From Puniceicoccus vermicola (lineage in GTDB: Bacteria; Verrucomicrobiota; Verrucomicrobiia; Opitutales; Puniceicoccaceae), in assembly GCF_014230055.1 (NCBI RefSeq), contig NZ_JACHVA010000053.1, positions 248,001 through 312,000 of the forward strand: DNA of 64,000 bases, written 5' to 3'. Below, piece after piece: positions 1-64,000 of the stretch. The notes below the pieces were generated by a model. The model did not search any database, was not told the origin of the DNA, and saw only the letters and a program-made list of their open reading frames with translations. Every line of letters starts with the position of its first letter. The stretch's first letter is position 1. A program made the position numbers and the translations under genes.

Positions 1-186
1 CCCGGCCATGGCTTCCGATACGCCAAGGCTCACGCTAATCTGGGGGAGGAGCCCAGCGGGCATGTTCTCGGTCATGATGGCGAGAAACCCTGCGACCGTG
101 AATGTCAGCAACTTTCCGACTGGGAGACTCTCCCGGGAATTCATTGCTTTGGGATTTGTGAACGGAGTGTTTTTTGAGACTGGCAT
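1..186 (-). CDS. MFS transporter, N-terminal fragment (cut by window edge)
   Basis: Reading leftward from an ATG at 186, the frame stays open for 62 codons to the window edge. The predicted start (MPVSKNTPFTNPKAM) is followed by a first transmembrane helix with the pattern LLTFTVAGFLAIMTENMPAGL, then PQIS and LGVSEAMAG. This resembles the N-terminus of AraJ/YdhP-like 12-TM major facilitator sugar or drug efflux proteins. A weak GAGTAGG lies just upstream of the ATG. The gene is divergent from the MarR-type regulator at 296, so it is probably that regulator's target. The rest of the protein lies outside the window, so substrate cannot be judged. Confidence 0.75.
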   Translation of the reverse strand, partial: MPVSKNTPFTNPKAMNSRESLPVGKLLTFTVAGFLAIMTENMPAGLLPQISVSLGVSEAMAG

Positions 187-266
187 GGCCTACTCGGACT
201 TTCTTTGGAGGAGCGGGAGAAAGATCGCAGTTGTGATTCCGCGTCTTATTCTTTAGTATTTCGATG

Positions 267-289
267 TTAAGTATCTTAATGGCAAGATA
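267..289. promoter_or_regulatory. Overlapping palindromes, probable MarR operator
   Basis: Two perfect inverted repeats overlap in the divergent promoter region: TTAAG-TAT-CTTAA (267-279) and TATCTT-N6-AAGATA (272-289). The second ends 6 bp before the marR-type ATG at 296. MarR dimers bind 16-20 bp palindromes of this kind. The placement suggests autorepression and control of the divergent MFS gene; this is inferred, not shown. Confidence 0.55.
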
Positions 290-295
290 AATGAG

Positions 296-802
296 ATGAC
301 AAAAATAAACGAAGACAGAGACCGCGCCGCCATCGCCGCAGCTCAGTGGCGAGCCGAGCGCCCGGATATCGACGCTTTTCCCATGGAGGTGATCGGGCGG
401 TTGACCGAGTTGGGGTTGATCATCGCCAGGGACAGGCTCAATCCGATCTTTGCGAAGTTCGGGTTGCAGAACGGCGAGTTCGATGTGCTGGCGACGCTGC
501 GCCGCACTGGGGGAACCTATTCGCTGACACCAACGGCCCTTTACCAGGCAACGATGATTTCGTCTGGTGGAATGACGGCGCGGATTGACAGGCTGGAGAA
601 GGCTGGCCTGATCGAAAGAAGCAAGCATCCGACTGATCGGCGAGGCACACTTGTCGGCTTAACGGAAAGAGGAAAGGCGCTGATTGATGAAATGCTGGAG
701 GTTCATGTCGAGAATGAGCGTGCGGTCCTCGCTCCTCTGACCTCGGACGAGCAAAAAACGCTGAACGATATCCTGCGGAAGCTTATTAATGGTTCCATCT
801 AG
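296..802 (+). CDS. MarR family transcriptional regulator
   Basis: A 168-residue winged-helix regulator with a typical MarR layout. There is a helical N-terminus (about 1-60), a recognition-helix region around TALYQATMISSGGMTARIDR (about 81-100), and a wing with the family signature DRRGTLVGLTERG (about 117-129). The C-terminal helix closes the dimer. The longer than usual N-terminus (RAAIAAAQWRAERPDIDA) matches MarR proteins that accompany MFS pumps. It is divergent from an MFS gene and 103 bp upstream of another, so control of efflux is likely. Ligand unknown. Confidence 0.9.
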   Translation: MTKINEDRDRAAIAAAQWRAERPDIDAFPMEVIGRLTELGLIIARDRLNPIFAKFGLQNGEFDVLATLRRTGGTYSLTPTALYQATMISSGGMTARIDRLEKAGLIERSKHPTDRRGTLVGLTERGKALIDEMLEVHVENERAVLAPLTSDEQKTLNDILRKLINGSI

Positions 803-905
803 GCGGTAGCTTGTTGAGTTCTCAATATTAGTGCTCGGCAGCCGGGAGGTGTAATTTGCGATTTCGTATAAATCCCTTGTCCGGAAAACTCACAGGGGAA
901 CTCGC

Positions 906-2474
906 TTGAATCGACAACGGGTGGGAAGGTGTTTTGGATTGGGATCTATGAGAGATACCTCCTCTTCCCGGAGACGGACTTTTTTTCTGATTTTCGGAAT
1001 TTGCGGAGGCCCGTTTATTATTGGGACGGACATGCTTTCGATCGGGGTGGCCCTCGCTCCCATGGCGGGAGACCTCGATGCGTCGCTCTCGACCTTGCAG
1101 TGGTTTATGTCCGGATATGGGATTGGGGTGGCGACCTTTCTGATCTCGGCGGGGAAATTGTCCGATCTTTTCGGAGCGCGGAAGATGAACTGCGCGGGTA
1201 TGCTTTTGTTTGCGGGGGCCTCGGTTTTGATGGCGTTGGCGCCCAGTAGTGGCGTGGCAATTGCCGCTCGGCTGCTACAGGGAGTCGCCGGAGCTTTCAT
1301 GATTTCCAGTAGCCTGGGGATTGCCGGCCAACACTTTGAGGGGGCGGCGCGGGCGCGCGTTTTCTCTACGATTATGGCCATGGCCGGTTTGGGAATGGGG
1401 GTCGGACCGTTACTCGGGGGCGCCCTCATTCATTGGTTCGATTGGCGGGCGGTCTTTTGGGCTAACCTTCCGATGACGTTTCTCTTTCTGGCGAACAATC
1501 TCATTTTTCTTCCCAAGCAGCAGCCGGCACTGAGGAAGTCTTTCGATTTTCCCGGATTGGTGCTTCTCACCATGACTGTGCTTCTGCTCGCGGTTCCTTT
1601 GAGTCAGGCAGGGGAGTGGGGCTGGTCTTCTTTGTGGACGCTGGGTCTTCTCGGTGGATTTTTTGTGAGCCTTGGGATTTTGATCGTCTGGGAGAAGCGA
1701 GCGAAAGAACCCCTTCTGGATTTTTCGGTTCTGACGGTTTCCGGATTCATCCCGGCGAACCTTTGCGCCTTTCTTTCCTATGCGATCAGTCTCGGCTGGC
1801 TCTTTCTCTTCAGCCTCTATCTCCATCATGTCAAAGCATTCAGTGCTTTGGAGACAGGCTTGTTCTTCCTTCCCTATGCCCTTGCCTATTTTCTAGGCGG
1901 AATGCTTTCGAGCCATCTGGGGAAGTGGATGGGATGGCGACCTTTCCTCTTTATCGGTTTGGCGATTCTCACGGCTGGAATCGGTGGATTTTCTTTCGTG
2001 GATGAGGGCACGCCTTACGGGTTTCTTGGGGTGGGGGCCGCTCTCGTGGGGCTCGGATATATTTTCGCGAACAACGCAGCCATGTCGTTGGCTCAGGGGA
2101 AAATGCCGGTGGAGAAGTCGGGTGCCGCCTCAGGGATTTCGATGATGGCTCGCTGGCTCGGGTCTGCTTTGGGGATCGCGGTCATGACTCTGGTTCTTCA
2201 TGGGGCCAGCCGTTCGGCTCTGGATCAGAAACTTCTTTCGGAGTCACTCTCGCTTCCCCAAACGAAACTTCTGGATGTATTGACCGAAGAAGGTTCGTGG
2301 CATGAGGCTCTTGTTGCACTGCCGAGAGAGAAAGAAAGAGAGGCTTTGGCTCTTTTAGCCTCTTCATTTTCTGCGGGAGTGGATCGAGGATTGTTGGTGC
2401 TCACAGGTTGTGGGCTATTCAGTTTATTATTGGTTGGAGCTGTTCCGGGACCTGCGAATCCGAGGCGTGAGTGA
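906..2474 (+). CDS. DHA2-type MFS efflux transporter (EmrB/QacA-like)
   Basis: A 522-residue polytopic membrane protein, the size expected for 14-TM DHA2 drug:H+ antiporters. Visible hallmarks are TLQWFMSGYGIGVATFLISAGK in the TM2 region, the motif A region GKLSDLFGARKM (about 83-94), and the motif C-like stretch MAGLGMGVGPLLGGALIHWFDWRAVFWANLP, all characteristic of EmrB/QacA proteins. The start is a TTG at 906 with AGGGGAA 6 nt upstream; an ATG at 948 has no comparable ribosome site. It lies downstream of the MarR gene in the same direction with 103 bp between, so it may be co-regulated. Substrate is probably an amphipathic toxic compound (family inference). Confidence 0.88.
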   Translation: MNRQRVGRCFGLGSMRDTSSSRRRTFFLIFGICGGPFIIGTDMLSIGVALAPMAGDLDASLSTLQWFMSGYGIGVATFLISAGKLSDLFGARKMNCAGMLLFAGASVLMALAPSSGVAIAARLLQGVAGAFMISSSLGIAGQHFEGAARARVFSTIMAMAGLGMGVGPLLGGALIHWFDWRAVFWANLPMTFLFLANNLIFLPKQQPALRKSFDFPGLVLLTMTVLLLAVPLSQAGEWGWSSLWTLGLLGGFFVSLGILIVWEKRAKEPLLDFSVLTVSGFIPANLCAFLSYAISLGWLFLFSLYLHHVKAFSALETGLFFLPYALAYFLGGMLSSHLGKWMGWRPFLFIGLAILTAGIGGFSFVDEGTPYGFLGVGAALVGLGYIFANNAAMSLAQGKMPVEKSGAASGISMMARWLGSALGIAVMTLVLHGASRSALDQKLLSESLSLPQTKLLDVLTEEGSWHEALVALPREKEREALALLASSFSAGVDRGLLVLTGCGLFSLLLVGAVPGPANPRRE

Positions 2475-2569
2475 TCCGCTCTCGTGAGGGTGGGGATCTC
2501 TGAGGAGCGTGGATCCTCGGAAAATTTTGGAGTCGCCATGATCTGACTCCGGTTTCATTCATCACCTTT

Positions 2570-4813
2570 ATGAGAAAACTCGCCTTGGTATTGATGTTCG
2601 TTTGTGGGTTTTGGGTATCGGGTGAGAGTGCGGGAGCCGATGAGGATCAGCCGTCTAAGCCACTTCGGGTCCTGGTTTTGTTTTCGAATCAGCGTACATT
2701 GCCAGCCAATCAGGAGATGCAGCGGGGCATATGGTCCTCCTTGGAGCCTTTGATTAATTCTCACCGGATTGAGTTGTTTGAGGAATATCTCGAGTTTCAT
2801 CGTCTTCCGGTGGCCGATGAGAATCCGCCGATGGTTTCCTTCTTAAAGAAACGATACAAGGAGATGGTGCCCGACGTGATCGTCTTGATCGGGACTCAGG
2901 CCCTGGATTTCTCGGAGAAATGGATGTCTTCGATTTTTCCCGACGCAAAAAAGGTTTTCGCGGGTGTGTTGGAGGATCAGGCGCGATTGTTTGGCGAGCG
3001 GTATCCATCGGCGGGAGTTGTCTATGAACTCGCGGTTCAGCCCCTACTGGAAAAGGTCGAGGCAATGATGCCAGAGGTTCACTCGGTGGTCTTGGTCGCA
3101 GGCGCGGCGAAATTTGACAGGGAGGTGGTTGAAATCGTCAAAGATCAACTCGAAGACAAGGGTTCATGGGAGATCTCTGAAATCGTGGGGGAGATGCCGG
3201 AATCGGCTGCCGAGAAGCTCTCCGATTTACCTTCGGGGACGGTCGTAGTCTTCACGAGTTATTTCCAGAATACGGAAGGGGTCACCTATATCCCGCGGAA
3301 GATTCTCAAGCAGCTTTCAGAGAAATCGTCTGCACCGATTTTCGCCCTTTACGACACGATGCTGGGTAGCGGGGCTACGGGCATTGGGGCGTCTCCCTTT
3401 ATTGATCAAGGGAGACAGGCTGGCGAATTGATCCAGCGTATTGTGGCAGGGGAGTCCCCGCGGGAAATCGGCACCATCGTGGACGATGATCTTAAATTCC
3501 GCTTCGATGCCCGGGAAATGCGTCGTTATGGGTTGGACCCTAAGCTAGCCCCGGAAGGGGTGGAGATCTTCTATGAGTATCCTGGGCTCATTGAGTCTCA
3601 TCCATATGCCTTCTTTTTTGGGACGATGGCGATACTGGTTCAGTCGTTGCTCATTTGCTCTCTTCTCTGGACTCGTTATCAGAAGCAGAAGGCCGAGAAT
3701 CAGGCGCGCGAGATGGAGCGATATTTCGCCACGGTGTTTGAGGAGAATCCGAATCCGATGGCGGTGATCCGGGTATCCGATGGGACCCTGCAGGACATTA
3801 ATCCTGCTTGGGAGAAGCTCTATGAGCTGACCCGTGAGGCGGTTTTAGGAAGGACTCCTCTCGATGTCGGAATTCTCTCCCGCGATACAGACGCCGGCTT
3901 ATATGAGGATTTTGTCAAGAATGGTAAGGTCCTTTCCGGCTACGAACGCGAAGTGCGCACGGGGTCCGGAGAGTTGCGGAATGTGGCATTCTACAGCAAC
4001 ACAGTTGAAGTCGGAGGGAGCCGAGTGCGCATTCTTACCACGGTTGATGCTAGCGACCGAATCGAGGCGGAAAAGCTGCGGAACAGTCTCTCTCGTGGGA
4101 ATCGGGTCGCCCAGCTCGGGCAGGTTTCTGCTTGGATTGCCCATGAGATCAATCAACCCCTGGGATCGATTCTGAGCAATGCGGAGTCTGGACTGCTCCT
4201 CTTGGAGCGAGAGGCGGAGCAGGCACGTGACACAGAACTTCAGGAAATTCTCTCCGATATTAAGAAGGAGGATCGGCGGGCCACCAAAGTTGTGGAACAC
4301 ATTCGCACCATGTTGGGGAATCATTCGACAACGAAAAGCCCCTTGGCGGTTTCCGAGATATTTGATGATGTCTTCCGAATGGCTTCGCCCGAAGCGAAAC
4401 GCCGGGTGGTAGATCTGCGATACCCCTCGGGAGGGATCCCTAAGGTGTCGGTTCTCGGGGATCGGGTCTTGCTTGTCCAAGTTCTTTTGAATCTCGTCTT
4501 TAATGCGATGGATGCGGTCGGTGGGGTGCCGATGTCCAAGCGAATCGTCTCCCTGGCGTGCGAGGCTTCTTTGGAGGATGGGTGGGTCGATCTCATTGTC
4601 TGCGACCGTGGACCGGGGATACCCCCCGATCACCTTTCCTCCGTTTTCGAGTTCTTCTATTCCACCAAGGAGGACGGTATGGGATTGGGACTGGCCATTT
4701 CCCGTTTTATTGTCGAAGATCATCGAGGAGAAATCACCGTAAGAAATATGGATGGCAGCGGAGCCCGTTTCCAGATAAGGCTCTTGCTCCATGAACCTAC
4801 GAATGAGCACTGA
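2570..4813 (+). CDS. Sensor histidine kinase with periplasmic ABC substrate-binding-like domain
   Basis: A 747-residue membrane sensor kinase. A signal peptide (about 1-23) leads into an extracytoplasmic domain (about 33-320) resembling the ABC_sub_bind/type 1 periplasmic-binding fold (LRVLVLFSNQRTLPANQEMQ, DVIVLIGTQALDF). Then come one TM helix (about 345-368), a PAS domain (about 385-500) and a HisKA region with H525 in IAHEINQPLGS. The HATPase core has the N box (NLVFNAMDA), G1 (DRGPGIP) and G2 (GMGLGLAIS). The HEINQP H-box is of the FixL/DctB type. It overlaps the response regulator downstream by 23 nt, so the two form an operon. The ligand is likely a small molecule bound in the periplasm. 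Confidence 0.9.
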   Translation: MRKLALVLMFVCGFWVSGESAGADEDQPSKPLRVLVLFSNQRTLPANQEMQRGIWSSLEPLINSHRIELFEEYLEFHRLPVADENPPMVSFLKKRYKEMVPDVIVLIGTQALDFSEKWMSSIFPDAKKVFAGVLEDQARLFGERYPSAGVVYELAVQPLLEKVEAMMPEVHSVVLVAGAAKFDREVVEIVKDQLEDKGSWEISEIVGEMPESAAEKLSDLPSGTVVVFTSYFQNTEGVTYIPRKILKQLSEKSSAPIFALYDTMLGSGATGIGASPFIDQGRQAGELIQRIVAGESPREIGTIVDDDLKFRFDAREMRRYGLDPKLAPEGVEIFYEYPGLIESHPYAFFFGTMAILVQSLLICSLLWTRYQKQKAENQAREMERYFATVFEENPNPMAVIRVSDGTLQDINPAWEKLYELTREAVLGRTPLDVGILSRDTDAGLYEDFVKNGKVLSGYEREVRTGSGELRNVAFYSNTVEVGGSRVRILTTVDASDRIEAEKLRNSLSRGNRVAQLGQVSAWIAHEINQPLGSILSNAESGLLLLEREAEQARDTELQEILSDIKKEDRRATKVVEHIRTMLGNHSTTKSPLAVSEIFDDVFRMASPEAKRRVVDLRYPSGGIPKVSVLGDRVLLVQVLLNLVFNAMDAVGGVPMSKRIVSLACEASLEDGWVDLIVCDRGPGIPPDHLSSVFEFFYSTKEDGMGLGLAISRFIVEDHRGEITVRNMDGSGARFQIRLLLHEPTNEH

Positions 4814-5432
4814 GATACAGGATTGTTTGCAGGGGCCAGTTTATTTGGTCGATGACGACGAGTCGTTTCGCAAGTCGGTTGCTCGTTTGTTGAGCCTTTC
4901 CAAGTTCAAGGTTTATGACTTCGCTTCGGTGGGAGACTTCCTGTTGAAGTTTTCAAGATCGGCTGAAGGTTGCTTGCTCCTGGACATAAAAATGCCAGGG
5001 CCCGATGGAATGGAGCTTCTGGATTATCTGCGGAAGGAGGAAGTGGGACCGCCGGTGGTATTTCTTACAGGTCACGGAGATGTTCCGACTGCCGTCGAGG
5101 CGATGCGAAAAGGGGCCTTCGATATCCTGAGTAAGCCCGTTGAGAAGGAGCGATTGATTGAGGTCATTCGCAATGCCTTGATTCATGGCGAGGAATCGAT
5201 TCGGAAAGAGAAGGATCGCAAGAGGCTCAAGGAATTGTTCGCTACCCTGACTCCAACGGAGAAGAAGATCTATCAGATGATCATCGAAGGGCTGCCGAAT
5301 AAGGCGATCGCGTCTCGAATCGGGAACGCTGAGAGAACGGTAAAGCTGCATCGATCCAATCTCTCCCGAAAATTGAATGCGCAGTGCGTCGCCGATCTAG
5401 TCCGATTCCATTTCGAAGCCGGACTTCGTTAG
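4791..5432 (+). CDS. FixJ/NarL-like response regulator (REC plus LuxR-type HTH)
   Basis: A 213-residue two-domain regulator. The receiver has the acidic pair in YLVDDDESF, the phospho-acceptor D65 in LLLDIKMPGPDG, a switch Thr in VFLTGHGD and the conserved Lys in ILSKPVE. The C-terminus carries a LuxR/GerE-type HTH (LTPTEKKIYQMIIEGLPNKAIA, then AERTVKLHRSNLSRKL), as in FixJ/TodT-like regulators. The start overlaps the kinase gene; a second in-frame ATG at 4803 is possible. A perfect palindrome lies 65 bp downstream, before the sulfatase gene, so the regulator probably acts there. Target assignment is inference. Confidence 0.92.
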   Translation: MNLRMSTEIQDCLQGPVYLVDDDESFRKSVARLLSLSKFKVYDFASVGDFLLKFSRSAEGCLLLDIKMPGPDGMELLDYLRKEEVGPPVVFLTGHGDVPTAVEAMRKGAFDILSKPVEKERLIEVIRNALIHGEESIRKEKDRKRLKELFATLTPTEKKIYQMIIEGLPNKAIASRIGNAERTVKLHRSNLSRKLNAQCVADLVRFHFEAGLR

Positions 5433-5497
5433 TCGATTTGGGCTCCTAGGTCCCTCTCAATAAGAAACTTAGAATTTTTACAATTTATTGCCCAAAG

Positions 5498-5514
5498 GTG
5501 CAAAAGGTTTGCAC
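5498..5514. promoter_or_regulatory. Perfect 17-bp inverted repeat upstream of sulfatase
   Basis: GTGCAAA-AGG-TTTGCAC is a perfect 7-3-7 palindrome, 82 bp before the sulfatase ATG and 65 bp after the response-regulator stop. Its position and symmetry fit a dimeric regulator site, most simply the adjacent FixJ-like protein. No clear -35/-10 pair could be chosen nearby. Confidence 0.5.
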
Positions 5515-5596
5515 ATATGCTCTATTGTGAGGCGCCTTCTGGGCGGGTAAACTGAGGCTGATTCTTAGTAGCTTCTAAAAAACCACTATTCACTTA

Positions 5597-7276
5597 ATGA
5601 AACTAAAACGACTCACTCTCGCGGCTCTATTCAGCTGCCTCTGCCTCGGAGGGTCTCTCTCGGCGCAATCGTCGAAAGAGGATAAAACTTCGAAAGACCA
5701 ATCTCCTGATACTTCCAAGCCAAACATTCTTCTGATCGTCTCCGACGACACCGGATGGGGTGATCCCGGTGTGTATGGTGGTGGCGAGGGTCGCGGGATG
5801 CCGACTCCGAATCTGGACGCCATGGCCGATTCCGGAATGACTTTGTTTTCTTTCTATGGGCAGCCTAGCTGCACCCCAGGACGGGCCGCGATCCAGACTG
5901 GTCGTATCCCGAACCGCAGCGGAATGACGACAGTGGCCTTCCAAGGTCAAGGTGGTGGTCTTCCTGCGGCTGAGTGGACTTTGGCTTCCGTGCTCAAGCA
6001 AGCCGGATACAAGACCTACTTTACCGGGAAATGGCACTTGGGAGAGTCGGATTACGCTCTGCCGATCAATCAGGGTTACGACGAGATGGAATACTGCTTC
6101 CTCTACCACCTGAATGCCTATACCTATACCGATCCAAATTGGTTCCCCGACATGCCGGATGAACTTCGCGAGATGTTCAAGAAGGTGACGAAAGGTGCTC
6201 TGAGCGGAAAAGCCGGCGGAGAAGCGAAAGAAATGTTCAGCGTGACCGGCGAGTATGTCGATACACCGGATAAAGGCGTTGTGGGAATCCCTTACCTGGA
6301 TGCTTACGTGGAAAAAGCGGGTATTTCCTTCCTCGAAGAAGCCGCGAAAACTCCCGATGAGCCGTTCTTCATCAACATCAACTTCATGAAGAACCACCAG
6401 CCGAATCTTCCACATCCGGACTTCAAACATAAGTCCATCTCCAAGACGGATTATGCAGATTCGGTTGTTGAGCTCGATACTCGCATCGGAAACGTGATGG
6501 CCAAGCTGAAAGAACTCGGCCTCGACAAAAACACTCTCGTTTTCTACACGGTTGACAATGGTGCCTGGCAAGATGTGTATCCGGATTCCGGTTATACCCC
6601 TTTCCGTGGAACCAAGGGAACTCTTCGTGAAGGTGCAAACCGAGTGCCCGCGATTGCTGTCTGGCCTGGTAAGATCGAAGAAGGTGTGCGTAATCACGAC
6701 ATCACCGGCGGTTTGGATTTGATGGCAACTTTTGCCTCTCTCGCGGGTCAGCGCCTTCCCAAGGTCGACCGTGCCGGCGAGCCCATTATCTTCGATAGTT
6801 ACGACATTTCTCCGGTCCTTTTCGGAACGGGTGAAAACCCTCGGAACTCCTGGTTCTACTTCTCAGAAAATGAGTTGAGTCCCGGTGCAGCCCGTGTCGG
6901 TCACCTCAAGGCTCTCTACAACATTCGTGGGGATGACGGGGCTGTGACCGGTGGTCTGGCCGTGGATACCAATCTCGGATGGAAGGGTCCGGAAAAGTAT
7001 GTCGCTACGGTTCCGCAGATTTTCGACCTCTTGCAGGATCCTCAAGAACGCTACGACCTATTCATGACGAATTGGACAGAACGCACTTGGGCTCTTGTCT
7101 CCTTCGGTGAAGCGACCTCCAAGTTGATGAAGACCTACGCGCAATATCCTCCGCGGAAGCTGCAGAGCGAGGTCTACACCGGTCCGGTTACGCTCACCGA
7201 TTACGAGCGCTACGAGCACATTCGTGAAGCCGTGGAAAAGGAAGGCATTAGCCTCCCGATGCCCACCGGCAACTAA
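5597..7276 (+). CDS. Secreted arylsulfatase-type sulfatase
   Basis: A 559-residue alkaline-phosphatase-superfamily sulfatase. There is a Sec signal peptide (about 1-24, ending GGSLSAQ). Metal ligands lie in NILLIVSDDTGWGD (about 43-56). The formylglycine signature is CTPGRAAIQTGR, with C92 as the Cys converted to formylglycine. Downstream GKWHLGE, an HQPNLPHP region and VDNGAWQD give the remaining active-site residues. Maturation needs an anaerobic sulfatase-maturase or FGE encoded elsewhere. Cleavage of sulfate esters would occur in the periplasm or outside the cell. It is followed by a strong terminator and then an exported HAD phosphatase; the two-component system upstream is the likely controller. 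The exact sulfate substrate is unknown. Confidence 0.93.
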   Translation: MKLKRLTLAALFSCLCLGGSLSAQSSKEDKTSKDQSPDTSKPNILLIVSDDTGWGDPGVYGGGEGRGMPTPNLDAMADSGMTLFSFYGQPSCTPGRAAIQTGRIPNRSGMTTVAFQGQGGGLPAAEWTLASVLKQAGYKTYFTGKWHLGESDYALPINQGYDEMEYCFLYHLNAYTYTDPNWFPDMPDELREMFKKVTKGALSGKAGGEAKEMFSVTGEYVDTPDKGVVGIPYLDAYVEKAGISFLEEAAKTPDEPFFININFMKNHQPNLPHPDFKHKSISKTDYADSVVELDTRIGNVMAKLKELGLDKNTLVFYTVDNGAWQDVYPDSGYTPFRGTKGTLREGANRVPAIAVWPGKIEEGVRNHDITGGLDLMATFASLAGQRLPKVDRAGEPIIFDSYDISPVLFGTGENPRNSWFYFSENELSPGAARVGHLKALYNIRGDDGAVTGGLAVDTNLGWKGPEKYVATVPQIFDLLQDPQERYDLFMTNWTERTWALVSFGEATSKLMKTYAQYPPRKLQSEVYTGPVTLTDYERYEHIREAVEKEGISLPMPTGN

Positions 7277-7290
7277 TACAATTCTCTGCC

Positions 7291-7329
7291 AGTGGGTCGT
7301 CCTTCCAGAAGGACGGCCCACTTTTTTTT
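7291..7329 (+). terminator. Rho-independent terminator after sulfatase
   Basis: A 15-bp stem (7291-7305 with 7308-7322, one G-U pair, 2-nt loop) runs directly into a tract of eight T residues. It starts 14 nt after the sulfatase stop. The HAD gene downstream therefore probably needs read-through or its own promoter. Confidence 0.9.
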
Positions 7330-7365
7330 GCGATTCACTTCGATAAAATCCCTGTTTTTGAAATC

Positions 7366-8385
7366 ATGAAAATTGCCGATAAGACCATTACTTCTTTGCT
7401 GCCCATTTTGCTTGTTGCTTCTGCGCTGCGAGCGGATCCTTTGCCCTCGTGGGAAGAAACTCCTGCGAAGACGGAGATCATTCAATTTGTCGAATCGACC
7501 ACGGATCCTGAGTCGGATAGCTATGTGCCGCCCGCCGAGCGCATCGCGACCTTTGATAACGATGGAACCCTTTGGTCAGAGCAGCCGATGTATTCCCAGT
7601 TGTTCTTTATTTTCGATCGAGTGAACGAGCTGGCCCCAAAGCACCCTGATTGGAAGACGCAGGAGCCTTTCGCCTCCGTATTGAAAGGGGACTACGCCAA
7701 AGCCCTCTCCGGTGGGGACAAGGCGATCATGGAGCTGGTGGCAGCAACGAGTTCTGGAATGACTAGCGAAGAGTATTCGGATGCAGTCCGTGACTGGATC
7801 AAGACTGCAAAGAACCCGGAAAAGAAAATGCTCTACACAGACATGGTTTTTCAGCCGATGCTAGAGCTTCTGACCTATTTGAGGGCAGAGGGCTACAAGA
7901 CTTACATCGTTTCCGGAGGTGGAATTGATTTCATGCGAGTCTTCGCCGAGGAAGTTTACGGAATCCCTCCTGAGCAAGTTGTGGGAAGTGAGCTGCAAGC
8001 AAAGTTTGCAATGCAAGACGGTGTGCCGGTTATGATCAAAGAGTCTTCGCTCGACTTTATCGACGATAAGGCCGGTAAACCCTTGGGCATCTACCAGCAC
8101 ATCGGCCGTCGTCCTATTTTCGCTGCGGGAAATTCCGATGGAGACATGCAGATGTTGCAGTATACGACGGTTCGCCGGAGCAGTGACGATGACTTACCCC
8201 GGTTTGGACTTTTGGTTCATCACGACGACGCTGATCGCGAGTGGGCTTACGACCGTGACTCCCATTTTGGGAAGCTGGACAAAGCACTTGATGCCGCTTC
8301 CGATAACGACTGGCTGGTGGTCAGCATGAAAGACGATTGGGTGTCGATTTATCCGGCAGCTTCTTCCGCTTCGAGCAAAGAATAA
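7366..8385 (+). CDS. Exported HAD-superfamily phosphatase
   Basis: A 339-residue HAD hydrolase with a signal peptide (about 1-22, ending ALRAD). Motif I is FDNDGTLW, with nucleophile D64 and general acid D66. Motif II is in YIVSGGGIDF, and motif IV is GNSDGDMQML. The large helical cap between motifs I and II resembles SerB-like HAD enzymes. Secreted HAD proteins of this type are found next to arylsulfatases in several phyla, but their substrate is not established. It follows the sulfatase by 89 bp across a terminator. A periplasmic phosphomonoesterase role is inferred from motifs and export signal. Confidence 0.85.
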   Translation: MKIADKTITSLLPILLVASALRADPLPSWEETPAKTEIIQFVESTTDPESDSYVPPAERIATFDNDGTLWSEQPMYSQLFFIFDRVNELAPKHPDWKTQEPFASVLKGDYAKALSGGDKAIMELVAATSSGMTSEEYSDAVRDWIKTAKNPEKKMLYTDMVFQPMLELLTYLRAEGYKTYIVSGGGIDFMRVFAEEVYGIPPEQVVGSELQAKFAMQDGVPVMIKESSLDFIDDKAGKPLGIYQHIGRRPIFAAGNSDGDMQMLQYTTVRRSSDDDLPRFGLLVHHDDADREWAYDRDSHFGKLDKALDAASDNDWLVVSMKDDWVSIYPAASSASSKE

Positions 8386-8424
8386 TTTTTCTCCTGGTTC
8401 GGTTCCTGGTTCCGAATAGGTTTG

Positions 8425-8460
8425 TGGGTAGGGCCTCTCTTCGGAGAGGGCCGTCCACTA
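8425..8460 (+). terminator. Probable terminator with UUCG loop after HAD gene
   Basis: GGCCTCTC-TTCG-GAGAGGGCC (8432-8452, one bulged G) has a stable UUCG tetraloop and weaker GTGG/CCAC outer pairing. Only a broken T tract (ACTTTTCTC) follows, so termination efficiency is uncertain. Confidence 0.5.
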
Positions 8461-8576
8461 AACTTTTCTCAAGAGTCTTTGCTTCAGATCTGAGGATTGG
8501 CAGAGGCGTCGTTTAGTTCAGTCCATGAGATCGGCACCGCCCGGAGCCGATGGGGGAGGTCAGTAGAGTCCTTCGC

Positions 8577-9614
8577 CTAGCCTTGGGGCGCCGAGTCGTC
8601 CCAGCCAAGAGTTTTGCGAATCTGTCGCGCGACGTAAGTCCCGATCTCGATCATTCCCGCGGGGGAAGGATGGGTGAGGTCGACTGTCATTCCCAGCGAA
8701 TGACGCACCGCTTGTTTGCCGTCGATAAAGTGCAGGTTCGGTGAATCGATCGTGGCGACCAGTTTCTGGACAAATTGTCGAATTTCCTCGGCCCGGCCAT
8801 TCCAATCTTTGCCGATATCCTCGTCGCAGGGAAAGACTCCCAGGCAAAATATTGGCACTTCGGAATGTGTTGAGCTAAGCCGTCGGATCAGGTTTTCGAT
8901 GCGTTCGTTGACGAGTGAAGCCTCAAGTCCTAGCATGTTGATGCCGGTCTCGATGATGGCGCAGTCGAAGTCATTCCGTTGGCAGAGGTATTCGGTCATT
9001 TCGGGTTCGCAGTGGCAGCCTCCGCCGAATCCGAGGTTGATGAGATCGAATCCAAGGTTGTGGGCACAGCAGCCCGCCCAACACTCGCGAGATGTGAGAG
9101 CACCCGAGCCGTGGGTGATGGAGGAGCCGTAGTTGAGGATCCTCCGGGAAGGAATGTCCCCGGCCTCCGGAGGGGCAATTTCACCTTCTACGGAAACTTC
9201 ACAGATGGCCGTGTGGGTGGGAAGCAGCACCCGGAGGAGCCTTGGATCGAATAGCGAAGATTGATTGCATGCTTTCGAGAGATGTTCGTAGTCCGGGGCG
9301 TTGATTTCGACGACCGTGGGCTCCTTGCCGACGTAGAAGTAGGTTTGGCTAAAGTCGCCAAACAGAATTTGCCCGAGACCGGGCCCATGGTGGGCCGCCC
9401 CGATTTCGCAGGTGCGGATGTGAATCTTTGCGGACGGGCTCTGGAGTCTGAAGCGGATCTCGCACCCGGTGCTGTAAAGCGCTCGCTGGCGGGCGTTGTC
9501 GTTTAAATGCTCTCGGACGCTTTGTGGAATCCGGCTGATGGCTGATAGTCCAGATTCCGGATGCTCGATGAATTCGGCAATATTGTGCGTCTGGGCGGCG
9601 CTGGGAAGTTTCAT
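8577..9614 (-). CDS. SGNH/GDSL-family hydrolase, probable esterase
   Basis: A 345-residue protein whose C-terminal half (about 165-345) carries SGNH blocks. Block I is LNYGSSITHGSG (nucleophile Ser), block II NLGFGGGC (Gly), block III ETGINML (Asn), and block V DLTHPSPAG (catalytic Asp and His). The N-terminal half is beta-rich, as in two-domain carbohydrate esterases where a jelly-roll domain precedes the SGNH fold. No signal peptide is visible, so action is likely cytoplasmic, possibly removing acyl groups from imported oligosaccharides. It stands alone, convergent with the HAD gene. Confidence 0.85.
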   Translation of the reverse strand: MKLPSAAQTHNIAEFIEHPESGLSAISRIPQSVREHLNDNARQRALYSTGCEIRFRLQSPSAKIHIRTCEIGAAHHGPGLGQILFGDFSQTYFYVGKEPTVVEINAPDYEHLSKACNQSSLFDPRLLRVLLPTHTAICEVSVEGEIAPPEAGDIPSRRILNYGSSITHGSGALTSRECWAGCCAHNLGFDLINLGFGGGCHCEPEMTEYLCQRNDFDCAIIETGINMLGLEASLVNERIENLIRRLSSTHSEVPIFCLGVFPCDEDIGKDWNGRAEEIRQFVQKLVATIDSPNLHFIDGKQAVRHSLGMTVDLTHPSPAGMIEIGTYVARQIRKTLGWDDSAPQG

Positions 9615-9654
9615 CCCTTTATTTCGCCATTATGCGAACGAGCGCGCAAGTCTT

Positions 9655-9675
9655 CTCGTGCACAGGCTGCACGAG
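9655..9675 (-). terminator. Hairpin downstream of tRNA-Pro
   Basis: CTCGTGCA (9655-9662) and TGCACGAG (9668-9675) form a perfect 8-bp stem with a 5-nt loop, 20 nt beyond the 3' end of tRNA-Pro on the minus strand. No T tract follows on that strand, so it may be a processing or weak termination structure. Confidence 0.4.
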
Positions 9676-9695
9676 GGGTGACGTAATTCTGAAAA

Positions 9696-9772
9696 TGGTC
9701 GGGGCAGCAGGATTCGAACCTGCGACCCTCTGCTCCCAAAGCAGATGCGCTACCAGGCTGCGCTATACCCCG
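9696..9772 (-). tRNA. tRNA-Pro(UGG)
   Basis: A 77-nt cloverleaf on the minus strand. The acceptor stem starts CGGGGTA and ends TGCCCCG plus discriminator A. The anticodon stem TCTGC/GCAGA encloses loop TTTGGGA, giving anticodon TGG. The T-arm contains GGTTCGAATCC, and the CCA end is encoded (9696-9698). It reads proline CCA and, by wobble, other CCN codons. Confidence 0.97.
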
Positions 9773-9919
9773 CCAATCAGAGAAGGGAGGAGGCAATCGG
9801 AATCCGGCGCGATGCGCAAGCGATTTCGCAAGAACTGTGAAAACTGTTTTGCGAAATCTTTCAGAGGTAAGCGAAAGATGCCGGTTTTCAGGGCGGTGGG
9901 GCGGTGAGAACTCGGAGAA

Positions 9920-10708
9920 TTACTCGGAGTCCTGGGTCATGTTTACGAGGTTGAGGTCGCAATCCAGATTGAATTTGACGGTCGAACTCTTCGAGACTCC
10001 GACATACTTGAAAACGGCATTTACGGTAGAAGGGCGCTTTTGCAGGTTGTAGGTCGCCTCGTGAATATCGTCGATCACGTAGTCGCTCCGGTCGGAGGCT
10101 ATCGGGCGCATTTTCTCGTCGAAGAACTGGACGGAATATTTGCGCTCGTTGTTATTGCCCTTGGACATGCGGAAGGTGATGGCCAGGGGATAAGGGGAGT
10201 TCTTCGGAATCTCGACCCCGGAGAGCAGAACTGGAAAGGTGTCGAGCATGATCTCGAAGCCGGGCTCCAGCTTGAGTTGAATCGGCCGTGATTGCTTCTC
10301 TTCTTCTTCGAGAATCACCAGAACCTCGCCCTGAATCTCGGCTTTGGTGCCCAGGACGTTGACGTCGTAGGGGCAGGAAATTTGGAGAAGGGCGGTTCGG
10401 TCGTCGAGAACCTCGGTTACGAGGACGGAAAGGTCATTCGCGGAGTAGGAGATCCCACTGGTGGATCCCTCCGGAATGACTCGCAACCGGATGGAATCCT
10501 CGTTGATCCCACTGATTTGCCCTTCGTTGAAGGTGCACTTGAGGACGAAAATGATTTGGCGAGCCCGGAAGTCGTCCGAATTGATTTCCTCCGTAAGGAT
10601 GAAGTATTCGCTCCCGATATGGAATCCGACGAGCTCGACGTTGGTCGCTCGAGCGGAGGGTGAAAAAAGAACCGTAAAAAGGAGGGCAAGGAGGGGGAGC
10701 TTTCTCAT
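9920..10708 (-). CDS. Secreted protein of unknown function
   Basis: A 262-residue protein with a clear signal peptide (about 1-22, MRKLPLLALLFTVLFSPSARA) and a mostly beta-strand mature region. Features include KCTFNEGQISGINEDSIRLRV, two cysteines in the middle and one late (LDCDLN), an acidic loop EEEEKQ (about 134-139) and a charged KGNNNERKYSVQFFDEK segment. I do not recognise a family. It lies between tRNA-Pro and the Dus gene in the same direction as Dus but 101 bp beyond it. A periplasmic or surface role is all that can be supported. Confidence 0.75.
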   Translation of the reverse strand: MRKLPLLALLFTVLFSPSARATNVELVGFHIGSEYFILTEEINSDDFRARQIIFVLKCTFNEGQISGINEDSIRLRVIPEGSTSGISYSANDLSVLVTEVLDDRTALLQISCPYDVNVLGTKAEIQGEVLVILEEEEKQSRPIQLKLEPGFEIMLDTFPVLLSGVEIPKNSPYPLAITFRMSKGNNNERKYSVQFFDEKMRPIASDRSDYVIDDIHEATYNLQKRPSTVNAVFKYVGVSKSSTVKFNLDCDLNLVNMTQDSE

Positions 10709-10809
10709 GACGGCATCAGATTGTCGGATTCATCTTTTCTCGGCAACTCTGGAAAGGTCTTCCAAGCGAAAGCCAGACGTTTGAGAGGTAACAACTTTGT
10801 GAATTGACC

Positions 10810-11817
10810 CTAGAGGGCAGCAACTCGGGCGGAAATGGTCTCGAGGACCGTCATCAACTCTGTCGGGTTGTTGGCTTGATCGATGGCGACTCGAGCTTTG
10901 CGACTATGAGGTAGATCCTTGAGGAGGGCTTTCAGCTTGGGCCGCATCCAGGCGACGGAATCTCCTCGTGTCTGGCCGAGAGGCGAACGAAGGAGTTCTT
11001 CGGCAAAAAAGCAGAGGGCCTCGATGCGTTCTTCCAGCGTAGGGGCGGGGGGGATTTCTCCTGTGCGGAGGAATTCTTTGATTCGGTCAAAGATCCATGG
11101 ATTGCCGAGGGCTCCTCTCCCGATCATGGCTCCGGCGCAAGTCGCACCGTTGGCCAAGTGGTGGATTCGTTCCCAATCTTCGACGCTGCCGTTGGCGATT
11201 ACCGGGATTTTGCGTTCGCGGGCAACCGTCTCGATGACCTCCATGTCGGCATCGCCCTTGTAGCCTTGCATTCGGGTGCGCCCGTGGATCGCCAAAGCCT
11301 CCATTCCTTCGTCTTCAAGGATTTTTCCCGTCTCCGAGGCGACAATCGAGTCTGTGTCCCAACCGATGCGAATCTTTGCCGTGACGGGTGTGTTGGGCAG
11401 CGCGTGTCGCACTGCGCCGGCGATTTTCCCGAGAAGGGGAAGGTTCCGGAGGAGGGAGCATCCCGCCTCCGCCCGCGTCACCTTCTCGGAGGGGCATCCG
11501 AAATTGAGGTCAAGAAAGTCGGGGCGCAGGCGTTCCTCGATGGCTTTGGCCGCTTCGGCCATCCGATCAGGTTCCGAACCAAAAATCTGAACTCCCATCG
11601 GCCGTTGGAACTCAGTAAATTCGATGGTTTCCCAGACGTTCGGTGCATCGCGGAGGAGCGCTTCGCACATCACGAACTCCGACACCATGACGTCCGCCCC
11701 GAATCGTTTGCAGAGATGCCGGAAGGCGATGTCGGTGAAGCCGGCCATCGGGGCAAGATAGAGGGGGAATTTCCCTTCTCCGAACCAAGGCAGGCGGCTG
11801 TTCTTTGCGGAAGGCAT
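10810..11817 (-). CDS. dusB: tRNA-dihydrouridine synthase (Dus family)
   Basis: A 335-residue FMN-dependent TIM-barrel enzyme that reduces uridine to dihydrouridine in tRNA. Visible signatures are YLAPMAGFTD (about 19-28), LDLNFGCPSEKV with the catalytic Cys in the segment ending AEAGCSLL, TAKIRIGWD, ALAIHGRTRMQGYKG, and the FMN phosphate site MIGRGALGNPWIF. The gene symbol is a best match to the DusB-like bacterial group; other Dus subfamilies are possible. A 6-bp-arm hairpin (11823-11840) lies just upstream of the start on the minus strand and may affect translation. Confidence 0.92.
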   Translation of the reverse strand: MPSAKNSRLPWFGEGKFPLYLAPMAGFTDIAFRHLCKRFGADVMVSEFVMCEALLRDAPNVWETIEFTEFQRPMGVQIFGSEPDRMAEAAKAIEERLRPDFLDLNFGCPSEKVTRAEAGCSLLRNLPLLGKIAGAVRHALPNTPVTAKIRIGWDTDSIVASETGKILEDEGMEALAIHGRTRMQGYKGDADMEVIETVARERKIPVIANGSVEDWERIHHLANGATCAGAMIGRGALGNPWIFDRIKEFLRTGEIPPAPTLEERIEALCFFAEELLRSPLGQTRGDSVAWMRPKLKALLKDLPHSRKARVAIDQANNPTELMTVLETISARVAAL

Positions 11818-12096
11818 TTTCGGAAGAGTGAATGCTCTTCGCGGATTCGGGCAAGAGCGGAAAGCTGGGATCCTTGGAGCGGAAGCGCGAGAACGATTTC
11901 GAACGACCTCCGATGGATGGAAACGACTATCGTCGAACCTCTCTGGCGCGAATTGAAACAGACGTGTTCACCCCATGACTCCATTGTGGGGAGGTTGCTT
12001 CAGCGCCTTCCTCCTCCTTTAGGCCAATGCGTAGAAGCGCCTATCGTCGATCCTCTCCGGGAGATCTTTTGGAGCGGAAGCGCGCCATGACCTGCG
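11818..12096. repeat. Intergenic gap with degenerate copies of repeat families A and B
   Basis: No gene is convincing here. Around 11876-11906 and 12021-12084 the sequence matches parts of the 110-bp family B unit at 52.7 kb: GGAGCGGAAGCGCGA, ATTTCGAA and CCAATGCGTAG. Around 11985-12020 a GAGG...CCTC hairpin with TTGCTTCAGCGCC resembles the third hairpin of family A. These look like decayed copies. Confidence 0.5.
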
Positions 12097-13722
12097 TTAC
12101 TTCTGAACGCGGATTCCTTCGTAGTTGGTGTATCCGAGGATGTTGGTGGGCCAGTTTTCGACCCGGGGGGCAAGGAGGTAGGCCCGATTGTAGAAGAAAA
12201 TGGGGATGATGGGAACCTCCTCGAGGAGGATGGACTCGGCGTCGACGAGGAAGTCGTTTCGCTCGGGACCGGCCGGGAGTTTGGCGGCTTCGGCCATGAG
12301 GCCGTCGTATTCTGGGTTGCTCCAGCCGCTGAAGTTGTTCGTGGATCCGGTTGTCCAGAGACCGAGGAAGGTTTCGGGGTCGAGGTAGTCGCCGAGCCAT
12401 CCGGCGCGGGCGATGGAGAAATCTCTTTGCTGGCGGTCGGCGAGGTAGGTCTTCCACTCCTTGTTGACGAGTTCGATATCAATCCCGAGGCGGTTTTTCC
12501 AGAGGGATTGGATCGCTTCGGCAATGGGGCGGTGAGTCTCGGAGGTGTTGAACAGGAAGGGGATCGGCGGGAGAGGGTTGTCGGGGCCGTAGCCAGCCTC
12601 GGCAAGCAGATCGCGGGCTTGCTGCAGATCTTCTTCGAGAAGGGCCGGTGGGTTGTAGCCCCCGATGCCGACCGGAGTGAAGTGGCCCGCAGGGGGTTCG
12701 CCACGTTTGCGGATGTCGCGGCTGATGGAGGAACGCTCGAGGGCGAGGCTTAATGCTTGGCGCACGCGCACGTCGTCAAGCGGGGGCCTGCGGGTGTTGA
12801 GGAGGAGGTAGTAGACGCCGAGGTCGGGCTCGATTTGCAGGATGCCGGGGTCGTCTCCTTCGAGATAGTAGCGAATCCGCTGTGGGGAGACGATGGCGGT
12901 CACGTCGAGGAGGCCGTCGAGGAAGGCGCGCTCTTCGGTATAGATGTTGGGGATGGGAAAGAAAACGATCTCATCCAGAGGGAACTCTTCGGGATTGGGA
13001 AAGTAAGGGTTGCGGGTGACCCGCAAAAAGTCATTGAGCCTCCATTCGGCGAGTTGGTAGGGGCCGTTCGAAATGAGTTTTCCCGGTTTCGCCCACTCTG
13101 CATTGCGGGAGGTCCAGGAGCCGGCGGCTTCGATGCTCGGACGATGAACCGGGAACCAGGCCGGATTCACGAGAAGCGAGAGGAAGTACGGAGTCGGAGC
13201 TTCGAGCGAGAGTTCAAGGGTGAGCGGATCCAGGACCTTCACTCCCACGGGGTCGAAGTCCTCCAATTGGCCTTCGAAAAAGTCGCGGGCGTTCTTGAGG
13301 ACGAAGAGTTGGGAGGCGTAGGGTGCGGCGAGGGCGGGGGTGAGAATGCGCTGGATGCTCTGCTTGAAATCGTTAGCCCGAACGGGCTCTCCGTTGGACC
13401 AGCGCCCGTTCGGATCGAGGTGGAAGCGGTATCGAGTTCCCTCGTCGAGGATTTCCCAGGAGAGGGCTGCGGCTGGAACCGGTTCGAGTGTGCGCGAGTC
13501 GAGTGCGACGAGACCTGAGAAGATTGCGCGGAGGACCCGAGACTCGGGCACTCCGGAAATGACATGAGGGTCCAAGCTTTGCAGCTCCGATCCGTTGCCT
13601 CGACGGAGGATTTGCTTTTCAGGGCCGTCCTCAGCCATCAGGGACCCGTTAAGCAGGGCGATCCCTAGCAGGAAGAGGGAGAGATTGCGCCAGAATCCGG
13701 TTCCGGTTGACGCTCGTTTCAT
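12097..13722 (-). CDS. Oligopeptide ABC transporter substrate-binding protein (OppA-like)
   Basis: A 541-residue SBP_bac_5 protein with an N-terminal signal peptide (about 1-30, ending GSLMA). Family features include LQSLDPHVISGVPESRVLRA, LEPVPAAALSWEI, YRFHLDPNGRWSNGEPVRANDF and WLGDYLDPETFLGLW. Length and order match OppA/MppA proteins. Its start overlaps the hflX stop by 4 nt, so it is translated from the hflX transcript. No permease or ATPase genes are adjacent, so it either works with a transporter encoded elsewhere or recycles cell-wall peptides. Confidence 0.9.
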   Translation of the reverse strand: MKRASTGTGFWRNLSLFLLGIALLNGSLMAEDGPEKQILRRGNGSELQSLDPHVISGVPESRVLRAIFSGLVALDSRTLEPVPAAALSWEILDEGTRYRFHLDPNGRWSNGEPVRANDFKQSIQRILTPALAAPYASQLFVLKNARDFFEGQLEDFDPVGVKVLDPLTLELSLEAPTPYFLSLLVNPAWFPVHRPSIEAAGSWTSRNAEWAKPGKLISNGPYQLAEWRLNDFLRVTRNPYFPNPEEFPLDEIVFFPIPNIYTEERAFLDGLLDVTAIVSPQRIRYYLEGDDPGILQIEPDLGVYYLLLNTRRPPLDDVRVRQALSLALERSSISRDIRKRGEPPAGHFTPVGIGGYNPPALLEEDLQQARDLLAEAGYGPDNPLPPIPFLFNTSETHRPIAEAIQSLWKNRLGIDIELVNKEWKTYLADRQQRDFSIARAGWLGDYLDPETFLGLWTTGSTNNFSGWSNPEYDGLMAEAAKLPAGPERNDFLVDAESILLEEVPIIPIFFYNRAYLLAPRVENWPTNILGYTNYEGIRVQK

Positions 13723-15044
13723 GTGCCGGCTAGGGCAAAATCGGTGACGCGGGCGACTTGTTTCTCCGGGATGTTGCCCCGGATGAGCACGCCTTCATCT
13801 TCATAGGATTCTTTGTCGACCGCCCCGATTTCGTGAAGGAAGTGCACGAGATCATAGCGGTCGTGCGGGATGAGGAGTTTCATTGGGCGGATGCCCTGTT
13901 GCACGAGATCGACCATCCGCTCCTTGAGGGCGCCTAGCCCTTCTCCCGTGCGGGCGCTGACGAAGTGGGCTTCGGGGTAGCGAGAACGCCAATAGGAAAT
14001 GGTTGCGGGATCGACTTCCCCGTCGATTTTGTTGAAGACGAGCACCGTCGGTTTGTCGAGGGCGTGAAGTTCTTCGAGGACGGATTCCGTCGTTTCCTTA
14101 TGTTCTTCGAGTTCGGCGCTGCGAACGTCGACGACGTGGAGGAGAAAGTCGGAAACCACCGCTTCTTCGAGGGTAGCTTTAAAGGCTTCGACCAAGCGGT
14201 GGGGCAGGTTGCGGACAAATCCCACCGTGTCGGTGAGGACGAGGTTTTGCCCGTTGGGCAGGGAAAGTCGTCGGCTCGTTGGGTCGAGAGTCGCGAAGAG
14301 TTTGTCCTCGGCGAGAACGTCGGACTCGGTCAATGCGTTGAGCAGGGAGGATTTCCCCGCGTTGGTGTAGCCGACAATGGCTCCGGTCGGAACGGGAAGC
14401 GAGCGGCGTCGTTTACGCTGGGTTTCGCGCTGACGGCGGACGATTTCGAGCTGGGCCCGCATCCGCTGAATGCGTTTTCGGACCAGTCGTTGGTCGACCT
14501 CGAGCTGAGTTTCCCCTTCACCACGCTGCATGACGCCCCCGCGTTGGCGGCCGAGGTGAGTCCATGCCCGGCGCAATCGAGGCAGGCTGTATTCCATGCG
14601 GGCGAGTTCGATTTGGAGGCGAGCCTCTTTGGTCGATGCCCGCTCTCCGAAAATATCGAGAATGATTTCCTGACGATCAATCACCAGAAACTTCTCGGCC
14701 ATTCTTTCCCAGTTGCGTTGTTGGGAGGGGGAGAGCTCCTGATCGAAAATGATGACGTCGCAATCGAGCGCACGCGCTTCCGCGAGAATCTCCTCCGCCT
14801 TCCCTTTTCCGACCATAAGCTTCGGTTGGGGCTTACTGAGATGGATTACGGTCCTGCCATTGACACCAATCTCCAACGTTTCCACCAAACTGGCCAGTTC
14901 GTCGAGAAGGAGCTCGGTATGTTCGTCCGTTTGCTCGGGGGAGGTGATGCCGACTAGAAAGGCGCGCTCAACGAGTTTAGGTTTCTCCCTGACTTCTATC
15001 ACTAGTTGGTAAGATAGGAGTGATGGTCTTCCTCGCAACGGCAA
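13719..15044 (-). CDS. hflX: GTPase HflX
   Basis: A 441-residue HflX, a ribosome-associated GTPase that splits stalled 70S ribosomes. The N-terminal domain contains GRTVIHLSKPQPKLMVGKGK, and a coiled segment follows with LGRQRGGVMQRGEGETQLE. The G domain starts near residue 225 with Walker A GYTNAGKSS, then G2 FATLDPTSR, G3 DTVGF and G4 NKID. The far end carries the usual HflX tail. The start codon is uncertain: a TTG at 15044 or a GTG at 15002 lies ahead of conserved sequence, and neither has a good ribosome site. It is co-transcribed with the binding protein downstream. Confidence 0.94.
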   Translation of the reverse strand: MPLRGRPSLLSYQLVIEVREKPKLVERAFLVGITSPEQTDEHTELLLDELASLVETLEIGVNGRTVIHLSKPQPKLMVGKGKAEEILAEARALDCDVIIFDQELSPSQQRNWERMAEKFLVIDRQEIILDIFGERASTKEARLQIELARMEYSLPRLRRAWTHLGRQRGGVMQRGEGETQLEVDQRLVRKRIQRMRAQLEIVRRQRETQRKRRRSLPVPTGAIVGYTNAGKSSLLNALTESDVLAEDKLFATLDPTSRRLSLPNGQNLVLTDTVGFVRNLPHRLVEAFKATLEEAVVSDFLLHVVDVRSAELEEHKETTESVLEELHALDKPTVLVFNKIDGEVDPATISYWRSRYPEAHFVSARTGEGLGALKERMVDLVQQGIRPMKLLIPHDRYDLVHFLHEIGAVDKESYEDEGVLIRGNIPEKQVARVTDFALAGT

Positions 15045-15171
15045 TCTAGAGTTTTTTAAGAGGTAAGTTTTCAGAGGGAACCGCGCTGCTGTGTCGGAGG
15101 GGTAAAGAGGGCGGTTTGATGAGAGTGCGGAAGTTTCGGTGGGGGTCGTGACTTCTTCCCTTGTCTATGTG

Positions 15172-15230
15172 AGGCAATTGCCTTAAGCCATGCGAAGGAT
15201 GGGGCAGGTTTACCAGCCCCTGTTTTTTTT
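15172..15230 (+). promoter_or_regulatory. ClC gene leader: palindrome and terminator-like hairpin
   Basis: AGGCAATTGCCT (15172-15183) is a perfect 12-bp palindrome. Next, GGGGC-AGG-TTTA-CC-A-GCCCC (15201-15220) runs into TGTTTTTTTT (15221-15230), an intrinsic-terminator shape. It ends 30 nt before the ClC GTG start and no plus-strand gene lies upstream, so it would interrupt the ClC leader. A transcription attenuator is a fair hypothesis. Confidence 0.5.
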
Positions 15231-15260
15231 GTCAGAAACCGCGAGAGTAAGAAGAAAAGA

Positions 15261-17012
15261 GTGAAGACGTTTCCCAATTGGTTGAGGATCCATTTTGACG
15301 ATGCGCAGAGGTATTTGTTTCTCTGCATTATTGCCGGAGCCCTGTGTGGGCTGGTGGCCGTCAGTTTTCACTTTTCGATCGAGGCCGTTTTTCATGGGGT
15401 GCTCTCTCTGCGTGATCATTTTGGGGAAAAGACCGCCTACGTCGTCCTCCTGTTGGCTCCGGCTTTTGGGGGATTGGTGACCGGGGTCATTTTGACCTAT
15501 ATTGCTCCTCGGGCTGCGGGGAGTGGGATTCCGCAGGTGAAGCAGGCCTTCCACAATGATTTCGGAAACATCAGTTTGCGGGATGGATTTTGGCGCTTCA
15601 TTGCCGGGACGATTTCGATCGGGACTGGGAACAGCCTCGGGCGAGAGGGGCCCACTGTGCATATCTGCAGTGCTGTCTCCTCGGCCCTGGGTCGTTATTT
15701 CGGGCTGGCTCGCCGACGAATTCAGGCGATGGTTCCGGTCGGGATGGGAGCGGGACTCGCGGCGGCCTTTAATACCCCGATCTCGGCAATTACTTTTGTT
15801 TTTGAAGAACTGTTGGACGACTTCAGCAGTAAGGCCCTCGGAGCGATCCTCGTCGCCGTGGTCATTGCCGCGGTCGTCGAGCGCAGCATCCTCGGAGAGC
15901 ACCCGATTTTCAATGTCGGGGGATTGGACGATTTCCGGCTCGCTTGGTGGATGTTGATTTGCGTCCCGCTCGGGGTCGCGGCCGCGATCTCGGGGCATTT
16001 CTTTATCGAGATGTTGCTCAGAACCCGGGGCAAGGTGCGGGAGTCAAAGCATTTCCCGGCGGTTCTGCGTCCCGCAGCTGGCGGTTTAATCGTGGGCATC
16101 ATCGGATGCACGGTCCTCCTTTTCACCGATCGTCTCGGGGTATTTAGCATTGGATATCAGGACTTGAATTCATCCCTCCAGGGCACCCTCGCTTGGGATA
16201 TGCTGCTCATGCTCTTCATTGGTAAACTTGTGGCCACGGCCTTGTGTTATGCCATGGGAGGCAGTGGCGGGCTGTTTGCACCGGTTCTCTTCATGGGGGT
16301 GATGCTCGGGGGTACCTTTGGGATGGGCGCTGTTCAGGCTTTCGATATGGGCATGGAAGTTGCCGCCGGTTGCGCCTTTCTCGGGATGGGAGCCTTCTTC
16401 GCTGCGGTGATTCGTTGTCCCATGACCTCGATGCTGATCATTTTCGAGATGACGCAAAACTATTCGCTGATTCTCCCGCTCATGGTGGGGAATATGATCG
16501 CCTACCTGATTTCAGCCCGTCTGCGGGCGGTCCCAGTTTACGATGCTCTGCTGATTCAGGATCACGTAAGCCTGAAACGGATGCCCTCTTATCAAGGGGA
16601 ACAGGATTGGCGGAATCTGCCGGTCTCCACGATCATGACCCACGATCCGGTTGTTCTTCAGGGTGCGGACGAATTGGAGAGCGCTCTCGAGGATGCGGCT
16701 ACTCATCTTCACCACGGTTACCCGGTGGTGAATGAGGCAGATGGACTCATCGGGATGTTTACTCACCATGAACTGCGCGAAGCTGTCGAAGCTGGAAACT
16801 CTGGATCGGTGGCCGAATTCCTCGCTCAGAAAAATCTCGTCTCGGTTTTTCCGGATAACTCCATTCGGGATGTGGCCAATACGCTGGTGATGGAGGATGT
16901 GATGCAGGTGCCGGTCGTTAGCCGTAAGGATGGCTCCAAACTCTTGGGGATCGTCACTCTGCACGATATTGCCCGCCAACAGAACGCGATTGACGATTCG
17001 TTGGCCCGGTAG
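15261..17012 (+). CDS. ClC-family chloride channel/antiporter with CBS pair
   Basis: A 583-residue ClC protein. It has the selectivity sequences GSGIPQVKQAF and SLGREGPTVHI, with E129 the external gating glutamate, and GSGGLFAPVLFMG in the second half. The helix containing ITFVFEEL keeps an acidic pair near the position used for internal proton transfer in antiporters. Two CBS domains (about 455-575) follow, starting VSTIMTHDPVVL; they usually bind adenine nucleotides. The start is GTG at 15261 with a purine-rich region upstream. Likely role: Cl-/H+ exchange in acid or osmotic stress. The terminator-like leader suggests regulation. Confidence 0.93.
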   Translation: MKTFPNWLRIHFDDAQRYLFLCIIAGALCGLVAVSFHFSIEAVFHGVLSLRDHFGEKTAYVVLLLAPAFGGLVTGVILTYIAPRAAGSGIPQVKQAFHNDFGNISLRDGFWRFIAGTISIGTGNSLGREGPTVHICSAVSSALGRYFGLARRRIQAMVPVGMGAGLAAAFNTPISAITFVFEELLDDFSSKALGAILVAVVIAAVVERSILGEHPIFNVGGLDDFRLAWWMLICVPLGVAAAISGHFFIEMLLRTRGKVRESKHFPAVLRPAAGGLIVGIIGCTVLLFTDRLGVFSIGYQDLNSSLQGTLAWDMLLMLFIGKLVATALCYAMGGSGGLFAPVLFMGVMLGGTFGMGAVQAFDMGMEVAAGCAFLGMGAFFAAVIRCPMTSMLIIFEMTQNYSLILPLMVGNMIAYLISARLRAVPVYDALLIQDHVSLKRMPSYQGEQDWRNLPVSTIMTHDPVVLQGADELESALEDAATHLHHGYPVVNEADGLIGMFTHHELREAVEAGNSGSVAEFLAQKNLVSVFPDNSIRDVANTLVMEDVMQVPVVSRKDGSKLLGIVTLHDIARQQNAIDDSLAR

Positions 17013-17100
17013 TTCGTATTCTGGAGGGGGCGCTGGTGGAAAATTGCATTTCACCCCCGCTTGACCCCACCCTTCAATCGGCATAAAGAAAGGGCTTTCC

Positions 17101-18867
17101 ATGGCCTCGCTCTTCGCACTCGCTCCCAACGGGTGGAGTCTCTTTCTCATCGCCCCCGCTGCTGTCTCCTTCTGGCTGGCAATTGAAACCTCGCGGCCAA
17201 AATTTGGGCATCTGGGAAAAATGTTCTCAGTTCTGACTCTGTCCCTGGGGTGGTGGAGCCTCACTTATGCATTGGAGCTCGGGAGCATCCACGAGGAAGG
17301 AATGCGCTTCTGGCTCAAGGCCGAGTATTTCGCGATTCCACTGGTGGCACCGATGATGTACCTCATCCTGCGGGAGTTTCTCGGGATGCCGAAACTCCGC
17401 CCCTCTTTGCGGGTGGGCCTTTGGTTTGTCCCGGCGACCACCTTCTTGCTGCAGACGACTAACGAGTTTCATCATCTTTTCTATGAGTCCATTGAGGTGT
17501 TTGGGAACGGGAGCAGGAGTTGGCTCTCGCTGACGGCAGGGCCATGGTATATCATCGACGCAATTTACGTTTGTGGGATGGGGGCTATCGGAGTCCTGCA
17601 CTTGTTGCGGCGTTTTCCGCCTCGATCGGAACCGACTATGCGGAAGCAATTCGGTTTTGTTCTGATTGCGGTGATTCTCCCCTATGTCGGGTTTATCCTC
17701 TTTTTGGGAGACTGGTTTTGGGCTCCGGACATTGATCTGACGACCTATTTCTTCCTCGCATCCGGGATTCTTCTCGGAGTTGGGATATTCTGGTTCCAGC
17801 TGTTCGATCTGCTCCCCGTCGCTTTGGAAAGAGTTTTCGAGCGAATCGGCAACGCTTGTTTGGTCTTCGATTATCATGGGCGTTTGGTCAAAGCGAACCA
17901 GAGCGCGAAGGATCTCTTGGGGCTGGATGAGTTGCCGATTGGAGAAACTAGCTCTCGGGTTTTTGAGGCCTATCCTGCCCTGAACCAGACCTCGGACATG
18001 GCGGACGGAGAGACGGTGCGGGTCACGATTGGCGGTGGAGAAGGGGCGAAAATTTGTGTAGCCTCGCGCAGCAACATTGAAGATAGCCATCATCATCGCA
18101 CGGGATATCTCTTGGTCATCCGAGACGATACCGCGCAGCTTCGAATGGAGCAGGAATTGAGAAACCTTAACGCCGAAAAAGATAAACTCTTCTCGGTGAT
18201 CGGTCACGATTTGCGGGGATCCTTGGGAGGACTGGAGAATCTGAGCGGAATCCTGTCGCAGGCCGATATAGATCTCAGTTCGGAGGAGTCCAGAGAATTG
18301 CTGAAAACGATGCAGGAGTCTGCTGCCGCAACCTCGGCCTTTCTTGAAAATCTTTTGTTTTGGGCGAAAATGCAACGGGGCAAGTATACGCAGCAGTCCA
18401 CCTGTTTTCCGGTTTCGGAGGTTGTCCAGCAGGTTCGCTCTTACTTGGCAGCATCTCTCACCAGCAAAGAGATCGAGTTGGAAGAAAGTTCAGATTCCGA
18501 GCTCGAGTTGACGACGGATCGAACCCTTCTGGAGACCTGTCTGAGAAACCTTCTCTCCAATGCGGTCAAGTTTTCCCCCAAGCGGGCCACAGTTCACTTG
18601 CGGGTTTTTGCTCATGGGGTCAAGGATGTGTGTTTTGAGGTGGAAGATCACGGTATCGGAATCCCTGAAAAACTTCTCCGGGATTTGTGGGAAATCTCTG
18701 CGCGCAATGGTCGAGCGGGCACCGAGGGAGAGCCGAGTTCAGGGTTAGGACTGGTTCTCGTTCGCGAGGCCGTCGAATCGTTGGGAGGGACGGTTGAAGT
18801 CCAATCCGAGGAAGAAAAAGGGACCCTCTTTCGTGTTCTCATTCCCAGGTGTGTTCAGGATTCTTGA
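17101..18867 (+). CDS. Orphan sensor histidine kinase with 7TM N-terminus
   Basis: A 588-residue kinase. Residues about 1-225 hold seven hydrophobic helices, with YALELGSIHEEGMRFWLKAEYF and a W/N/H-containing loop (TTNEFHHLF) typical of the His_kinase N-terminal 7TM region. A PAS-like domain follows (about 240-350), then HisKA with H369 in VIGHDLRGSLGG. The ATPase has NLLSNAVKFSP, DHGIGIPE and SGLGLVLV. No response regulator is adjacent. It sits 88 bp after the ClC gene and 33 bp before a TrkA-C membrane protein, suggesting a sensing role in ion or envelope stress; the signal is unknown. Confidence 0.88.
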   Translation: MASLFALAPNGWSLFLIAPAAVSFWLAIETSRPKFGHLGKMFSVLTLSLGWWSLTYALELGSIHEEGMRFWLKAEYFAIPLVAPMMYLILREFLGMPKLRPSLRVGLWFVPATTFLLQTTNEFHHLFYESIEVFGNGSRSWLSLTAGPWYIIDAIYVCGMGAIGVLHLLRRFPPRSEPTMRKQFGFVLIAVILPYVGFILFLGDWFWAPDIDLTTYFFLASGILLGVGIFWFQLFDLLPVALERVFERIGNACLVFDYHGRLVKANQSAKDLLGLDELPIGETSSRVFEAYPALNQTSDMADGETVRVTIGGGEGAKICVASRSNIEDSHHHRTGYLLVIRDDTAQLRMEQELRNLNAEKDKLFSVIGHDLRGSLGGLENLSGILSQADIDLSSEESRELLKTMQESAAATSAFLENLLFWAKMQRGKYTQQSTCFPVSEVVQQVRSYLAASLTSKEIELEESSDSELELTTDRTLLETCLRNLLSNAVKFSPKRATVHLRVFAHGVKDVCFEVEDHGIGIPEKLLRDLWEISARNGRAGTEGEPSSGLGLVLVREAVESLGGTVEVQSEEEKGTLFRVLIPRCVQDS

Positions 18868-18900
18868 GTTCTGATCGCCGTTGCACTAAACTGATTTCAA

Positions 18901-19668
18901 ATGGTTCCCATCATCACTCTTTTATTCGTCGTTGGCTTTTCGATGCTGGTGACCAAAGTGGCCACAATCGCTCTGACGCATACCGGGATGTCGCGAAATC
19001 GGGCCCGTTTTCAGGCTCGCTCGGCCTTTTCGGGTGCGGGCTTCACCACTCAGGAATCTGAGATGGTTGTGAAGCACCCGGTCCGCCGGCGAATCATTAT
19101 GATTCTCATTCTCGTCGGAAACGCGGGTTTGGTGACGGCGGTGTCTACCTTGATTCTCGGCTTCGTGAGTGGCGGCTCCAAGTTGAGCAACGTCGAGACT
19201 CTTCTTCTTCTTTTCTTTGGTTTGGGGTTTCTCTTCTTTTTGGCTAAATCACAGCGGTTGGACCGATTGTTGACCCCATTGATCAACCGTCTGCTCGATC
19301 GCTATACCGGGATTCGAACAAAAGACTTTTCAAGCCTGATGAATGTCATGGAGGATTTCGAAATTGCCGAAGTCGATGTCGGCGAAAATGAGTGGATGAA
19401 AGGGCGAACCCTGGCGGAGTTGAATCTGGATGAGGAGGGGCTCCTCGCTCTCGGAATCATTCGGGGGGACAACACTTATATCGGTGTTCCGCGGGGAAAA
19501 TACGAGATCCTCGAAGACGATAAGTTGGTCATCTATGGGAAGACGGAACGGATCGCGGCATTGTCTGAGCGCAAGGATCCGCTGCAAGGAAAGGCGGAAC
19601 ACGAAGAGGTCGTCGCCGAGCACGAGAAGGAATTGGAAGAGCAGGACGAACAAGCCGAGGCAAAGTAA
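18901..19668 (+). CDS. Membrane protein with TrkA-C (RCK_C) domain
   Basis: A 255-residue protein. Three hydrophobic helices (about 3-28, 59-83 and 96-112) precede a linker, and a TrkA-C/RCK_C-like domain lies at about 139-222 (DFEIAEVDVGENEWMKGRTL, then GIIRGDNTYIGVPRGKYEILEDDKLVIYG). The tail is strongly acidic and helical (EEVVAEHEKELEEQDEQAEAK). There is no pore helix with a GYG filter and no NAD-binding TrkA-N domain, so it is not a standard K+ channel subunit. RCK_C domains bind ligands such as c-di-AMP or nucleotides in other proteins. Probably a ligand-gated partner in ion transport; the exact role is unknown. Confidence 0.8.
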   Translation: MVPIITLLFVVGFSMLVTKVATIALTHTGMSRNRARFQARSAFSGAGFTTQESEMVVKHPVRRRIIMILILVGNAGLVTAVSTLILGFVSGGSKLSNVETLLLLFFGLGFLFFLAKSQRLDRLLTPLINRLLDRYTGIRTKDFSSLMNVMEDFEIAEVDVGENEWMKGRTLAELNLDEEGLLALGIIRGDNTYIGVPRGKYEILEDDKLVIYGKTERIAALSERKDPLQGKAEHEEVVAEHEKELEEQDEQAEAK

Positions 19669-19783
19669 GTCCTCCGGACTTTTAGGGGCTCCGGCGGCGA
19701 GGCGGAATTCGCATCAGAGTCGATTGATTTGCCTAGACGGGCGAACCCAGACCGGTCATTTATATCGTCTTCTTTTTACATCG

Positions 19784-20251
19784 ATGCCCCTGCATATCCG
19801 TCGGGCGGCGCTCGCCGACCTGCCTTTCCTCTTTAATTTGGAATGTGTCCTTTTCGCCCCAACGCGAAGAGAGAGCCGCCGGTCCATTCGGCGGAGCGTG
19901 GTCAGCCCCCACCAGGAAGTCTGGCTTCTCCTCGACGAATTGAATCAATCCATTGGTTCCATCACGCTGCGGAACCATCCGCACCTCACCCGAATCTACT
20001 CTTTGGGAGTTCTCCCCGAGGCTCAGGCGAAAGGAGGAGGTCGAACTCTTCTTGATTGGGGCGAGTCCCGCGCCATCGACCGTAAGGCCTTACGAATGAG
20101 CCTCGAGGTAGATGCCTCGGACGTGCGATTAGTCGACTTCTATCACCGCCGTGGTTTTGGCCGGGACGAGTTTCTGCCCGACTATTATGGCCCGACGGAT
20201 TCGGGGATTCGTATGTTTAAGGACCTTTCCCCTTCTGAACTCTCTTCCTGA
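19784..20251 (+). CDS. GNAT-family N-acetyltransferase
   Basis: A 155-residue GNAT protein starting at ATG 19784 (MPLHIRRAALADLPFLFNLE). The open frame extends farther upstream, but that part overlaps the TrkA-C gene and has no family similarity. The acetyl-CoA site is in IYSLGVLPEAQAKGGGRTLLDW, with the Q/R-x-x-G-x-G/A-like QAKGGG, and the C-terminal YHRRGFGRDEFLPDYY is typical. It is 15 bp upstream of an RLAN/ATP-grasp gene, so both are probably co-translated. In such pairs the acetyltransferase is thought to modify the ligase's amino-acid or peptide product. Confidence 0.87.
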   Translation: MPLHIRRAALADLPFLFNLECVLFAPTRRESRRSIRRSVVSPHQEVWLLLDELNQSIGSITLRNHPHLTRIYSLGVLPEAQAKGGGRTLLDWGESRAIDRKALRMSLEVDASDVRLVDFYHRRGFGRDEFLPDYYGPTDSGIRMFKDLSPSELSS

Positions 20252-20266
20252 CTCTCTTCATCATCC

Positions 20267-21745
20267 ATGCCTGTCCTCAATTTGCTCGTCGTCGATAATC
20301 CGGCTCGTTGGGAGTTTCCCGGTGAACTCGTCGAGGTGGTTTCTGCCAGAAACTACCTGTCGCATGTTCGCTTTCAGCGATTCAGTACGGGAGCTCGCGT
20401 TTTCAATCTGTGCCGATCCTATAGCTACCAAAGTCTCGGCTATTATGTGTCGCTTCTGGCGGAGGCGCGGGGGCATCGGGCAATTCCGGACGTGGCTACG
20501 CTTCGCGACTTTCGTTCCAACGCCGTTCTGCGTCTGCGCGGAATGGAGTGGGAGGATGAAATTCAGTCGGCTCTCCGTAAAGTGGAAACGGATGAGATCG
20601 CATTGCGCTTGGTTTTTGGTCAGCCGTTGACTCCCGGGTTCGGGGCGTTGGGGCAGCGTCTCTATCGATTGTTCCCGGCGCCTCTCTTGCGGGTGCAGTT
20701 TGCCCGCCGGAAGAAAACTTGGGCAATTGCCAGTGTCGCGCCGCTATCCCTTCAATCCTTCTCGGAGGAAGAGCGCTCACAGGTTAAGGAGCGGGTCGGC
20801 AAATTCTTCGCAAAACGGCAGCAGGTCCCAAAGCTGAAGAAGAAGTTTCTTTACGATATGGCGATTGTTGTTGACCCCTTGGATCCGGCTCCTCCCTCCG
20901 ACGCCAAGGCTCTCGAACGCTTCTCTACAGCGGCCCGTGAGGAGGGTTTCTACACGGAGACCATTACCACGGATGATGTTGATCGTATTCGAGAATTTGA
21001 TGCAGTCTTTATTCGACAGACGACCGCCGTGGATCGCCCCATCTATCAACTGTCGCGATTGGCTTACGCCGAAGGCTTGGCAGTGATTGATGACCCATGG
21101 TCGATTCTTAAGAGCACGAATAAAATCTACCTCTCAGAATCGCTGGCCCGAGCCCGGATCCCGGCGCCTCAGACATGGATTCTCACCAAGGATGATCTGA
21201 AGAATGGAGCCTCTTTGAAAGTGACCTATCCATGCGTGCTGAAAATTCCAGATGGGGCTTTCAGTCTCGGGGTCCGAAAAGTAGAGAATCTTGAGGAGCT
21301 GATTTCCACATTGTCGAGTATGCTTGAAAAATCAGAACTCATTCTTGCTCAGGCGTATGTTCCCAGTGAGTACGACTGGAGGGTGGGCATTCTGGATCAT
21401 CAGCCTTTGTTTGTCTGTCGTTACTTCATGGCTAAGGGGCATTGGCAAATCTACAACTGGGCGGCCGAATCGGAAGATCTTCAAAGCGGTGCGGCGCAAA
21501 CCCTGCATGTTGACGACACTCCCCGTGAGGTGCTCGAGACCGCTCAACGCGCAGCTCGTCTCGTCGGCGATGGACTCTATGGAGTCGATCTCAAGCAGAT
21601 CGGGAAGGAGGTCATGGTCATTGAGGTCAATGACAACCCATCGATTGAAGCGGGCATCGAGGACAAAATGCTCGGCATGGAACTTTATCGCCGAATAGCC
21701 CGATCCTTCCGTCGGCGTGTGGAAGGCTTGCGGGCCGGACAGTAA
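20267..21745 (+). CDS. RimK-like ATP-grasp ligase with N-terminal RLAN domain
   Basis: A 492-residue protein. The N-terminal region (about 1-170) matches the RLAN (RimK-like ATP-grasp N-terminal) domain, with VVDNPARWEFPGELVEVVSARNYL, RVFNLCRSYSYQSLGYYVSLL and RGHRAIP. The ATP-grasp part (about 200-485) has DAVFIRQTTAVDRPIYQ, IDDPWSILKSTNKIYL, PCVLKIPDGAFSLGV and the metal-binding MVIEVNDNPSIEAG. Such enzymes form amide bonds between carboxylates and amino groups to make peptides or to tag proteins. With the GNAT upstream it forms a two-gene module. The product is not known. Confidence 0.88.
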   Translation: MPVLNLLVVDNPARWEFPGELVEVVSARNYLSHVRFQRFSTGARVFNLCRSYSYQSLGYYVSLLAEARGHRAIPDVATLRDFRSNAVLRLRGMEWEDEIQSALRKVETDEIALRLVFGQPLTPGFGALGQRLYRLFPAPLLRVQFARRKKTWAIASVAPLSLQSFSEEERSQVKERVGKFFAKRQQVPKLKKKFLYDMAIVVDPLDPAPPSDAKALERFSTAAREEGFYTETITTDDVDRIREFDAVFIRQTTAVDRPIYQLSRLAYAEGLAVIDDPWSILKSTNKIYLSESLARARIPAPQTWILTKDDLKNGASLKVTYPCVLKIPDGAFSLGVRKVENLEELISTLSSMLEKSELILAQAYVPSEYDWRVGILDHQPLFVCRYFMAKGHWQIYNWAAESEDLQSGAAQTLHVDDTPREVLETAQRAARLVGDGLYGVDLKQIGKEVMVIEVNDNPSIEAGIEDKMLGMELYRRIARSFRRRVEGLRAGQ

Positions 21746-21748
21746 GGT

Positions 21749-23422
21749 CTAAGCCTCTGGCAAATTCGTCTTCGCGGAATCCTGCGGGGACTCCATCCAG
21801 CGAGCTGGCGGAATAAGGCGGATCTTGTTCTCCTTGAATTCGCGCAACAGGGTGCGGGTGGTGGACTCCATCCAATCTGGAAAGCCGATGATTCCAGGGG
21901 GGTGGTGCCAGACGATTCCCATCACCTCGATCCCGTCGCGTTCGAATCCTCCGATCACGACCCGCGGAGGAAAGTCTTCGACCATGCCATCGTGGTCAGC
22001 AAGGGTCTCCCGGAGAATGCGCAGAGTGGTTGCGAGCTCTTCTTCGGTAGAATTGAGGGGGAGGTAGAATTTGAAGAACTTCTGGATATAGGGCCGCCGC
22101 GAGATGTTCTCGACCTCCGCTTGGGCCATCTCTTCGTTAGGGATAGTGGCGATATTTCCGTTCAGCAATTTGATTCGGGTGGAACGAATGCCGACGTCAT
22201 CGACGATCCCGTCGAACCCGCGAGTCAAGATTCGTTCCCCGACCTTGTAAGGTTTGTCGAGAAGGATCATCATGCTGCCAACCAGATTTTTGACCGCAGC
22301 TTGCGCGCCCAGCGCAAGGGCCAGACCTCCTACTCCCGCACCGGCGATCAGGGTCGTCATGGGGATTCCCAGGCTGTTGCCGCCCTCCAGAAGAACGACG
22401 ATCGCAAAGAAAATAGTCGCAAGGCGCCCGAAGAGGCGAACCAGTAGACGGTCCATCGCTCGGGAGGAGCGGGAGGCCAGCTCGGCGAATACCTCGACAA
22501 ATCGGAAGCCAATCCCCCAGACCGCAAAGAGGGCGGTCGCAATCAAAAAGACATTGAGAATCAGGTTGGTTGCCTCGAGGAGGACGCCGTAAAGAGCGAG
22601 GCCGTGGTTGGCAAACCACTTGAGACTGAAAGGAACGAGGAGTACTGCTAAAGGGAGAATCGAGGAAACCAGTAGTCCGATGCGATGCCGCGATGGGTCG
22701 ATCCTGCGGGAGAGGCGAGCCATACAGATGAGGAAAACGAGCAGGAAGGATCCGGCTGCAATGGAACCGACGAATCCAATCCACTGCCAGATTTTCAGAT
22801 TCAACCAAACCCGCTGCGTCCAGTCCGGAAGACTGGCAACGATCCGGCGGAGGAAGGGATCGCCGGGAACGTATCTGAGTCGTTCGTAAAAGCCGGGGAG
22901 GGCTCCGGACTGGTAGGGAAACGGCTCAACCCGGGCGTAGTAGTCATCGAGGCGCGCGACCGTTTCCGAGGTAAAGAGGTATTGGGTTTCTTCGCCTTCA
23001 CTCTCGACTCTGCCGATCTCAATCATGGTTCCGGGCACCCGCCAGATTTTTGGGAGCGAGGGGTCGTTGGTCCCGGGAATCGAATCCATTGGGGGGAGGT
23101 TTACTCGGTCGAGAATTTCCCGGAGCTTGAGGACCGCTTCGCGACTCATTTGCCTTTTGACGAAATCGGGAATCTCGCTGAGGTCGAGGGTGTCGAGGGC
23201 TCGTTTGATCTCCCAGTCCAAGTTCTGGGTTTGGTCATCGCCGTGTTTGGGAGACTGGAAATACTCGTCGACCTTGCGGGTAGATTGAAGAAAGGTCTCC
23301 AAGGTCTCCCGAGGGGATGAGGTCTCAGCGGGAAGAGGAAAGTCTTCCGGTTCGCTGTGAAGTGAACCGGCGACAATGACCGAAAGGCCAAAAACGAGAG
23401 GTCTGAAAAAGTTGGTGATCAT
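21749..23422 (-). CDS. MscS-family mechanosensitive channel with extended N-terminus
   Basis: A 557-residue protein. A signal peptide (about 1-24) and a periplasmic segment (about 25-210) precede hydrophobic helices (about 220-400). The MscS pore helix is ALALGAQAAVKNLVGSMMI, followed by the beta domain DKPYKVGERILTRGFDGIVDDVGIRSTRIKLLNGNIATIPNEEM. A cytoplasmic alpha/beta domain closes the protein. It is much longer than E. coli MscS (about 286 residues), like YbdG/YbiO-type members. It converges on the ATP-grasp gene with 3 bp between stops, and there is no clear terminator. It probably releases solutes on hypo-osmotic shock. Confidence 0.9.
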   Translation of the reverse strand: MITNFFRPLVFGLSVIVAGSLHSEPEDFPLPAETSSPRETLETFLQSTRKVDEYFQSPKHGDDQTQNLDWEIKRALDTLDLSEIPDFVKRQMSREAVLKLREILDRVNLPPMDSIPGTNDPSLPKIWRVPGTMIEIGRVESEGEETQYLFTSETVARLDDYYARVEPFPYQSGALPGFYERLRYVPGDPFLRRIVASLPDWTQRVWLNLKIWQWIGFVGSIAAGSFLLVFLICMARLSRRIDPSRHRIGLLVSSILPLAVLLVPFSLKWFANHGLALYGVLLEATNLILNVFLIATALFAVWGIGFRFVEVFAELASRSSRAMDRLLVRLFGRLATIFFAIVVLLEGGNSLGIPMTTLIAGAGVGGLALALGAQAAVKNLVGSMMILLDKPYKVGERILTRGFDGIVDDVGIRSTRIKLLNGNIATIPNEEMAQAEVENISRRPYIQKFFKFYLPLNSTEEELATTLRILRETLADHDGMVEDFPPRVVIGGFERDGIEVMGIVWHHPPGIIGFPDWMESTTRTLLREFKENKIRLIPPARWMESPQDSAKTNLPEA

Positions 23423-23657
23423 TCCGGACGGTCCAGATGTAGTGCGGAGGGAGGACGTGCAAATTGGTGCTCAGAGAATCTCCGATTAGGACGTCAATTA
23501 CCAGCAGAGACAATCCTTCAATTCTCGGTGGGAAACACGGTTGAATTGAATCGTGGTGGATGAGATCTAGCAAAAATGGCGCGCCCGGGCGTAGAGGAGA
23601 GCGAACGGTGTTGCTGTTTAGGGCCCGGCTCCTGCGCTTCGCGCTATACGCCGTGGC

Positions 23658-23693
23658 AGGCTTCGTTCTTTCGCTTCGCTCGGAACGAAGCCT
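23658..23693. repeat. Perfect 11-bp inverted repeat abutting tRNA-Val
   Basis: AGGCTTCGTTC (23658-23668) and GAACGAAGCCT (23683-23693) are perfect complements around a 14-nt loop that itself contains GCTTCGC. The right arm touches the encoded CCA of tRNA-Val. It may be the tRNA terminator or processing stem, or a trace of integration at the tRNA 3' end. No T tract is evident. Confidence 0.6.
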
Positions 23694-23769
23694 GGTGGGA
23701 GATGGCGGACTCGAACCGCCGACCTCCTGCGTGTGAAGCAGGCGCTCTAACCAGCTGAGCTAATCCCCC
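23693..23769 (-). tRNA. tRNA-Val(CAC)
   Basis: A 77-nt cloverleaf on the minus strand. The acceptor stem GGGGGAT pairs with ATCTCCC (one G-U). The anticodon stem CCTGC/GCAGG encloses TTCACAC, giving anticodon CAC for valine GTG codons. The T-arm contains GGTTCGAGTCC, and CCA is encoded. Confidence 0.96.
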
Positions 23770-23962
23770 GGCCGTTTCCTGAAGCGGAATGTCCCACTGC
23801 CGACGAAGCAAGATGGGACGTAAAAGCGGAGGATTCTCCGGTTTCCGGCTGAATTGTCGAGTGGGAATTTCAGTGAGTTGAGGAGAGGGTCTAACCACGG
23901 GTGCGTGGACTTCACTTGGCAAGAGCAGCCCTCTTTGGGAGAAAACCACGGAAAGGTTCAGG

Positions 23963-24036
23963 GGAGCGCGGTGCTTCAGCCCGCGTCTTCGGTGCGTTCT
24001 TGTGATTACGCAGCGCAGGCTGAAGCGTTGCGCTCC
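23963..24036. repeat. Imperfect long inverted repeat (REP-like)
   Basis: The arms at 23963-23985 and 24014-24036 match at about 19 of 23 positions when one is reverse-complemented; shared cores are GGAGCGC and GCTTCAGCC. They lie in a 532-bp gap (23770-24301) with no gene I can support. The form resembles REP/BIME palindromes mobilised by REP-associated transposases, one of which is encoded at 63.4 kb. Confidence 0.55.
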
Positions 24037-24301
24037 TAAAGGCCGGAGCAAATGCGATCATTTCGTTCCAAAACTCCCCGCACTTGAGGTTTGATCGGAT
24101 GCTTTGGTGAAAAACATTGAGTTGATCGGATCTCATCGAGAACGACAATACTTTATGGACATCATTAAATGGATCGATAATGAAAATCGGCCAAAATCTT
24201 ATCAAAAATCAGGATTGGAGGGAACGGGGAGGTGGATGAAAACATCAGAATCGGGATGGATAAACTTGCGGATATTTGAGAATCTTAGGTAATCTTGGGT
24301 T

Positions 24302-25183
24302 ATGTCCGGCACCCTTTCCCTGACCCCCGAAAAGTGGCAAAATTGCTGTGTTCATTTGCTTTGTTTACGCTGGGGGGAGCCGACGAAATCCGGTCGATCC
24401 ATGGAGTGCAGTCCCGATGAGTTAACCGCTTGGTATTTGGAGTCGGGTCAGGTCGAGGTGAGAACGTCGCGGCGTAACTTCACTGCTGAAACGGGGCAGT
24501 GGTTGTTTCTGCCCAATGGATACAGAAGGCAGGAATTTAGTGCGGATGCCCGATTGTTCTCATTGGCCTTTCGGGTGTTCTGGTTGGACAGTTTGCGACC
24601 GGCACTCGACCTTCGCCCTGGATTGATTGTTCCGCAATTGGGCGAATTGGAAAAGGCGATGAACCGAATCCGAGAACAGGAGGGTCATCCAGAGGAGTTC
24701 GAATGGCATTTTCGCGGAATCACCTGTGATCTATCGAAGGTGTTGGAGATTAAGACTTGGTTCCTTTCCTGGCTGGCTGCGTCGATTCCCGTTTGGCGCG
24801 AATCTCTCCCAGATCTGGATAGTTCCAGTGAGGTTGATCCGAGGGTGGTGGAAGCGCGCCGGTGGTTGGAGGAGCAGTCTGAGATGCTGCCGGTGTTGGA
24901 CTTTGAAGGAGCGGCGGATCGGGTTAACCTGAGTTTAGGGCACCTAAACAAGCTGTTTTTCGAGTTCTATCACCAGAGCTTGTGCGGTTATCACGAGCAA
25001 AGGCGGATCCGATATGCACGCCGGCAATTGCTGCGTCCGGAAGTGCGTATTAAGGAAGTTGCGTATGAAATGGGATTCGTGGATCTCTCCAAGTTCTCGA
25101 ATTGGTTTAAAAGATTGGAGCAAGTTTCCCCCAGGGAATTTCGAGGGAAATCATTTTTAAGACAGAGAGATAACAAATCCTAA
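24302..25183 (+). CDS. AraC-family transcriptional regulator
   Basis: A 293-residue regulator. The N-terminal part (about 30-140) is a cupin-like sensing domain (GQWLFLPNGYRRQEF). The C-terminal 100 residues carry two HTH motifs: FEGAADRVNLSLGHLNKLFF, then VAYEMGFVDLSKFSNWFKR, ending in the AraC signature PREFRGK. It precedes a PEP-CTERM gene, a pseudopilin and a large glycoside hydrolase in the same direction, and is the probable activator of that set. The inducer is probably a sugar breakdown product (family inference). Confidence 0.92.
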   Translation: MSGTLSLTPEKWQNCCVHLLCLRWGEPTKSGRSMECSPDELTAWYLESGQVEVRTSRRNFTAETGQWLFLPNGYRRQEFSADARLFSLAFRVFWLDSLRPALDLRPGLIVPQLGELEKAMNRIREQEGHPEEFEWHFRGITCDLSKVLEIKTWFLSWLAASIPVWRESLPDLDSSSEVDPRVVEARRWLEEQSEMLPVLDFEGAADRVNLSLGHLNKLFFEFYHQSLCGYHEQRRIRYARRQLLRPEVRIKEVAYEMGFVDLSKFSNWFKRLEQVSPREFRGKSFLRQRDNKS

Positions 25184-25305
25184 GTTGAGTTTTTGATGCT
25201 ATATGAAGGCTCTCTGGAGCGAATTATGGAATCTCAGTAAGTTTTATCAAGAACGGGTAACTTATTCGCCTTTGAAAGTATCTGTTTCGAGGTATTTTCG
25301 TAAGA

Positions 25306-26130
25306 ATGTTCTCATTTACCTCAAATTTCCTCACTGCCCCGACGAAAAAAATCCTGTTGTCGACCTTTGGCTCCCTGTTCCTTCTGTCGGCTTCACATTT
25401 GTCCGCTCAATTGATCGAGAACGGATCTTTTGACGATTGGGAAGATGGGATGCCGGTCGGATGGTCCCTTTTCGGAAGCGGTGCGACAGAGCCCACTCAG
25501 ATCGACGGTTTGGTTCTCGGATCCACTTCCGCCGTGTTGATCGAAAACGGTGATTCGATTCGGCAAATGATTGTCGACGGTCCGGCGGTCGCGAAACTGA
25601 GTCTAACCTTTGCCGCCAGTAGCTCGACGAGCGCGAGCAATAGAGCCTTTAATCTGGGGATCGGATCATTTGAAGGCGGTTCGACTCCGTCGATCAATTT
25701 TCGGATGGTCAATACCACCGGAGAGTGGGACTCAAATCTGCTCAGTTTGCAGGCCTACGATGGATCCGGTGCCGGATGGGTGAACGTGGTTGAGAATGCG
25801 TTTGAAGGATCGGTTTACGAAGGCGGGACTTTTACCACGGAAAATCTATACAATCTTTCCGTTGAGGTCGATTTCGCGTCCGAAACCCCGTCGTATTCGA
25901 TCTCCTACGGAATGGTTGGCGACGAGGAAACGACGGTTTCGAACATTACCTATTTTCAATCTGAGATCGACTCCTTGAACGCGGTTTCCCTGACCTCCCC
26001 AAGTGCGGATTCCTATTTCGCGGTCGACAATATGTCTTTGGAGTCGATTCCCGAGCCCAATTCCACCTCGTTGTTACTACTCGGCTCGGTGATTTCATTT
26101 GTCGTCCTCGTTCGCCGTAGAAGGAAATAG
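25306..26130 (+). CDS. PEP-CTERM sorting-domain protein
   Basis: A 274-residue exported protein. The signal peptide spans about 1-34 (ending SASHLSA). A beta-rich body starts LIENGSFDDWEDGMPVGWS, a pattern seen in jelly-roll carbohydrate-binding modules. The C-terminus is a complete PEP-CTERM signal: PEP motif (residues about 249-251), hydrophobic helix SLLLLGSVISFVVLV and RRRRK. An exosortase (EpsH) elsewhere would process it and place it at the surface or in extracellular matrix. A carbohydrate-adhesion role is inferred from the N-terminal fold and the hydrolase nearby. A short GGGAG-T-CTCCC palindrome (26194-26204) follows and may be a weak terminator. Confidence 0.88.
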   Translation: MFSFTSNFLTAPTKKILLSTFGSLFLLSASHLSAQLIENGSFDDWEDGMPVGWSLFGSGATEPTQIDGLVLGSTSAVLIENGDSIRQMIVDGPAVAKLSLTFAASSSTSASNRAFNLGIGSFEGGSTPSINFRMVNTTGEWDSNLLSLQAYDGSGAGWVNVVENAFEGSVYEGGTFTTENLYNLSVEVDFASETPSYSISYGMVGDEETTVSNITYFQSEIDSLNAVSLTSPSADSYFAVDNMSLESIPEPNSTSLLLLGSVISFVVLVRRRRK

Positions 26131-26261
26131 TCGACAACTCCGTTTTGTCCCTCCCTAGGAGATTCGACAAAGGGAATCTCACGGGTTCGACATGGGAGTC
26201 TCCCTTGGGTTTCTAAAACCACCGTTTCGATCCGAAGATATCCCAGTTTATTGTCCTCCCC

Positions 26262-26954
26262 ATGAATAGTTTGTCGAAACGCTCCGGTTTTTCTTTGATT
26301 GAGCTGATTGCCACGGTCGCCGTGATTTTCGTTCTAATTGGATTGGGATACGCCGGCATTTCTCGGGCTCGAGTAAATGCGCAAAAATCCCAAAGTGTCT
26401 CCAATCTCAAAGAAATCGGGCAGGCTATCATGCTGTACGCGGCAGACCATTCCGGGAAATTCCCTCTTATGTGTTCTTCGGATGCATGGCAGAGCCCGAT
26501 CTGGAGCACGAATACGTTGCCTGAATACCTCGATGAAAATCGATTTGAGCTTGAGGGCGGAAGGAGAATACACCCGGTATTTGTCGATCCCATGCTCGCT
26601 TACGATAGACATGGAACACTGGGGGATTATGGCGCAAATGCAGAAGTGTTGAGAGGCTATCCCAGCTACCCGGGGGAAGGAGCTTTGCGGATTTCGAGTC
26701 TTGGGAACACCAATACGGCGAAGTTAATGATGGTTTTGGCAGCCGAAAATGGAGGCGCGGAGAATGAGCACGGGATGTGGTACATAAACTCCAAGAAGCT
26801 CGGTGGCGATGTCTTCGGTATCTCGCGAGCGAGGCCTAGCACTCGGGGAACGGATACGGTTCTGGGAGTCTTCGCTGATGGTCACGTGGAAGCGGTGCCC
26901 GAAGACGAATTTGCTGAAAACTTTCGGGATTATCTGCTGGTCGAGGCGGAGTGA
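26262..26954 (+). CDS. Type II secretion pseudopilin-like protein
   Basis: A 230-residue protein with a class III (prepilin) leader: short basic MNSLSKRSG, then FSLIELIATVAVIFVLIGLGYAG, where cleavage would fall after Gly9 and Glu is at +5. After the helix come SNLKEIGQAIMLYAADHSGKFPL and a C-terminal region with DGHVEAVPEDEF, like the GspG/DUF1559-type pseudopilins abundant in Verrucomicrobiota and Planctomycetota. Its stop overlaps a possible GTG start of the hydrolase gene that follows. This tight coupling suggests the pseudopilin assists display or export of the enzyme, which is inference. Confidence 0.88.
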   Translation: MNSLSKRSGFSLIELIATVAVIFVLIGLGYAGISRARVNAQKSQSVSNLKEIGQAIMLYAADHSGKFPLMCSSDAWQSPIWSTNTLPEYLDENRFELEGGRRIHPVFVDPMLAYDRHGTLGDYGANAEVLRGYPSYPGEGALRISSLGNTNTAKLMMVLAAENGGAENEHGMWYINSKKLGGDVFGISRARPSTRGTDTVLGVFADGHVEAVPEDEFAENFRDYLLVEAE

Positions 26955-27004
26955 AAAGCTTTGCGGCCAGTAATTTGGCTGAACGAATCATGACAACATT
27001 TGAT

Positions 27005-30000
27005 ATGAATAAATTGTTTTGTAAGTGCTTGTTTCTGGGTGTGGTGTCGTCGTCGTCGATTGTTTTTGGCGATTCCTCCCTCGCTACGTGGGAGTATGAT
27101 CCTCCCGAGAATGTGCGATTTTCTGCATCAAAGCATCATTCTGCAGAGATTTTCTATAATTCCGAGGTTCGCACCCCTGCTGGCGAGAAGGTGGCAATGA
27201 TTGAACTGGAGAGCTTGAACTTCGGAGCGGTGCCCTGGGAGATTCAATTTTCTGCAGATTACAAGGGAGGCCTGGAGGTCGGGAAGACCTATGAAGTGAG
27301 CTTCTTTTGTCGAGCCACCGAAGGGGGAGTTCTGGATATCTGTGCCGGACTGAGGAATAATCCCTATACGGTGGTGCCCGGATCGACCAAGGAGTTTCAA
27401 GTCTCGGAAGACTGGAAAAAATACTCTTTTCAATTTAAAACGGATAGGGATTACGCGGAGGAAATGACCGTATCCCGGGTAATGCTGGCCTCCTATGGTC
27501 AGCCCTCGACTTTATACTTTGGACCGATTCGATTGCGGGAGGTTCCTCCCATGGTGCCGTTGGCACTGAGTGACGATTGGGTGGTATTTAAAAATGTATC
27601 TCCGCCCGAGGATTTTGCGAGAATCCCGAGCGAGATGAAGGGACCTTCGGGCTCGGTGACTCCTTTCCTCGTGGGGGGTGTTGATGGAGAGATCGACCTG
27701 GAGTCCGCTTCGGGGGGCGGAGAATCCGGAAGAGTTGCGATTCTATTCAATGAGTTTGAGTCCTCGGGCGTGGGGACAATGCGCGTCGGGATGGCCGCCG
27801 ATTGGTGGATGCAGGTCTTCATGAATGGCAAGCCGATCTATGATACGCTGGGCACCGGGAACGTTTCCCAGGACTTTTCCGTCAATGACCATGTATTTGA
27901 TTTTCCGGTCCAAAAGGGAAACAACGTTCTTGCGGTTAAGGTGAAAAGTGGATCGAAGGGCTGGCGCTTTGTCTATGGCGAGCCGTCACGAGCTCCTCTC
28001 GACCCCGGTCTGCTAGTGATTCGGCCGGGAAAACGGTGGAAGCCACTGAATATGGATGCCTACATCGTGAAATCCGGTACGGCTCTGGATTTCGCGAATC
28101 TCATGGGGAAGCCCGAGCCCGCCGGATCTTATGGGCGTCTGATCGTCTCGGAGGAAGGGCGGTTGGTCTTCGAACAACGTCCGGATCATCCGGTTCGGTT
28201 TCTTGCCTTTAACAATTCCCTTAGTTGGTGGCGCAAGAACGCGCACACTTGGACAAAGCAGGATATTGAAAACTACGCCGATGCGATCGCGCGGCAGGGG
28301 TATAATATGGTGCGTTTGCATCACGTGGAACGGTTTCTTCTGGGATTCAAAATTCATGACCGGCCTCACAAGACTTTGCTGGAGACCGGAATTCCAGAAT
28401 CGGCCGAAGAAATCGATTTCGATTTTGAAAATTACGATCGCTTCGAATACCTGATCTTTTGCCTGAAGGAGCGTGGGATCTATATCAACCTCGATCTGAT
28501 GGCCGCCAACAGTGGCTACACCTTAGCCTACACCAGCAAGGTTGATTCACGGAGGAGTTTTCGAACGCAGCTTCTCTTCAATTCGGAGTATCGAAAGCAT
28601 TGGAAAAATGCCGTCGAATATCTCCTCACCCGAGAGAACCAGTATACGGGAACCAGTCTGAAGAGTGATCCGATGGTGGCTCTCGTAGAACCATTCAATG
28701 AACAGGATCTTCGTCTCTACGACAAAAACATGCTGAAGGAGTTTACTCCCTTCTTTGTCGAATTCCTGCGGGAGAAGTATGGCAATGATCAAGATCTTCA
28801 GAAGGCCTGGAGTGATCCTTCGATTACGTTCGCAAACGTTCCGGTGATCAGTGAGGACTTGCTGCGAAAAGGGGATGCAAGGTCGGAGGATGCTGGAAGC
28901 TTTCTCATCGAAACGATGTCGGACATGACAAAGTGGTATTTTGAGACTCTTCGAGGGATCGGATATAACGGCCTGATCTCGCAGTGGGATATGATTATGC
29001 GAACAATGGAAGTTCCTGTCCGGGCATTGATGCCGGTCATCGCCCAGCATTCATATTTCAGTCATCCTTCAAAGGGAATCCCTACGAAGAATTTGGTCGA
29101 GAAATCGCCGAATTGGCGCTTCAAACTCGGAAGTCCTCAGTACGACATCATGGTACGCCAGGAAAGCTCCTTGAATTCGAGTTACTTTCGGGCGGCTGCC
29201 GCTGCGCGCTTTCTGGATAGGCCGTTCTTGGTTACCGAATATTCGCACAGTGCGTACAATAAGTTTCGTCACGAGCGAGGGCTTTACTTCGGTTCTTATG
29301 CTTCGTTTCAAGGATGGGATTGCCTAACGGTTCATGGAGATACCACGGCAGTGAGAGATACTGTGTATGAGCCCCTGGCCCTTTTTGAAAGCGCCATCGA
29401 TCCGATATCGAGAGCGTCCGAAACCGTGGCCGCACTCGCATTCCGGCGGGGAGATGTGGAAGAGTCGAAGCAGACGATCGAATTTCCTCTGACCTGGGAC
29501 CTTATGTTTCCCAAGCATTTCCTTGCAGCGATCGGAGATGGGTATGCGAAGCTCTCCATGCTTGCGAAAATCGGGGTGTCCTACTCTGAGGTGGAGCCGC
29601 TCATGGCGGTCGGAAAGGTGACGCCCACCTTGAAGATGATGCCCAACCATTTTTCTCCTTTGAAAGTCACAACCTGGTATGTGAAGGCCTCGTCCGCGGA
29701 CGAAGGGTATTTCGATGGCCTGATCGAGGAATTGAGAGACGCGGGTGTCCTCGCTTCGGACAATCGAACCAGCTTTGAAGAGAGAGTTTTTGAAAGTGAT
29801 ACGAAGGAAATCGTTCTGGATGCCAAAAAGGAAACAATGTCTGTCGTGAGCCCACGTTTGGAGGGGGCTATCCTGAAAGAGAACTCTCCCGTTGATTTGG
29901 GAAATCTGAAAATTGAGGAATGTTCCCGTCCTGCATCGGTTGTAGTGGGGACCCTCGAGAGCGAGGGAGATATTCTCAATTCCAGCCACCTGCTCCTCGT

Positions 30001-30304
30001 ATTCGCAACGAATGCGTTGAATGATGGAATGACGTTCGAGCGTTCGAACATGCTGCTTCTCGCTGAGATCGGAGACCTCCCCATTCTGATGGAGACCGCG
30101 AAAGTTTCGCTCCGGTTAAAAACCTCCCAGACCGTCAAACCAGTAGTCTATGCGTTGAATATGGATGGGACCCGGGGTGAGACAGTTCCCTGTGAATTGA
30201 AGGCTGGCGAGCTGACACTTCAGATGGATACGGAATCGCTTGAGTATGGAACTCCCTATTTCGAAATCGTTTATCCGGACGGTTCCCTTCCGGAGAAGAA
30301 ATGA
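27005..30304 (+). CDS. Large exported glycoside hydrolase, clan GH-A-like
   Basis: A protein of about 1100 residues. I chose ATG 27005 because it begins a standard signal peptide (MNKLFCKCLFLGVVSSSS). Alternatives are GTG 26951 (overlapping the pseudopilin stop, with GAGG upstream) and ATG 26990. The first 370 residues are beta-rich, carbohydrate-binding-module-like, in two parts. The (beta/alpha)8 part (about 390-800) contains YNMVRLHHVE, the acid/base candidate Glu in VALVEPFNEQD and the nucleophile candidate Glu in FLVTEYSHS. The order fits GH5/GH-A cellulase-superfamily enzymes. The rest is beta-domain. Substrate not recognisable from sequence; it should act outside the cytoplasm on a polymer. 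Confidence 0.82.
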   Translation: MNKLFCKCLFLGVVSSSSIVFGDSSLATWEYDPPENVRFSASKHHSAEIFYNSEVRTPAGEKVAMIELESLNFGAVPWEIQFSADYKGGLEVGKTYEVSFFCRATEGGVLDICAGLRNNPYTVVPGSTKEFQVSEDWKKYSFQFKTDRDYAEEMTVSRVMLASYGQPSTLYFGPIRLREVPPMVPLALSDDWVVFKNVSPPEDFARIPSEMKGPSGSVTPFLVGGVDGEIDLESASGGGESGRVAILFNEFESSGVGTMRVGMAADWWMQVFMNGKPIYDTLGTGNVSQDFSVNDHVFDFPVQKGNNVLAVKVKSGSKGWRFVYGEPSRAPLDPGLLVIRPGKRWKPLNMDAYIVKSGTALDFANLMGKPEPAGSYGRLIVSEEGRLVFEQRPDHPVRFLAFNNSLSWWRKNAHTWTKQDIENYADAIARQGYNMVRLHHVERFLLGFKIHDRPHKTLLETGIPESAEEIDFDFENYDRFEYLIFCLKERGIYINLDLMAANSGYTLAYTSKVDSRRSFRTQLLFNSEYRKHWKNAVEYLLTRENQYTGTSLKSDPMVALVEPFNEQDLRLYDKNMLKEFTPFFVEFLREKYGNDQDLQKAWSDPSITFANVPVISEDLLRKGDARSEDAGSFLIETMSDMTKWYFETLRGIGYNGLISQWDMIMRTMEVPVRALMPVIAQHSYFSHPSKGIPTKNLVEKSPNWRFKLGSPQYDIMVRQESSLNSSYFRAAAAARFLDRPFLVTEYSHSAYNKFRHERGLYFGSYASFQGWDCLTVHGDTTAVRDTVYEPLALFESAIDPISRASETVAALAFRRGDVEESKQTIEFPLTWDLMFPKHFLAAIGDGYAKLSMLAKIGVSYSEVEPLMAVGKVTPTLKMMPNHFSPLKVTTWYVKASSADEGYFDGLIEELRDAGVLASDNRTSFEERVFESDTKEIVLDAKKETMSVVSPRLEGAILKENSPVDLGNLKIEECSRPASVVVGTLESEGDILNSSHLLLVFATNALNDGMTFERSNMLLLAEIGDLPILMETAKVSLRLKTSQTVKPVVYALNMDGTRGETVPCELKAGELTLQMDTESLEYGTPYFEIVYPDGSLPEKK

Positions 30305-30451
30305 GAGGAGTGGAATTTTGACGATTTGATCACCCCGGGAGTCGATAGGAAGTCGCCAAGGGGTTGGTAGAGGCGGTGTGACCAGTTTGTTGATGCGAGA
30401 TATTTTGCGTCCGGCCTGTACAAGATTTTGTTGGTCTCTTTGCCCGGTGTT

Positions 30452-30544
30452 GGAGAGGAATGACGAGAGCCGTTTCTCCGAAACTCCGGAAAAGTGCGAT
30501 TCGTGTCCAATCCCTTGTCGAAATCGCTGTAGCGCTTCCGTTCC
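30452..30544 (-). repeat. Remote degenerate copy of family B repeat, inverted
   Basis: Read on the minus strand, this stretch aligns end to end with the 110-bp tandem unit at 52.7-53.1 kb. Shared blocks are GGAGAGGAA, CGAGAGCCGTTTCT, GAAACTCCGGAAAAG, TCGAAATCGCT and AGCGCTTCCG. It is the reverse complement of the tandem array's orientation and about 17 bp shorter. It lies in the 442-bp gap 30305-30746, where I see no gene. Confidence 0.7.
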
Positions 30545-30638
30545 ACCGTTCCCGCGTGTTGGAAAGGATCAGCGATAGGCAAAGCGAGGCACGGGATCGA
30601 CTCAGCCCCTAAACGATTCCTTTTTTGTGATTTTTTGT

Positions 30639-30726
30639 GGCCCGAAATTGATCTTACTCAATGGGCAGGGACTGCACACTCGCCAGGTTGGGCTGGAGAG
30701 TTTCAGTGAGCCTCGAGTTTCGGGCC
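30639..30726. repeat. Inverted repeat with 70-bp spacer
   Basis: GGCCCGAAA (30639-30647) and TTTCGGGCC (30718-30726) are perfect 9-bp arms, 20 bp beyond the stop of the minus-strand hydrolase. T-rich sequence (30621-30637) flanks the left arm. The function is not clear. Confidence 0.45.
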
Positions 30727-30746
30727 GCTAGCTGTAGAGCCGCGGG

Positions 30747-32678
30747 TTACCATTCCAGGGAGTAGAGGGCGCTGCCGGGGGAGCTCAGCGTATCTTCGAA
30801 TTCACGACAATCGTTGGCCACGATTCGATTGCTGAAGAGTTCTCGTACGGTGAGACATTGATAGGGGAGGCGGAATTTGCGCTTGCCGCCAGTGGTCGTG
30901 TGCGTCGCGAGTAGATTCGAATTCGCGTAGACGGGTTCGCCGCCATCTCCGTAAAGGTGGACGCCCGCATCTCCGGCGACTTCCCGGAGAAACGAGTAAG
31001 AGGGCATTAGGTCGGCATGGAGGATGGATTTCCAATGGTCGAACTGGTACTCGCCGATCGTTCCGGGTTCGTAGGAAACTCCGGTGAGATTCTTGATGTT
31101 GGTCTCATTGTAGGATTCTCCGGAAATAACGCCGGCGCGATGAATCCAGAGGATCGTTCGGTTGTTCTTGGCTACATATTGTCGGATTCTTTCCGACTTC
31201 TCGTTGTCGCACGAAAATAGGTTCGGGAAGATCACCAGCTTGTAGTGGGAAAAGTCGATTCGATCGATGTCAGCGAAGGAATAGAGACTGTAGGGTGCCC
31301 CAATTCTGCCCAGAGGTTTACGAATGTTGCGGAGGACTTTGGTAATGTCTTCATGGTTTTCGTTGAGGTGGAGACAGCTCTCCGCGTCTACGATTACCGC
31401 GATCTCCTTGGCGGAGGGTGGGAGGCTGTCTTGGGCTTGCTCCATCCAGATCTCCTTCATGCGGTTGAGGGCATCGATGACCTCGGTAGCTTCATACCAG
31501 TGGTTCCACATGTCGAACCACCAGAGTGAGACTCCTGCGGTGAGGGCGATCGAAAATTCGCGTTGTAGCCCGGCGATCGAGGAAAGTTCATCGGGCCAGC
31601 GATGGTTCCAGGATTCTCCCCAAGGGATTCCCCAGGGAAGAAGAGGATTGCCGTTGGCCGTGTGGGTGAAGTGATCGAGTTCGCGGATGTAGTATTTCCC
31701 GTGAAGCTTCATGCTGTCGATAAGCGACATGAATCCACTGGCTCCGCCCATTTCACGGTCGAAATAAGTGCCGGGGGAAACAAAGAAATCAATGTCGGGG
31801 GACGAAAAGACTTTATCGTATCCGAGGTGCCCGTAAGAGACGAGACGTCCCTTGCCGTGTTCGAGCAGGTATCCGTAGAAGACTCCGAGCTTCGCTCGGT
31901 GGCGCAGGATGGATTGCGCCTTGCGGGCGAAGTGAAGAATCGTGTCGGCGATCTGGTTGCGATTGAAGTCCCAGTATAGACGACCCAGTTTGTCGATCTT
32001 CGGGTCTCTTAAGAGCCCGTGGGCGGCGCTTCCCCGTTGGTTGCGGGAGGGGAGGTCGCTCGATTCGTCGATGTCGTGTTCGTGACACCAATTGCGCCAC
32101 GCTTCGATGCGGCTGGGAGATTCCTGGCCGTTGGAGGAGTCCTGCCACTCGCAAGTGGCTCCCGCACAAAGAATGTAGCTGTCGATGTGGTCTCCGTAAT
32201 GAGTCTCACAATGTTCGAGAAAAACATTCATGTACTCTGCCGTCTCTTTGCGCCAACGTGCATCGCTCACAACCTTTCCGAGGTTGTAAAAGGAGTCGTC
32301 GTAGCGGGAATACCGAGTCAGCCAATTTGGGGTATTCAGATCGACCATGCAGATGAATCGAGCCTTTGGATTGGCTTCGAGGATCTCGTCAAACTGACAA
32401 TCCAGATTCTCCCATTTGTAGACGCCAAAATGAGTCCAGTTGGGGGGGTGTTGACTGTATTGGACCCCGAGGCTGTTCAGGGTATTGGAGGGGTAGATGC
32501 AAATGGTATCGATCCCGATCCCTGCGAACTGAGCGACCGCCTCTTTTTGCGGCCAGAATGAACGGTATGCCATAAACGGGTGCGCCGGGCCATGGTTCCG
32601 GTTCTCCTGAATACTGATTTCTGGATTGCTCGGATTGGTTGGACGCTCAAGAGACGGTGTCGGTTCGGTGTTCGCCAT
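30747..32678 (-). CDS. Cytoplasmic GH42-like glycoside hydrolase
   Basis: A 643-residue protein without a signal peptide. It begins with an (alpha/beta)8-like region (about 35-420): FWPQKEAVAQFAGIGIDTICIYPSN, LEANPKARFICMVDLNTP, DSYILCAGATCEWQ, and GKYYIRELDHFTH with a candidate nucleophile Glu. A Rossmann-like glutamine-amidotransferase-fold domain (about 440-560, AVIVDAESCLHLNEN, KLVIFPNLFSCDN) follows, as in the trimerisation domain of GH42 beta-galactosidases. The acid/base candidate is the Glu in ATCEWQD. It is divergent from an AraC gene at 32975, which may control it. Substrate unknown; oligosaccharide cleavage in the cytoplasm is likely. Confidence 0.75.
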   Translation of the reverse strand: MANTEPTPSLERPTNPSNPEISIQENRNHGPAHPFMAYRSFWPQKEAVAQFAGIGIDTICIYPSNTLNSLGVQYSQHPPNWTHFGVYKWENLDCQFDEILEANPKARFICMVDLNTPNWLTRYSRYDDSFYNLGKVVSDARWRKETAEYMNVFLEHCETHYGDHIDSYILCAGATCEWQDSSNGQESPSRIEAWRNWCHEHDIDESSDLPSRNQRGSAAHGLLRDPKIDKLGRLYWDFNRNQIADTILHFARKAQSILRHRAKLGVFYGYLLEHGKGRLVSYGHLGYDKVFSSPDIDFFVSPGTYFDREMGGASGFMSLIDSMKLHGKYYIRELDHFTHTANGNPLLPWGIPWGESWNHRWPDELSSIAGLQREFSIALTAGVSLWWFDMWNHWYEATEVIDALNRMKEIWMEQAQDSLPPSAKEIAVIVDAESCLHLNENHEDITKVLRNIRKPLGRIGAPYSLYSFADIDRIDFSHYKLVIFPNLFSCDNEKSERIRQYVAKNNRTILWIHRAGVISGESYNETNIKNLTGVSYEPGTIGEYQFDHWKSILHADLMPSYSFLREVAGDAGVHLYGDGGEPVYANSNLLATHTTTGGKRKFRLPYQCLTVRELFSNRIVANDCREFEDTLSSPGSALYSLEW

Positions 32679-32762
32679 TATCTTTGATAATCCCCGCGTG
32701 GTCGTTGCCTCTCAATGGCGTTGAGTTTCCCCTTTTTCGGAAAACTTGAGCTTTGCCGTGAT

Positions 32763-32775
32763 CTCTCCGGGAGAG
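32763..32775. promoter_or_regulatory. Palindrome in divergent hydrolase/AraC region
   Basis: CTCTCC-G-GGAGAG is a perfect 13-bp palindrome between the GH42-like gene (minus) and the AraC gene (plus). It may be a regulator site or a leader hairpin. AraC sites are usually direct repeats, so assignment is weak. Confidence 0.3.
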
Positions 32776-32974
32776 CTACTCCTTCTTCTAGAATTGGAGT
32801 GGGCAAGAGTTGTTAGGATCGGGTAAAAATCGAGGCTGGGAGGTCGATTATGATCCTCGCGAAGTGATTGTTCTGTAGACAAAATTCGAGAGATCATGTT
32901 GATTCGAGGAGGTTGGGAGATAGGGGAGACTCAGTGCAATTTTGATTGCCAGATCGATTTGGCCCATCACAAGC

Positions 32975-33805
32975 ATGTCAGAAAATTTTTCACACCACGT
33001 CCGAAGGGAAAGTCATCTTAAGAACCCGGATCCTCACTATGATTTTCTTTGCGGATCTCGGCATTGCGCCTCGGAGAAGAAGTCGTGGAGCCAGAGAATT
33101 ACCGAACGAGTGGGCTTGGTCCTTTGTGGAGAAGGGAAAGGTATGGTTCGATTCGAGAATCGGGATGTCGATGTGTTGCCGTCGGATCTTCTCCTTCTCA
33201 AACCCGGGGTGCCTCATTCGTTTCATCCCGGCGAGGGTTGGTCTTTCCAATGGTTTCATTTTCCGGTGCGTCCGCATATTACCGAAGCGCTGAGTTGGCC
33301 CGAAGTGATTCGGGGAGTGGGTAAGGTTCATCTGGAGCCGGAGGAGTTTCGTCGAGCGAAGAGTGCGTTGGAAGAGGCTCTCTTTCTGGATTTGAGGCGG
33401 CCGCGGAACTGGTGTGATTTGGCATTGATTCTGGTGGAGAGCGTGCTGATTCGCGGGTACAATCAGAACATCTCCGAGTCGGCGGGAATTGGCAGAATGG
33501 TTCTTCGGGCGCAGCAGATGCTCACGGAGTCGAATGACAGCGTGGACGAAATTGCCGAGCGTTGTGGTGTCTCCCGGGCGGGGCTCTACCAGAAGTTCAA
33601 AGATGCGGTGGGAGTGTCTCCCCGCCAATATCGGGAGGACACTCGGCTGCGTCGAGCGGTCCAGCTGCTCGCGTTGCCGGAGTATTCGATATCCGAGATC
33701 GCTCAGCAGGTTGGAATGCCGGATGCCTATTACTTTTCTACGAGGTTTCGTCGCGCTTTTGGTCAGCCACCACGAGAATTCCGAAAGAAAATTTTGGAGC
33801 GTTGA
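32975..33805 (+). CDS. AraC-family transcriptional regulator
   Basis: A regulator of about 276 residues from ATG 32975 (MSENFSHHVRRESHLKNPD). The open frame also allows a TTG at 32942. The N-terminal cupin domain contains GKGMVRFENRDVDVLPSDLL and LLKPGVPHSFHPGEGWSFQW. The C-terminal double HTH has VDEIAERCGVSRAGLYQKFK and ISEIAQQVGMPDAYYFSTRF, ending PPREFRKK. It is divergent from a GH42-like gene and upstream of a sulfatase and a GH36-like gene. It probably responds to a sugar released by these enzymes. Confidence 0.9.
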   Translation: MSENFSHHVRRESHLKNPDPHYDFLCGSRHCASEKKSWSQRITERVGLVLCGEGKGMVRFENRDVDVLPSDLLLLKPGVPHSFHPGEGWSFQWFHFPVRPHITEALSWPEVIRGVGKVHLEPEEFRRAKSALEEALFLDLRRPRNWCDLALILVESVLIRGYNQNISESAGIGRMVLRAQQMLTESNDSVDEIAERCGVSRAGLYQKFKDAVGVSPRQYREDTRLRRAVQLLALPEYSISEIAQQVGMPDAYYFSTRFRRAFGQPPREFRKKILER

Positions 33806-33897
33806 GCTTTGGCGGGCGGCTCTCTCAGTCGTTGAACCTCGGCCTGCGACGAGGGCGCTTCTCGCGCGGGGTCGATTTCGTTCTGCTCTGATGCTTT

Positions 33898-33993
33898 GGA
33901 TCGGGCCTACAGAGGAAGACCCAGTCGCTACAGGCATTTGTTCGGAGTCGCATGGCAAGAGGTGAAGGATCTCTGAATGTCCGCTGACTTAGA
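33898..33993 (+). repeat. Isolated partial copy of family C repeat
   Basis: This segment matches the 340-bp repeat at 56.1-57.0 kb over about 95 bp, including CCCAGTCGCTACA, TTCGGAGTCGCATG, AAGAGGTGAAGGATCT and GAATGTCCG. It lies in the 270-bp gap between the AraC and sulfatase genes and is in the same orientation as the main array. Confidence 0.7.
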
Positions 33994-34075
33994 CGAAAGC
34001 GAAGGTTATTTGGATATTGTCCGATTCCGGTGATCTTTGCGATGGGATACAATCGTTTGAGAACTGGAAAAGCCC

Positions 34076-35410
34076 ATGAGACCGAATATCCTCTTTTTGA
34101 TGAACGACGAACACCGTTTCGATGTTCTGGGCTGTGCTGGAAATCAAGTGGTGCGCACGCCTTTTTTGGATCAGTTGGCGGAGACCGGATTGGTTTTTGA
34201 CAATGCCTATACACCTTCTCCGATTTGTATACCGTCTCGTCAATGTCTTGCCATGGGGCAGTACCCGCATACCTGTAACGTTCGGCGGTACGGGGAAGAC
34301 TTACCCCCATTCAGCAATACGTTTGCCGATCATTTTTCGCGGAATGGTTATCTTACCGTTTGTGCCGGAAAGCTTCATCATATGGGACGTGACCAGATGC
34401 AGGGGTGGCTTCGTCGTATTGGCGACAACACTCATGTGAGTCCGAACTTCATCGACGATTACCGCGCGGATCCGGTGAAGCCCCTACCCGGTTGCGGAAA
34501 ATGGTCGCAGCGGAAGGAGATCCTGCGGGCGGGAATCGGACATGGTCCGAATACTCACGATACCGACGCTTATGCCTTGGAGGGTGCATTGCGCTTTATC
34601 GAGCAACATTTCTGCGATTCCTACTATGACCGGCCCGGAGCGCATCAGCCGTTGATGTTGAAGGTCAGCTTTAATCGGCCTCACTACGCATTTCTGACGT
34701 CGGAGGAGCGCTTCGCCTACTATCTGAATCGGGTCCCGGTCTATGCGGATGAGCCCCGGTTCGATCATCCGGTTCTGGGGGCGGAAGACTTGCACGTGAG
34801 CACGGACTCCTCCCTCACGGAGCGCGATTTAAGGCGGGCGACCGCCGCCTATTACGGTATGGTTGAGGAGACGGACGCGGATTTTGCCCGTTTGGGCCGA
34901 GCGCTGGAAGCGGTCGGCCAGAATCTTGATGAGTGGATTGTTGTCTTTACCGCCGACCATGGCGATATGCTGGGTGAGCATGCCGCATGGGAGAAACAGA
35001 AATTCTTCGAAGGCTCTGTTCGGGTTCCCTTGATGATTCGATGGCCCAAGGGCTTTGCGGGCGGACGGCGGATTCCCCAGAACGTCAGTTTATGCGATCT
35101 TTATGCGACCTTTTGCGACCTCGCGGCGTTGGAGTGTCCCGAAGGTTTGGACAGCCGGAGCCTTCGGCCCTTGTTGGAGGGTGGGAATGATCTGCGATGG
35201 GACAACGAGTGCCTGTCTCATTTCGGAAACGGGCATCTCATGATCAAACGGGACGAATTGAAGTATCAATGCTATGGTGACGATGGTCCGGAAGTCCTTT
35301 TTGACCTTGCCCGAGATCCATTAGAGCGGATCAATTTTGTCGATGACGTCCGGTACGCGTCGGATCTGGAGAAGCTTCGCAGAAGACGTGACTCCCTAGG
35401 ATACTACTGA
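34076..35410 (+). CDS. Sulfatase (formylglycine-dependent, no signal peptide)
   Basis: A 444-residue sulfatase, short for the family and resembling choline-sulfatase/S1-type proteins. It starts MRPNILFLMNDEHRFD with metal ligands at N10-D11. The signature CIPSRQCLAMG has C51 as the formylglycine precursor. GKLHHMG, FNRPHYAF and FTADHGDMLGEH supply the other active-site residues. No signal peptide is visible, so it would act in the cytoplasm on imported sulfated mono- or oligosaccharides, unless a longer upstream start exists (none seen). It is 66 bp upstream of a GH36-like gene, probably in the same operon. Confidence 0.9.
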   Translation: MRPNILFLMNDEHRFDVLGCAGNQVVRTPFLDQLAETGLVFDNAYTPSPICIPSRQCLAMGQYPHTCNVRRYGEDLPPFSNTFADHFSRNGYLTVCAGKLHHMGRDQMQGWLRRIGDNTHVSPNFIDDYRADPVKPLPGCGKWSQRKEILRAGIGHGPNTHDTDAYALEGALRFIEQHFCDSYYDRPGAHQPLMLKVSFNRPHYAFLTSEERFAYYLNRVPVYADEPRFDHPVLGAEDLHVSTDSSLTERDLRRATAAYYGMVEETDADFARLGRALEAVGQNLDEWIVVFTADHGDMLGEHAAWEKQKFFEGSVRVPLMIRWPKGFAGGRRIPQNVSLCDLYATFCDLAALECPEGLDSRSLRPLLEGGNDLRWDNECLSHFGNGHLMIKRDELKYQCYGDDGPEVLFDLARDPLERINFVDDVRYASDLEKLRRRRDSLGYY

Positions 35411-35476
35411 TCGGATCGTGAAAGTGTTGTCCATCAAAGGATCCAGAAAGCTATTTGAAACGGTAAATTAAGATCT

Positions 35477-37558
35477 ATGAGCATACACAAAGAGAATGGT
35501 CATGATTCGGATCGTCTTGAGGATTGTTATGCGACCTGGGAGGATGGAATTCTTAAGTTCGGGAACTCTTATTTCGAGGAGCGGTGGGTTCAGGCCCCTG
35601 ATGGGTTTCTGAAACCCCAGGATCTCCGCCGCAAGGGTGGGAAAATCTGGGGAGATCGGACCGGTGGAGAAAGCGTTTGGGAATCGGAATGGCGGGTTTG
35701 TTGCTCTTGCGAATACGGTAAGCGGAGTGTCAGTAGTGCGGAGGGTCTTATTGTTTCGTTGCGTCTGGAGAGCTTGAAGGAGTCGGACCGATGGCGCAGC
35801 TTCAGGTTCCAGTTGTTTCCCGATTTGGCTGGTTCGATTCTTGAGGTGGAAGATCCGTCCGTGGAGGGAAACGAAGGTTCGGATGCCAATCATTCGCTGG
35901 GAGTCCACGAGGCCGACGGATTCGAGACGGAAAGTGATGGTGGATTGGGGGTCACTCTACCGAACGAAACGCTGCCTGCATGGCAATTGGAAGACCGCCA
36001 TCTCTGTTTGCGGGAGTTTCAGTATGTGGATCAAACGGATTACCATTCTGAATTCGCCTACCAGCGCGAGTGGTTGATGCATCCCTCTGAAAAAGTTCTT
36101 CCGATGAGGTCGAATGTAGTCTCCCTCGAGTCTGTGAATCCAGACGAGCACGGAGAAGGCGTCCTGTGGGTGTTGTTGGCTCCCCTCGGTCACGTTCGCA
36201 AAAGCTGGAGTGCTCCCTTCGATTTCTTGCTGGCTTTTGGGGAGGAGCACTTGACATTCCGTATCTGGACTTCGGGATACTCCTTGGCCCGGGTCGCTTA
36301 TCAAGGCGGACGTAACGGTGCGTTGCTTGCGATGCAGAGATTGCAGAAAACATTGCGCTCGTTCGGAGTTTCCGCGGAAGGGACGGTTCTCTCGAATACT
36401 TGGGGCGATCGGGGCGGGGCTCGCCATTTGTCGGCATCCTTTCTGGAGGAGGAGATCGAGGCAGCAAAGGAGATGGGGGTCGAGGTTTTGCAGATCGACG
36501 ACGGTTGGCAGAAGGGTGCTACGGTCAATACCGTAGAGGATCGGTCGGCCGGGGTCTGGAATGGTTTTTGGGAGGCGGATCCGAATTTTTGGGAAGTGCA
36601 TCCGGGCCGGTTTCCGAATGGGTTCCGTCCGATCGTGGAGAAAATGCGCGAAGTCGGGATCGAGTTGGGGCTTTGGTTCGCGCCCGATTCCAGTAACGAA
36701 TTCGCGAACTGGGAAAAGGATGTTTTGGTTTTGCTGGGTCTTTGGAGGAAGTGGGGAGTTCGATACTTTAAGTTGGATGCCGTAAAGCTGACATCCCGTT
36801 TGGCGGAAACGCGTTTTCATCAACTCTGTGAGAAAGTCCTGAAGGCGAGTGACTGTGCGATTGTCTTTGATTTCGATGCCACGGCGGAGAGGCGTCCAAC
36901 CTATTGGGGACGGGTCGGGGGTGGGCAGTTGTTCTTGGAAAACCGCTATACGGACTTTGGGAATTATTACCCACACCAAACCTTGAGAGCTCTGTGGACA
37001 CTGACTTTGCATGGAATTCTGCCGTCTCGGATACGACTTGAGTTTCTGAATACGACGCGAAACCCGGACTGCTATTCAGAGGGCGACCCTCTGAGTCCTG
37101 AACGCTGGCCTGCGGATTATCAGGTGGCGATTACGTTAGCGGCTTCACCGCTGGCGTGGATGGAAATGAGTCGGGTGCCGGAGGAGCGTCGGAGAATATG
37201 GGGAGACCTATTCAAGGCTTGGCAACCTCATCGGAGGGCATTTCATCGCGGCTCGGTATTGCCGATTGGAGATCCGCCCAATGGATTCAGCTGGACCGGG
37301 TTTTTGTCGCTCGATCAACAGGAGGGAAAGACAGTTCTGTACGGAATCATTTTCCGAGAGTTGCACCCGGACGATCATTTCTCTTTCTCAGTGCCCCGTG
37401 TGTATGAATTGGAGGAGAGTATGTTCGAGGAGTCGGAGTTGATTGCGGGCGCCGGGACGGTAGGCCCCATCGAGAAGAACCGGTTTGTTGTCAACCTGCC
37501 TCGCAAAAGGTCTTTTGTGGTCGTTCGTTGGGAAATATCCGTTCTAACTGACTCGTAG
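35477..37558 (+). CDS. GH36-like alpha-galactosidase
   Basis: A 693-residue GH-D clan enzyme without a signal peptide. The N-terminal beta-supersandwich (about 1-290) precedes a (beta/alpha)8 barrel. The barrel has VLSNTWGDRGG, VLQIDDGWQKG, LGLWFAPDS, nucleophile Asp in YFKLDAVKL and acid/base Asp in FDFDATAERRP. The C-terminal domain is beta-rich. In GH36/GH27 enzymes these Asp residues cleave alpha-galactosides with retention. Specificity within the clan (alpha-galactosidase versus alpha-N-acetylgalactosaminidase) cannot be read from sequence. It follows the sulfatase, suggesting desulfation then release of galactose-like sugars. Confidence 0.85.
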   Translation: MSIHKENGHDSDRLEDCYATWEDGILKFGNSYFEERWVQAPDGFLKPQDLRRKGGKIWGDRTGGESVWESEWRVCCSCEYGKRSVSSAEGLIVSLRLESLKESDRWRSFRFQLFPDLAGSILEVEDPSVEGNEGSDANHSLGVHEADGFETESDGGLGVTLPNETLPAWQLEDRHLCLREFQYVDQTDYHSEFAYQREWLMHPSEKVLPMRSNVVSLESVNPDEHGEGVLWVLLAPLGHVRKSWSAPFDFLLAFGEEHLTFRIWTSGYSLARVAYQGGRNGALLAMQRLQKTLRSFGVSAEGTVLSNTWGDRGGARHLSASFLEEEIEAAKEMGVEVLQIDDGWQKGATVNTVEDRSAGVWNGFWEADPNFWEVHPGRFPNGFRPIVEKMREVGIELGLWFAPDSSNEFANWEKDVLVLLGLWRKWGVRYFKLDAVKLTSRLAETRFHQLCEKVLKASDCAIVFDFDATAERRPTYWGRVGGGQLFLENRYTDFGNYYPHQTLRALWTLTLHGILPSRIRLEFLNTTRNPDCYSEGDPLSPERWPADYQVAITLAASPLAWMEMSRVPEERRRIWGDLFKAWQPHRRAFHRGSVLPIGDPPNGFSWTGFLSLDQQEGKTVLYGIIFRELHPDDHFSFSVPRVYELEESMFEESELIAGAGTVGPIEKNRFVVNLPRKRSFVVVRWEISVLTDS

Positions 37559-37620
37559 TTCTCGTCATTGGATAGATGGAGGCAAGGGTCAGACGGTCTT
37601 GTCGGTGGACGTTTCGATGC

Positions 37621-37637
37621 GGGAGCTGGAAGCTCCC
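37621..37637. repeat. Perfect hairpin between convergent genes
   Basis: GGGAGCT-GGA-AGCTCCC is a 7-bp stem with a 3-nt loop in the 204-bp gap between the convergent GH36-like and GH42-like genes. There is no T tract, so it is either a REP-like element or a weak bidirectional terminator. Confidence 0.4.
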
Positions 37638-37762
37638 ACCACATCTTCCCTCGCCGACGAATCTCTGTGTCCGGGCACCGCGTTTCAGCAGGAACAATCG
37701 TTCCGCCAGATGAACTCAAAAGATTGGGGGGCATTGAGGCGTGAAGTTTGCATTCTGTGGAT

Positions 37763-39871
37763 CTAGGCGAGTTTTACGGCGTGGGCGGATCGTTTCGGGA
37801 GGGTGACGGTGATCGTTCTGCCCTCTTTTGTGAGGTTGTCGAATGGTGTGTTCTCGGCGAGTTCGGTCCCCTTCGGGAGACGCAAAGTTACCGTTCCCGT
37901 TGCGTGGTCAAAATTCGTTAGGCCGATCAACCATGGGGTGCCGTTGGCTCGAAGGAGGACGGAGATGTCCAGCAATGGAGACTTTTCTCTCACAACGACC
38001 GACGGAGTCAGGTGAGGACGTAGCCGTTCCAACAGCACGTTGAAGTAGGTCAACGCCTGGGAATGGGATTCGCCGCGTTCGACCTTGTGTCCTAGGAGAA
38101 AGGGAACGTGAAGGCATTGTCCGGTCGATGCGGATCGTTGAACGAGAGCCGGATGGTTGGATTCAGTCGCGACTAGAATTTCGGTGTCGGCCGGACAATC
38201 GATTTCCTGAAAGTAGTCGCCTTGCAGAACGAGCTCACTTTCGGGGAGGGGGATCCGATGCTCTCCGCGGCAGTGGAACCCTCTTTCTTCGAAGCCGGTT
38301 ATCTCTTGCAGGCCGAACCCCGGGGCATGCGGTTGGAGGTTGCCGTCGATGTCGAGTAGACCAAAGCGGCTCTCGGTGACGAGTGTTCCGCCTCGCTGGA
38401 CGAAGTCCCGAATCGATTCCGCGAACTCAGTGGTAATTCCGGGCAGGCACGGGACCACAAGAACCCGAATTGCTGCCGGGATTCCTTGCGCTGCGATGCG
38501 GGCCGGGGTCAGGTAGCACGGTGCGATCCCGCTTTTCCAGAACGCTTGAAACCAACCCCGATGCGTATCGGTATAAAAAGGTTTGGGAGGCACGGTTGCC
38601 TCTCCTTCGCCGATGGCGCTGAAAAGGCGCTCCATATCCGGGTCGAAGACGATTGCGCATCCGGCGGTGTCTGGATGGGACTCGGCGAGAGATACCGCGT
38701 TTTCGACCACAAACTTTGCCACCTTGGACGCTTGGTGGGCATGTCGATTCGGGGTGCCGTCGAAATCGGTCAGTCCCCGACCGGACACTTGCCGTCCACG
38801 GCGGAAGGGACGGTATTTCCAGTAGATCATGCCCTGGATTCCGTGGAAAACCGCTTGATAACTCCAGAGCCCGATCTCGTCGGTCATGGAAGAACCCTCG
38901 GTCGGAAAGAGAGAGCGGTTCGCAGTCATCAGTTCGGAAATCATGGTCTGCTTGCCGTCGGCGACACTGATTGCATGACGCCAGAATTGCGGCCATTGCC
39001 AAGCGTCGCTTTCCCACCAGCGAGGTCCGAGCATGTTGGCGTAGCAGGAGAGGCCCAAGATGTCGGTGGTTTCGGAGATGTCCCAGTCGCTGACTCCGAA
39101 ATAGTCGTCGGTTCGATTGTGGAGTACATCGGATCCGAGAACGTCGACAAACAAGGGTGTATCCGGGTCGACCTCACGAATGATCACGCGCCAACGGCGG
39201 ATCTGGGTCGCGAAGTCGGCTGAGCGGAAGCGTTGCCAATCCCGTTCGGCGACGACGGACGACCAACTCCACACACGGTAGTTGGGCGGGACGCGCGTAA
39301 TCGATTCGAAGTCCGGGAAGTAGGTGGCCCAGGCGTGGTTGAGCGCCTGGATATTTCCATCATATTGGCCGGCTAGGTATTCCGTGAAGGCTTGGATCGT
39401 TTCGGGAGACCGCGAGTGGTTACCGACCTCGTTGAAGAGGTCGTAGGCCAGCAAGGCGGGATGGCCCCGGAAGTGAGCTGCCACCGCACGCAGGTATGTG
39501 GCCAGGAGGACTTCTTTGGCCGGCTGATGAAAACCGTTTTCCCGATAATTCGAAGCCTGTGCGTAGCCGGAACTTTCCGGCGCGTCGGCGTCCTGCATGA
39601 CCTGGCCCTGGAGTTCGAGAATCACTTGGAGGTTTAGCTCTGCGCAAACGTCCAGAATGGAATCGATCGTGTCAAAAGCGAGATCTCCGGGGATGTCGGC
39701 ATCCCAGCGGCTGACGCTCGGATAGAGCACGACGGTGTTGAATCCGAGCGCGGCGATGTTCTCCAGGTCGTTGCGGGTTTCTATGAGCGAAACGCCCCGT
39801 TCGGCCAGCAGCACGACTCCGAACGGGATGGATTTCAGCGCTAGGTGGTCGATTGCAGAGTCGGGAGGCAT
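37763..39871 (-). CDS. GH42-like beta-galactosidase family protein
   Basis: A 702-residue protein without a signal peptide. The (beta/alpha)8 domain (about 10-420) has LNLQVILELQGQVM, YDLFNEVGNHSRSP (acid/base Glu candidate) and TMISELMTANRS (nucleophile Glu candidate). A Rossmann-like trimerisation domain (about 440-610) has VLVVPCLPGITTEFAESIRD and VQRGGTLVTESRFG. The end is a small beta domain. This order is that of GH42. It overlaps the upstream manA gene by 31 nt, which implies translational coupling. Natural substrate could be beta-galactosides or related glycosides. Confidence 0.82.
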   Translation of the reverse strand: MPPDSAIDHLALKSIPFGVVLLAERGVSLIETRNDLENIAALGFNTVVLYPSVSRWDADIPGDLAFDTIDSILDVCAELNLQVILELQGQVMQDADAPESSGYAQASNYRENGFHQPAKEVLLATYLRAVAAHFRGHPALLAYDLFNEVGNHSRSPETIQAFTEYLAGQYDGNIQALNHAWATYFPDFESITRVPPNYRVWSWSSVVAERDWQRFRSADFATQIRRWRVIIREVDPDTPLFVDVLGSDVLHNRTDDYFGVSDWDISETTDILGLSCYANMLGPRWWESDAWQWPQFWRHAISVADGKQTMISELMTANRSLFPTEGSSMTDEIGLWSYQAVFHGIQGMIYWKYRPFRRGRQVSGRGLTDFDGTPNRHAHQASKVAKFVVENAVSLAESHPDTAGCAIVFDPDMERLFSAIGEGEATVPPKPFYTDTHRGWFQAFWKSGIAPCYLTPARIAAQGIPAAIRVLVVPCLPGITTEFAESIRDFVQRGGTLVTESRFGLLDIDGNLQPHAPGFGLQEITGFEERGFHCRGEHRIPLPESELVLQGDYFQEIDCPADTEILVATESNHPALVQRSASTGQCLHVPFLLGHKVERGESHSQALTYFNVLLERLRPHLTPSVVVREKSPLLDISVLLRANGTPWLIGLTNFDHATGTVTLRLPKGTELAENTPFDNLTKEGRTITVTLPKRSAHAVKLA

Positions 39872-40944
39872 AGTAGAAGTTGGAGGGCGTCGGTACGAGT
39901 GGGGACGATGGTGGGGGCCTCGGCACCTGCAGGAATCAGAAAGCGGCTTCCTTGCTTGAGGCCTAAGGGTTGCTCGCCGGAGTGTAGTTCTCCCTCACCA
40001 TGAGAGACGAGATAGAGTCCAACGGCTCCGGGTCGAGGCAGACGAGTTTCGCCTCGTAGTGTCAAGCGGCGTACGGAAAAACAATCGGTATGGGTCTCGT
40101 CGACCAGTTGTTCGACGGTCAGTTCGGTATTCTTGGAAATGGTCTTCGGTTCGAGGCGACAGAATTCTCTGATTTCGCTAACACTTCGCGAAGCGTAATC
40201 GAAGACATTCAAGCAAAACTCCAAACCGCGCTGCATAAAGCGTCCTTGGGGAGGAACGACGATACCTTCCCGTTCGAATTCGCAGCGGACCACCCAGTCC
40301 GAAGGTTCCATCACTTCGAGTACAAGGGCTCCTTCTCCAATGGCATGGGGGTATCCGCCTGGGACCCGCCAGACCTCGCCCGTCTTTAGAGGGATCGGTT
40401 CGAAGCAGGCATCCATTGCCGGAATGTCCTGCTCGTCAATGATTCGCCTCCATTCTTCACGTTCAGGAGCGTGTTGGAAACCGAGGCGGAGGTAGGGGTT
40501 CGCTCCTTCGCGCACGGCGAGAACCACATAAGTTTCAAACTTTCCATAGGGAGAGTTTAGGTGCTCGCGGGCGAACGCTGCAGTCGGATGCGCCTGCACG
40601 TTCAACCGTATGGCGGAGTCCAGGAGTTTTGCGAGGAATCCGAGTTCGTGGCCGCGCTGTTTGACGTGGTTCGGCCCGAGGAAATATTCAGGAGCGTCGG
40701 TCAGCACTTCTGGCAAGGAAGCGCTTCTCCCATCGGGAAGGCGAACGCTCGTGAGTCCCTCGTTTTGAACCTTCGCGAGCCCGGGGTTGAGAGCCCGGAC
40801 CGTGGATCCAATCCAATCTTCCGGCCGTTCGCTATCACCTTCGTGGCCTTCGCCTGTCCAGCTTTCCAACAGAGCTCCTCCGCGATAGTTGCGACGCACC
40901 CGGTTCGGTAGAATTTCGAGGTAGGAGGGGGCATCCTTTTTCAT
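39841..40944 (-). CDS. manA: Mannose-6-phosphate isomerase, type I
   Basis: A 367-residue zinc-dependent isomerase interconverting mannose-6-phosphate and fructose-6-phosphate. Family marks include NYRGGALLESWTG, LNVQAHPTAAFARE with zinc ligands in QAHP, GKFETYVVL, VPGGYPHAIGEGALVLEVMEPSD and VRCEFEREG. The C-terminal half is the second cupin-like fold. It lies between the GH127 gene and the GH42-like gene and overlaps the latter by 31 nt, so a mannose-containing substrate for this locus is plausible. No clear ribosome site precedes the ATG. Confidence 0.88.
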   Translation of the reverse strand: MKKDAPSYLEILPNRVRRNYRGGALLESWTGEGHEGDSERPEDWIGSTVRALNPGLAKVQNEGLTSVRLPDGRSASLPEVLTDAPEYFLGPNHVKQRGHELGFLAKLLDSAIRLNVQAHPTAAFAREHLNSPYGKFETYVVLAVREGANPYLRLGFQHAPEREEWRRIIDEQDIPAMDACFEPIPLKTGEVWRVPGGYPHAIGEGALVLEVMEPSDWVVRCEFEREGIVVPPQGRFMQRGLEFCLNVFDYASRSVSEIREFCRLEPKTISKNTELTVEQLVDETHTDCFSVRRLTLRGETRLPRPGAVGLYLVSHGEGELHSGEQPLGLKQGSRFLIPAGAEAPTIVPTRTDALQLLLCLPTLQSTT

Positions 40945-41028
40945 CGACGCGTAGATTTGGGGAGCCCAGATAGTTTTCGTGTCATCCTTAAGATATAGAG
41001 AGAAAAGCCCGTTGGTCTTTCGGGGAGC

Positions 41029-42912
41029 TTAGAAAAACACGCTGAACAGCTTTGGTTCTTTCGTAATTACATTGGCGGCGGAGGCAAAATCACAGACCGT
41101 TGTGTGGAGTTTCCGGTCATCGGAATGAATTTCGGCTTCGAACGCATAATCCACCTTGTCGGAGGGGGAGGGTTTAAGGGTGCAGGCAAATCCCTTTGGC
41201 AGAGGGTCGCCGAACATTTCCTCCTCGGTGTTGTCGATAAAGTGACTGCGGGCCAGAAGAAGAGGCCCGTATTGTAAGGTGCTGCCACGCTCCGTGCGCA
41301 TCGATGATTCGATGCCGGGCTCGGACCATCGCTTGTGGTGCCATGCAGGGACCTCAGGCGTGGATGGATGCTCTCGCACGATCACGTCCCGTTCGAAAGT
41401 CAGTCGCGCATTGGATTGGCCGGGTTCAATTTGGATCTCAAACCATTCTCCTTCTCCGGTTTCTTGAGAACCCTTAATGTCGATAGTGGATTCCGTGGCC
41501 CATTTTGGAATTCGGAGACGCATCTTCACGGGGATGTCAATCTGTGCATCCCAATTGATATCGACCGTGCCGCTGCCAAGGTAGTCGCCGCTGATGCGGA
41601 GTTGGACGGATCCGCCATTCGGCAGGCTGAGTTCGGAGTCGAAGGGAGAGTAGAAGTTGACGGCGAGGCCATTCTCGTCGGCAATCACCGCCATCTGGGC
41701 GAAATTGAGGAAACCGCGTGGTATGTTGTTCACGCAACAGTGATTATACTTCATTTTTGCCTGTCCGAAAGCGTAAAGATGATGGGTGTGGCTGCGAACG
41801 CCTCGAGCCCCCCATTTACCGTCACGACAAACGGAGGCGAGGAAGGGATTGTAGAATGCCAGTTCGAAATCCTCGAGGTAGGAGCTATCGCCTGTTTCCA
41901 GGAAGAGTTCCCCGCACAGCCGCATCCAGTGAATCACGTCGCAGGGTTCGGTAATGGCACTGATTTGTGAAGATCCGTTGTGGAAGATGTCGTTGAAAGC
42001 GACGGAATGGACCGTATTATATTCGTGCTCTTTCAGGAGCTTGTGGAAGCGGATCACGCTTTCGAGTAGTTCGCTTTCCCCCGTGGTTCGGTAGAGCTCA
42101 ATAATCCCTTCGTAGCACGACATCATTTCGTAAGCTTTCGCGTAGTCGTGGGGGTCGTCGTACCAGGCGTGGACCGGTTTTCCCGCCATCGCATTCGCTA
42201 TGAGGTTGGGAGAGAGGCCGTCTTCTCGATTCCAATCTGCCACGATTTCTTGGGCAAAGTCCAAGTAGAGTTCGTTGCGAGTTTGACGGTAAAGAAGGAT
42301 GATCGGCTTGAGTATGGATCCGCTGGCCACTCCCGCGAACGTTCCGGTTTCGCCGAGACGGATGCCGTTGTCCCGGAGAGAGCGGATCAGGTGGGTGGCC
42401 AGCCGTTCTGCGGAGCGAAGTATTTTGGGATCACCGAGTAGTCTGTGCGCTTCGATCAGGCCCCAGAGGGTGTATTTACGGCACCAGATATTCCAGTTCC
42501 ACTCGCTGGGATGGCCGAGAACCTTCATTGTTTCCTGCGGGTCGGCGGGGAAGATATTCATCGGATCCCGATAGGTTCCGATATAGCCGGAGGGTTCTTG
42601 CATCGCCATCAGGATTCCCACGCTCTTTCGAATGAACTCCTTGAGACTTGAGTCGTTGGCGTACTCGCAATAGCGCACCGCGCCGATCATCCACTTGCCC
42701 CAATACTCGCCTTGCCAGATACCATGGACTCCAGAGCTGTCGTCCAGTTTGTTGCGAAAAGCGTCTTCCGCTTCTTGAAAGACCACATCCCGCGCATACT
42801 CCGAAGTTATGCGCTCGTAGGCGAACGTTTCCAAATGTTCGGAAACAGGGCCTTTTGTGTGCAGTGAGCCCAAAGGAAAGGGGGAAAGTCTGACGAGGGA
42901 AGATACGGTCAT
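41029..42912 (-). CDS. GH127/DUF1680-family glycoside hydrolase
   Basis: A 627-residue protein with an (alpha/alpha)6-barrel layout and C-terminal beta domains. There is the GH127-type cysteine pair in KYNHCCVNNIPRG, the acidic pair in DVVFQEAEDAFRNKL, LLGDPKILRSAERLATHLI, YEMMSCYEGIIELY and a terminal beta section ending in FSVFF. Characterised relatives are beta-L-arabinofuranosidases that use a Zn-bound cysteine nucleophile. No signal peptide is visible. The ATG has GGAG 6 nt upstream. Being the first gene of the manA/GH42-like minus-strand set, it may act on the same oligosaccharides. Exact sugar specificity is uncertain because DUF1680 is broad. Confidence 0.83.
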   Translation of the reverse strand: MTVSSLVRLSPFPLGSLHTKGPVSEHLETFAYERITSEYARDVVFQEAEDAFRNKLDDSSGVHGIWQGEYWGKWMIGAVRYCEYANDSSLKEFIRKSVGILMAMQEPSGYIGTYRDPMNIFPADPQETMKVLGHPSEWNWNIWCRKYTLWGLIEAHRLLGDPKILRSAERLATHLIRSLRDNGIRLGETGTFAGVASGSILKPIILLYRQTRNELYLDFAQEIVADWNREDGLSPNLIANAMAGKPVHAWYDDPHDYAKAYEMMSCYEGIIELYRTTGESELLESVIRFHKLLKEHEYNTVHSVAFNDIFHNGSSQISAITEPCDVIHWMRLCGELFLETGDSSYLEDFELAFYNPFLASVCRDGKWGARGVRSHTHHLYAFGQAKMKYNHCCVNNIPRGFLNFAQMAVIADENGLAVNFYSPFDSELSLPNGGSVQLRISGDYLGSGTVDINWDAQIDIPVKMRLRIPKWATESTIDIKGSQETGEGEWFEIQIEPGQSNARLTFERDVIVREHPSTPEVPAWHHKRWSEPGIESSMRTERGSTLQYGPLLLARSHFIDNTEEEMFGDPLPKGFACTLKPSPSDKVDYAFEAEIHSDDRKLHTTVCDFASAANVITKEPKLFSVFF

Positions 42913-43062
42913 GGGAAGCTCCAGTTTTTGGTAGTTCGGTTCGCGCTCTCATTGGGTAGAGCGTTGAGAGGATACCGAATCGATAGGTTTTCGGGAATTG
43001 GCGAACATCCAAATTACCTTCGATTTTGTCCATCCCCCGAATGGCGAACGCCATCTGTCTGC

Positions 43063-43352
43063 GGGCAAGGCTGAAGCCATACCCCACAGTGGGTGGGTTG
43101 TTTCAACGCTCACCTGAGAGGTTTGGTCTGGGGCCCGCATACTCGGGATGTTGCTCTTTTGTCGGAGAGGAGCATGTCGGGGGTGTGCGTGGGCAAGGCT
43201 GAAGCCATGCCCCACAGTGGGTGGGTTGTTTCAACGCCCACCTGATAGGTTGGTCTGGGGTCCGCATACTCGGGATGTTGCCCTTTTGCCGGAGAGGAGC
43301 GTGTCGGGGGTGTGAGTGTGCAAGGCTGAAGCCATGCCCCACAGTGGGTGGG
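43063..43352. repeat. Family A tandem repeat (2.3 copies, period 127-128 bp)
   Basis: Units begin at 43063, 43191 and 43318; the third stops after GTGGGTTG. Each starts with a near-palindrome GGCAAGGCTGAAGCCATGCC, then CCCACAGTGGG, then a GGTGGG...CCCACC stem around TTG-TTT-CAA, so three hairpins follow in series. They fill the 446-bp gap before the GH127 gene and end 7 bp before the MEKHLA gene stop. No coding sequence is convincing here. Confidence 0.88.
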
Positions 43353-43358
43353 TTGCGC

Positions 43359-43862
43359 TTAAGTCCGGGTTGGCCTCGCCCAATCCAGAAACGTCCAGTC
43401 GGCAAAGGTAGCGGCTTGCCCTCGGTCGTTGCCCTCAGAGTCGGTCAGGTTCCACACGATCGCATTTTCGATGCGAAACCGCTTTCCGCTGCGGGAGATC
43501 CGAATCCCCGAATAGTCGTCCACGTATCCTTGCTCGCGAACTTTTTCCAGGAAGCGTGCTCGTTCTTCCCGGTGCATGGGTTCGGCGGTCTTGCGTCCCG
43601 GAGTGCGAATGAGTTCTTCCCAGTTCATTTCCCACAGCCGAAGAGCAGTGGCGTTGCCGTAGTTGAGGATCGGATCGTTCTCAGTGCCGGCAGAAACGAC
43701 GACGAACTCAGCGTCGAAAAGTCGCTGGGCATCTCGGGCTGCATCCCCCGTAGACGGAATTAACTCGCGCCCGAGGACGTCGCGAAAACTGGAGAGAATG
43801 AGCTGAGTCTGGGCGATCCGAAGGTCTTCGGGAATACCCCTGCTGTCGAAGCCGTTCTCCAC
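43359..43862 (-). CDS. MEKHLA domain protein
   Basis: A 167-residue stand-alone MEKHLA protein, PAS-like in fold. The core is DPILNYGNATALRLWEMNWEEL, then PGRKTAEPMHREERARFLEK, YVDDYSGIRISRSGKRFRIE and IVWNLTDSEGNDRGQAA. These match the domain also found at the C-terminus of plant HD-ZIP III factors. In bacteria it is a small single-domain protein, possibly a light, redox or ligand sensor, with unknown ligand. It starts 19 nt after the CcsA-like gene in the same direction, so it may be the last gene of the cytochrome c maturation operon. Confidence 0.85.
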   Translation of the reverse strand: MENGFDSRGIPEDLRIAQTQLILSSFRDVLGRELIPSTGDAARDAQRLFDAEFVVVSAGTENDPILNYGNATALRLWEMNWEELIRTPGRKTAEPMHREERARFLEKVREQGYVDDYSGIRISRSGKRFRIENAIVWNLTDSEGNDRGQAATFADWTFLDWARPTRT

Positions 43863-43881
43863 GGAAGAGAGGATTCCGAGC

Positions 43882-45756
43882 TTACCCGCGCACCAGGTTG
43901 TGGGCGCTGCGCCAGCGTTCTTTGGGAATGGCGGCCAGGCCCATGATAACCAATTGGCTGGCGACGAAGGCGGAGAGCCAGAAGAAGGCGGCGTTCATGA
44001 AGCCGTAGCTGTGGAGTCCGACACCGAGCATGTTGGTGCCGAACCAGGACCAGGCGGTGACAATGTTCCCAAAGACGGCGAGAATGAAAAATCCTCTCGC
44101 TTTGACCAGAGCTCCCCAGCGGGCGTGGAGCATGATGGCGGTCCAAATGACAATGAGTAGGGCGCCATTTTCCTTGGGGTCCCAGCCCCAGAATCGTCCC
44201 CAGCTCTGGTCGGCCCAGATGCCGCCGAGCATGGTGCCAACGAATGAGGTGAGAATGGAGAAGCAGGTGATCCCGTACACCATCGTGTAGAGGCTTTTCT
44301 CCGTCTTGCGATCAAGGCTGGGCGTGAGGACTCCGCGAAGGATGGCGAAGACGGCGAGGGCTCCAGCGAGGAAGACACCCGAATAGCCGATGGTGATCAC
44401 GATGACGTGGGTCGCCAACCAGAAGTTGGAGTCCAGCACCGCTCGCATCATCTCCAAGGTGTCGCCGCTCAGGCTCAGGTGGTGGGCGATGATAAGGGTC
44501 GAAAACCCAATAAGCGCCGAAGTCGCGCTGCCAAAACCGTTGCGGAAAAATCGCTCGAAAATGATCCCGAGGAAGACCGCACCCCAGCCCACGAAGACGG
44601 CCGAGGAGTAGAGGTTGGTGACGGGGGGACGCCCCTGGATATACATCCGGGCGAGGAGTCCGAAGGTGTGCATGAGGAAGGCCGCGAGCAGCAGGGCGTA
44701 GGCCGTGGAGTTCAAAACCGGTCCCCAGCGGAGCCAGGAAATGAGCACCAGGACGAGAACCAGCACATAGAGAACGCTCGCCCGGTAGAAGGGTTCGGCG
44801 GCGTTGAAGAGGAATTCGAAACTGACCCGGAACTTTTCATCGGGAAACCGTTCGCGGAAGTTTGAGCGCATGTCCTGAACCGTTTGGTTGAAGGTCTCGA
44901 CGTCTCCTGAACGATAGGCTTCGGTCAGGATTGCGTATTGAAGGACGGTCGGGGAGAGAGTTCCGGTTTGGATGGAGCGGAGTAGGCTGTCGCCGACGTT
45001 TTCCCAGTCGTTGTTCACCGGATCGTCGCCTTCGGGGGGAACGACCCGCAGCATCGCTTGCTGCGACAGCTTGAGGTAGCGGTCGGCGAACGCCATGAAG
45101 TTCTCGAGGATCTGGGCCTCGTGGGGCTGGCCGTTTTGCTGGAGGCTGAGTTGAGCCAATCCAGGGGCCATGATCAATTGGTAGGATTCATACTCTTGGG
45201 TCAACTGGTCGAGGTTGCCCAAGGGATGGAAGCTGTGAAGAAGACGATGGTAGCGGGTAAGGTTTTCGTTCAGGCGAACGACGGCTTCTTCAAAGCTGTC
45301 CCGCTGCTTGGGCTCCGGGTTGACCTGTTCCTGAAGGCGGGAGATCTCGCCGAAGTAGGGTTGAAGGTCAGAGTAAGAAAAGACCTTTCCGGCATCGTCC
45401 ATGATCCCCAGCGTATTTCGGAGTTGGGGGTGGAGGACGCGAAAGACTTTCATCCGATCGGCGACCTCGGGTCGGGTTGCGACTTCAACGAGCCAAATCA
45501 GGGCGGGAACGGTCTGGTCTTCTGCCTCGGCTTCTTCGGCTGGCAGCACGGCCTTTTGGCGTTCGCTGAGGATGAGAAGAGAGTTGCGGGCGACCGAATC
45601 GAGCGGCTTGATGCGTCCTCCGACCTGGACCGGCAGTTTCCCGAAGGATTCAAAATCGAAAGTGGGGGAACTCTTTTTGGGAAGCCAGCCACTGGAGACG
45701 TAGACGAGCCCGAGAATGAAGGCGATCCAGGGAACGAGTTTGCGCGAGAGTTTCAT
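43882..45756 (-). CDS. ccsA: Cytochrome c maturation protein CcsA/ResC-like
   Basis: A 624-residue membrane protein. I use the ATG at 45756 because AAGGAGG precedes it and a TM helix (VPWIAFILGLVYVSSG) follows; upstream extension of the frame overlaps the resB gene. A long periplasmic segment (about 30-300) lies before the CcmC/CcsA-type core, whose heme-handling WWD motif is WGRFWGWDPKENGALLIVIW, followed by MLHARWGALVKARGF. It works with ResB to carry heme to the outside and attach it to apocytochromes c. The start overlaps the ResB stop by 4 nt. Confidence 0.92.
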   Translation of the reverse strand: MKLSRKLVPWIAFILGLVYVSSGWLPKKSSPTFDFESFGKLPVQVGGRIKPLDSVARNSLLILSERQKAVLPAEEAEAEDQTVPALIWLVEVATRPEVADRMKVFRVLHPQLRNTLGIMDDAGKVFSYSDLQPYFGEISRLQEQVNPEPKQRDSFEEAVVRLNENLTRYHRLLHSFHPLGNLDQLTQEYESYQLIMAPGLAQLSLQQNGQPHEAQILENFMAFADRYLKLSQQAMLRVVPPEGDDPVNNDWENVGDSLLRSIQTGTLSPTVLQYAILTEAYRSGDVETFNQTVQDMRSNFRERFPDEKFRVSFEFLFNAAEPFYRASVLYVLVLVLVLISWLRWGPVLNSTAYALLLAAFLMHTFGLLARMYIQGRPPVTNLYSSAVFVGWGAVFLGIIFERFFRNGFGSATSALIGFSTLIIAHHLSLSGDTLEMMRAVLDSNFWLATHVIVITIGYSGVFLAGALAVFAILRGVLTPSLDRKTEKSLYTMVYGITCFSILTSFVGTMLGGIWADQSWGRFWGWDPKENGALLIVIWTAIMLHARWGALVKARGFFILAVFGNIVTAWSWFGTNMLGVGLHSYGFMNAAFFWLSAFVASQLVIMGLAAIPKERWRSAHNLVRG

Positions 45757-46949
45757 GAGCGGGCCTCCTTCTTGCGAGAGTTGCGGATGACGCGGGAGCG
45801 GGAGAGCCCGAGGGCAAACTGCACCACGAGGCCAATGCCGACGAGGGTCACACTGATGTAGGGTAGCGTCCACCCGGGATTTTTCACGACCTGAAGCATG
45901 GAGGAGGTGTCCTGATTGGCGAAGGAGGCTTGGTAAAAGGTGTTCCCGCCGTACCGTAGAGGGTGGTTCATATAGATCAGGCTTTCACGCTCCACGTTTT
46001 CTTCGGGCTGAGTTACGACGACGCGGCTGGAGAAATCCATCGGAATCTCGGTGCCCGGGTAGCGCTTGTGGGTGAAGTCGAGGAGCGTGACCGAAAATGG
46101 ATAATAGCTCCGCTTGAAGCGAAGATCGATTTCGTAGGTCTTGCCTCCCGCTTCAAAGGTCTGGGGGGGGAAGCGTTCGTCAAAGAGATTGGAAATCATC
46201 CAGGAGCCGAGATCTTTTTCCCCGTCGAAGAGACGGACGATGGCGGTATCCGCGTTGATTTCGTTATCCTTAAAGGTCTCACGGGCGTATTGGGCGTAAA
46301 GTCCCATCCGCGGGGCAACGCCTCGGGTGGCTTGGACGGGTAGATTCTCGTTCGGTCCCGTTCTGCGGATGCTGGCGTTGGGGAGATAGGTCTCGACGAG
46401 AATGCGGAAGGGGAGCTTCTCGTTCTCGATCCACTGTCCCGAACGCAGGTCATCGGAATCGATGGCGTAGACGGTTTCCAGGCTGGGATCGGTTTGATCG
46501 ATGAGCACGATCTCATTCTCAATAAAAGACTCCGCCCAATTCTTGGTCTGGCCTTCATCCAGCCACATCTGCCGTTCTTCGGCATAGAAATCGGTGATGA
46601 ACTCACTGAGGATGAGGAGGACCAGCCCCCCGTGAATGAGGAGGATGCCGGACTTTTGCCACGACCAGCGGAAGCGGAAAACTTGAGCCGCGATCAGATT
46701 GATCAGTAGGAGTGGACCCAGAAGATAGCCGCCGGGTAGGGGGAGCCCGATGCGGGCAAAGGGCGAGTCGGAATACGGTGGCAGTGGATTCCAGACAACG
46801 AGGAAGCTCTCGAAATAGCGTTGTTGGGTTTCATGGATCCCGAAGTGGACCTGGTCCAGTGTTCCGAAGAGTACCAGCGCCATGGAAAACCCCAGCAGAA
46901 CAACCGTCAGCCGGAGAGAAGTGAAGAAGAGGAGGATGCGGCGAGCCAC
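45753..46949 (-). CDS. resB: ResB-like cytochrome c biogenesis protein
   Basis: A 398-residue protein with N-terminal TM helices (LLFFTSLRLTVVLLGFSMALVL; GGYLLGPLLLINLIAAQVF; SGILLIHGGLVLLILSEFITDFY), a large periplasmic domain with SYYPFSVTLLDFTHKRYPGTEIP and MNHPLRYGGNTFYQASF, and a last TM helix. HPLRYGGNTFYQAS is the ResB/Ccs1 heme-pathway motif. ResB and CcsA form the system II heme-lyase complex. It is followed at 3-nt spacing by the lipoprotein upstream and overlaps ccsA. A thiol-disulfide partner (CcsX/CcdA) is not in the window. Confidence 0.92.
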   Translation of the reverse strand: MARRILLFFTSLRLTVVLLGFSMALVLFGTLDQVHFGIHETQQRYFESFLVVWNPLPPYSDSPFARIGLPLPGGYLLGPLLLINLIAAQVFRFRWSWQKSGILLIHGGLVLLILSEFITDFYAEERQMWLDEGQTKNWAESFIENEIVLIDQTDPSLETVYAIDSDDLRSGQWIENEKLPFRILVETYLPNASIRRTGPNENLPVQATRGVAPRMGLYAQYARETFKDNEINADTAIVRLFDGEKDLGSWMISNLFDERFPPQTFEAGGKTYEIDLRFKRSYYPFSVTLLDFTHKRYPGTEIPMDFSSRVVVTQPEENVERESLIYMNHPLRYGGNTFYQASFANQDTSSMLQVVKNPGWTLPYISVTLVGIGLVVQFALGLSRSRVIRNSRKKEARS

Positions 46950-46952
46950 GGA

Positions 46953-47648
46953 TCAGAATTGGATGGAATTCAGGAAACTCATGAGCTCGGACTCTTGTCC
47001 CTGGAGGAGGGTGGGGTCTCCCACCATCTTCACAAACCAGGTTTTCGCCCCGTGGGGGACGACGGCCCCGACAATTCCGATGCCATTCGGTGTCCCTACG
47101 GACAGTAGGTCCACGTAGGAGGCGGGTTGGCCGTCGACTTCAATCGTTTCGATCGATTCTGACAAGGTCGACAAAGGTTCTGGCGGGAGGCCGATCTGGC
47201 GGCGCCAGCGGTTGACGTTCGCCTCGAGTCCACCCACGTCGCCGGGAAAAGCGGTGACGGTAATCTCAACCGTCTTCTCCCCGTCGACAATACGGAAATT
47301 GCCTTTGCGGATTGAGGTCGGGGCGAGTTCTTCCCAGCTCTCGGGAACCGTCCAGTCCGGAGTGTCGATGGAGGCCGCGGCGGATTCCATCCCCGGCAGG
47401 GTGCTCATGGTCGAGGACGGGTTTACGGAAGGCTGACCAGTAGCAGGGGGCGGAGCCGCCGGGGTCGGAGCTGCCATGGCGGGACCCGTTTCCTGGGGCC
47501 CGTGGTTATGTCCTGCGTGAGGATCGTGGCCCTCGGGATGCGATATCTGATAGACGCGAACCTCTTCGTTCCCATCTCCGCAACCGGAAAGGAGGGCGAC
47601 CGAGGCGGTTCCTAGGAGGGTGAAGAGAGTGGTGAGGGAGGTTTTCAT
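46953..47648 (-). CDS. His-rich lipoprotein of cytochrome c maturation operon
   Basis: A 231-residue lipoprotein. The start at 47648 is chosen for its signal sequence and lipobox (MKTSLTTLFTLLG, then LLSGC, lipid Cys at about residue 23). The mature end begins with a histidine cluster, HPEGHDPHAGHNHGPQ (six His in 16), then a Pro/Ala linker, then a folded part (about 100-231) with WTVPESWEELAPTSIRKGNF and EANVNRWRRQIGLPP. I do not know a named function; similar proteins sit next to cytochrome c genes in related phyla. The His cluster suggests metal or heme binding. Its stop is 3 nt before resB. Confidence 0.75.
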   Translation of the reverse strand: MKTSLTTLFTLLGTASVALLSGCGDGNEEVRVYQISHPEGHDPHAGHNHGPQETGPAMAAPTPAAPPPATGQPSVNPSSTMSTLPGMESAAASIDTPDWTVPESWEELAPTSIRKGNFRIVDGEKTVEITVTAFPGDVGGLEANVNRWRRQIGLPPEPLSTLSESIETIEVDGQPASYVDLLSVGTPNGIGIVGAVVPHGAKTWFVKMVGDPTLLQGQESELMSFLNSIQF

Positions 47649-47754
47649 TCTGGGAACGGGTAAGAGACTTCGGGTTCGATGCAATGCCGAGAGGTCGAAA
47701 AAGGACTCAGACCTGAAGTCGGGTGTCCTTTGCGCCGATTCTCGATCGCTCGAC

Positions 47755-48819
47755 TCAAGATAACTTGGACAACCGGTCGGCGGCGCGGCGGAGCGTTTCG
47801 GCAGTGGTTTCCCATCCGATGCAGCCATCGGTGATGGATACGCCGCGTTCGAGATCGGAAAGAGGCCGGGGGAAGGATTGGTTCCCTTCCTTGAGGTTGC
47901 TTTCGATCATCGAGCCGATGATGGCCGATTCGCCATTGAGACGCTGCTCGATGATGTTGCGGAAGACATCCGGCTGGCGCTCGGGCTTCTTGCTGGAATT
48001 GGCGTGGCTGCAGTCTACGAGAATGGCGGGAGGAAGGGAGGCCTTCTCCAGTGCGGCGCGGGCGGCGGACACATGTTCGGCAGAGTAATTCTCGCCGGAA
48101 GATCCCCCGCGCAGAATGACGTGGCAGTTCGGGTTGCCCTTGGTCGTAACCGAACAGGCGTGCCCTTCCGGGTCGATCCCGAGAAAAGTCTGCCGTTCAC
48201 TGGCCGCCTTGATCGCGTTGACTGCAGGTTGAACCGCTCCAGCGGTGGTATTCTTGAAGCCAATCGGCATCGATAGGCCGGAGGCCATTTGGCGGTGCGT
48301 CTGCGACTCCGTCGTCCGGGCCCCAATTGCGGCCCAGCTGATTAGGTCGGCAATGAACTGAGGAGTGATCGGGTCGAGAAATTCGGTCGCCGTCGGGAGT
48401 CCCGTCGAGAGGACGGACAGGAGGAATTTCCGAGCTTTGCGCAGACCTTCGGGCAGGTTGCAGGATCCGTCCAGACGCGGATCCATAATGAGACCCTTCC
48501 AGCCGACCGTCGTCCGAGGCTTTTCGAAGTAGACCCGCATGACGATGTGGATCTGGTCTTTCACCTCTTCGGCCAGTCCGGCGAGCTTCTCGGCGTACTC
48601 CAGACCCGCTTCGGTGTCGTGAATCGAGCACGGCCCGACGATGGCCAAATGGCGTGAATCGTTCCCAAAAATGATTTGGTGGATGTTTTCCCGGCTCTGG
48701 CGGATGAACTCTTCGTTGGCATCACTGGCGGGAATCTCGGTGCACAGCCCGGCGGGTGACGGAAGTGGACCGAAAGTTTCGACATTGATGTCGGTTGTCT
48801 GGTGCGGATGGATTTGCAT
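47755..48819 (-). CDS. aroG: 3-deoxy-7-phosphoheptulonate synthase (DAHP synthase, AroFGH class)
   Basis: A 354-residue enzyme that condenses phosphoenolpyruvate with erythrose-4-phosphate, the entry to aromatic amino-acid synthesis. Signatures are LAIVGPCSIHDTEAGLEYA, VMRVYFEKPRTTVGWKG, LPTATEFLDPITPQFI, IGARTTESQTHRQMASG and VILRGGSSGENY. The metal-binding Cys is in GPCSI. This is a class I alpha (AroF/G/H) enzyme; which effector inhibits it cannot be read. Monocistronic and divergent from nothing obvious; the far upstream gap is filled by family A repeats. Confidence 0.95.
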   Translation of the reverse strand: MQIHPHQTTDINVETFGPLPSPAGLCTEIPASDANEEFIRQSRENIHQIIFGNDSRHLAIVGPCSIHDTEAGLEYAEKLAGLAEEVKDQIHIVMRVYFEKPRTTVGWKGLIMDPRLDGSCNLPEGLRKARKFLLSVLSTGLPTATEFLDPITPQFIADLISWAAIGARTTESQTHRQMASGLSMPIGFKNTTAGAVQPAVNAIKAASERQTFLGIDPEGHACSVTTKGNPNCHVILRGGSSGENYSAEHVSAARAALEKASLPPAILVDCSHANSSKKPERQPDVFRNIIEQRLNGESAIIGSMIESNLKEGNQSFPRPLSDLERGVSITDGCIGWETTAETLRRAADRLSKLS

Positions 48820-48921
48820 GGAAGAAAACCCTCAGAATCGTCGCGGAAGCCCTCTGGGTCAAGGCGAAGTGGGCTGCAGAGTGAGGCTGGAAGTGCGGTT
48901 TAGGTGCATCGGCAGGATCGG

Positions 48922-49606
48922 TGAGTTGCTGAGGGCGCGTGGGCAAGGCCGGTTCTTGGGCAAGTCTTCGATCAAAGTAGCCGCTCAGCTTTAGCTGCGC
49001 GGTCTAGCGGTTTCGAAAGGTTTTTCTGAGGTGCCGTTCGGAGCAGGCGTGATGGGCAAGGCTGAAGCCATGCCCATCAGTGGGTGGGTTGCCTTCAGCA
49101 CCCACCTCATCGGGTCTGTGCGAGATTCTGGTCTGCGTTTTGTGCGCCTGTGGCGAGCTGGGTGCGTTGCTGGGTGTGTGTGGGCAAGTCCGATTCTTGG
49201 GCAAGTCTTCGATCAAAGTAGCCGCTCGGCTTTAGCTGTGCGGTCTAGCGGTCTCGGAAGGTGTTTCTGAGGTGCCGTCCGGAACAGGCTGATGGGCAAG
49301 GCTGAAGCCATGCCCCACAGTGGGAGTGGGTTGCTTCCAGCGCCCACCTCGTCAGATCGGTTCGAGACCCTGGTCTGCGTTTTGTGTGCCTGTGGCGAGC
49401 TGGGTGCGTTGCTGGATATGCGGGGGAGCAAGTCCGATTCTTGGGCAAGTCTTCGATCAAAGTAGCCGCTCAGCTTTAGCAGCGCGGTCTAGCGGTCTCG
49501 GAAGGTTTTTCTGAGGTGGCGTCCGGAACAGGCTGATGGGCAAGGCTGAAGCCATGCCCCACAGTGGGTGGGTTGCTTCCAGCGCCCACCTCGTCAGATC
49601 GGCCCG
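48922..49606. repeat. Family A tandem array (period about 240 bp)
   Basis: The unit repeats from 48922 to 49606, with the marker GGGCAAGTCTTCGATCAAAG at about 48958, 49199 and 49443 (period about 241-244). Each unit also holds a family A hairpin block starting at 49054, 49294 and 49538. The block keeps the same three stems as at 43 kb, with base changes mostly compatible with pairing. The 858-bp gap 48820-49677 holds no gene I can support. Confidence 0.9.
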
Positions 49607-49677
49607 TCGCAATTGCCTCCTGATCCTCGACGCTTCGGAGTGGCCTTTCTGCGCAAAGGTCGCTAGGGCTTTTCTCC

Positions 49678-49944
49678 ATGAGTGAGGAACTATTTTCCGA
49701 AAAAGACCGGGAAAGCCTGATTGGCTGGATGGAGCAGCGGGGAGGCAACCGCGAGCAGGCCGAGTTCGCGGCGCGTCAATTGATGAAGCGTGCGGCGATC
49801 ATGGCCGAGAAGGAGGGGATCGCCCCGATCGAGGCGATGGGCAAATTGCTACAGAAAGTTGCGGATGCAGAGCGACTGGTCGCCGAGAATATGGGTGCAG
49901 ATTTTGTGGGAGATTCGCCCAATTCTCCAGAAAACCGCTCTTGA
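49678..49944 (+). CDS. Small helical protein of unknown function
   Basis: An 88-residue, charged, mostly helical protein (MSEELFSEKDRESLIGWMEQ, then FAARQLMKRAAIMAEKEGIA and MGKLLQKVADAERLVAENMG). No signal peptide or membrane segment is visible, and I recognise no family. It lies 108 bp upstream of the HU gene in the same direction. The codon pattern is like its neighbours, so it is probably real. A cytoplasmic DNA-associated or regulatory role is speculative. Confidence 0.6.
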   Translation: MSEELFSEKDRESLIGWMEQRGGNREQAEFAARQLMKRAAIMAEKEGIAPIEAMGKLLQKVADAERLVAENMGADFVGDSPNSPENRS

Positions 49945-50052
49945 GATAGCTAAAATAGGGGGTTAGGGCACTTTTCCCTGTTGACTAGCTGAAAACGAGC
50001 CGCCTTCCTTGGCTTCGAACTATCTAACCTCAAAAGATTATAGTACTGAATT

Positions 50053-50367
50053 ATGAACAAAGCTGAACTCGTAGAACAAATCCAAGCTAACCTCGGTGAA
50101 GACACCTCCAAAGCCGCTGCTGAGCGCTCCCTGAATGCCGTCCTCGACGCAGTCAAGGCCAGCATCAAGAAGGCTGGTAAGGAAGTGAAGCTCACTGGTA
50201 CTGCCAGCAAGGCAGAAGCTGTCCAGCTCGTTGGTTTTGGAACCTTCTCCGTCGTCCGCCGTGATGCGCGTGCCGGTCACAACCCCGCCACTGGTGAAGC
50301 CATCAAGATCAAGGCTGCTAAGAACGTGAAGTTCAAGCCCGGTGCAGGCCTGAAGGATCTCCTCTAA
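50053..50367 (+). CDS. HU-family nucleoid protein with insertion
   Basis: A 104-residue HU/IHF protein. The dimer core starts MNKAELVEQIQANLGEDTSK. The beta-arm base is VQLVGFGTFSVVRRDARAGHNPATGEAI and the end IKAAKNVKFKPGAGLKDLL matches HU. Between helix 2 and the first beta strand there is an added segment, KKAGKEVKLTGTASKAEA (about residues 39-56), about 12 residues longer than E. coli HU. It binds DNA nonspecifically and compacts it. It is monocistronic, ended by a strong terminator. Confidence 0.93.
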   Translation: MNKAELVEQIQANLGEDTSKAAAERSLNAVLDAVKASIKKAGKEVKLTGTASKAEAVQLVGFGTFSVVRRDARAGHNPATGEAIKIKAAKNVKFKPGAGLKDLL

Positions 50368-50387
50368 TCTCGATTAGATTCTCTTTG

Positions 50388-50421
50388 AAAAGCCCGTCGG
50401 ATTCGTCTGACGGGCTTTTTT
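50388..50421 (+). terminator. Strong intrinsic terminator after HU gene
   Basis: An AAAAGCCCGTCGGA arm pairs with TCTGACGGGCTTTT across a UUCG loop (one G-U pair), then six T residues. It starts 21 nt after the HU stop and isolates galK from HU. Confidence 0.93.
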
Positions 50422-50460
50422 CTTGCTCAGAGGAAACCTCGAACGGATTCTTGAACCCAT

Positions 50461-51612
50461 ATGTCAGAGGTAAAAGCAGCGTTTGAGCAGCGTTTCGGAA
50501 GATCGCCGAAATTCATTGCCCGTGCCCCGGGTCGCGTCGAGTTCATTGGTAACCATACCGACTACAACGGAGGTGAGGTCTTGGGCGCAGCGGTTGACCG
50601 TTTCCTCGAGGTAGGCGTAGCCCCTCGAGACGATGACAAATTGATTTTTGCCACCGATGGAAATCCGGATTTAGTCGAGTTTTCAGACTTGGATACCGCG
50701 ATGTCGACGGGGGTGGGGTGGGTCAAGTATCCCCTTGGCGTTTTGGCGCTGTTGGGAGAAAAGGGCGTTTCCGTGAAGTCGGGATTCGACTTTCTCGTAA
50801 CCAGTGAGATCCCGTCTGGGGCCGGACTGAGCAGTAGCGCCGCCTTTGAATTGGCCTCTTCGATCGCCTTTGAATCGCTTGCGGGCCAGGAGCTGGATCG
50901 TTTGGAGCGGGTGCGTCTCGCTCGGCGGGCTGAGAACGAGGTGGTGGGAGTTCCCTGCGGCATTTTGGACCAAGGCGTTTCTGGATTCGGGGAAAAGGAT
51001 CGTCTCGTTCATATCGATTGTTCGTCGGAGGAGATCCACACTGTCGATGGTCCCGCCCATACCCGCATCTGGATTTTTGAATCCGGAAAAAAACACAGCT
51101 TGGTCGATTCCCTTTACTCGGCGCGCAATCAAGAGTGCTGTCAGGCCTTCGATTTTCTTAAGGAGAAGATCCCGGCGATTCAGTTTCTCGTCGATGTTTC
51201 GCCGGAGGACTTGCAGAAGTTTGAAAGCGAACTCCCGGAGAATGTCTTCCGTCGCGCGAAGCATGTCATTGAAGAGCACCGTCGGGTGCAGGAGTGTGTG
51301 AAGCTGCTTGCCAACGGTGATTTGAAGGCGGTCGGAGAGTTGCTCTGCGCCTCTCACTGGAGCTCATCGAAGTTGTTTGAGAATAGTATCGAAGAGTTGG
51401 ATACTTTGGTTGAATTTCTGTCTGCAGAGGAAAAGGTGTATGGCACCCGGCTTACCGGGGGCGGGTTTGGCGGTGCGGTCATGGCTCTTTGCCAGAAGTC
51501 GTTCGCGGAAGAAGACGCCCAGAAGATCGCCGATCAGTTTTCGCAAAAATATGGGGAGGCTCCCAAGTTTCGCGGTCTTTCGATCGCGGAGGGGGCGCAG
51601 AAGGTATCGTGA
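50461..51612 (+). CDS. galK: Galactokinase-like GHMP kinase
   Basis: A 383-residue GHMP-superfamily kinase of the GalK type, which phosphorylates galactose at C1 with ATP. Marks are the GalK signature ARAPGRVEFIGNHTDYNGG (about 21-39), phosphate loop IPSGAGLSSSAAFE (about 117-130), catalytic Asp in GILDQGVSGFG, and motif III GTRLTGGGFGGAVMAL. In E. coli and human GalK the signature reads IGEHTDYN; here the Glu is Asn, as in several other bacterial GalK-like proteins, so a changed sugar preference is possible. Coupled by a 1-nt overlap to a Gfo/Idh/MocA oxidoreductase. Confidence 0.87.
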   Translation: MSEVKAAFEQRFGRSPKFIARAPGRVEFIGNHTDYNGGEVLGAAVDRFLEVGVAPRDDDKLIFATDGNPDLVEFSDLDTAMSTGVGWVKYPLGVLALLGEKGVSVKSGFDFLVTSEIPSGAGLSSSAAFELASSIAFESLAGQELDRLERVRLARRAENEVVGVPCGILDQGVSGFGEKDRLVHIDCSSEEIHTVDGPAHTRIWIFESGKKHSLVDSLYSARNQECCQAFDFLKEKIPAIQFLVDVSPEDLQKFESELPENVFRRAKHVIEEHRRVQECVKLLANGDLKAVGELLCASHWSSSKLFENSIEELDTLVEFLSAEEKVYGTRLTGGGFGGAVMALCQKSFAEEDAQKIADQFSQKYGEAPKFRGLSIAEGAQKVS

Positions 51613-52640
51613 TGACAGAGCAAATTCTTCGGATTGGAATCGTTGGCGCAGGTGGAAATTCCAGGTTGCGACACATCCCTGGGTTTCAGGAAATCGAGGG
51701 AGTGGAAGTTACGGGTGTCGTCAACCGCTCCCGGGCGTCGAGTGAAGAGGCCGCCAAAGAATTTGACATTCCCCGCGTGTTCGAGGACTGGCAGTCACTG
51801 GTCTCGGACCCGGAGATTGACGCGGTTTGCATCGGTACTTGGCCATATCTTCACCGTGAAGTGACGATTGCCGCCTTGCGGGCGGGAAAGCATGTGCTTT
51901 GCGAAGCGAGAATGGCGCGGAATCTGGCGGAGGCCCAGGAGATGGCTCTTGTCGCCTCTGAGCATGGAGATCAAGTCGCGCAGATTGTTCCCTCGCCGTT
52001 CACTCTTGGAGACGACGAGTGGATCGCCTCCCGGATTGCGAAGGGTGTTTTGGGAAACCTTCTTGAGGTGCGCTCTCGTTTTCTCAATGGAGCTCTTCTC
52101 GATCCGAAGACTCCGATGAATTGGCGGCTCGATTCGGAGATGAGCGGGAAAAATACCATGGTCATGGGCATCCTCCACGAAGCGATCCTGCGCTGGGTCG
52201 ATTTTCCGGATCTCGAAGTGACCGCGACCGCGGGCTTTGGTGCCGAGAAGCGCCCCGATGAGAACGGTGAGCTTCAGCCGACGGTCATCCCTGAGAGTTT
52301 GCAGATCGTAGCATTTCCGTCCTCCGGCCCACGGCTGGTCTATGACCTCAGCCAGCTGCATGGAGGAGAGCCCGAGAATTCGATTTGTATTAACGGCGAA
52401 AAAGGCTCTCTGCTGGTCGATCTCGCCGCGGGCAAAATTGTCCTCGCAGTCGAAGGGGAGGAGCCCGTCGTCCGAACGATTGAAGACGCCTGGGATGTGG
52501 AAGGTGAGTTTGTCCGGTCCATCCGCGAAGGCACTCCGGTCACCCGGACCAATTTTACCGATGGGTTGAAATACATGGCCTTCACCGAAGCAGTCTGGGA
52601 GTCCTGGAATGCAGAAAGTGCTGTGCCTGTCGGCCAGTAA
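51612..52640 (+). CDS. Gfo/Idh/MocA-family oxidoreductase
   Basis: A 342-residue NAD(P)-dependent dehydrogenase. The start is ATG 51612, overlapping the galK stop by 1 nt (a GTG three bases earlier is possible). The Rossmann site is IGIVGAGGNSRLRHIPGF, then IDAVCIGTWPYLHREVTIAALRAGKHVLCEAR, where the usual EKP has become EAR. The C-terminal alpha/beta domain contains AFTEAVWESW near the end. The substrate is likely a sugar or sugar derivative, possibly linked to galactose metabolism through galK. The EKP change at the catalytic Lys region (here C-E-A-R) could alter activity. Confidence 0.88.
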   Translation: MTEQILRIGIVGAGGNSRLRHIPGFQEIEGVEVTGVVNRSRASSEEAAKEFDIPRVFEDWQSLVSDPEIDAVCIGTWPYLHREVTIAALRAGKHVLCEARMARNLAEAQEMALVASEHGDQVAQIVPSPFTLGDDEWIASRIAKGVLGNLLEVRSRFLNGALLDPKTPMNWRLDSEMSGKNTMVMGILHEAILRWVDFPDLEVTATAGFGAEKRPDENGELQPTVIPESLQIVAFPSSGPRLVYDLSQLHGGEPENSICINGEKGSLLVDLAAGKIVLAVEGEEPVVRTIEDAWDVEGEFVRSIREGTPVTRTNFTDGLKYMAFTEAVWESWNAESAVPVGQ

Positions 52641-52668
52641 TCGCATCGGCATTCCCCTCTCGGGTCGT

Positions 52669-53136
52669 AGCGGAAGCGCGATAGCGATTTCGAAGGTAAG
52701 TTCCGGAGCGTCCTCGGACTTTCCGGAAAGTTCGCAGAAACGGCTCTCGCCGTTCCTCTCCAATACGTAGGAGATGGGAGCGGAAGCGCGATAGCGATTT
52801 CGGAGGTAGGTTCCGAGCGTCCTCGAACTTTTCGGAGAGTTTCGCAGAAACGGCTCTCGCCGTTCCTCTCCAATGCGTAGGAGATGGGAGCGGAAGCGCG
52901 ATAGCGATTTCGGAGGTAGGTTCCGAGCGTCCTCGAACTTTTCGGAGAGGTCCGCAGAAACGGCTCTCGCCGTTCCTCTCCAATGCGTAGGAGATGGGAG
53001 CGGAAGCGCGATAGCGATTTCGGAGGTAGGTTCCGGAGCGTCCTCGGACTTTCCGGAGAGTTTCGCAGAAACGGCTCTCGCCGTTCCTCTCCAGTGCGTA
53101 GGAGATGGGAGCGGAAGCGCGATAGCGATTTCGAAG
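52669..53136. repeat. Family B tandem repeat (4.3 copies, 110-bp unit)
   Basis: CGGAAGCGCG marks units at 52671, 52781, 52891, 53001 and 53112 (period 110-111). Each unit has a hairpin AACGGC-TCTC-GCCGTT and an upstream TTCCGGA...TCCGGAA or TTCCGA...TCGGA stem, with an inner GTCC-TC-GGAC in some copies. They fill the gap before pntAA. Apparent protein repeats in reverse frames are an artefact of the array; 110 is not divisible by 3. Confidence 0.93.
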
Positions 53137-53210
53137 CATTGAAGGAAGAGCGAGTTCCAGCGCAAATTGTCCTTTCCGTCTCACCCGAATCCGATTATCT
53201 TTAGTCCTTT

Positions 53211-54347
53211 ATGGTCATTTTTGTTCTGAATGAAGCGAGTGCTGGTGAAAAGCGGTGCGCAGCAACCCCGGAGACCGTAAAGCGTCTTTTGGCGCTGGCA
53301 CCGGCTCCAGAGGTTGTCGTGGAGTCGGGCTTGGGTGCCGCCAGTGGATATCCGGATGCGGATTATCAATCAGCTGGGGCGACCGTCGTCCAGACTCGGG
53401 GAGAAGGCCTGGGGCGGGCCAATGTCGTGCTGCGGGTGAATGCCCCGGCAGTAGACGAGATTGCGTCCTATCCGTCCGGCGCTCTCTCCATTAGTCTGCT
53501 CGATCCCTTTAACAATCGTGCGGCTTTGGAAGCGTTTTCGTCCGCTGGAGTGAACGCTATCAGCCTGGAGATGATTCCGCGGACCACTCTTGCCCAAAAG
53601 ATGGACGTGCTCAGCTCTCAGGCAAATTTGGCTGGTTACTCGTCCGTGGTTGTTGCCTCTGGCTTACTGGGAAAAATTCTTCCGATGATGATGACGCCAG
53701 CGGGGACCATTTCTCCGGCAAAGGTCTTTGTGATCGGGGTGGGGGTTGCAGGATTGCAGGCGATCGCGACTGCGAAGCGCCTCGGGGCTCGCGTCGATGC
53801 CTTTGACACCCGTCCGGTCGTCGAAGAGCAAGTGAAGTCCCTCGGGGCCAAGTTCCTCAAAATCGATCTCGGAGATACGGGGCAGACTGACCAGGGGTAT
53901 GCCAAGGAATTGACTCCTGAACAAATCGAGCTGCAACAAAAGGGCATGGCGAAAGCCTGTGCCGGGGCGGATATCGTCATCACCACCGCGAAGCTGTTCG
54001 GTCGACCCGCACCGAAGATTGTGACCCAGGAAATGGTCGCTGGCATGCGCCCGGGCGCGGTGATTGTCGACCTGGCCGCCGATACCGGGGGAAATGTTGA
54101 AGGAACGATTCCGGGTGAGGTCGCGGAGACCGACGACGGCGTCCGCATAATCGGCACCCGCTGTATGGAAGGCACCGTTGCCCGTGACGCGTCGGGGATG
54201 CTTGCCTCCAATCTCTTTGCCTTGATCGAGCACTTTTTCGACAAAGAATCGGGCAACTTCGATTACCGCGAAGAAGACGAAATCCTCAAGGGATGCCTCA
54301 TCGTCCGCGATGGAGCCATCGTCCACGAAAAATTCAAGAACGCCTAA
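53211..54347 (+). CDS. pntAA: NAD(P) transhydrogenase subunit alpha, part 1 (PntAA)
   Basis: A 378-residue domain I protein of proton-translocating transhydrogenase that binds NAD(H). It resembles alanine dehydrogenase: FVLNEASAGEKRCAATPETVKRL, ISLEMIPRTTLAQKMDVLSSQANLAGY, the nucleotide site VIGVGVAGLQAIATAKRLGA, and VDLAADTGGNVEGT. The operon continues with pntAB and pntB. The complex uses the proton gradient to reduce NADP+ with NADH, giving NADPH for biosynthesis. It starts 74 bp after the family B array. Confidence 0.95.
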   Translation: MVIFVLNEASAGEKRCAATPETVKRLLALAPAPEVVVESGLGAASGYPDADYQSAGATVVQTRGEGLGRANVVLRVNAPAVDEIASYPSGALSISLLDPFNNRAALEAFSSAGVNAISLEMIPRTTLAQKMDVLSSQANLAGYSSVVVASGLLGKILPMMMTPAGTISPAKVFVIGVGVAGLQAIATAKRLGARVDAFDTRPVVEEQVKSLGAKFLKIDLGDTGQTDQGYAKELTPEQIELQQKGMAKACAGADIVITTAKLFGRPAPKIVTQEMVAGMRPGAVIVDLAADTGGNVEGTIPGEVAETDDGVRIIGTRCMEGTVARDASGMLASNLFALIEHFFDKESGNFDYREEDEILKGCLIVRDGAIVHEKFKNA

Positions 54348-54357
54348 CCCCACGATT

Positions 54358-54648
54358 ATGGAACTGGTCTTACTGTTATTCATCTTCACCCTGGCGGCCT
54401 TCCTCGGGTTCGAGTTGATCGCCAAGGTGCCTTCGCAGCTGCATACGCCGCTGATGTCGGGTTCGAACGCGATCTCTGGTATTACGATCGTTGGGGCAAT
54501 TACTGCCACCGGCCTGTCGGACTCAGTCTTTGCTCAATGGCTCGGTTTTATCGCTCTCGTTCTCGCCACGATCAACGTCGTCGGCGGCTACCTCGTAACT
54601 GACCGGATGCTCGGAATGTTCAAGAAGAAGGAGAAGACGCCCAAATGA
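54358..54648 (+). CDS. pntAB: NAD(P) transhydrogenase subunit alpha, part 2 (PntAB)
   Basis: A 96-residue membrane subunit, starting at ATG 54358. The open frame extends upstream into pntAA, but the first 16 residues lack family similarity. The body has three TM segments (LLLFIFTLAAFLGFELIAKV; GITIVGAITATGL; WLGFIALVLATINVVGGYLV), with the typical PSQLHTPLMSGSNAISGI between them. It forms part of the proton channel. Its end overlaps pntB by 4 nt. Confidence 0.94.
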   Translation: MELVLLLFIFTLAAFLGFELIAKVPSQLHTPLMSGSNAISGITIVGAITATGLSDSVFAQWLGFIALVLATINVVGGYLVTDRMLGMFKKKEKTPK

Positions 54649-56042
54649 GTGCTGTTTTCCTCAATATTGCTTACATCGCTGCGGCGGTGTTGTTCATTTT
54701 CGGAATCAAGATGCTCGGGTCCGCCAGCACGGCGCGCAAGGGCAACATGATTTCGGCCATCGGCATGCTCTTGGCGGTCGTCGTCACCCTCATGAAATCC
54801 GGAATGGATTTTCAATGGGTCTGGATCGGCCTCGGCTTAGGGACCGTTATCGGTGTCGTCTGGGCGCGCGTAGTCAAGATGACCGGGATGCCCGAGCTCG
54901 TAGCGCTCTTTAATGGTTTCGGAGGATTGGCCTCGGTGTTTGTCGCTTGGGCGGAGTATCAAAAGTATTTCAGCGAAGGCGGGATCGGAGGCATCGAGAA
55001 TGCGACCTTTATTGCCGTGGTCATCGCAGTTGCGACTTGGATCGGGGCTTTGACCTTCTCGGGAAGTTTGATCGCCTGGGCGAAGCTTTCTGGGAAACTC
55101 GGAGGTTCTGCGACCATTCTCCCGAAGCAGCGTTTGATCGCCTTAGTCCTGCTGATTCTCTCGGTGGGCAGCGTTGCCTTCTTCGGGTGGGCTCCGGATA
55201 GCCCGGTGGCCTACGGAGTTTTCCTTGGGGTCCTTGTGGCCGGGATTGGCTTGGGGATCTTCGGAGTCCTGCCTATTGGCGGCGGAGACATGCCCGTGGT
55301 CATCTCGCTCTTGAACAGTCTTTCGGGTCTCGCGGCTTCCGCGGCCGGTTTTGCCATTCAGAATAACGTCCTCATCGTTGCCGGATGTTTGGTGGGCTGC
55401 TCGGGACTCATCCTGACCCTCATCATGTGTAAGGCCATGAATCGTAACCTGGCCAACGTCCTCTTCAGTGGATTCGGTTCCGCCGGCGGGGCCGCGGATA
55501 CGGAGGTGGAAGGAGAGATGAAAGCGGCCACGACTTCGGACGCTTACTACGTCCTCGAAGCCGCCCAGACCGTGGTCATCATTCCCGGATACGGAATGGC
55601 CGTCGCCCAGGCGCAGCACGCCGTGAAAGAGTTGGGAGACCTGCTCGAGGAAAATGGTGCCGAAGTCTTTTACGCCATCCACCCGGTGGCGGGGCGCATG
55701 CCCGGACACATGAACGTGCTCCTCGCGGAAGCCGACGTCCCCTACGAGCAGCTTGTGGAAATGGACGCGATCAATCCGCGCATGCCCTCGGTCGACGTGG
55801 CCATCGTCATCGGTGCCAACGACGTCGTGAATCCTGCGGCCTCCGAGGACCAGTCCAGCCCGATCTACGGCATGCCCATCATCAAGGCCAACGAAGCCCG
55901 CACCGTCTACGCCCTCAAGCGAGGCAAGGGCGCCGGCTTCTCCGGTCTGGTCAACAAGCTCTACTTCCTCGAAAAGACTCGGATGCTCTACGGCGACGCC
56001 AAAGAAACCGTCACCGCTCTCGTTTCCGAGTTTAAGAAGTAA
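54645..56042 (+). CDS. pntB: NAD(P) transhydrogenase subunit beta (PntB)
   Basis: A 465-residue subunit with about eight TM helices (1-270) and a C-terminal NADP(H)-binding domain III (about 290-465). Signatures are MPELVALFNGFGGLASVFVAWAE, LPIGGGDMPVVISLLNSLSG, IIPGYGMAVAQAQHAVKEL, AIHPVAGRMPGHMNVLLAEA and VIVIGANDVVNPAA. It is the last gene of the pnt operon and is ended by a strong terminator. Confidence 0.95.
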   Translation: MSAVFLNIAYIAAAVLFIFGIKMLGSASTARKGNMISAIGMLLAVVVTLMKSGMDFQWVWIGLGLGTVIGVVWARVVKMTGMPELVALFNGFGGLASVFVAWAEYQKYFSEGGIGGIENATFIAVVIAVATWIGALTFSGSLIAWAKLSGKLGGSATILPKQRLIALVLLILSVGSVAFFGWAPDSPVAYGVFLGVLVAGIGLGIFGVLPIGGGDMPVVISLLNSLSGLAASAAGFAIQNNVLIVAGCLVGCSGLILTLIMCKAMNRNLANVLFSGFGSAGGAADTEVEGEMKAATTSDAYYVLEAAQTVVIIPGYGMAVAQAQHAVKELGDLLEENGAEVFYAIHPVAGRMPGHMNVLLAEADVPYEQLVEMDAINPRMPSVDVAIVIGANDVVNPAASEDQSSPIYGMPIIKANEARTVYALKRGKGAGFSGLVNKLYFLEKTRMLYGDAKETVTALVSEFKK

Positions 56043-56075
56043 GCCCGCCGCAAAAGCCATTGGGCGCAACCTTTC

Positions 56076-56108
56076 GCCCGGAGAGACTCCGTTCTCTCCG
56101 GGCTTTTT
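56076..56108 (+). terminator. Intrinsic terminator after pnt operon
   Basis: GCCCGGAGAG (56076-56085) pairs perfectly with CTCTCCGGGC (56094-56103), then five T residues. It starts 33 nt after the pntB stop. Confidence 0.92.
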
Positions 56109-56140
56109 GTTTTCCGGGGCGGTGGCGAAATCGATTCCGG

Positions 56141-56960
56141 TGCTACCCAAAGGCGCAAAAGATCAGAAAAATGAGGAGGATCGTGTCGGGTCCGGGTTGA
56201 TCCCGTGTCCCTGCGTAGGATCGGGGGTTCCCAGTATCAACCAAGTCGCGACAAGCGCTTGTCCGGAGTCGCATGCGAAGAGGTGAAGGATCTATGAGTG
56301 TTCGATTTTATTATTGTCGTACTCGCATGACTTTAGTCGTGCGCATCTCGTTGGAGCGGGTTTGCAGTTCCGACTGTAGTCGGCTCCCGTGCTGCCGCCG
56401 CGCATGAAGTTTAAGACCCATTGCAAGGATACCAAGGCAGGGAAGTGTGGGCCCCGCTCCGTGTAGCTCGGATCGGGCAGATCAATCCGATGGCCACCAA
56501 GAGGCACAAAAAGGAGGAGGATCGTGTAGTCTACGGGTTGATCCCGCGCCCTGCATTGGATCGGGGTATCATAGTATCAATCAAGTCGCGACAACCGTTT
56601 GTCCGGAGTCGCATGGGATGAGGTGAGGGATCTATGAGTGTCCGATTTTATTATTGTCGTACGTGCATGACTTTAGTCGTGCGTATTGCGTTGGGGCGGG
56701 TTTGTAGTTCCGACTGTAGTCGGCTCCCGTGCTGCCGCCGCGCATGAAGTTTAAAACCCATTGCAAGGATACCAAGGCAGGGAAGTGTGGGCCCCGCTCC
56801 GTGTAGCTCGGATCGGGCAGATCAATCCGAGGGCCACCCAAAGGCACAATAGATCACAAAAAAAGAGGGGGAATTCGTGTAGGGTTCGGGTTGATCCTGC
56901 GCCCGGTGCAATCTTGAGGTCTCTTGGGGTAAACCCAGTCGCTACAAGGGATTTCTCTGG
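56141..56960. repeat. Family C tandem repeat (about 2.4 copies, 340-bp unit)
   Basis: The marker TCTATGAGTG recurs at 56291 and 56631 (period 340). A third, partial unit starts near 56831 and an incomplete one lies before 56290. Each full unit has two hairpins: GCATGACT-TT-AGTCGTGC (56325-56342) and CCGACT-GT-AGTCGG (56370-56383), then a GCTGCCGCCGCGC block. The 965-bp gap 56043-57007 has no gene I can support. Confidence 0.9.
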
Positions 56961-57007
56961 GCGTGGAGGTTCGATTCCTGCGTCACCTCTTTCGGCACTC
57001 AAACGGA

Positions 57008-58519
57008 TCACTCTGCCGATTCGACGGGCATCAGGGCGATATCGGGCCACTGAGTTCTTAAGTCGAGCCCGGTCCATCCGGTCGAAGTGATTTTCCAACC
57101 CTCACGGCGTGCGGCTTTTCTCCAGAGGTCCTCGTACCCACTGACGTCCAGATCGGGAAGGAAGAGGGTGACCGAAGTTCCTTCGGGCGGTGAGGCGACA
57201 ATTTCCGGGTCCGGGCGGACGGTCGGGTGAAAGAGGAGAATCTCTGGAGCCGGAAGGGCAAGGGCGTTGTTCACGTACTTCCCCATGGCGATCACCGTTT
57301 CATACGGTCGGGTGGGGATGGTAAAGTTCTCGTAGCGGGGCACGATTGTCGAGGGGAACTCTTCTTCGGCGAAGAATTTCCGAAGCTCTCGACCGTAATC
57401 CCTCCCAAGGATGTCTGGGTCGGGAAGCACGATGCGTTGTTTTGAGTGAGTATCTGATTCGGCAGGAGCACCCTGGAGAATTTCGATCCAGTCGCCTTCA
57501 ACGGCGATTTCCGGGGAATGTCGGATCCGACTGCCTACCTGGAATGCCACGGCGCAGAGAACGCCGCTGACAAGAGCTGCCGTGCCCAAGGAAATCACGA
57601 TGACCCGCCATCGGTTTCGGAAGAGAAGAAGAATCATCGCGAAGGCGAGAGAAAGGGACGGAACGATCCACAGCTTTGGAATGATCCATTGCGTGCTGAA
57701 TAAATTGCCGACGAACCAAATCGCTCCGACAGCCCCGACGGATGCGAGCAGGAGAGCGGGCCGGTTGGCTGTGGCTCGCCGGGTTCCCGCCCTGTCTTCG
57801 GAGTGCCTGCGGGCAAATGACGGATCTGAGTTTTCGATGCTCTTCGCCGATTTCTCACGGGGCGAGAGGCGTCGTATGCCCAGAAAGCTGAGAATCGGCA
57901 GAAGAAGGACCGTCGTCGTGAAGAGCCACAGGGCGGGGATTCCGCGCTCCACCCCGATATGGAGGAACGACTGGATAGTTCCAGCGACCCGTTTGGGGTC
58001 GTCTGGGGGTTGGAACCAATGCATATACTGGAGGCCGGACTGTCCGACTCCCCAACCGGTCCAGGGCTCAAGGGCGAGCATCTTCAAGCCGGCCTTCCAG
58101 AGATCGAGGCGGATCTCCCCCGAGCGGTCGTTCAATAAGGCCTCCGGAGAAAACCGGGAGCCGGTGACCGTGAAGAGGGCGACGACTCCGAAGAGCAAAA
58201 TGCGGGCGAGGGCGTTTGCGGCCCAGAGCTTCGGGGAGAGGGCGTGAGCGCGCCAGAGAAGAAGGGAATAGAATCCTGAGCCCACAACGAGGGCAAGAGC
58301 CCCGCTGCGCGAACCCGTTCGGGCCAGACTCAGGTAGAGAAGCGCTTCTCCGAGCATCAGGCAGGTGAGAAGCGGGTACTTGATTTTCGCGATTCGGATT
58401 TTCCGAGCCCAAAGCATTCCCGTCAAGAGGAAGGGGACCAGAGTCGCGAAAAAAATGGCTGCTTCGTTGGGGCTTTCCCAGCCGAAGGTCGAGCGGATCG
58501 GACTGTCGGTAAATATCAT
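57008..58519 (-). CDS. O-antigen ligase/Wzy-like membrane protein, N-terminally short
   Basis: A 503-residue multi-TM protein. It has the O-antigen ligase core: FGWESPNEAAIFFATLVPFL, LSLARTGSRSGALALVVG, LALEPWTGWGVGQSGLQYMHW and HIGVERGIPALWLFTTTVLL. Homologues usually have four or more TM helices before the PNEAA-type helix, but here only about 16 residues precede it. So the N-terminal helices appear missing or the true start lies upstream in a broken frame. The C-terminal part (about 330-503) is soluble and unlike the family. Role: joining or polymerising surface polysaccharide repeat units, if still functional. Confidence 0.72.
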   Translation of the reverse strand: MIFTDSPIRSTFGWESPNEAAIFFATLVPFLLTGMLWARKIRIAKIKYPLLTCLMLGEALLYLSLARTGSRSGALALVVGSGFYSLLLWRAHALSPKLWAANALARILLFGVVALFTVTGSRFSPEALLNDRSGEIRLDLWKAGLKMLALEPWTGWGVGQSGLQYMHWFQPPDDPKRVAGTIQSFLHIGVERGIPALWLFTTTVLLLPILSFLGIRRLSPREKSAKSIENSDPSFARRHSEDRAGTRRATANRPALLLASVGAVGAIWFVGNLFSTQWIIPKLWIVPSLSLAFAMILLLFRNRWRVIVISLGTAALVSGVLCAVAFQVGSRIRHSPEIAVEGDWIEILQGAPAESDTHSKQRIVLPDPDILGRDYGRELRKFFAEEEFPSTIVPRYENFTIPTRPYETVIAMGKYVNNALALPAPEILLFHPTVRPDPEIVASPPEGTSVTLFLPDLDVSGYEDLWRKAARREGWKITSTGWTGLDLRTQWPDIALMPVESAE

Positions 58520-58568
58520 TGCAGGTGGGACTGGATCGGAATGGTGATCGGAGGGAACGTTTTGGGTG

Positions 58569-59153
58569 CTACTGGCTCATGTCGGCGATCGTTTCCCAGA
58601 GCGCTTGCCATCGCTTTCCTCTTTCCATGTCCTCCTCGCCGGGGATTTTGATCCATCGGCTCGATTCCAGGGTCGTTCCGGCGAGAGGATGATCGCTGGC
58701 CATTTTGAGCTCTTCGGCGTTCGGGCGAAGGTCGAGGACATAGAGGGGAATGCGGGCCTGACCCGATTCGGGAGCGGCGGGTTTGGTGGGCTCGGGAGTC
58801 AGAAAAAATAGTCCGTGGTCCGACGAAGATGGGTGCTCGTAGAGCGTGGCGAGAATGGGCCAGGTTTCCCGGTATCCGACGTAGTAGATCGGGAGTTGTT
58901 GCCAGGAGTCGACCGACGCGATCCATTGGCGAACGCGGAGAATGTTTTCCTTCTCTTTCTCCGGGTCGATCTCAACCCCGATCCCGACCAATCCGTGGTC
59001 GGCGAGGTAATGGAGCGGATCGGGGCTGCCGGCTTTCGGTTCCGGGATGTAGACCACCAGCGCCTTGGGTTCCGGATCGGTCGGTTCGGCGACGATGATC
59101 GGAATCTGTCCGTTCCCTCCTTCGATCAACCGGCTTTTCGGCGGGTATAGTCG
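58569..59153 (-). pseudogene. 5'-truncated gene fragment (alpha/beta-hydrolase-like)
   Basis: About 194 codons remain, ending 49 bp upstream of the O-antigen-ligase-like gene. Readable sequence includes PKALVVYIPEPKAGSP, GLVGIGVEIDPEKEKENILRV, LPIYYVGYRETWPILATLYEH and IPLYVLDLRPNAEELKMASD, a pattern like alpha/beta hydrolases. The usual GxSxG elbow would fall in VGYRETW, where Ser is missing. No start codon with a ribosome site is seen, and in frame it runs on into the antisense of the RHS gene, so its 5' end was lost at about 59150. A TTG at 59129 could serve as a start. Confidence 0.6.
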
Positions 59154-62100
59154 GTGGGATGCGTATTCCGCGAGACGCTTCCCAGGCAAGGGCTTGCGCC
59201 AGGTGGTTATCGCCGGGTTCTCGAAGTTCTCTCGGTCGAGTGGTCCGAAGACGGCCGCCCGCTCGCCGTTCGGCTCGGGCCGGTCGAGCATCGCTTCACC
59301 TACGAAGAAGTCGGCAAGAAAGAGAGCGGTGACTTCCGCCTCGTCGAATGGCTTTCGAACACCCGTCCCGGCGCTCCGGTCCGTTTCGACTACCAGGCCG
59401 GACTTCTTTCCACGGTTGACCGCGATGCTCCCGGCGACCTTACTTTCGAATGGACCGTGCCGGGCGACGGCTGGATCAGCCGCCACCAGCTCGACCTCCC
59501 CGAGTTTTCCGCCGACGCCCTCATCGCTCGCGTCGGGAACGACCTCTATCGCATGAGCTCCCGGACCAACGGGGTAGAGCTCACTCACGAAAACGCAGTC
59601 GGCGAAACGAGCCGACTGGAGATCGACTTCCGCTCCGGCGAATCGACCCTCGTCCGCCCCGACGGCTCCGCCGTCACCCGTGTCTACTACGGGCGTTCGA
59701 ACGGGGCCGCCTCCGGCAAGATCCAACGGATCGACTCCCCCGGCGGCATCGCCCTCGTGCAGGTCAAGTACAACGAGTTCGGCGACGTTCTCGCCGTCAA
59801 GCGCGCCGGTCGGGCCACCGAACTTTTCCAATACGACGAGCGCGGACGCCTTACCGCCCGCCAGCGCGTCGGTGCCGAACCGACCTTCTGGGAATACAAA
59901 GGCGATTCCCGTCAGCCGATCCGCGTCACCAACCCCCTCGGCGACAGCGTCCGCTTCGACTACAACCAGAACGGCGATCTCGTCGACATGGTTGACCTGC
60001 GCGGCGAGCGCCACGGTTTCCGTTACGACGCCTTCGGGCGGATGATCCGGCACGACTTCCCCATGGGCTACAGTCGCAACATCTCCTACGACGAGTGGGG
60101 CCGCGTCGTCGGCCTTCAGAACCTCGACGGCGAGCGCACCGACATCACCTTTGCCGACAACGCCCGCGTCGCCACCGTCGCCAAGGGCGACCGGGAGTGG
60201 GTATATGAGTACTCCCCCCAGGGCCGCCTCTCCCGGGTCTCGCTTAACGGCGAACGCATCCTCGACCGCAGCGCCGAAGAACTAGCCGATGGTGACTGGC
60301 GCCTCGTCTTCCGGGACATGCACGGGGCCGAAACCATCCGCCAGGTCAGCCCGGAGGGCTACCTTCGCTCGGAGGAAGACGCCCTCGGCAACCAAATCGC
60401 TTACGATTACGACCCTGTCGGCCGTCTCGTGGGTTGGACCGATCCACGGGGCGGGGAAGTCCGCTTCGACCGCGACGCCCTCGGTCGGGTCACTGGCACC
60501 GAGAATAGCGTCGGCCAGCGCGAACGCCGCGAGTTCGATGCCGACGGCAACCTCGTCTTCCGCAACAATGGCGAACAGAAGATCGCCTACGAATACGGTG
60601 AGAACGGCTTTCTCTCCGCCATCGACTACGGAGGCGACGAAAAGACCGCCTACGAATACGACGAGTTCGGCCGCGTCAGCAAGGCCGCTTCCGGCGGGGT
60701 CACCACCCGGTACGCCTACGACGGCCTGAGCCGTCTGACCGCCAAGCTCACGGCCCTTCCCGACGGTTCGGCCCACACCGTTCTTTACGACTACAATGCC
60801 GCCGGGCAGAAAACCAGCGTCCGCTACCTGCGGACCGATCCGGGGGCCGAGATGGTCACCCCCGTCCGCTCCACTGCTTACCGTTACGACGCCCTCGGTC
60901 GCATGACCTTGGTGGAAATCGATGAACGCCCCGGGGTGCTCTACGAATACGACCCCGGCACCCTGCGCCTAGCCCGCAAGCACATGGCCTCCGGGGAAAC
61001 GCTCGCTTACCAATATGACGACGAAGGCCGCACCACCGTCATGGAAGTGACTGACAGCGAGGGCGAACTCGTTGGCCGCATCGGCTACGAATGGTCCTCG
61101 GACGGTCGCCTCGCCCTACGCATCCGCGAAGGCTACGCTGCCGGAGCGGACGATGCAGCCGCACCGATGCTCGCGTCGATGAAAACCGCCGTTCCGGAAA
61201 AGAAGGAGTGGTTCCGGATCGTTCAGGACTACAAATACGACCCCTTGGGCCGCCTCGTTGCCGTGAAATCGGCCGACCGGCCAGAGCTGGACGAAACATA
61301 CGTCTACGACGCCTCGGGGAACATCATCGAGAAAACAATAGCTGGCGTTCGGAGCCAATTTGATTATGATTTGGCGAACCAATTGAAAGTGAGCCATATC
61401 GGAACAGAAACCACCCGTTACCGCTATGACAATGCGGGTCGCTTGGTCGCGGAACTCGATGGGCACGACCCCGTCGCCGAATACCGCTATGGCTACCGCG
61501 ACCGGGTGATGGAATTGGTCCGGAACGACACCGCCGTGAAATACCACTACGGAGCCGATGGCATGGTCGCCGGGAAGCAGCGCACAAGCGCCGACAACCG
61601 GGTGCAAATCGCCCAAGCCGGTTTCGGATTCTTCTCCTCGGGCTCTGCGTCCGGACGACACGACTACTCGGATTCGGCTATCGAGCCCTGGGTCTGGGAA
61701 GACGCTTTCGGGGCCGGAGGTGCCCCGCAGGGAGCGAAAGCTCTGCTGGCCAAAGGAAGCGAATCGTTTTCCAACGAGCCTCACATTTCCGGAGGAGTCC
61801 CCGTCGCCGGGTCGGATCGGGTAAGCGAGGATGAGAAATTCTTCGTCAGCGATTATTTGGGCAATACTATGATGGAGTTGCCAGGCAAAGAGTCCACGGA
61901 CTTTGGCAAAGGTCGCCGGGATACCGCCGGTTTCAGTTTCCTGACCACCGCCATGGGTGCGAATGTTGAGGAGGACGTGTCGACGGGCGCAGACGCTCCT
62001 GTCATGAACCGTTTCACCGGCAAGCCCTACGACGAAGACCTTCAGGCTTATGTCTTTCCGTTCAGGAATTACTCGGCGAAACTGGCACGGTGGACATCCG

Positions 62101-62720
62101 CAGACCCGGCAGGATTCCCCGACGGGCCGAACCGGCATTTTTACGCGCCGGTACCGACGGCGGGATTGGATCCGATGGGACTTGAGATGATTCTTGTAAG
62201 GACGGAAAGTCCCAATCCTTTCTTGTTAGGTGATTGGGTTGTCGGGCAAGAAGTTGCGCATGGAGGGTCTCCCGGAGGGGGGCCTGGACCTGGTTTGCCA
62301 GAATATTATTCACAAACGAGGCACAAACGAGTGTATGCCGGGTATCATAACACCGGAAAAATTAAAGTCGGGGACACGGGTTCGACATTGTCTGTGACTC
62401 TCAATTCCGGGTGGTCGAATGCCCAGCATTACGAATTTACCGCCGCTGCAGAGTATGGAGGTGGTTCTGTATCTTGGGGATATGGTGGAACCGATGAGAG
62501 TTCCATTTCGTTAGGAAGCGCAGAGTCTAGGACGCCCGATGAAGATAATCAGTGGTGGCAGGCTGAGGTTGTTATTGGGAGAATTAATATTATTACTCAA
62601 ACAAGAACGAGAAATGCGAATGACGAAGAATGGGGAGATTGGGGAGAAACGAATACAGTTGTTTCCAATAAACTCTTCGGGGGCGTGGTCGAACTTGAGT
62701 GGAAATTATTAGAACTTTAA
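59154..62720 (+). CDS. RHS/YD-repeat protein, 5'-truncated, with variable C-terminus
   Basis: An 1188-residue frame with a stop (TAG at 59148) just upstream. It begins directly in RHS sequence (FRETLPRQGLAPGG), with no signal peptide or N-terminal domain, so the 5' end is probably lost. Many YD repeats follow (for example FQYDERGRLTARQ, FRYDAFGRMI, YDYDPVGRLVGWTDPRGGEV, YKYDPLGRLVAVK). The RHS core ends with GKPYDEDLQAYVF, FRNYSAKLARWTSADP and DPMG (residues 1006-1009). The 179-residue tail after it is beta-rich, with GWSNAQHYEFTAAAEYGGGS and DEDNQWWQAEVVIG, and is unlike the core in base use. Tails after DPxG are usually toxins or effectors; no nuclease or deaminase motif is evident here. 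Confidence 0.85.
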   Translation: MGCVFRETLPRQGLAPGGYRRVLEVLSVEWSEDGRPLAVRLGPVEHRFTYEEVGKKESGDFRLVEWLSNTRPGAPVRFDYQAGLLSTVDRDAPGDLTFEWTVPGDGWISRHQLDLPEFSADALIARVGNDLYRMSSRTNGVELTHENAVGETSRLEIDFRSGESTLVRPDGSAVTRVYYGRSNGAASGKIQRIDSPGGIALVQVKYNEFGDVLAVKRAGRATELFQYDERGRLTARQRVGAEPTFWEYKGDSRQPIRVTNPLGDSVRFDYNQNGDLVDMVDLRGERHGFRYDAFGRMIRHDFPMGYSRNISYDEWGRVVGLQNLDGERTDITFADNARVATVAKGDREWVYEYSPQGRLSRVSLNGERILDRSAEELADGDWRLVFRDMHGAETIRQVSPEGYLRSEEDALGNQIAYDYDPVGRLVGWTDPRGGEVRFDRDALGRVTGTENSVGQRERREFDADGNLVFRNNGEQKIAYEYGENGFLSAIDYGGDEKTAYEYDEFGRVSKAASGGVTTRYAYDGLSRLTAKLTALPDGSAHTVLYDYNAAGQKTSVRYLRTDPGAEMVTPVRSTAYRYDALGRMTLVEIDERPGVLYEYDPGTLRLARKHMASGETLAYQYDDEGRTTVMEVTDSEGELVGRIGYEWSSDGRLALRIREGYAAGADDAAAPMLASMKTAVPEKKEWFRIVQDYKYDPLGRLVAVKSADRPELDETYVYDASGNIIEKTIAGVRSQFDYDLANQLKVSHIGTETTRYRYDNAGRLVAELDGHDPVAEYRYGYRDRVMELVRNDTAVKYHYGADGMVAGKQRTSADNRVQIAQAGFGFFSSGSASGRHDYSDSAIEPWVWEDAFGAGGAPQGAKALLAKGSESFSNEPHISGGVPVAGSDRVSEDEKFFVSDYLGNTMMELPGKESTDFGKGRRDTAGFSFLTTAMGANVEEDVSTGADAPVMNRFTGKPYDEDLQAYVFPFRNYSAKLARWTSADPAGFPDGPNRHFYAPVPTAGLDPMGLEMILVRTESPNPFLLGDWVVGQEVAHGGSPGGGPGPGLPEYYSQTRHKRVYAGYHNTGKIKVGDTGSTLSVTLNSGWSNAQHYEFTAAAEYGGGSVSWGYGGTDESSISLGSAESRTPDEDNQWWQAEVVIGRINIITQTRTRNANDEEWGDWGETNTVVSNKLFGGVVELEWKLLEL

Positions 62721-62747
62721 ATTAAATTAAATTAAAGGAAAGGTAGG

Positions 62748-63245
62748 GTGAAATCTATATATATTAAGATTCTTATAGTTTGCTTTTTTTGCAGTTCGAT
62801 CTTGTGTTCGGCCGCTAGGGAAAGAGTTTTATTGCATGAAGAATCCTTTATTTCAAAAGGTTGCATATTGTATTTAATTAATTTTTCAGAAAATGATACT
62901 CTTACTTGGTTTGTAAAAATTAACGGTGTTCCTATCTCGATAGAATTGAATGAAGGAGAAAGGTATATTATTGCTTCGTCGATCTCGGATTCTGGGGAAA
63001 ATATGAGCGCTAAAATTAATGATAGTAGAATAGAATCAGCTATCATTCAATTGAGCGGTGAAAGTCCAGGAAAGGATATTAAATATTTGACGATAGAAAA
63101 TACGTCAGGAAAAGATACCTGGGTGTTGAAACAGCGATTGGTGGATGAGGAAGGTCAAGAAAAAGGAAATCCAGGATTTGACTTATTGTTGATTGATGCA
63201 GAGGATGTTTTAGTGGAAGTTGATCGAGTTGAATGGGGTAGTTGA
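62748..63245 (+). CDS. Small secreted AT-rich partner of RHS protein
   Basis: A 165-residue protein from GTG 62748 with AAAGGAAAGG upstream. A signal peptide spans about 1-22 (MKSIYIKILIVCFFCSSILC, then SAARE). The mature part is beta-rich and acidic (LNEGERYIIASSISDSGE, IENTSGKDTWVLKQRLVDEE). I recognise no family. It starts 28 nt after the RHS stop, across an ATTAA repeat, and its base composition is clearly more AT-rich than the RHS core. Its position is that of an immunity or partner gene in RHS toxin systems; a secreted partner would suit a periplasmic or extracellular effector. Inference only. Confidence 0.72.
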   Translation: MKSIYIKILIVCFFCSSILCSAARERVLLHEESFISKGCILYLINFSENDTLTWFVKINGVPISIELNEGERYIIASSISDSGENMSAKINDSRIESAIIQLSGESPGKDIKYLTIENTSGKDTWVLKQRLVDEEGQEKGNPGFDLLLIDAEDVLVEVDRVEWGS

Positions 63246-63407
63246 TTTAATGCAAACCCCGTATCTGGCAGCCGTAAGGAAAGGGGGTATGGCCCAAATG
63301 GCGGGTATGCGTTCGGTCAAATGGCAAATTTTGAGAAGGAAAAAGGGGTCAAACGCAAAATATAAAGATTACATTACTCAGGGAAATCAATTCTGTGGGT
63401 CATTGAA

Positions 63408-64000
63408 ATGCCAAGGAAGAGTCGTATTGAGTATGCGGGAGCGGTCTATCATGTGATCAGCCGCGGGAATTACCGGAAGGAGTTGTTTCTAGAGGGTGGC
63501 AGTGGGGAGTCTTTTGAGAAGACGATTTTCGAGGCAGCGGAGCGTTGTGGCTGGCGGTTGTTTGCGTATGTGATCATGAGTAACCACTATCATCTGGCGA
63601 TGGAAACGCCTGAGCCGAATCTGGTGGAGGGGATGAAGTGGTTGCAGAGCACATTTGCGACCCGTTTCAATCGGTTCCGAGGTGAGCGGGGGCACGTGTT
63701 TCAAGGGCGCTACAAATCGATTTTGGTGGAGGAGGATCGACCTTTGCTGGGGCTAATCGATTACATTCATCTCAATCCGGTGCGGGCGGGTCTTTGCACG
63801 GTCGGGGACTTGCAGAGCTATAGGCTATCGAGTTTTCCAAAGTTTCGCAAGAGGGTGGTGATGCCTCCGCTGGATCGGGGTTGCTGCCTATCGCTCTGTG
63901 ACTTGCCGGACAGTCTGGCGGGAATGCGCAAATACCAGAAGCGGCTTGAGATTGTAGAGGAAAGCGATCCGAAAAGAAAAGACGAGCTGGATCGGAAATA
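63408..64000 (+). mobile_element. tnpA: REP-associated tyrosine transposase (RAYT/TnpA_REP), 3' end cut by window
   Basis: An open frame of 197 codons from ATG 63408 to the window edge. It starts MPRKSRIEYAGAVYHVISRGN, the common N-terminus of IS200-like REP-associated transposases. The HUH motif is SNHYHLAM (H60, H62), and the catalytic Tyr is Y119 in DYIHLNPVRAG. FQGRYKSILVEED lies between them. These Y1 single-strand transposases mobilise REP palindromes and usually are single-copy, domesticated or semi-mobile. The 160 bp upstream (63246-63407) hold no clear REP sequences of the families described here. The C-terminus is outside the window. Confidence 0.93.

Follow-up and report, generated by a model that had tools for sequence, protein, structure and literature searches.

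The window analysed here is a stretch of 64,000 nucleotides of Puniceicoccus vermicola DNA. Between the stop of a Gfo/Idh/MocA-type dehydrogenase gene (52640) and the start of pntA (53211), both on the + strand, it carries an intergenic tandem array. TRF places the array at 52669-53133, with a period of 110, 4.2 copies, 95% matches and a score of 832. Split at the array's own motif, it falls into units of 110, 110, 110 and 111 bp and a partial unit of 27 bp, which start at 52669, 52779, 52889, 52999 and 53110 (Table 1). The array is thus built as the first-pass annotation had described it, from four full units and one partial unit.

Anatomy of the array

REPs are palindromes of 20-50 nt with GTAG before them. 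A BIME (bacterial interspersed mosaic element) joins a REP to an inverted one through linkers that vary; BIMEs often stand in tandem, with rayt genes among them (PMC2817692, PMC8266576). Every full unit of the array carries the hairpin AACGGC-TCTC-GCCGTT (hairpin A), as had been noticed before. None of 200 shuffles matches its fold (z -3.5). Every unit also carries a second true hairpin, CGGAAGCGC-GATA-GCGATTTCG (hairpin B; z -2.3 against shuffles), which is the inverted partner of A. An ungapped alignment of A with the reverse complement of B has identity at 19 of 26 positions in the window and at 24 of 26 in the closest forms, and none of 20,000 shuffles does as well. On the same strand, the similarity between A and B is not significant in the window.

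Hence, A and the reverse-complemented B are homologues, and the units alternate between a REP and an inverted REP. A head-to-tail dimer, in which A and B would be hairpins of the same direction, is ruled out by the same alignment. The REP has the form G(T/C)AG-AA-ACGGC-TCTC-GCCGT and the inverted REP the form GGAG-CGGAAGCGC-GATA-GCGATTTCG. The order of REP, spacer, inverted REP and spacer is the layout of a BIME. The head of the A copies in the window is GCAG, compared to GTAG in the family; degeneration to GYAG has been reported within REP families (PMC3733652). The first B copy is preceded by GTAG, and B has no GTAG at the position that corresponds to the head of A.

Table 1. Repeat features of the A/B family in the window.
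Feature	Position	Strand	Basis
BIME array B-(A-B)x4: four 110-111 bp units and a terminal partial unit	52667..53133	+	TRF, unit split, A/B anatomy
Inverted REP B copy 1 (+ strand: GTAG-CGGAAGCGC-GATA-GCGATTTCG)	52667..52692	-	pattern search
B-to-A spacer, array-specific, holding the proposed second stem	52693..52733	.	fold z, spacer comparison
REP A copy 1, GCAG-AA-ACGGC-TCTC-GCCGT-TCCTCTCC	52734..52761	+	pattern search, unit anatomy, fold
Inverted REP B copy 2	52777..52802	-	pattern search
REP A copy 2	52844..52871	+	pattern search, unit anatomy
Inverted REP B copy 3	52887..52912	-	pattern search
REP A copy 3	52954..52981	+	pattern search, unit anatomy
Inverted REP B copy 4	52997..53022	-	pattern search
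REP A copy 4	53065..53092	+	pattern search, unit anatomy
Inverted REP B copy 5, array end	53108..53133	-	pattern search
Degenerate A-B copy, inverted; a further partial A-like arm beyond, to about 30580	30452..30544	-	genome match and patterns
Degenerate, partly truncated A/B copies	11876..12084	+	pattern searches

The spacer between B and A holds what had been proposed as a second stem, with the form TTCCGGA/TCCGGAA in units 1 and 4 and the form TTCCGA/TCGGA in units 2 and 3. The loss of a G in one arm and the change from C to T in the other had been taken as a coupled change that keeps the pairing. The sequence differences exist, but they do not belong to a conserved structure. A third change, G to A, separates the two forms, and the right arm of unit 4 is actually TCCGGAG. 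In units 1 to 4 the segment folds no better than shuffles (z of -0.8, -0.04, -0.8 and -1.15), and units 2 and 3 prefer a different fold. The segment is an array-specific spacer, absent from other arrays; together with the z values of -0.04 to -1.15 this rules out a conserved second stem. Because units 2 and 3 are adjacent, the change amounts to one event at most. The argument from a coupled change therefore fails: it concerns a single event in a non-conserved spacer.

Remote copies had been reported at 30452-30544 (inverted), 11876-11906 and 12021-12084. They do exist, in degenerate form, and are somewhat longer than claimed. The last two belong to one region with B at 11876-11901, A-like hairpins at about 11919-11943 and at 12031-12058, and then a truncated B.

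Copies, covariation and spacing across the genome

Searched against the host assembly (5.2 Mb, 143 contigs), the array gives 81 matches at E up to 1e-3. With up to 2 mismatches allowed, the genome has 129 matches to hairpin A, and with up to 3 allowed it has 91 to hairpin B; the reversed patterns match 0 times. By a hand count of the hit lists, the copies lie at about 50 separate loci, in unrelated contexts, and they include the remote degenerate copies of the window. A copies that were found without requiring GTAG mostly have GTAG as their head, and some have GAAG or GCAG. On C132, C138 and C143, A is joined with hairpins of other families. Such hybrid arrays imply that REP families interact.

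To avoid selecting copies by their stems, we used the pattern GTAG-N17-CCTCTCC, which fixes the flanks only and no stem base. It has 57 matches (16 in the reversed form). Three are unrelated by inspection and the rest are copies of hairpin A, a few of them with mismatched pairs. The stem types include ACGGC/GCCGT, ATGGC/GCCAT, ACGAC/GTCGT, ACAAC/GTTGT, ACGGT/ACCGT and ATGGT/ACCAT. Among 23 distinct copies, with the three unrelated matches excluded, 94.9% of cells are paired and four of the six pairs show double compensatory changes, a count that is inflated by relatedness, since there is one stem type per array and the events are not independent. The four pairs that changed did so at different loci. 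The covariation score of 0.337 compares to 0.215 in shuffles, none of 500 shuffles is as high, and structures slid along the sequence score at most 0.148. Adding reverse-complemented B forms gives the same picture in a sample that was hand-picked from the fetched units and leans towards paired forms.

According to the first-pass annotation, a lack of covariation among genome-wide copies and a confinement of copies to this locus would have reduced the array to a simple tandem duplication. Hairpin A covaries and copies occur throughout the genome, so the finding survives. Selection on a folded single-stranded form, or the copying of such a form, is likewise well supported by the covariation of hairpin A and by the dispersal, but not by the second stem from which it had been argued.

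Spacers are 83-86% identical within arrays and 43-50% identical between arrays (42-49% in shuffled controls). Near-identity within arrays and unrelated sequence between them imply that the arrays formed independently at each site. When the first spacing of each array is taken, the distance from B to A, stem to stem, is near 46 nt: of 23 simple arrays, 22 fall within 42-49 nt. The exception is the C127 array, with 37 nt in one terminal unit and 46-47 nt in its other units. In arrays with a third hairpin the distance is 84-88 nt. Distances from A to B fall into discrete classes of 23-25, 29-31 or 40-49 nt, and Levene's test on the array medians of simple arrays yields p = 0.00015. Except at its ends, the B-to-A spacer has little column information. 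A weak residual motif makes a remote common origin of these spacers possible.

RAYT genes and their repeats

A gene for a 186-aa HUH/tyrosine RAYT (REP-associated tyrosine transposase) lies among A/B repeats at C52:76339-76896, on a contig other than that of the array. The setting is A-B-A-B-gene-B-A: B copies adjoin the gene and A copies lie on both sides. The protein contains the motifs MPDHAHFLW (HUH) and RHYIQENPV (catalytic tyrosine), aligned with E. coli TnpArep 4er8, which is also its best PDB match (E 0.007). It matches the NCBIfam family REP_Tyr_transpos (NF047646) with E 1.7e-12 and 47 bits, where the curated cut-off is 80 bits, and its score is also under the Pfam cut-off. Judged from its sequence and setting, the C52 RAYT is likely to be the cognate transposase of the A/B REPs. 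A search of the genome with Pfam Y1_Tnp (PF01797) has 50 matches, none of which adjoins A or B. The conclusion that there is no cognate RAYT, which came from this search, is overturned by the C52 gene.

With one short RAYT as the query, nine short RAYT genes were found. A tenth, on C141, was found with a profile, and the C52 gene became the eleventh with the C141 protein as the query. All eleven have repeats common to both flanks, most weakly for the C36 gene and for one of the two C92 genes; for the ten genes other than C52 these repeats are 23-264 bp long. With at least eleven short RAYT genes, each among its own hairpin repeats, this genome is a natural set for studying the co-evolution of transposases and REPs.

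In a search of 87 genomes of the order with the C52 RAYT, matches at E up to 1e-5 occur in 18. Where the flanks of these relatives were read, most of the genes have GTAG/CTAC-tagged hairpins on both sides, and the sequence of these hairpins is different. This is expected if RAYT and REP co-evolve. The exact A/B pattern has one match in other species, in an actinomycete, which is probably due to chance.

Further Y1 transposase genes and repeats were seen in the genome and in the window. The RAYT gene at C9:20139-20693 (L188) has an internal TGA stop and still lies within its own hairpin array. More than 30 similar Y1_Tnp proteins of about 320 aa (YHLMSRTVNGEALFGDREREVLRKMIWQVA...) are encoded on other contigs (L016-L028, L049-L050, L052, L054-L076); no GTAG hairpins stand out in those flanks that were read. 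Within the window, a tandem array at 43063-43355 has a period of 127 and the hairpins GGGCAAGGCTGAAGCCATGCCC and CCCACAGTGGG; its repeats also flank the RAYT gene C80:19790 (L077) on both sides. The array at 48941-49602, with a period of 244, contains GTAGCCGCTCAGCTTTAGCTGCGCGG, as found beside the RAYT gene C127:8125, and repeats of the C80 type. It is a hybrid BIME that mixes the hairpins of two RAYT families. Two direct repeats of 340 bp at 56167-56849 contain CGCATGACTTTAGTCGTGCG, a hairpin that resembles those beside the RAYT gene C127:41387. At about 63411-64000 there is a gene for a Y1_Tnp protein (MPRKSRIEYAGAVYHVISRGNYRK...), flanked by long inverted repeats (GGGGTCAAACGCAAAATATAA). 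In this it resembles the TIRYT, or TIR-associated tyrosine transposases, described in PMC3733652.

Origin of the array and comparison with known systems

Very likely, in our view, the array is a BIME whose REP family was spread non-autonomously by the cognate C52 RAYT and which was amplified at its present site. The A/B REPs probably reached their roughly 50 places by means of a single-strand-cutting transposase encoded elsewhere in the genome. This spreader would be the C52 RAYT, which belongs to the Y1/HUH single-strand transposases and is related to IS200/IS605. In E. coli, TnpA-REP cleaves REPs as single-stranded DNA and depends on GTAG, and an inverted REP alone is no substrate (PMC8266576). 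By homology, the substrate of the C52 RAYT would be single-stranded DNA, in which the enzyme would recognise a hairpin together with the GTAG tag 5' of it, and would cut and rejoin the strand next to it. A REP pair would land between genes, local DNA would turn into spacers, and a module of one REP (A, with a GTAG-type head), one inverted REP (B) and two spacers would be amplified head to tail there. Both the mobilisation of A/B and the chemistry of amplification are what we infer, and the tandem copies could also have been made by ordinary recombination after one REP pair had arrived. As the A copies of the window have GCAG instead of GTAG, the array may now be a poor substrate for the RAYT. 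The constancy of the B-to-A distance might mean that the RAYT measures the gap, for example as a dimer on two REPs whose tag ends face each other. Geometry and not spacer sequence would then define the amplified unit, an idea that we hold only tentatively and think rather doubtful.

Could the hairpins instead be kept for a role in a transcript, as an mRNA stabiliser, an attenuator or a small RNA between the dehydrogenase gene and pntA? The array lies between co-directional genes and would be transcribed on read-through, and REPs are known to act at the RNA level (PMC3733652). However, the only Rfam matches above the gathering score in the window are two tRNAs, and no family matches the array. 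The same-genus genome G002, one of three other genomes of the same family from which the A/B sequence is absent, keeps the dehydrogenase-pntA pair without the array. Copies elsewhere stand in unrelated contexts, and recognition by a RAYT already accounts for the conserved pairing. We thus regard a structured RNA as a very unlikely explanation of the array, although the hairpins may have a side role in RNA.

Spacers that are near-identical within and different between arrays would also be predicted if local intergenic DNA had simply been duplicated in tandem, by replication slippage or unequal recombination and without any mobile element. Such a duplication does not account for the recurrence of A and B, with other spacers, at about 50 further loci, for their covariation, or for a cognate RAYT that sits in the same repeats. 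The genome-wide copies refute it as a full explanation, and we consider it extremely unlikely; slippage may still have been the last step, which set the copy number in the window array. Palindromic repeats at regular distances could further suggest a CRISPR-like or attC-like cassette array. The spacers, being 83-86% identical within arrays, are not unique, which refutes a CRISPR, and the orientation of the repeats alternates, so that the probability of a cassette array is practically negligible.

A BIME spread by its RAYT fits the background on REPs, BIMEs and RAYTs in other bacteria (PMC2817692, PMC3733652, PMC8266576). In Marinomonas sp. MWYL1, REPtron Mb (group 3 TnpA-REP) has a perfect stem of 5 bp, a loop of 4 nt and 2 bases between GTAG and the stem (PMC8266576). 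The geometry of hairpin A is nearly the same; the sequences are unrelated. GTAG repeats are abundant and highly enriched in Opitutus terrae, also a member of the Verrucomicrobia (PMC3733652). The GTAG REP families of this and other bacteria (Di Nocera et al. 2013, PMC3733652) share with A/B the short GTAG-tagged palindromes, the presence of several families per genome and clusters that are tandemly reiterated with flanking DNA. The A/B family differs in its absence from the three same-family genomes; its sequence is new to us. The array is ordinary, well-preserved REP/BIME DNA.

In layout, A/B is close to arrays of the BIME-2 type, formed by y and z REPs in E. coli and described in Stenotrophomonas (Nunvar et al. 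2010, PMC2817692). They share the alternating orientation of the REPs, modules in tandem, inter-REP segments that vary from one array to the next, and rayt genes directly tied to BIMEs. In Stenotrophomonas, too, palindromes are kept through complementary mutations in the stem, and BIMEs can be hybrids with REPs of different RAYTs. In contrast to these arrays, A/B is a different sequence family and the spacing from inverted REP to REP is nearly constant. A limited literature search returned no description of such near-constant spacing with spacers of differing sequence, which is possibly a new detail. It provides a testable handle on how BIME arrays form.
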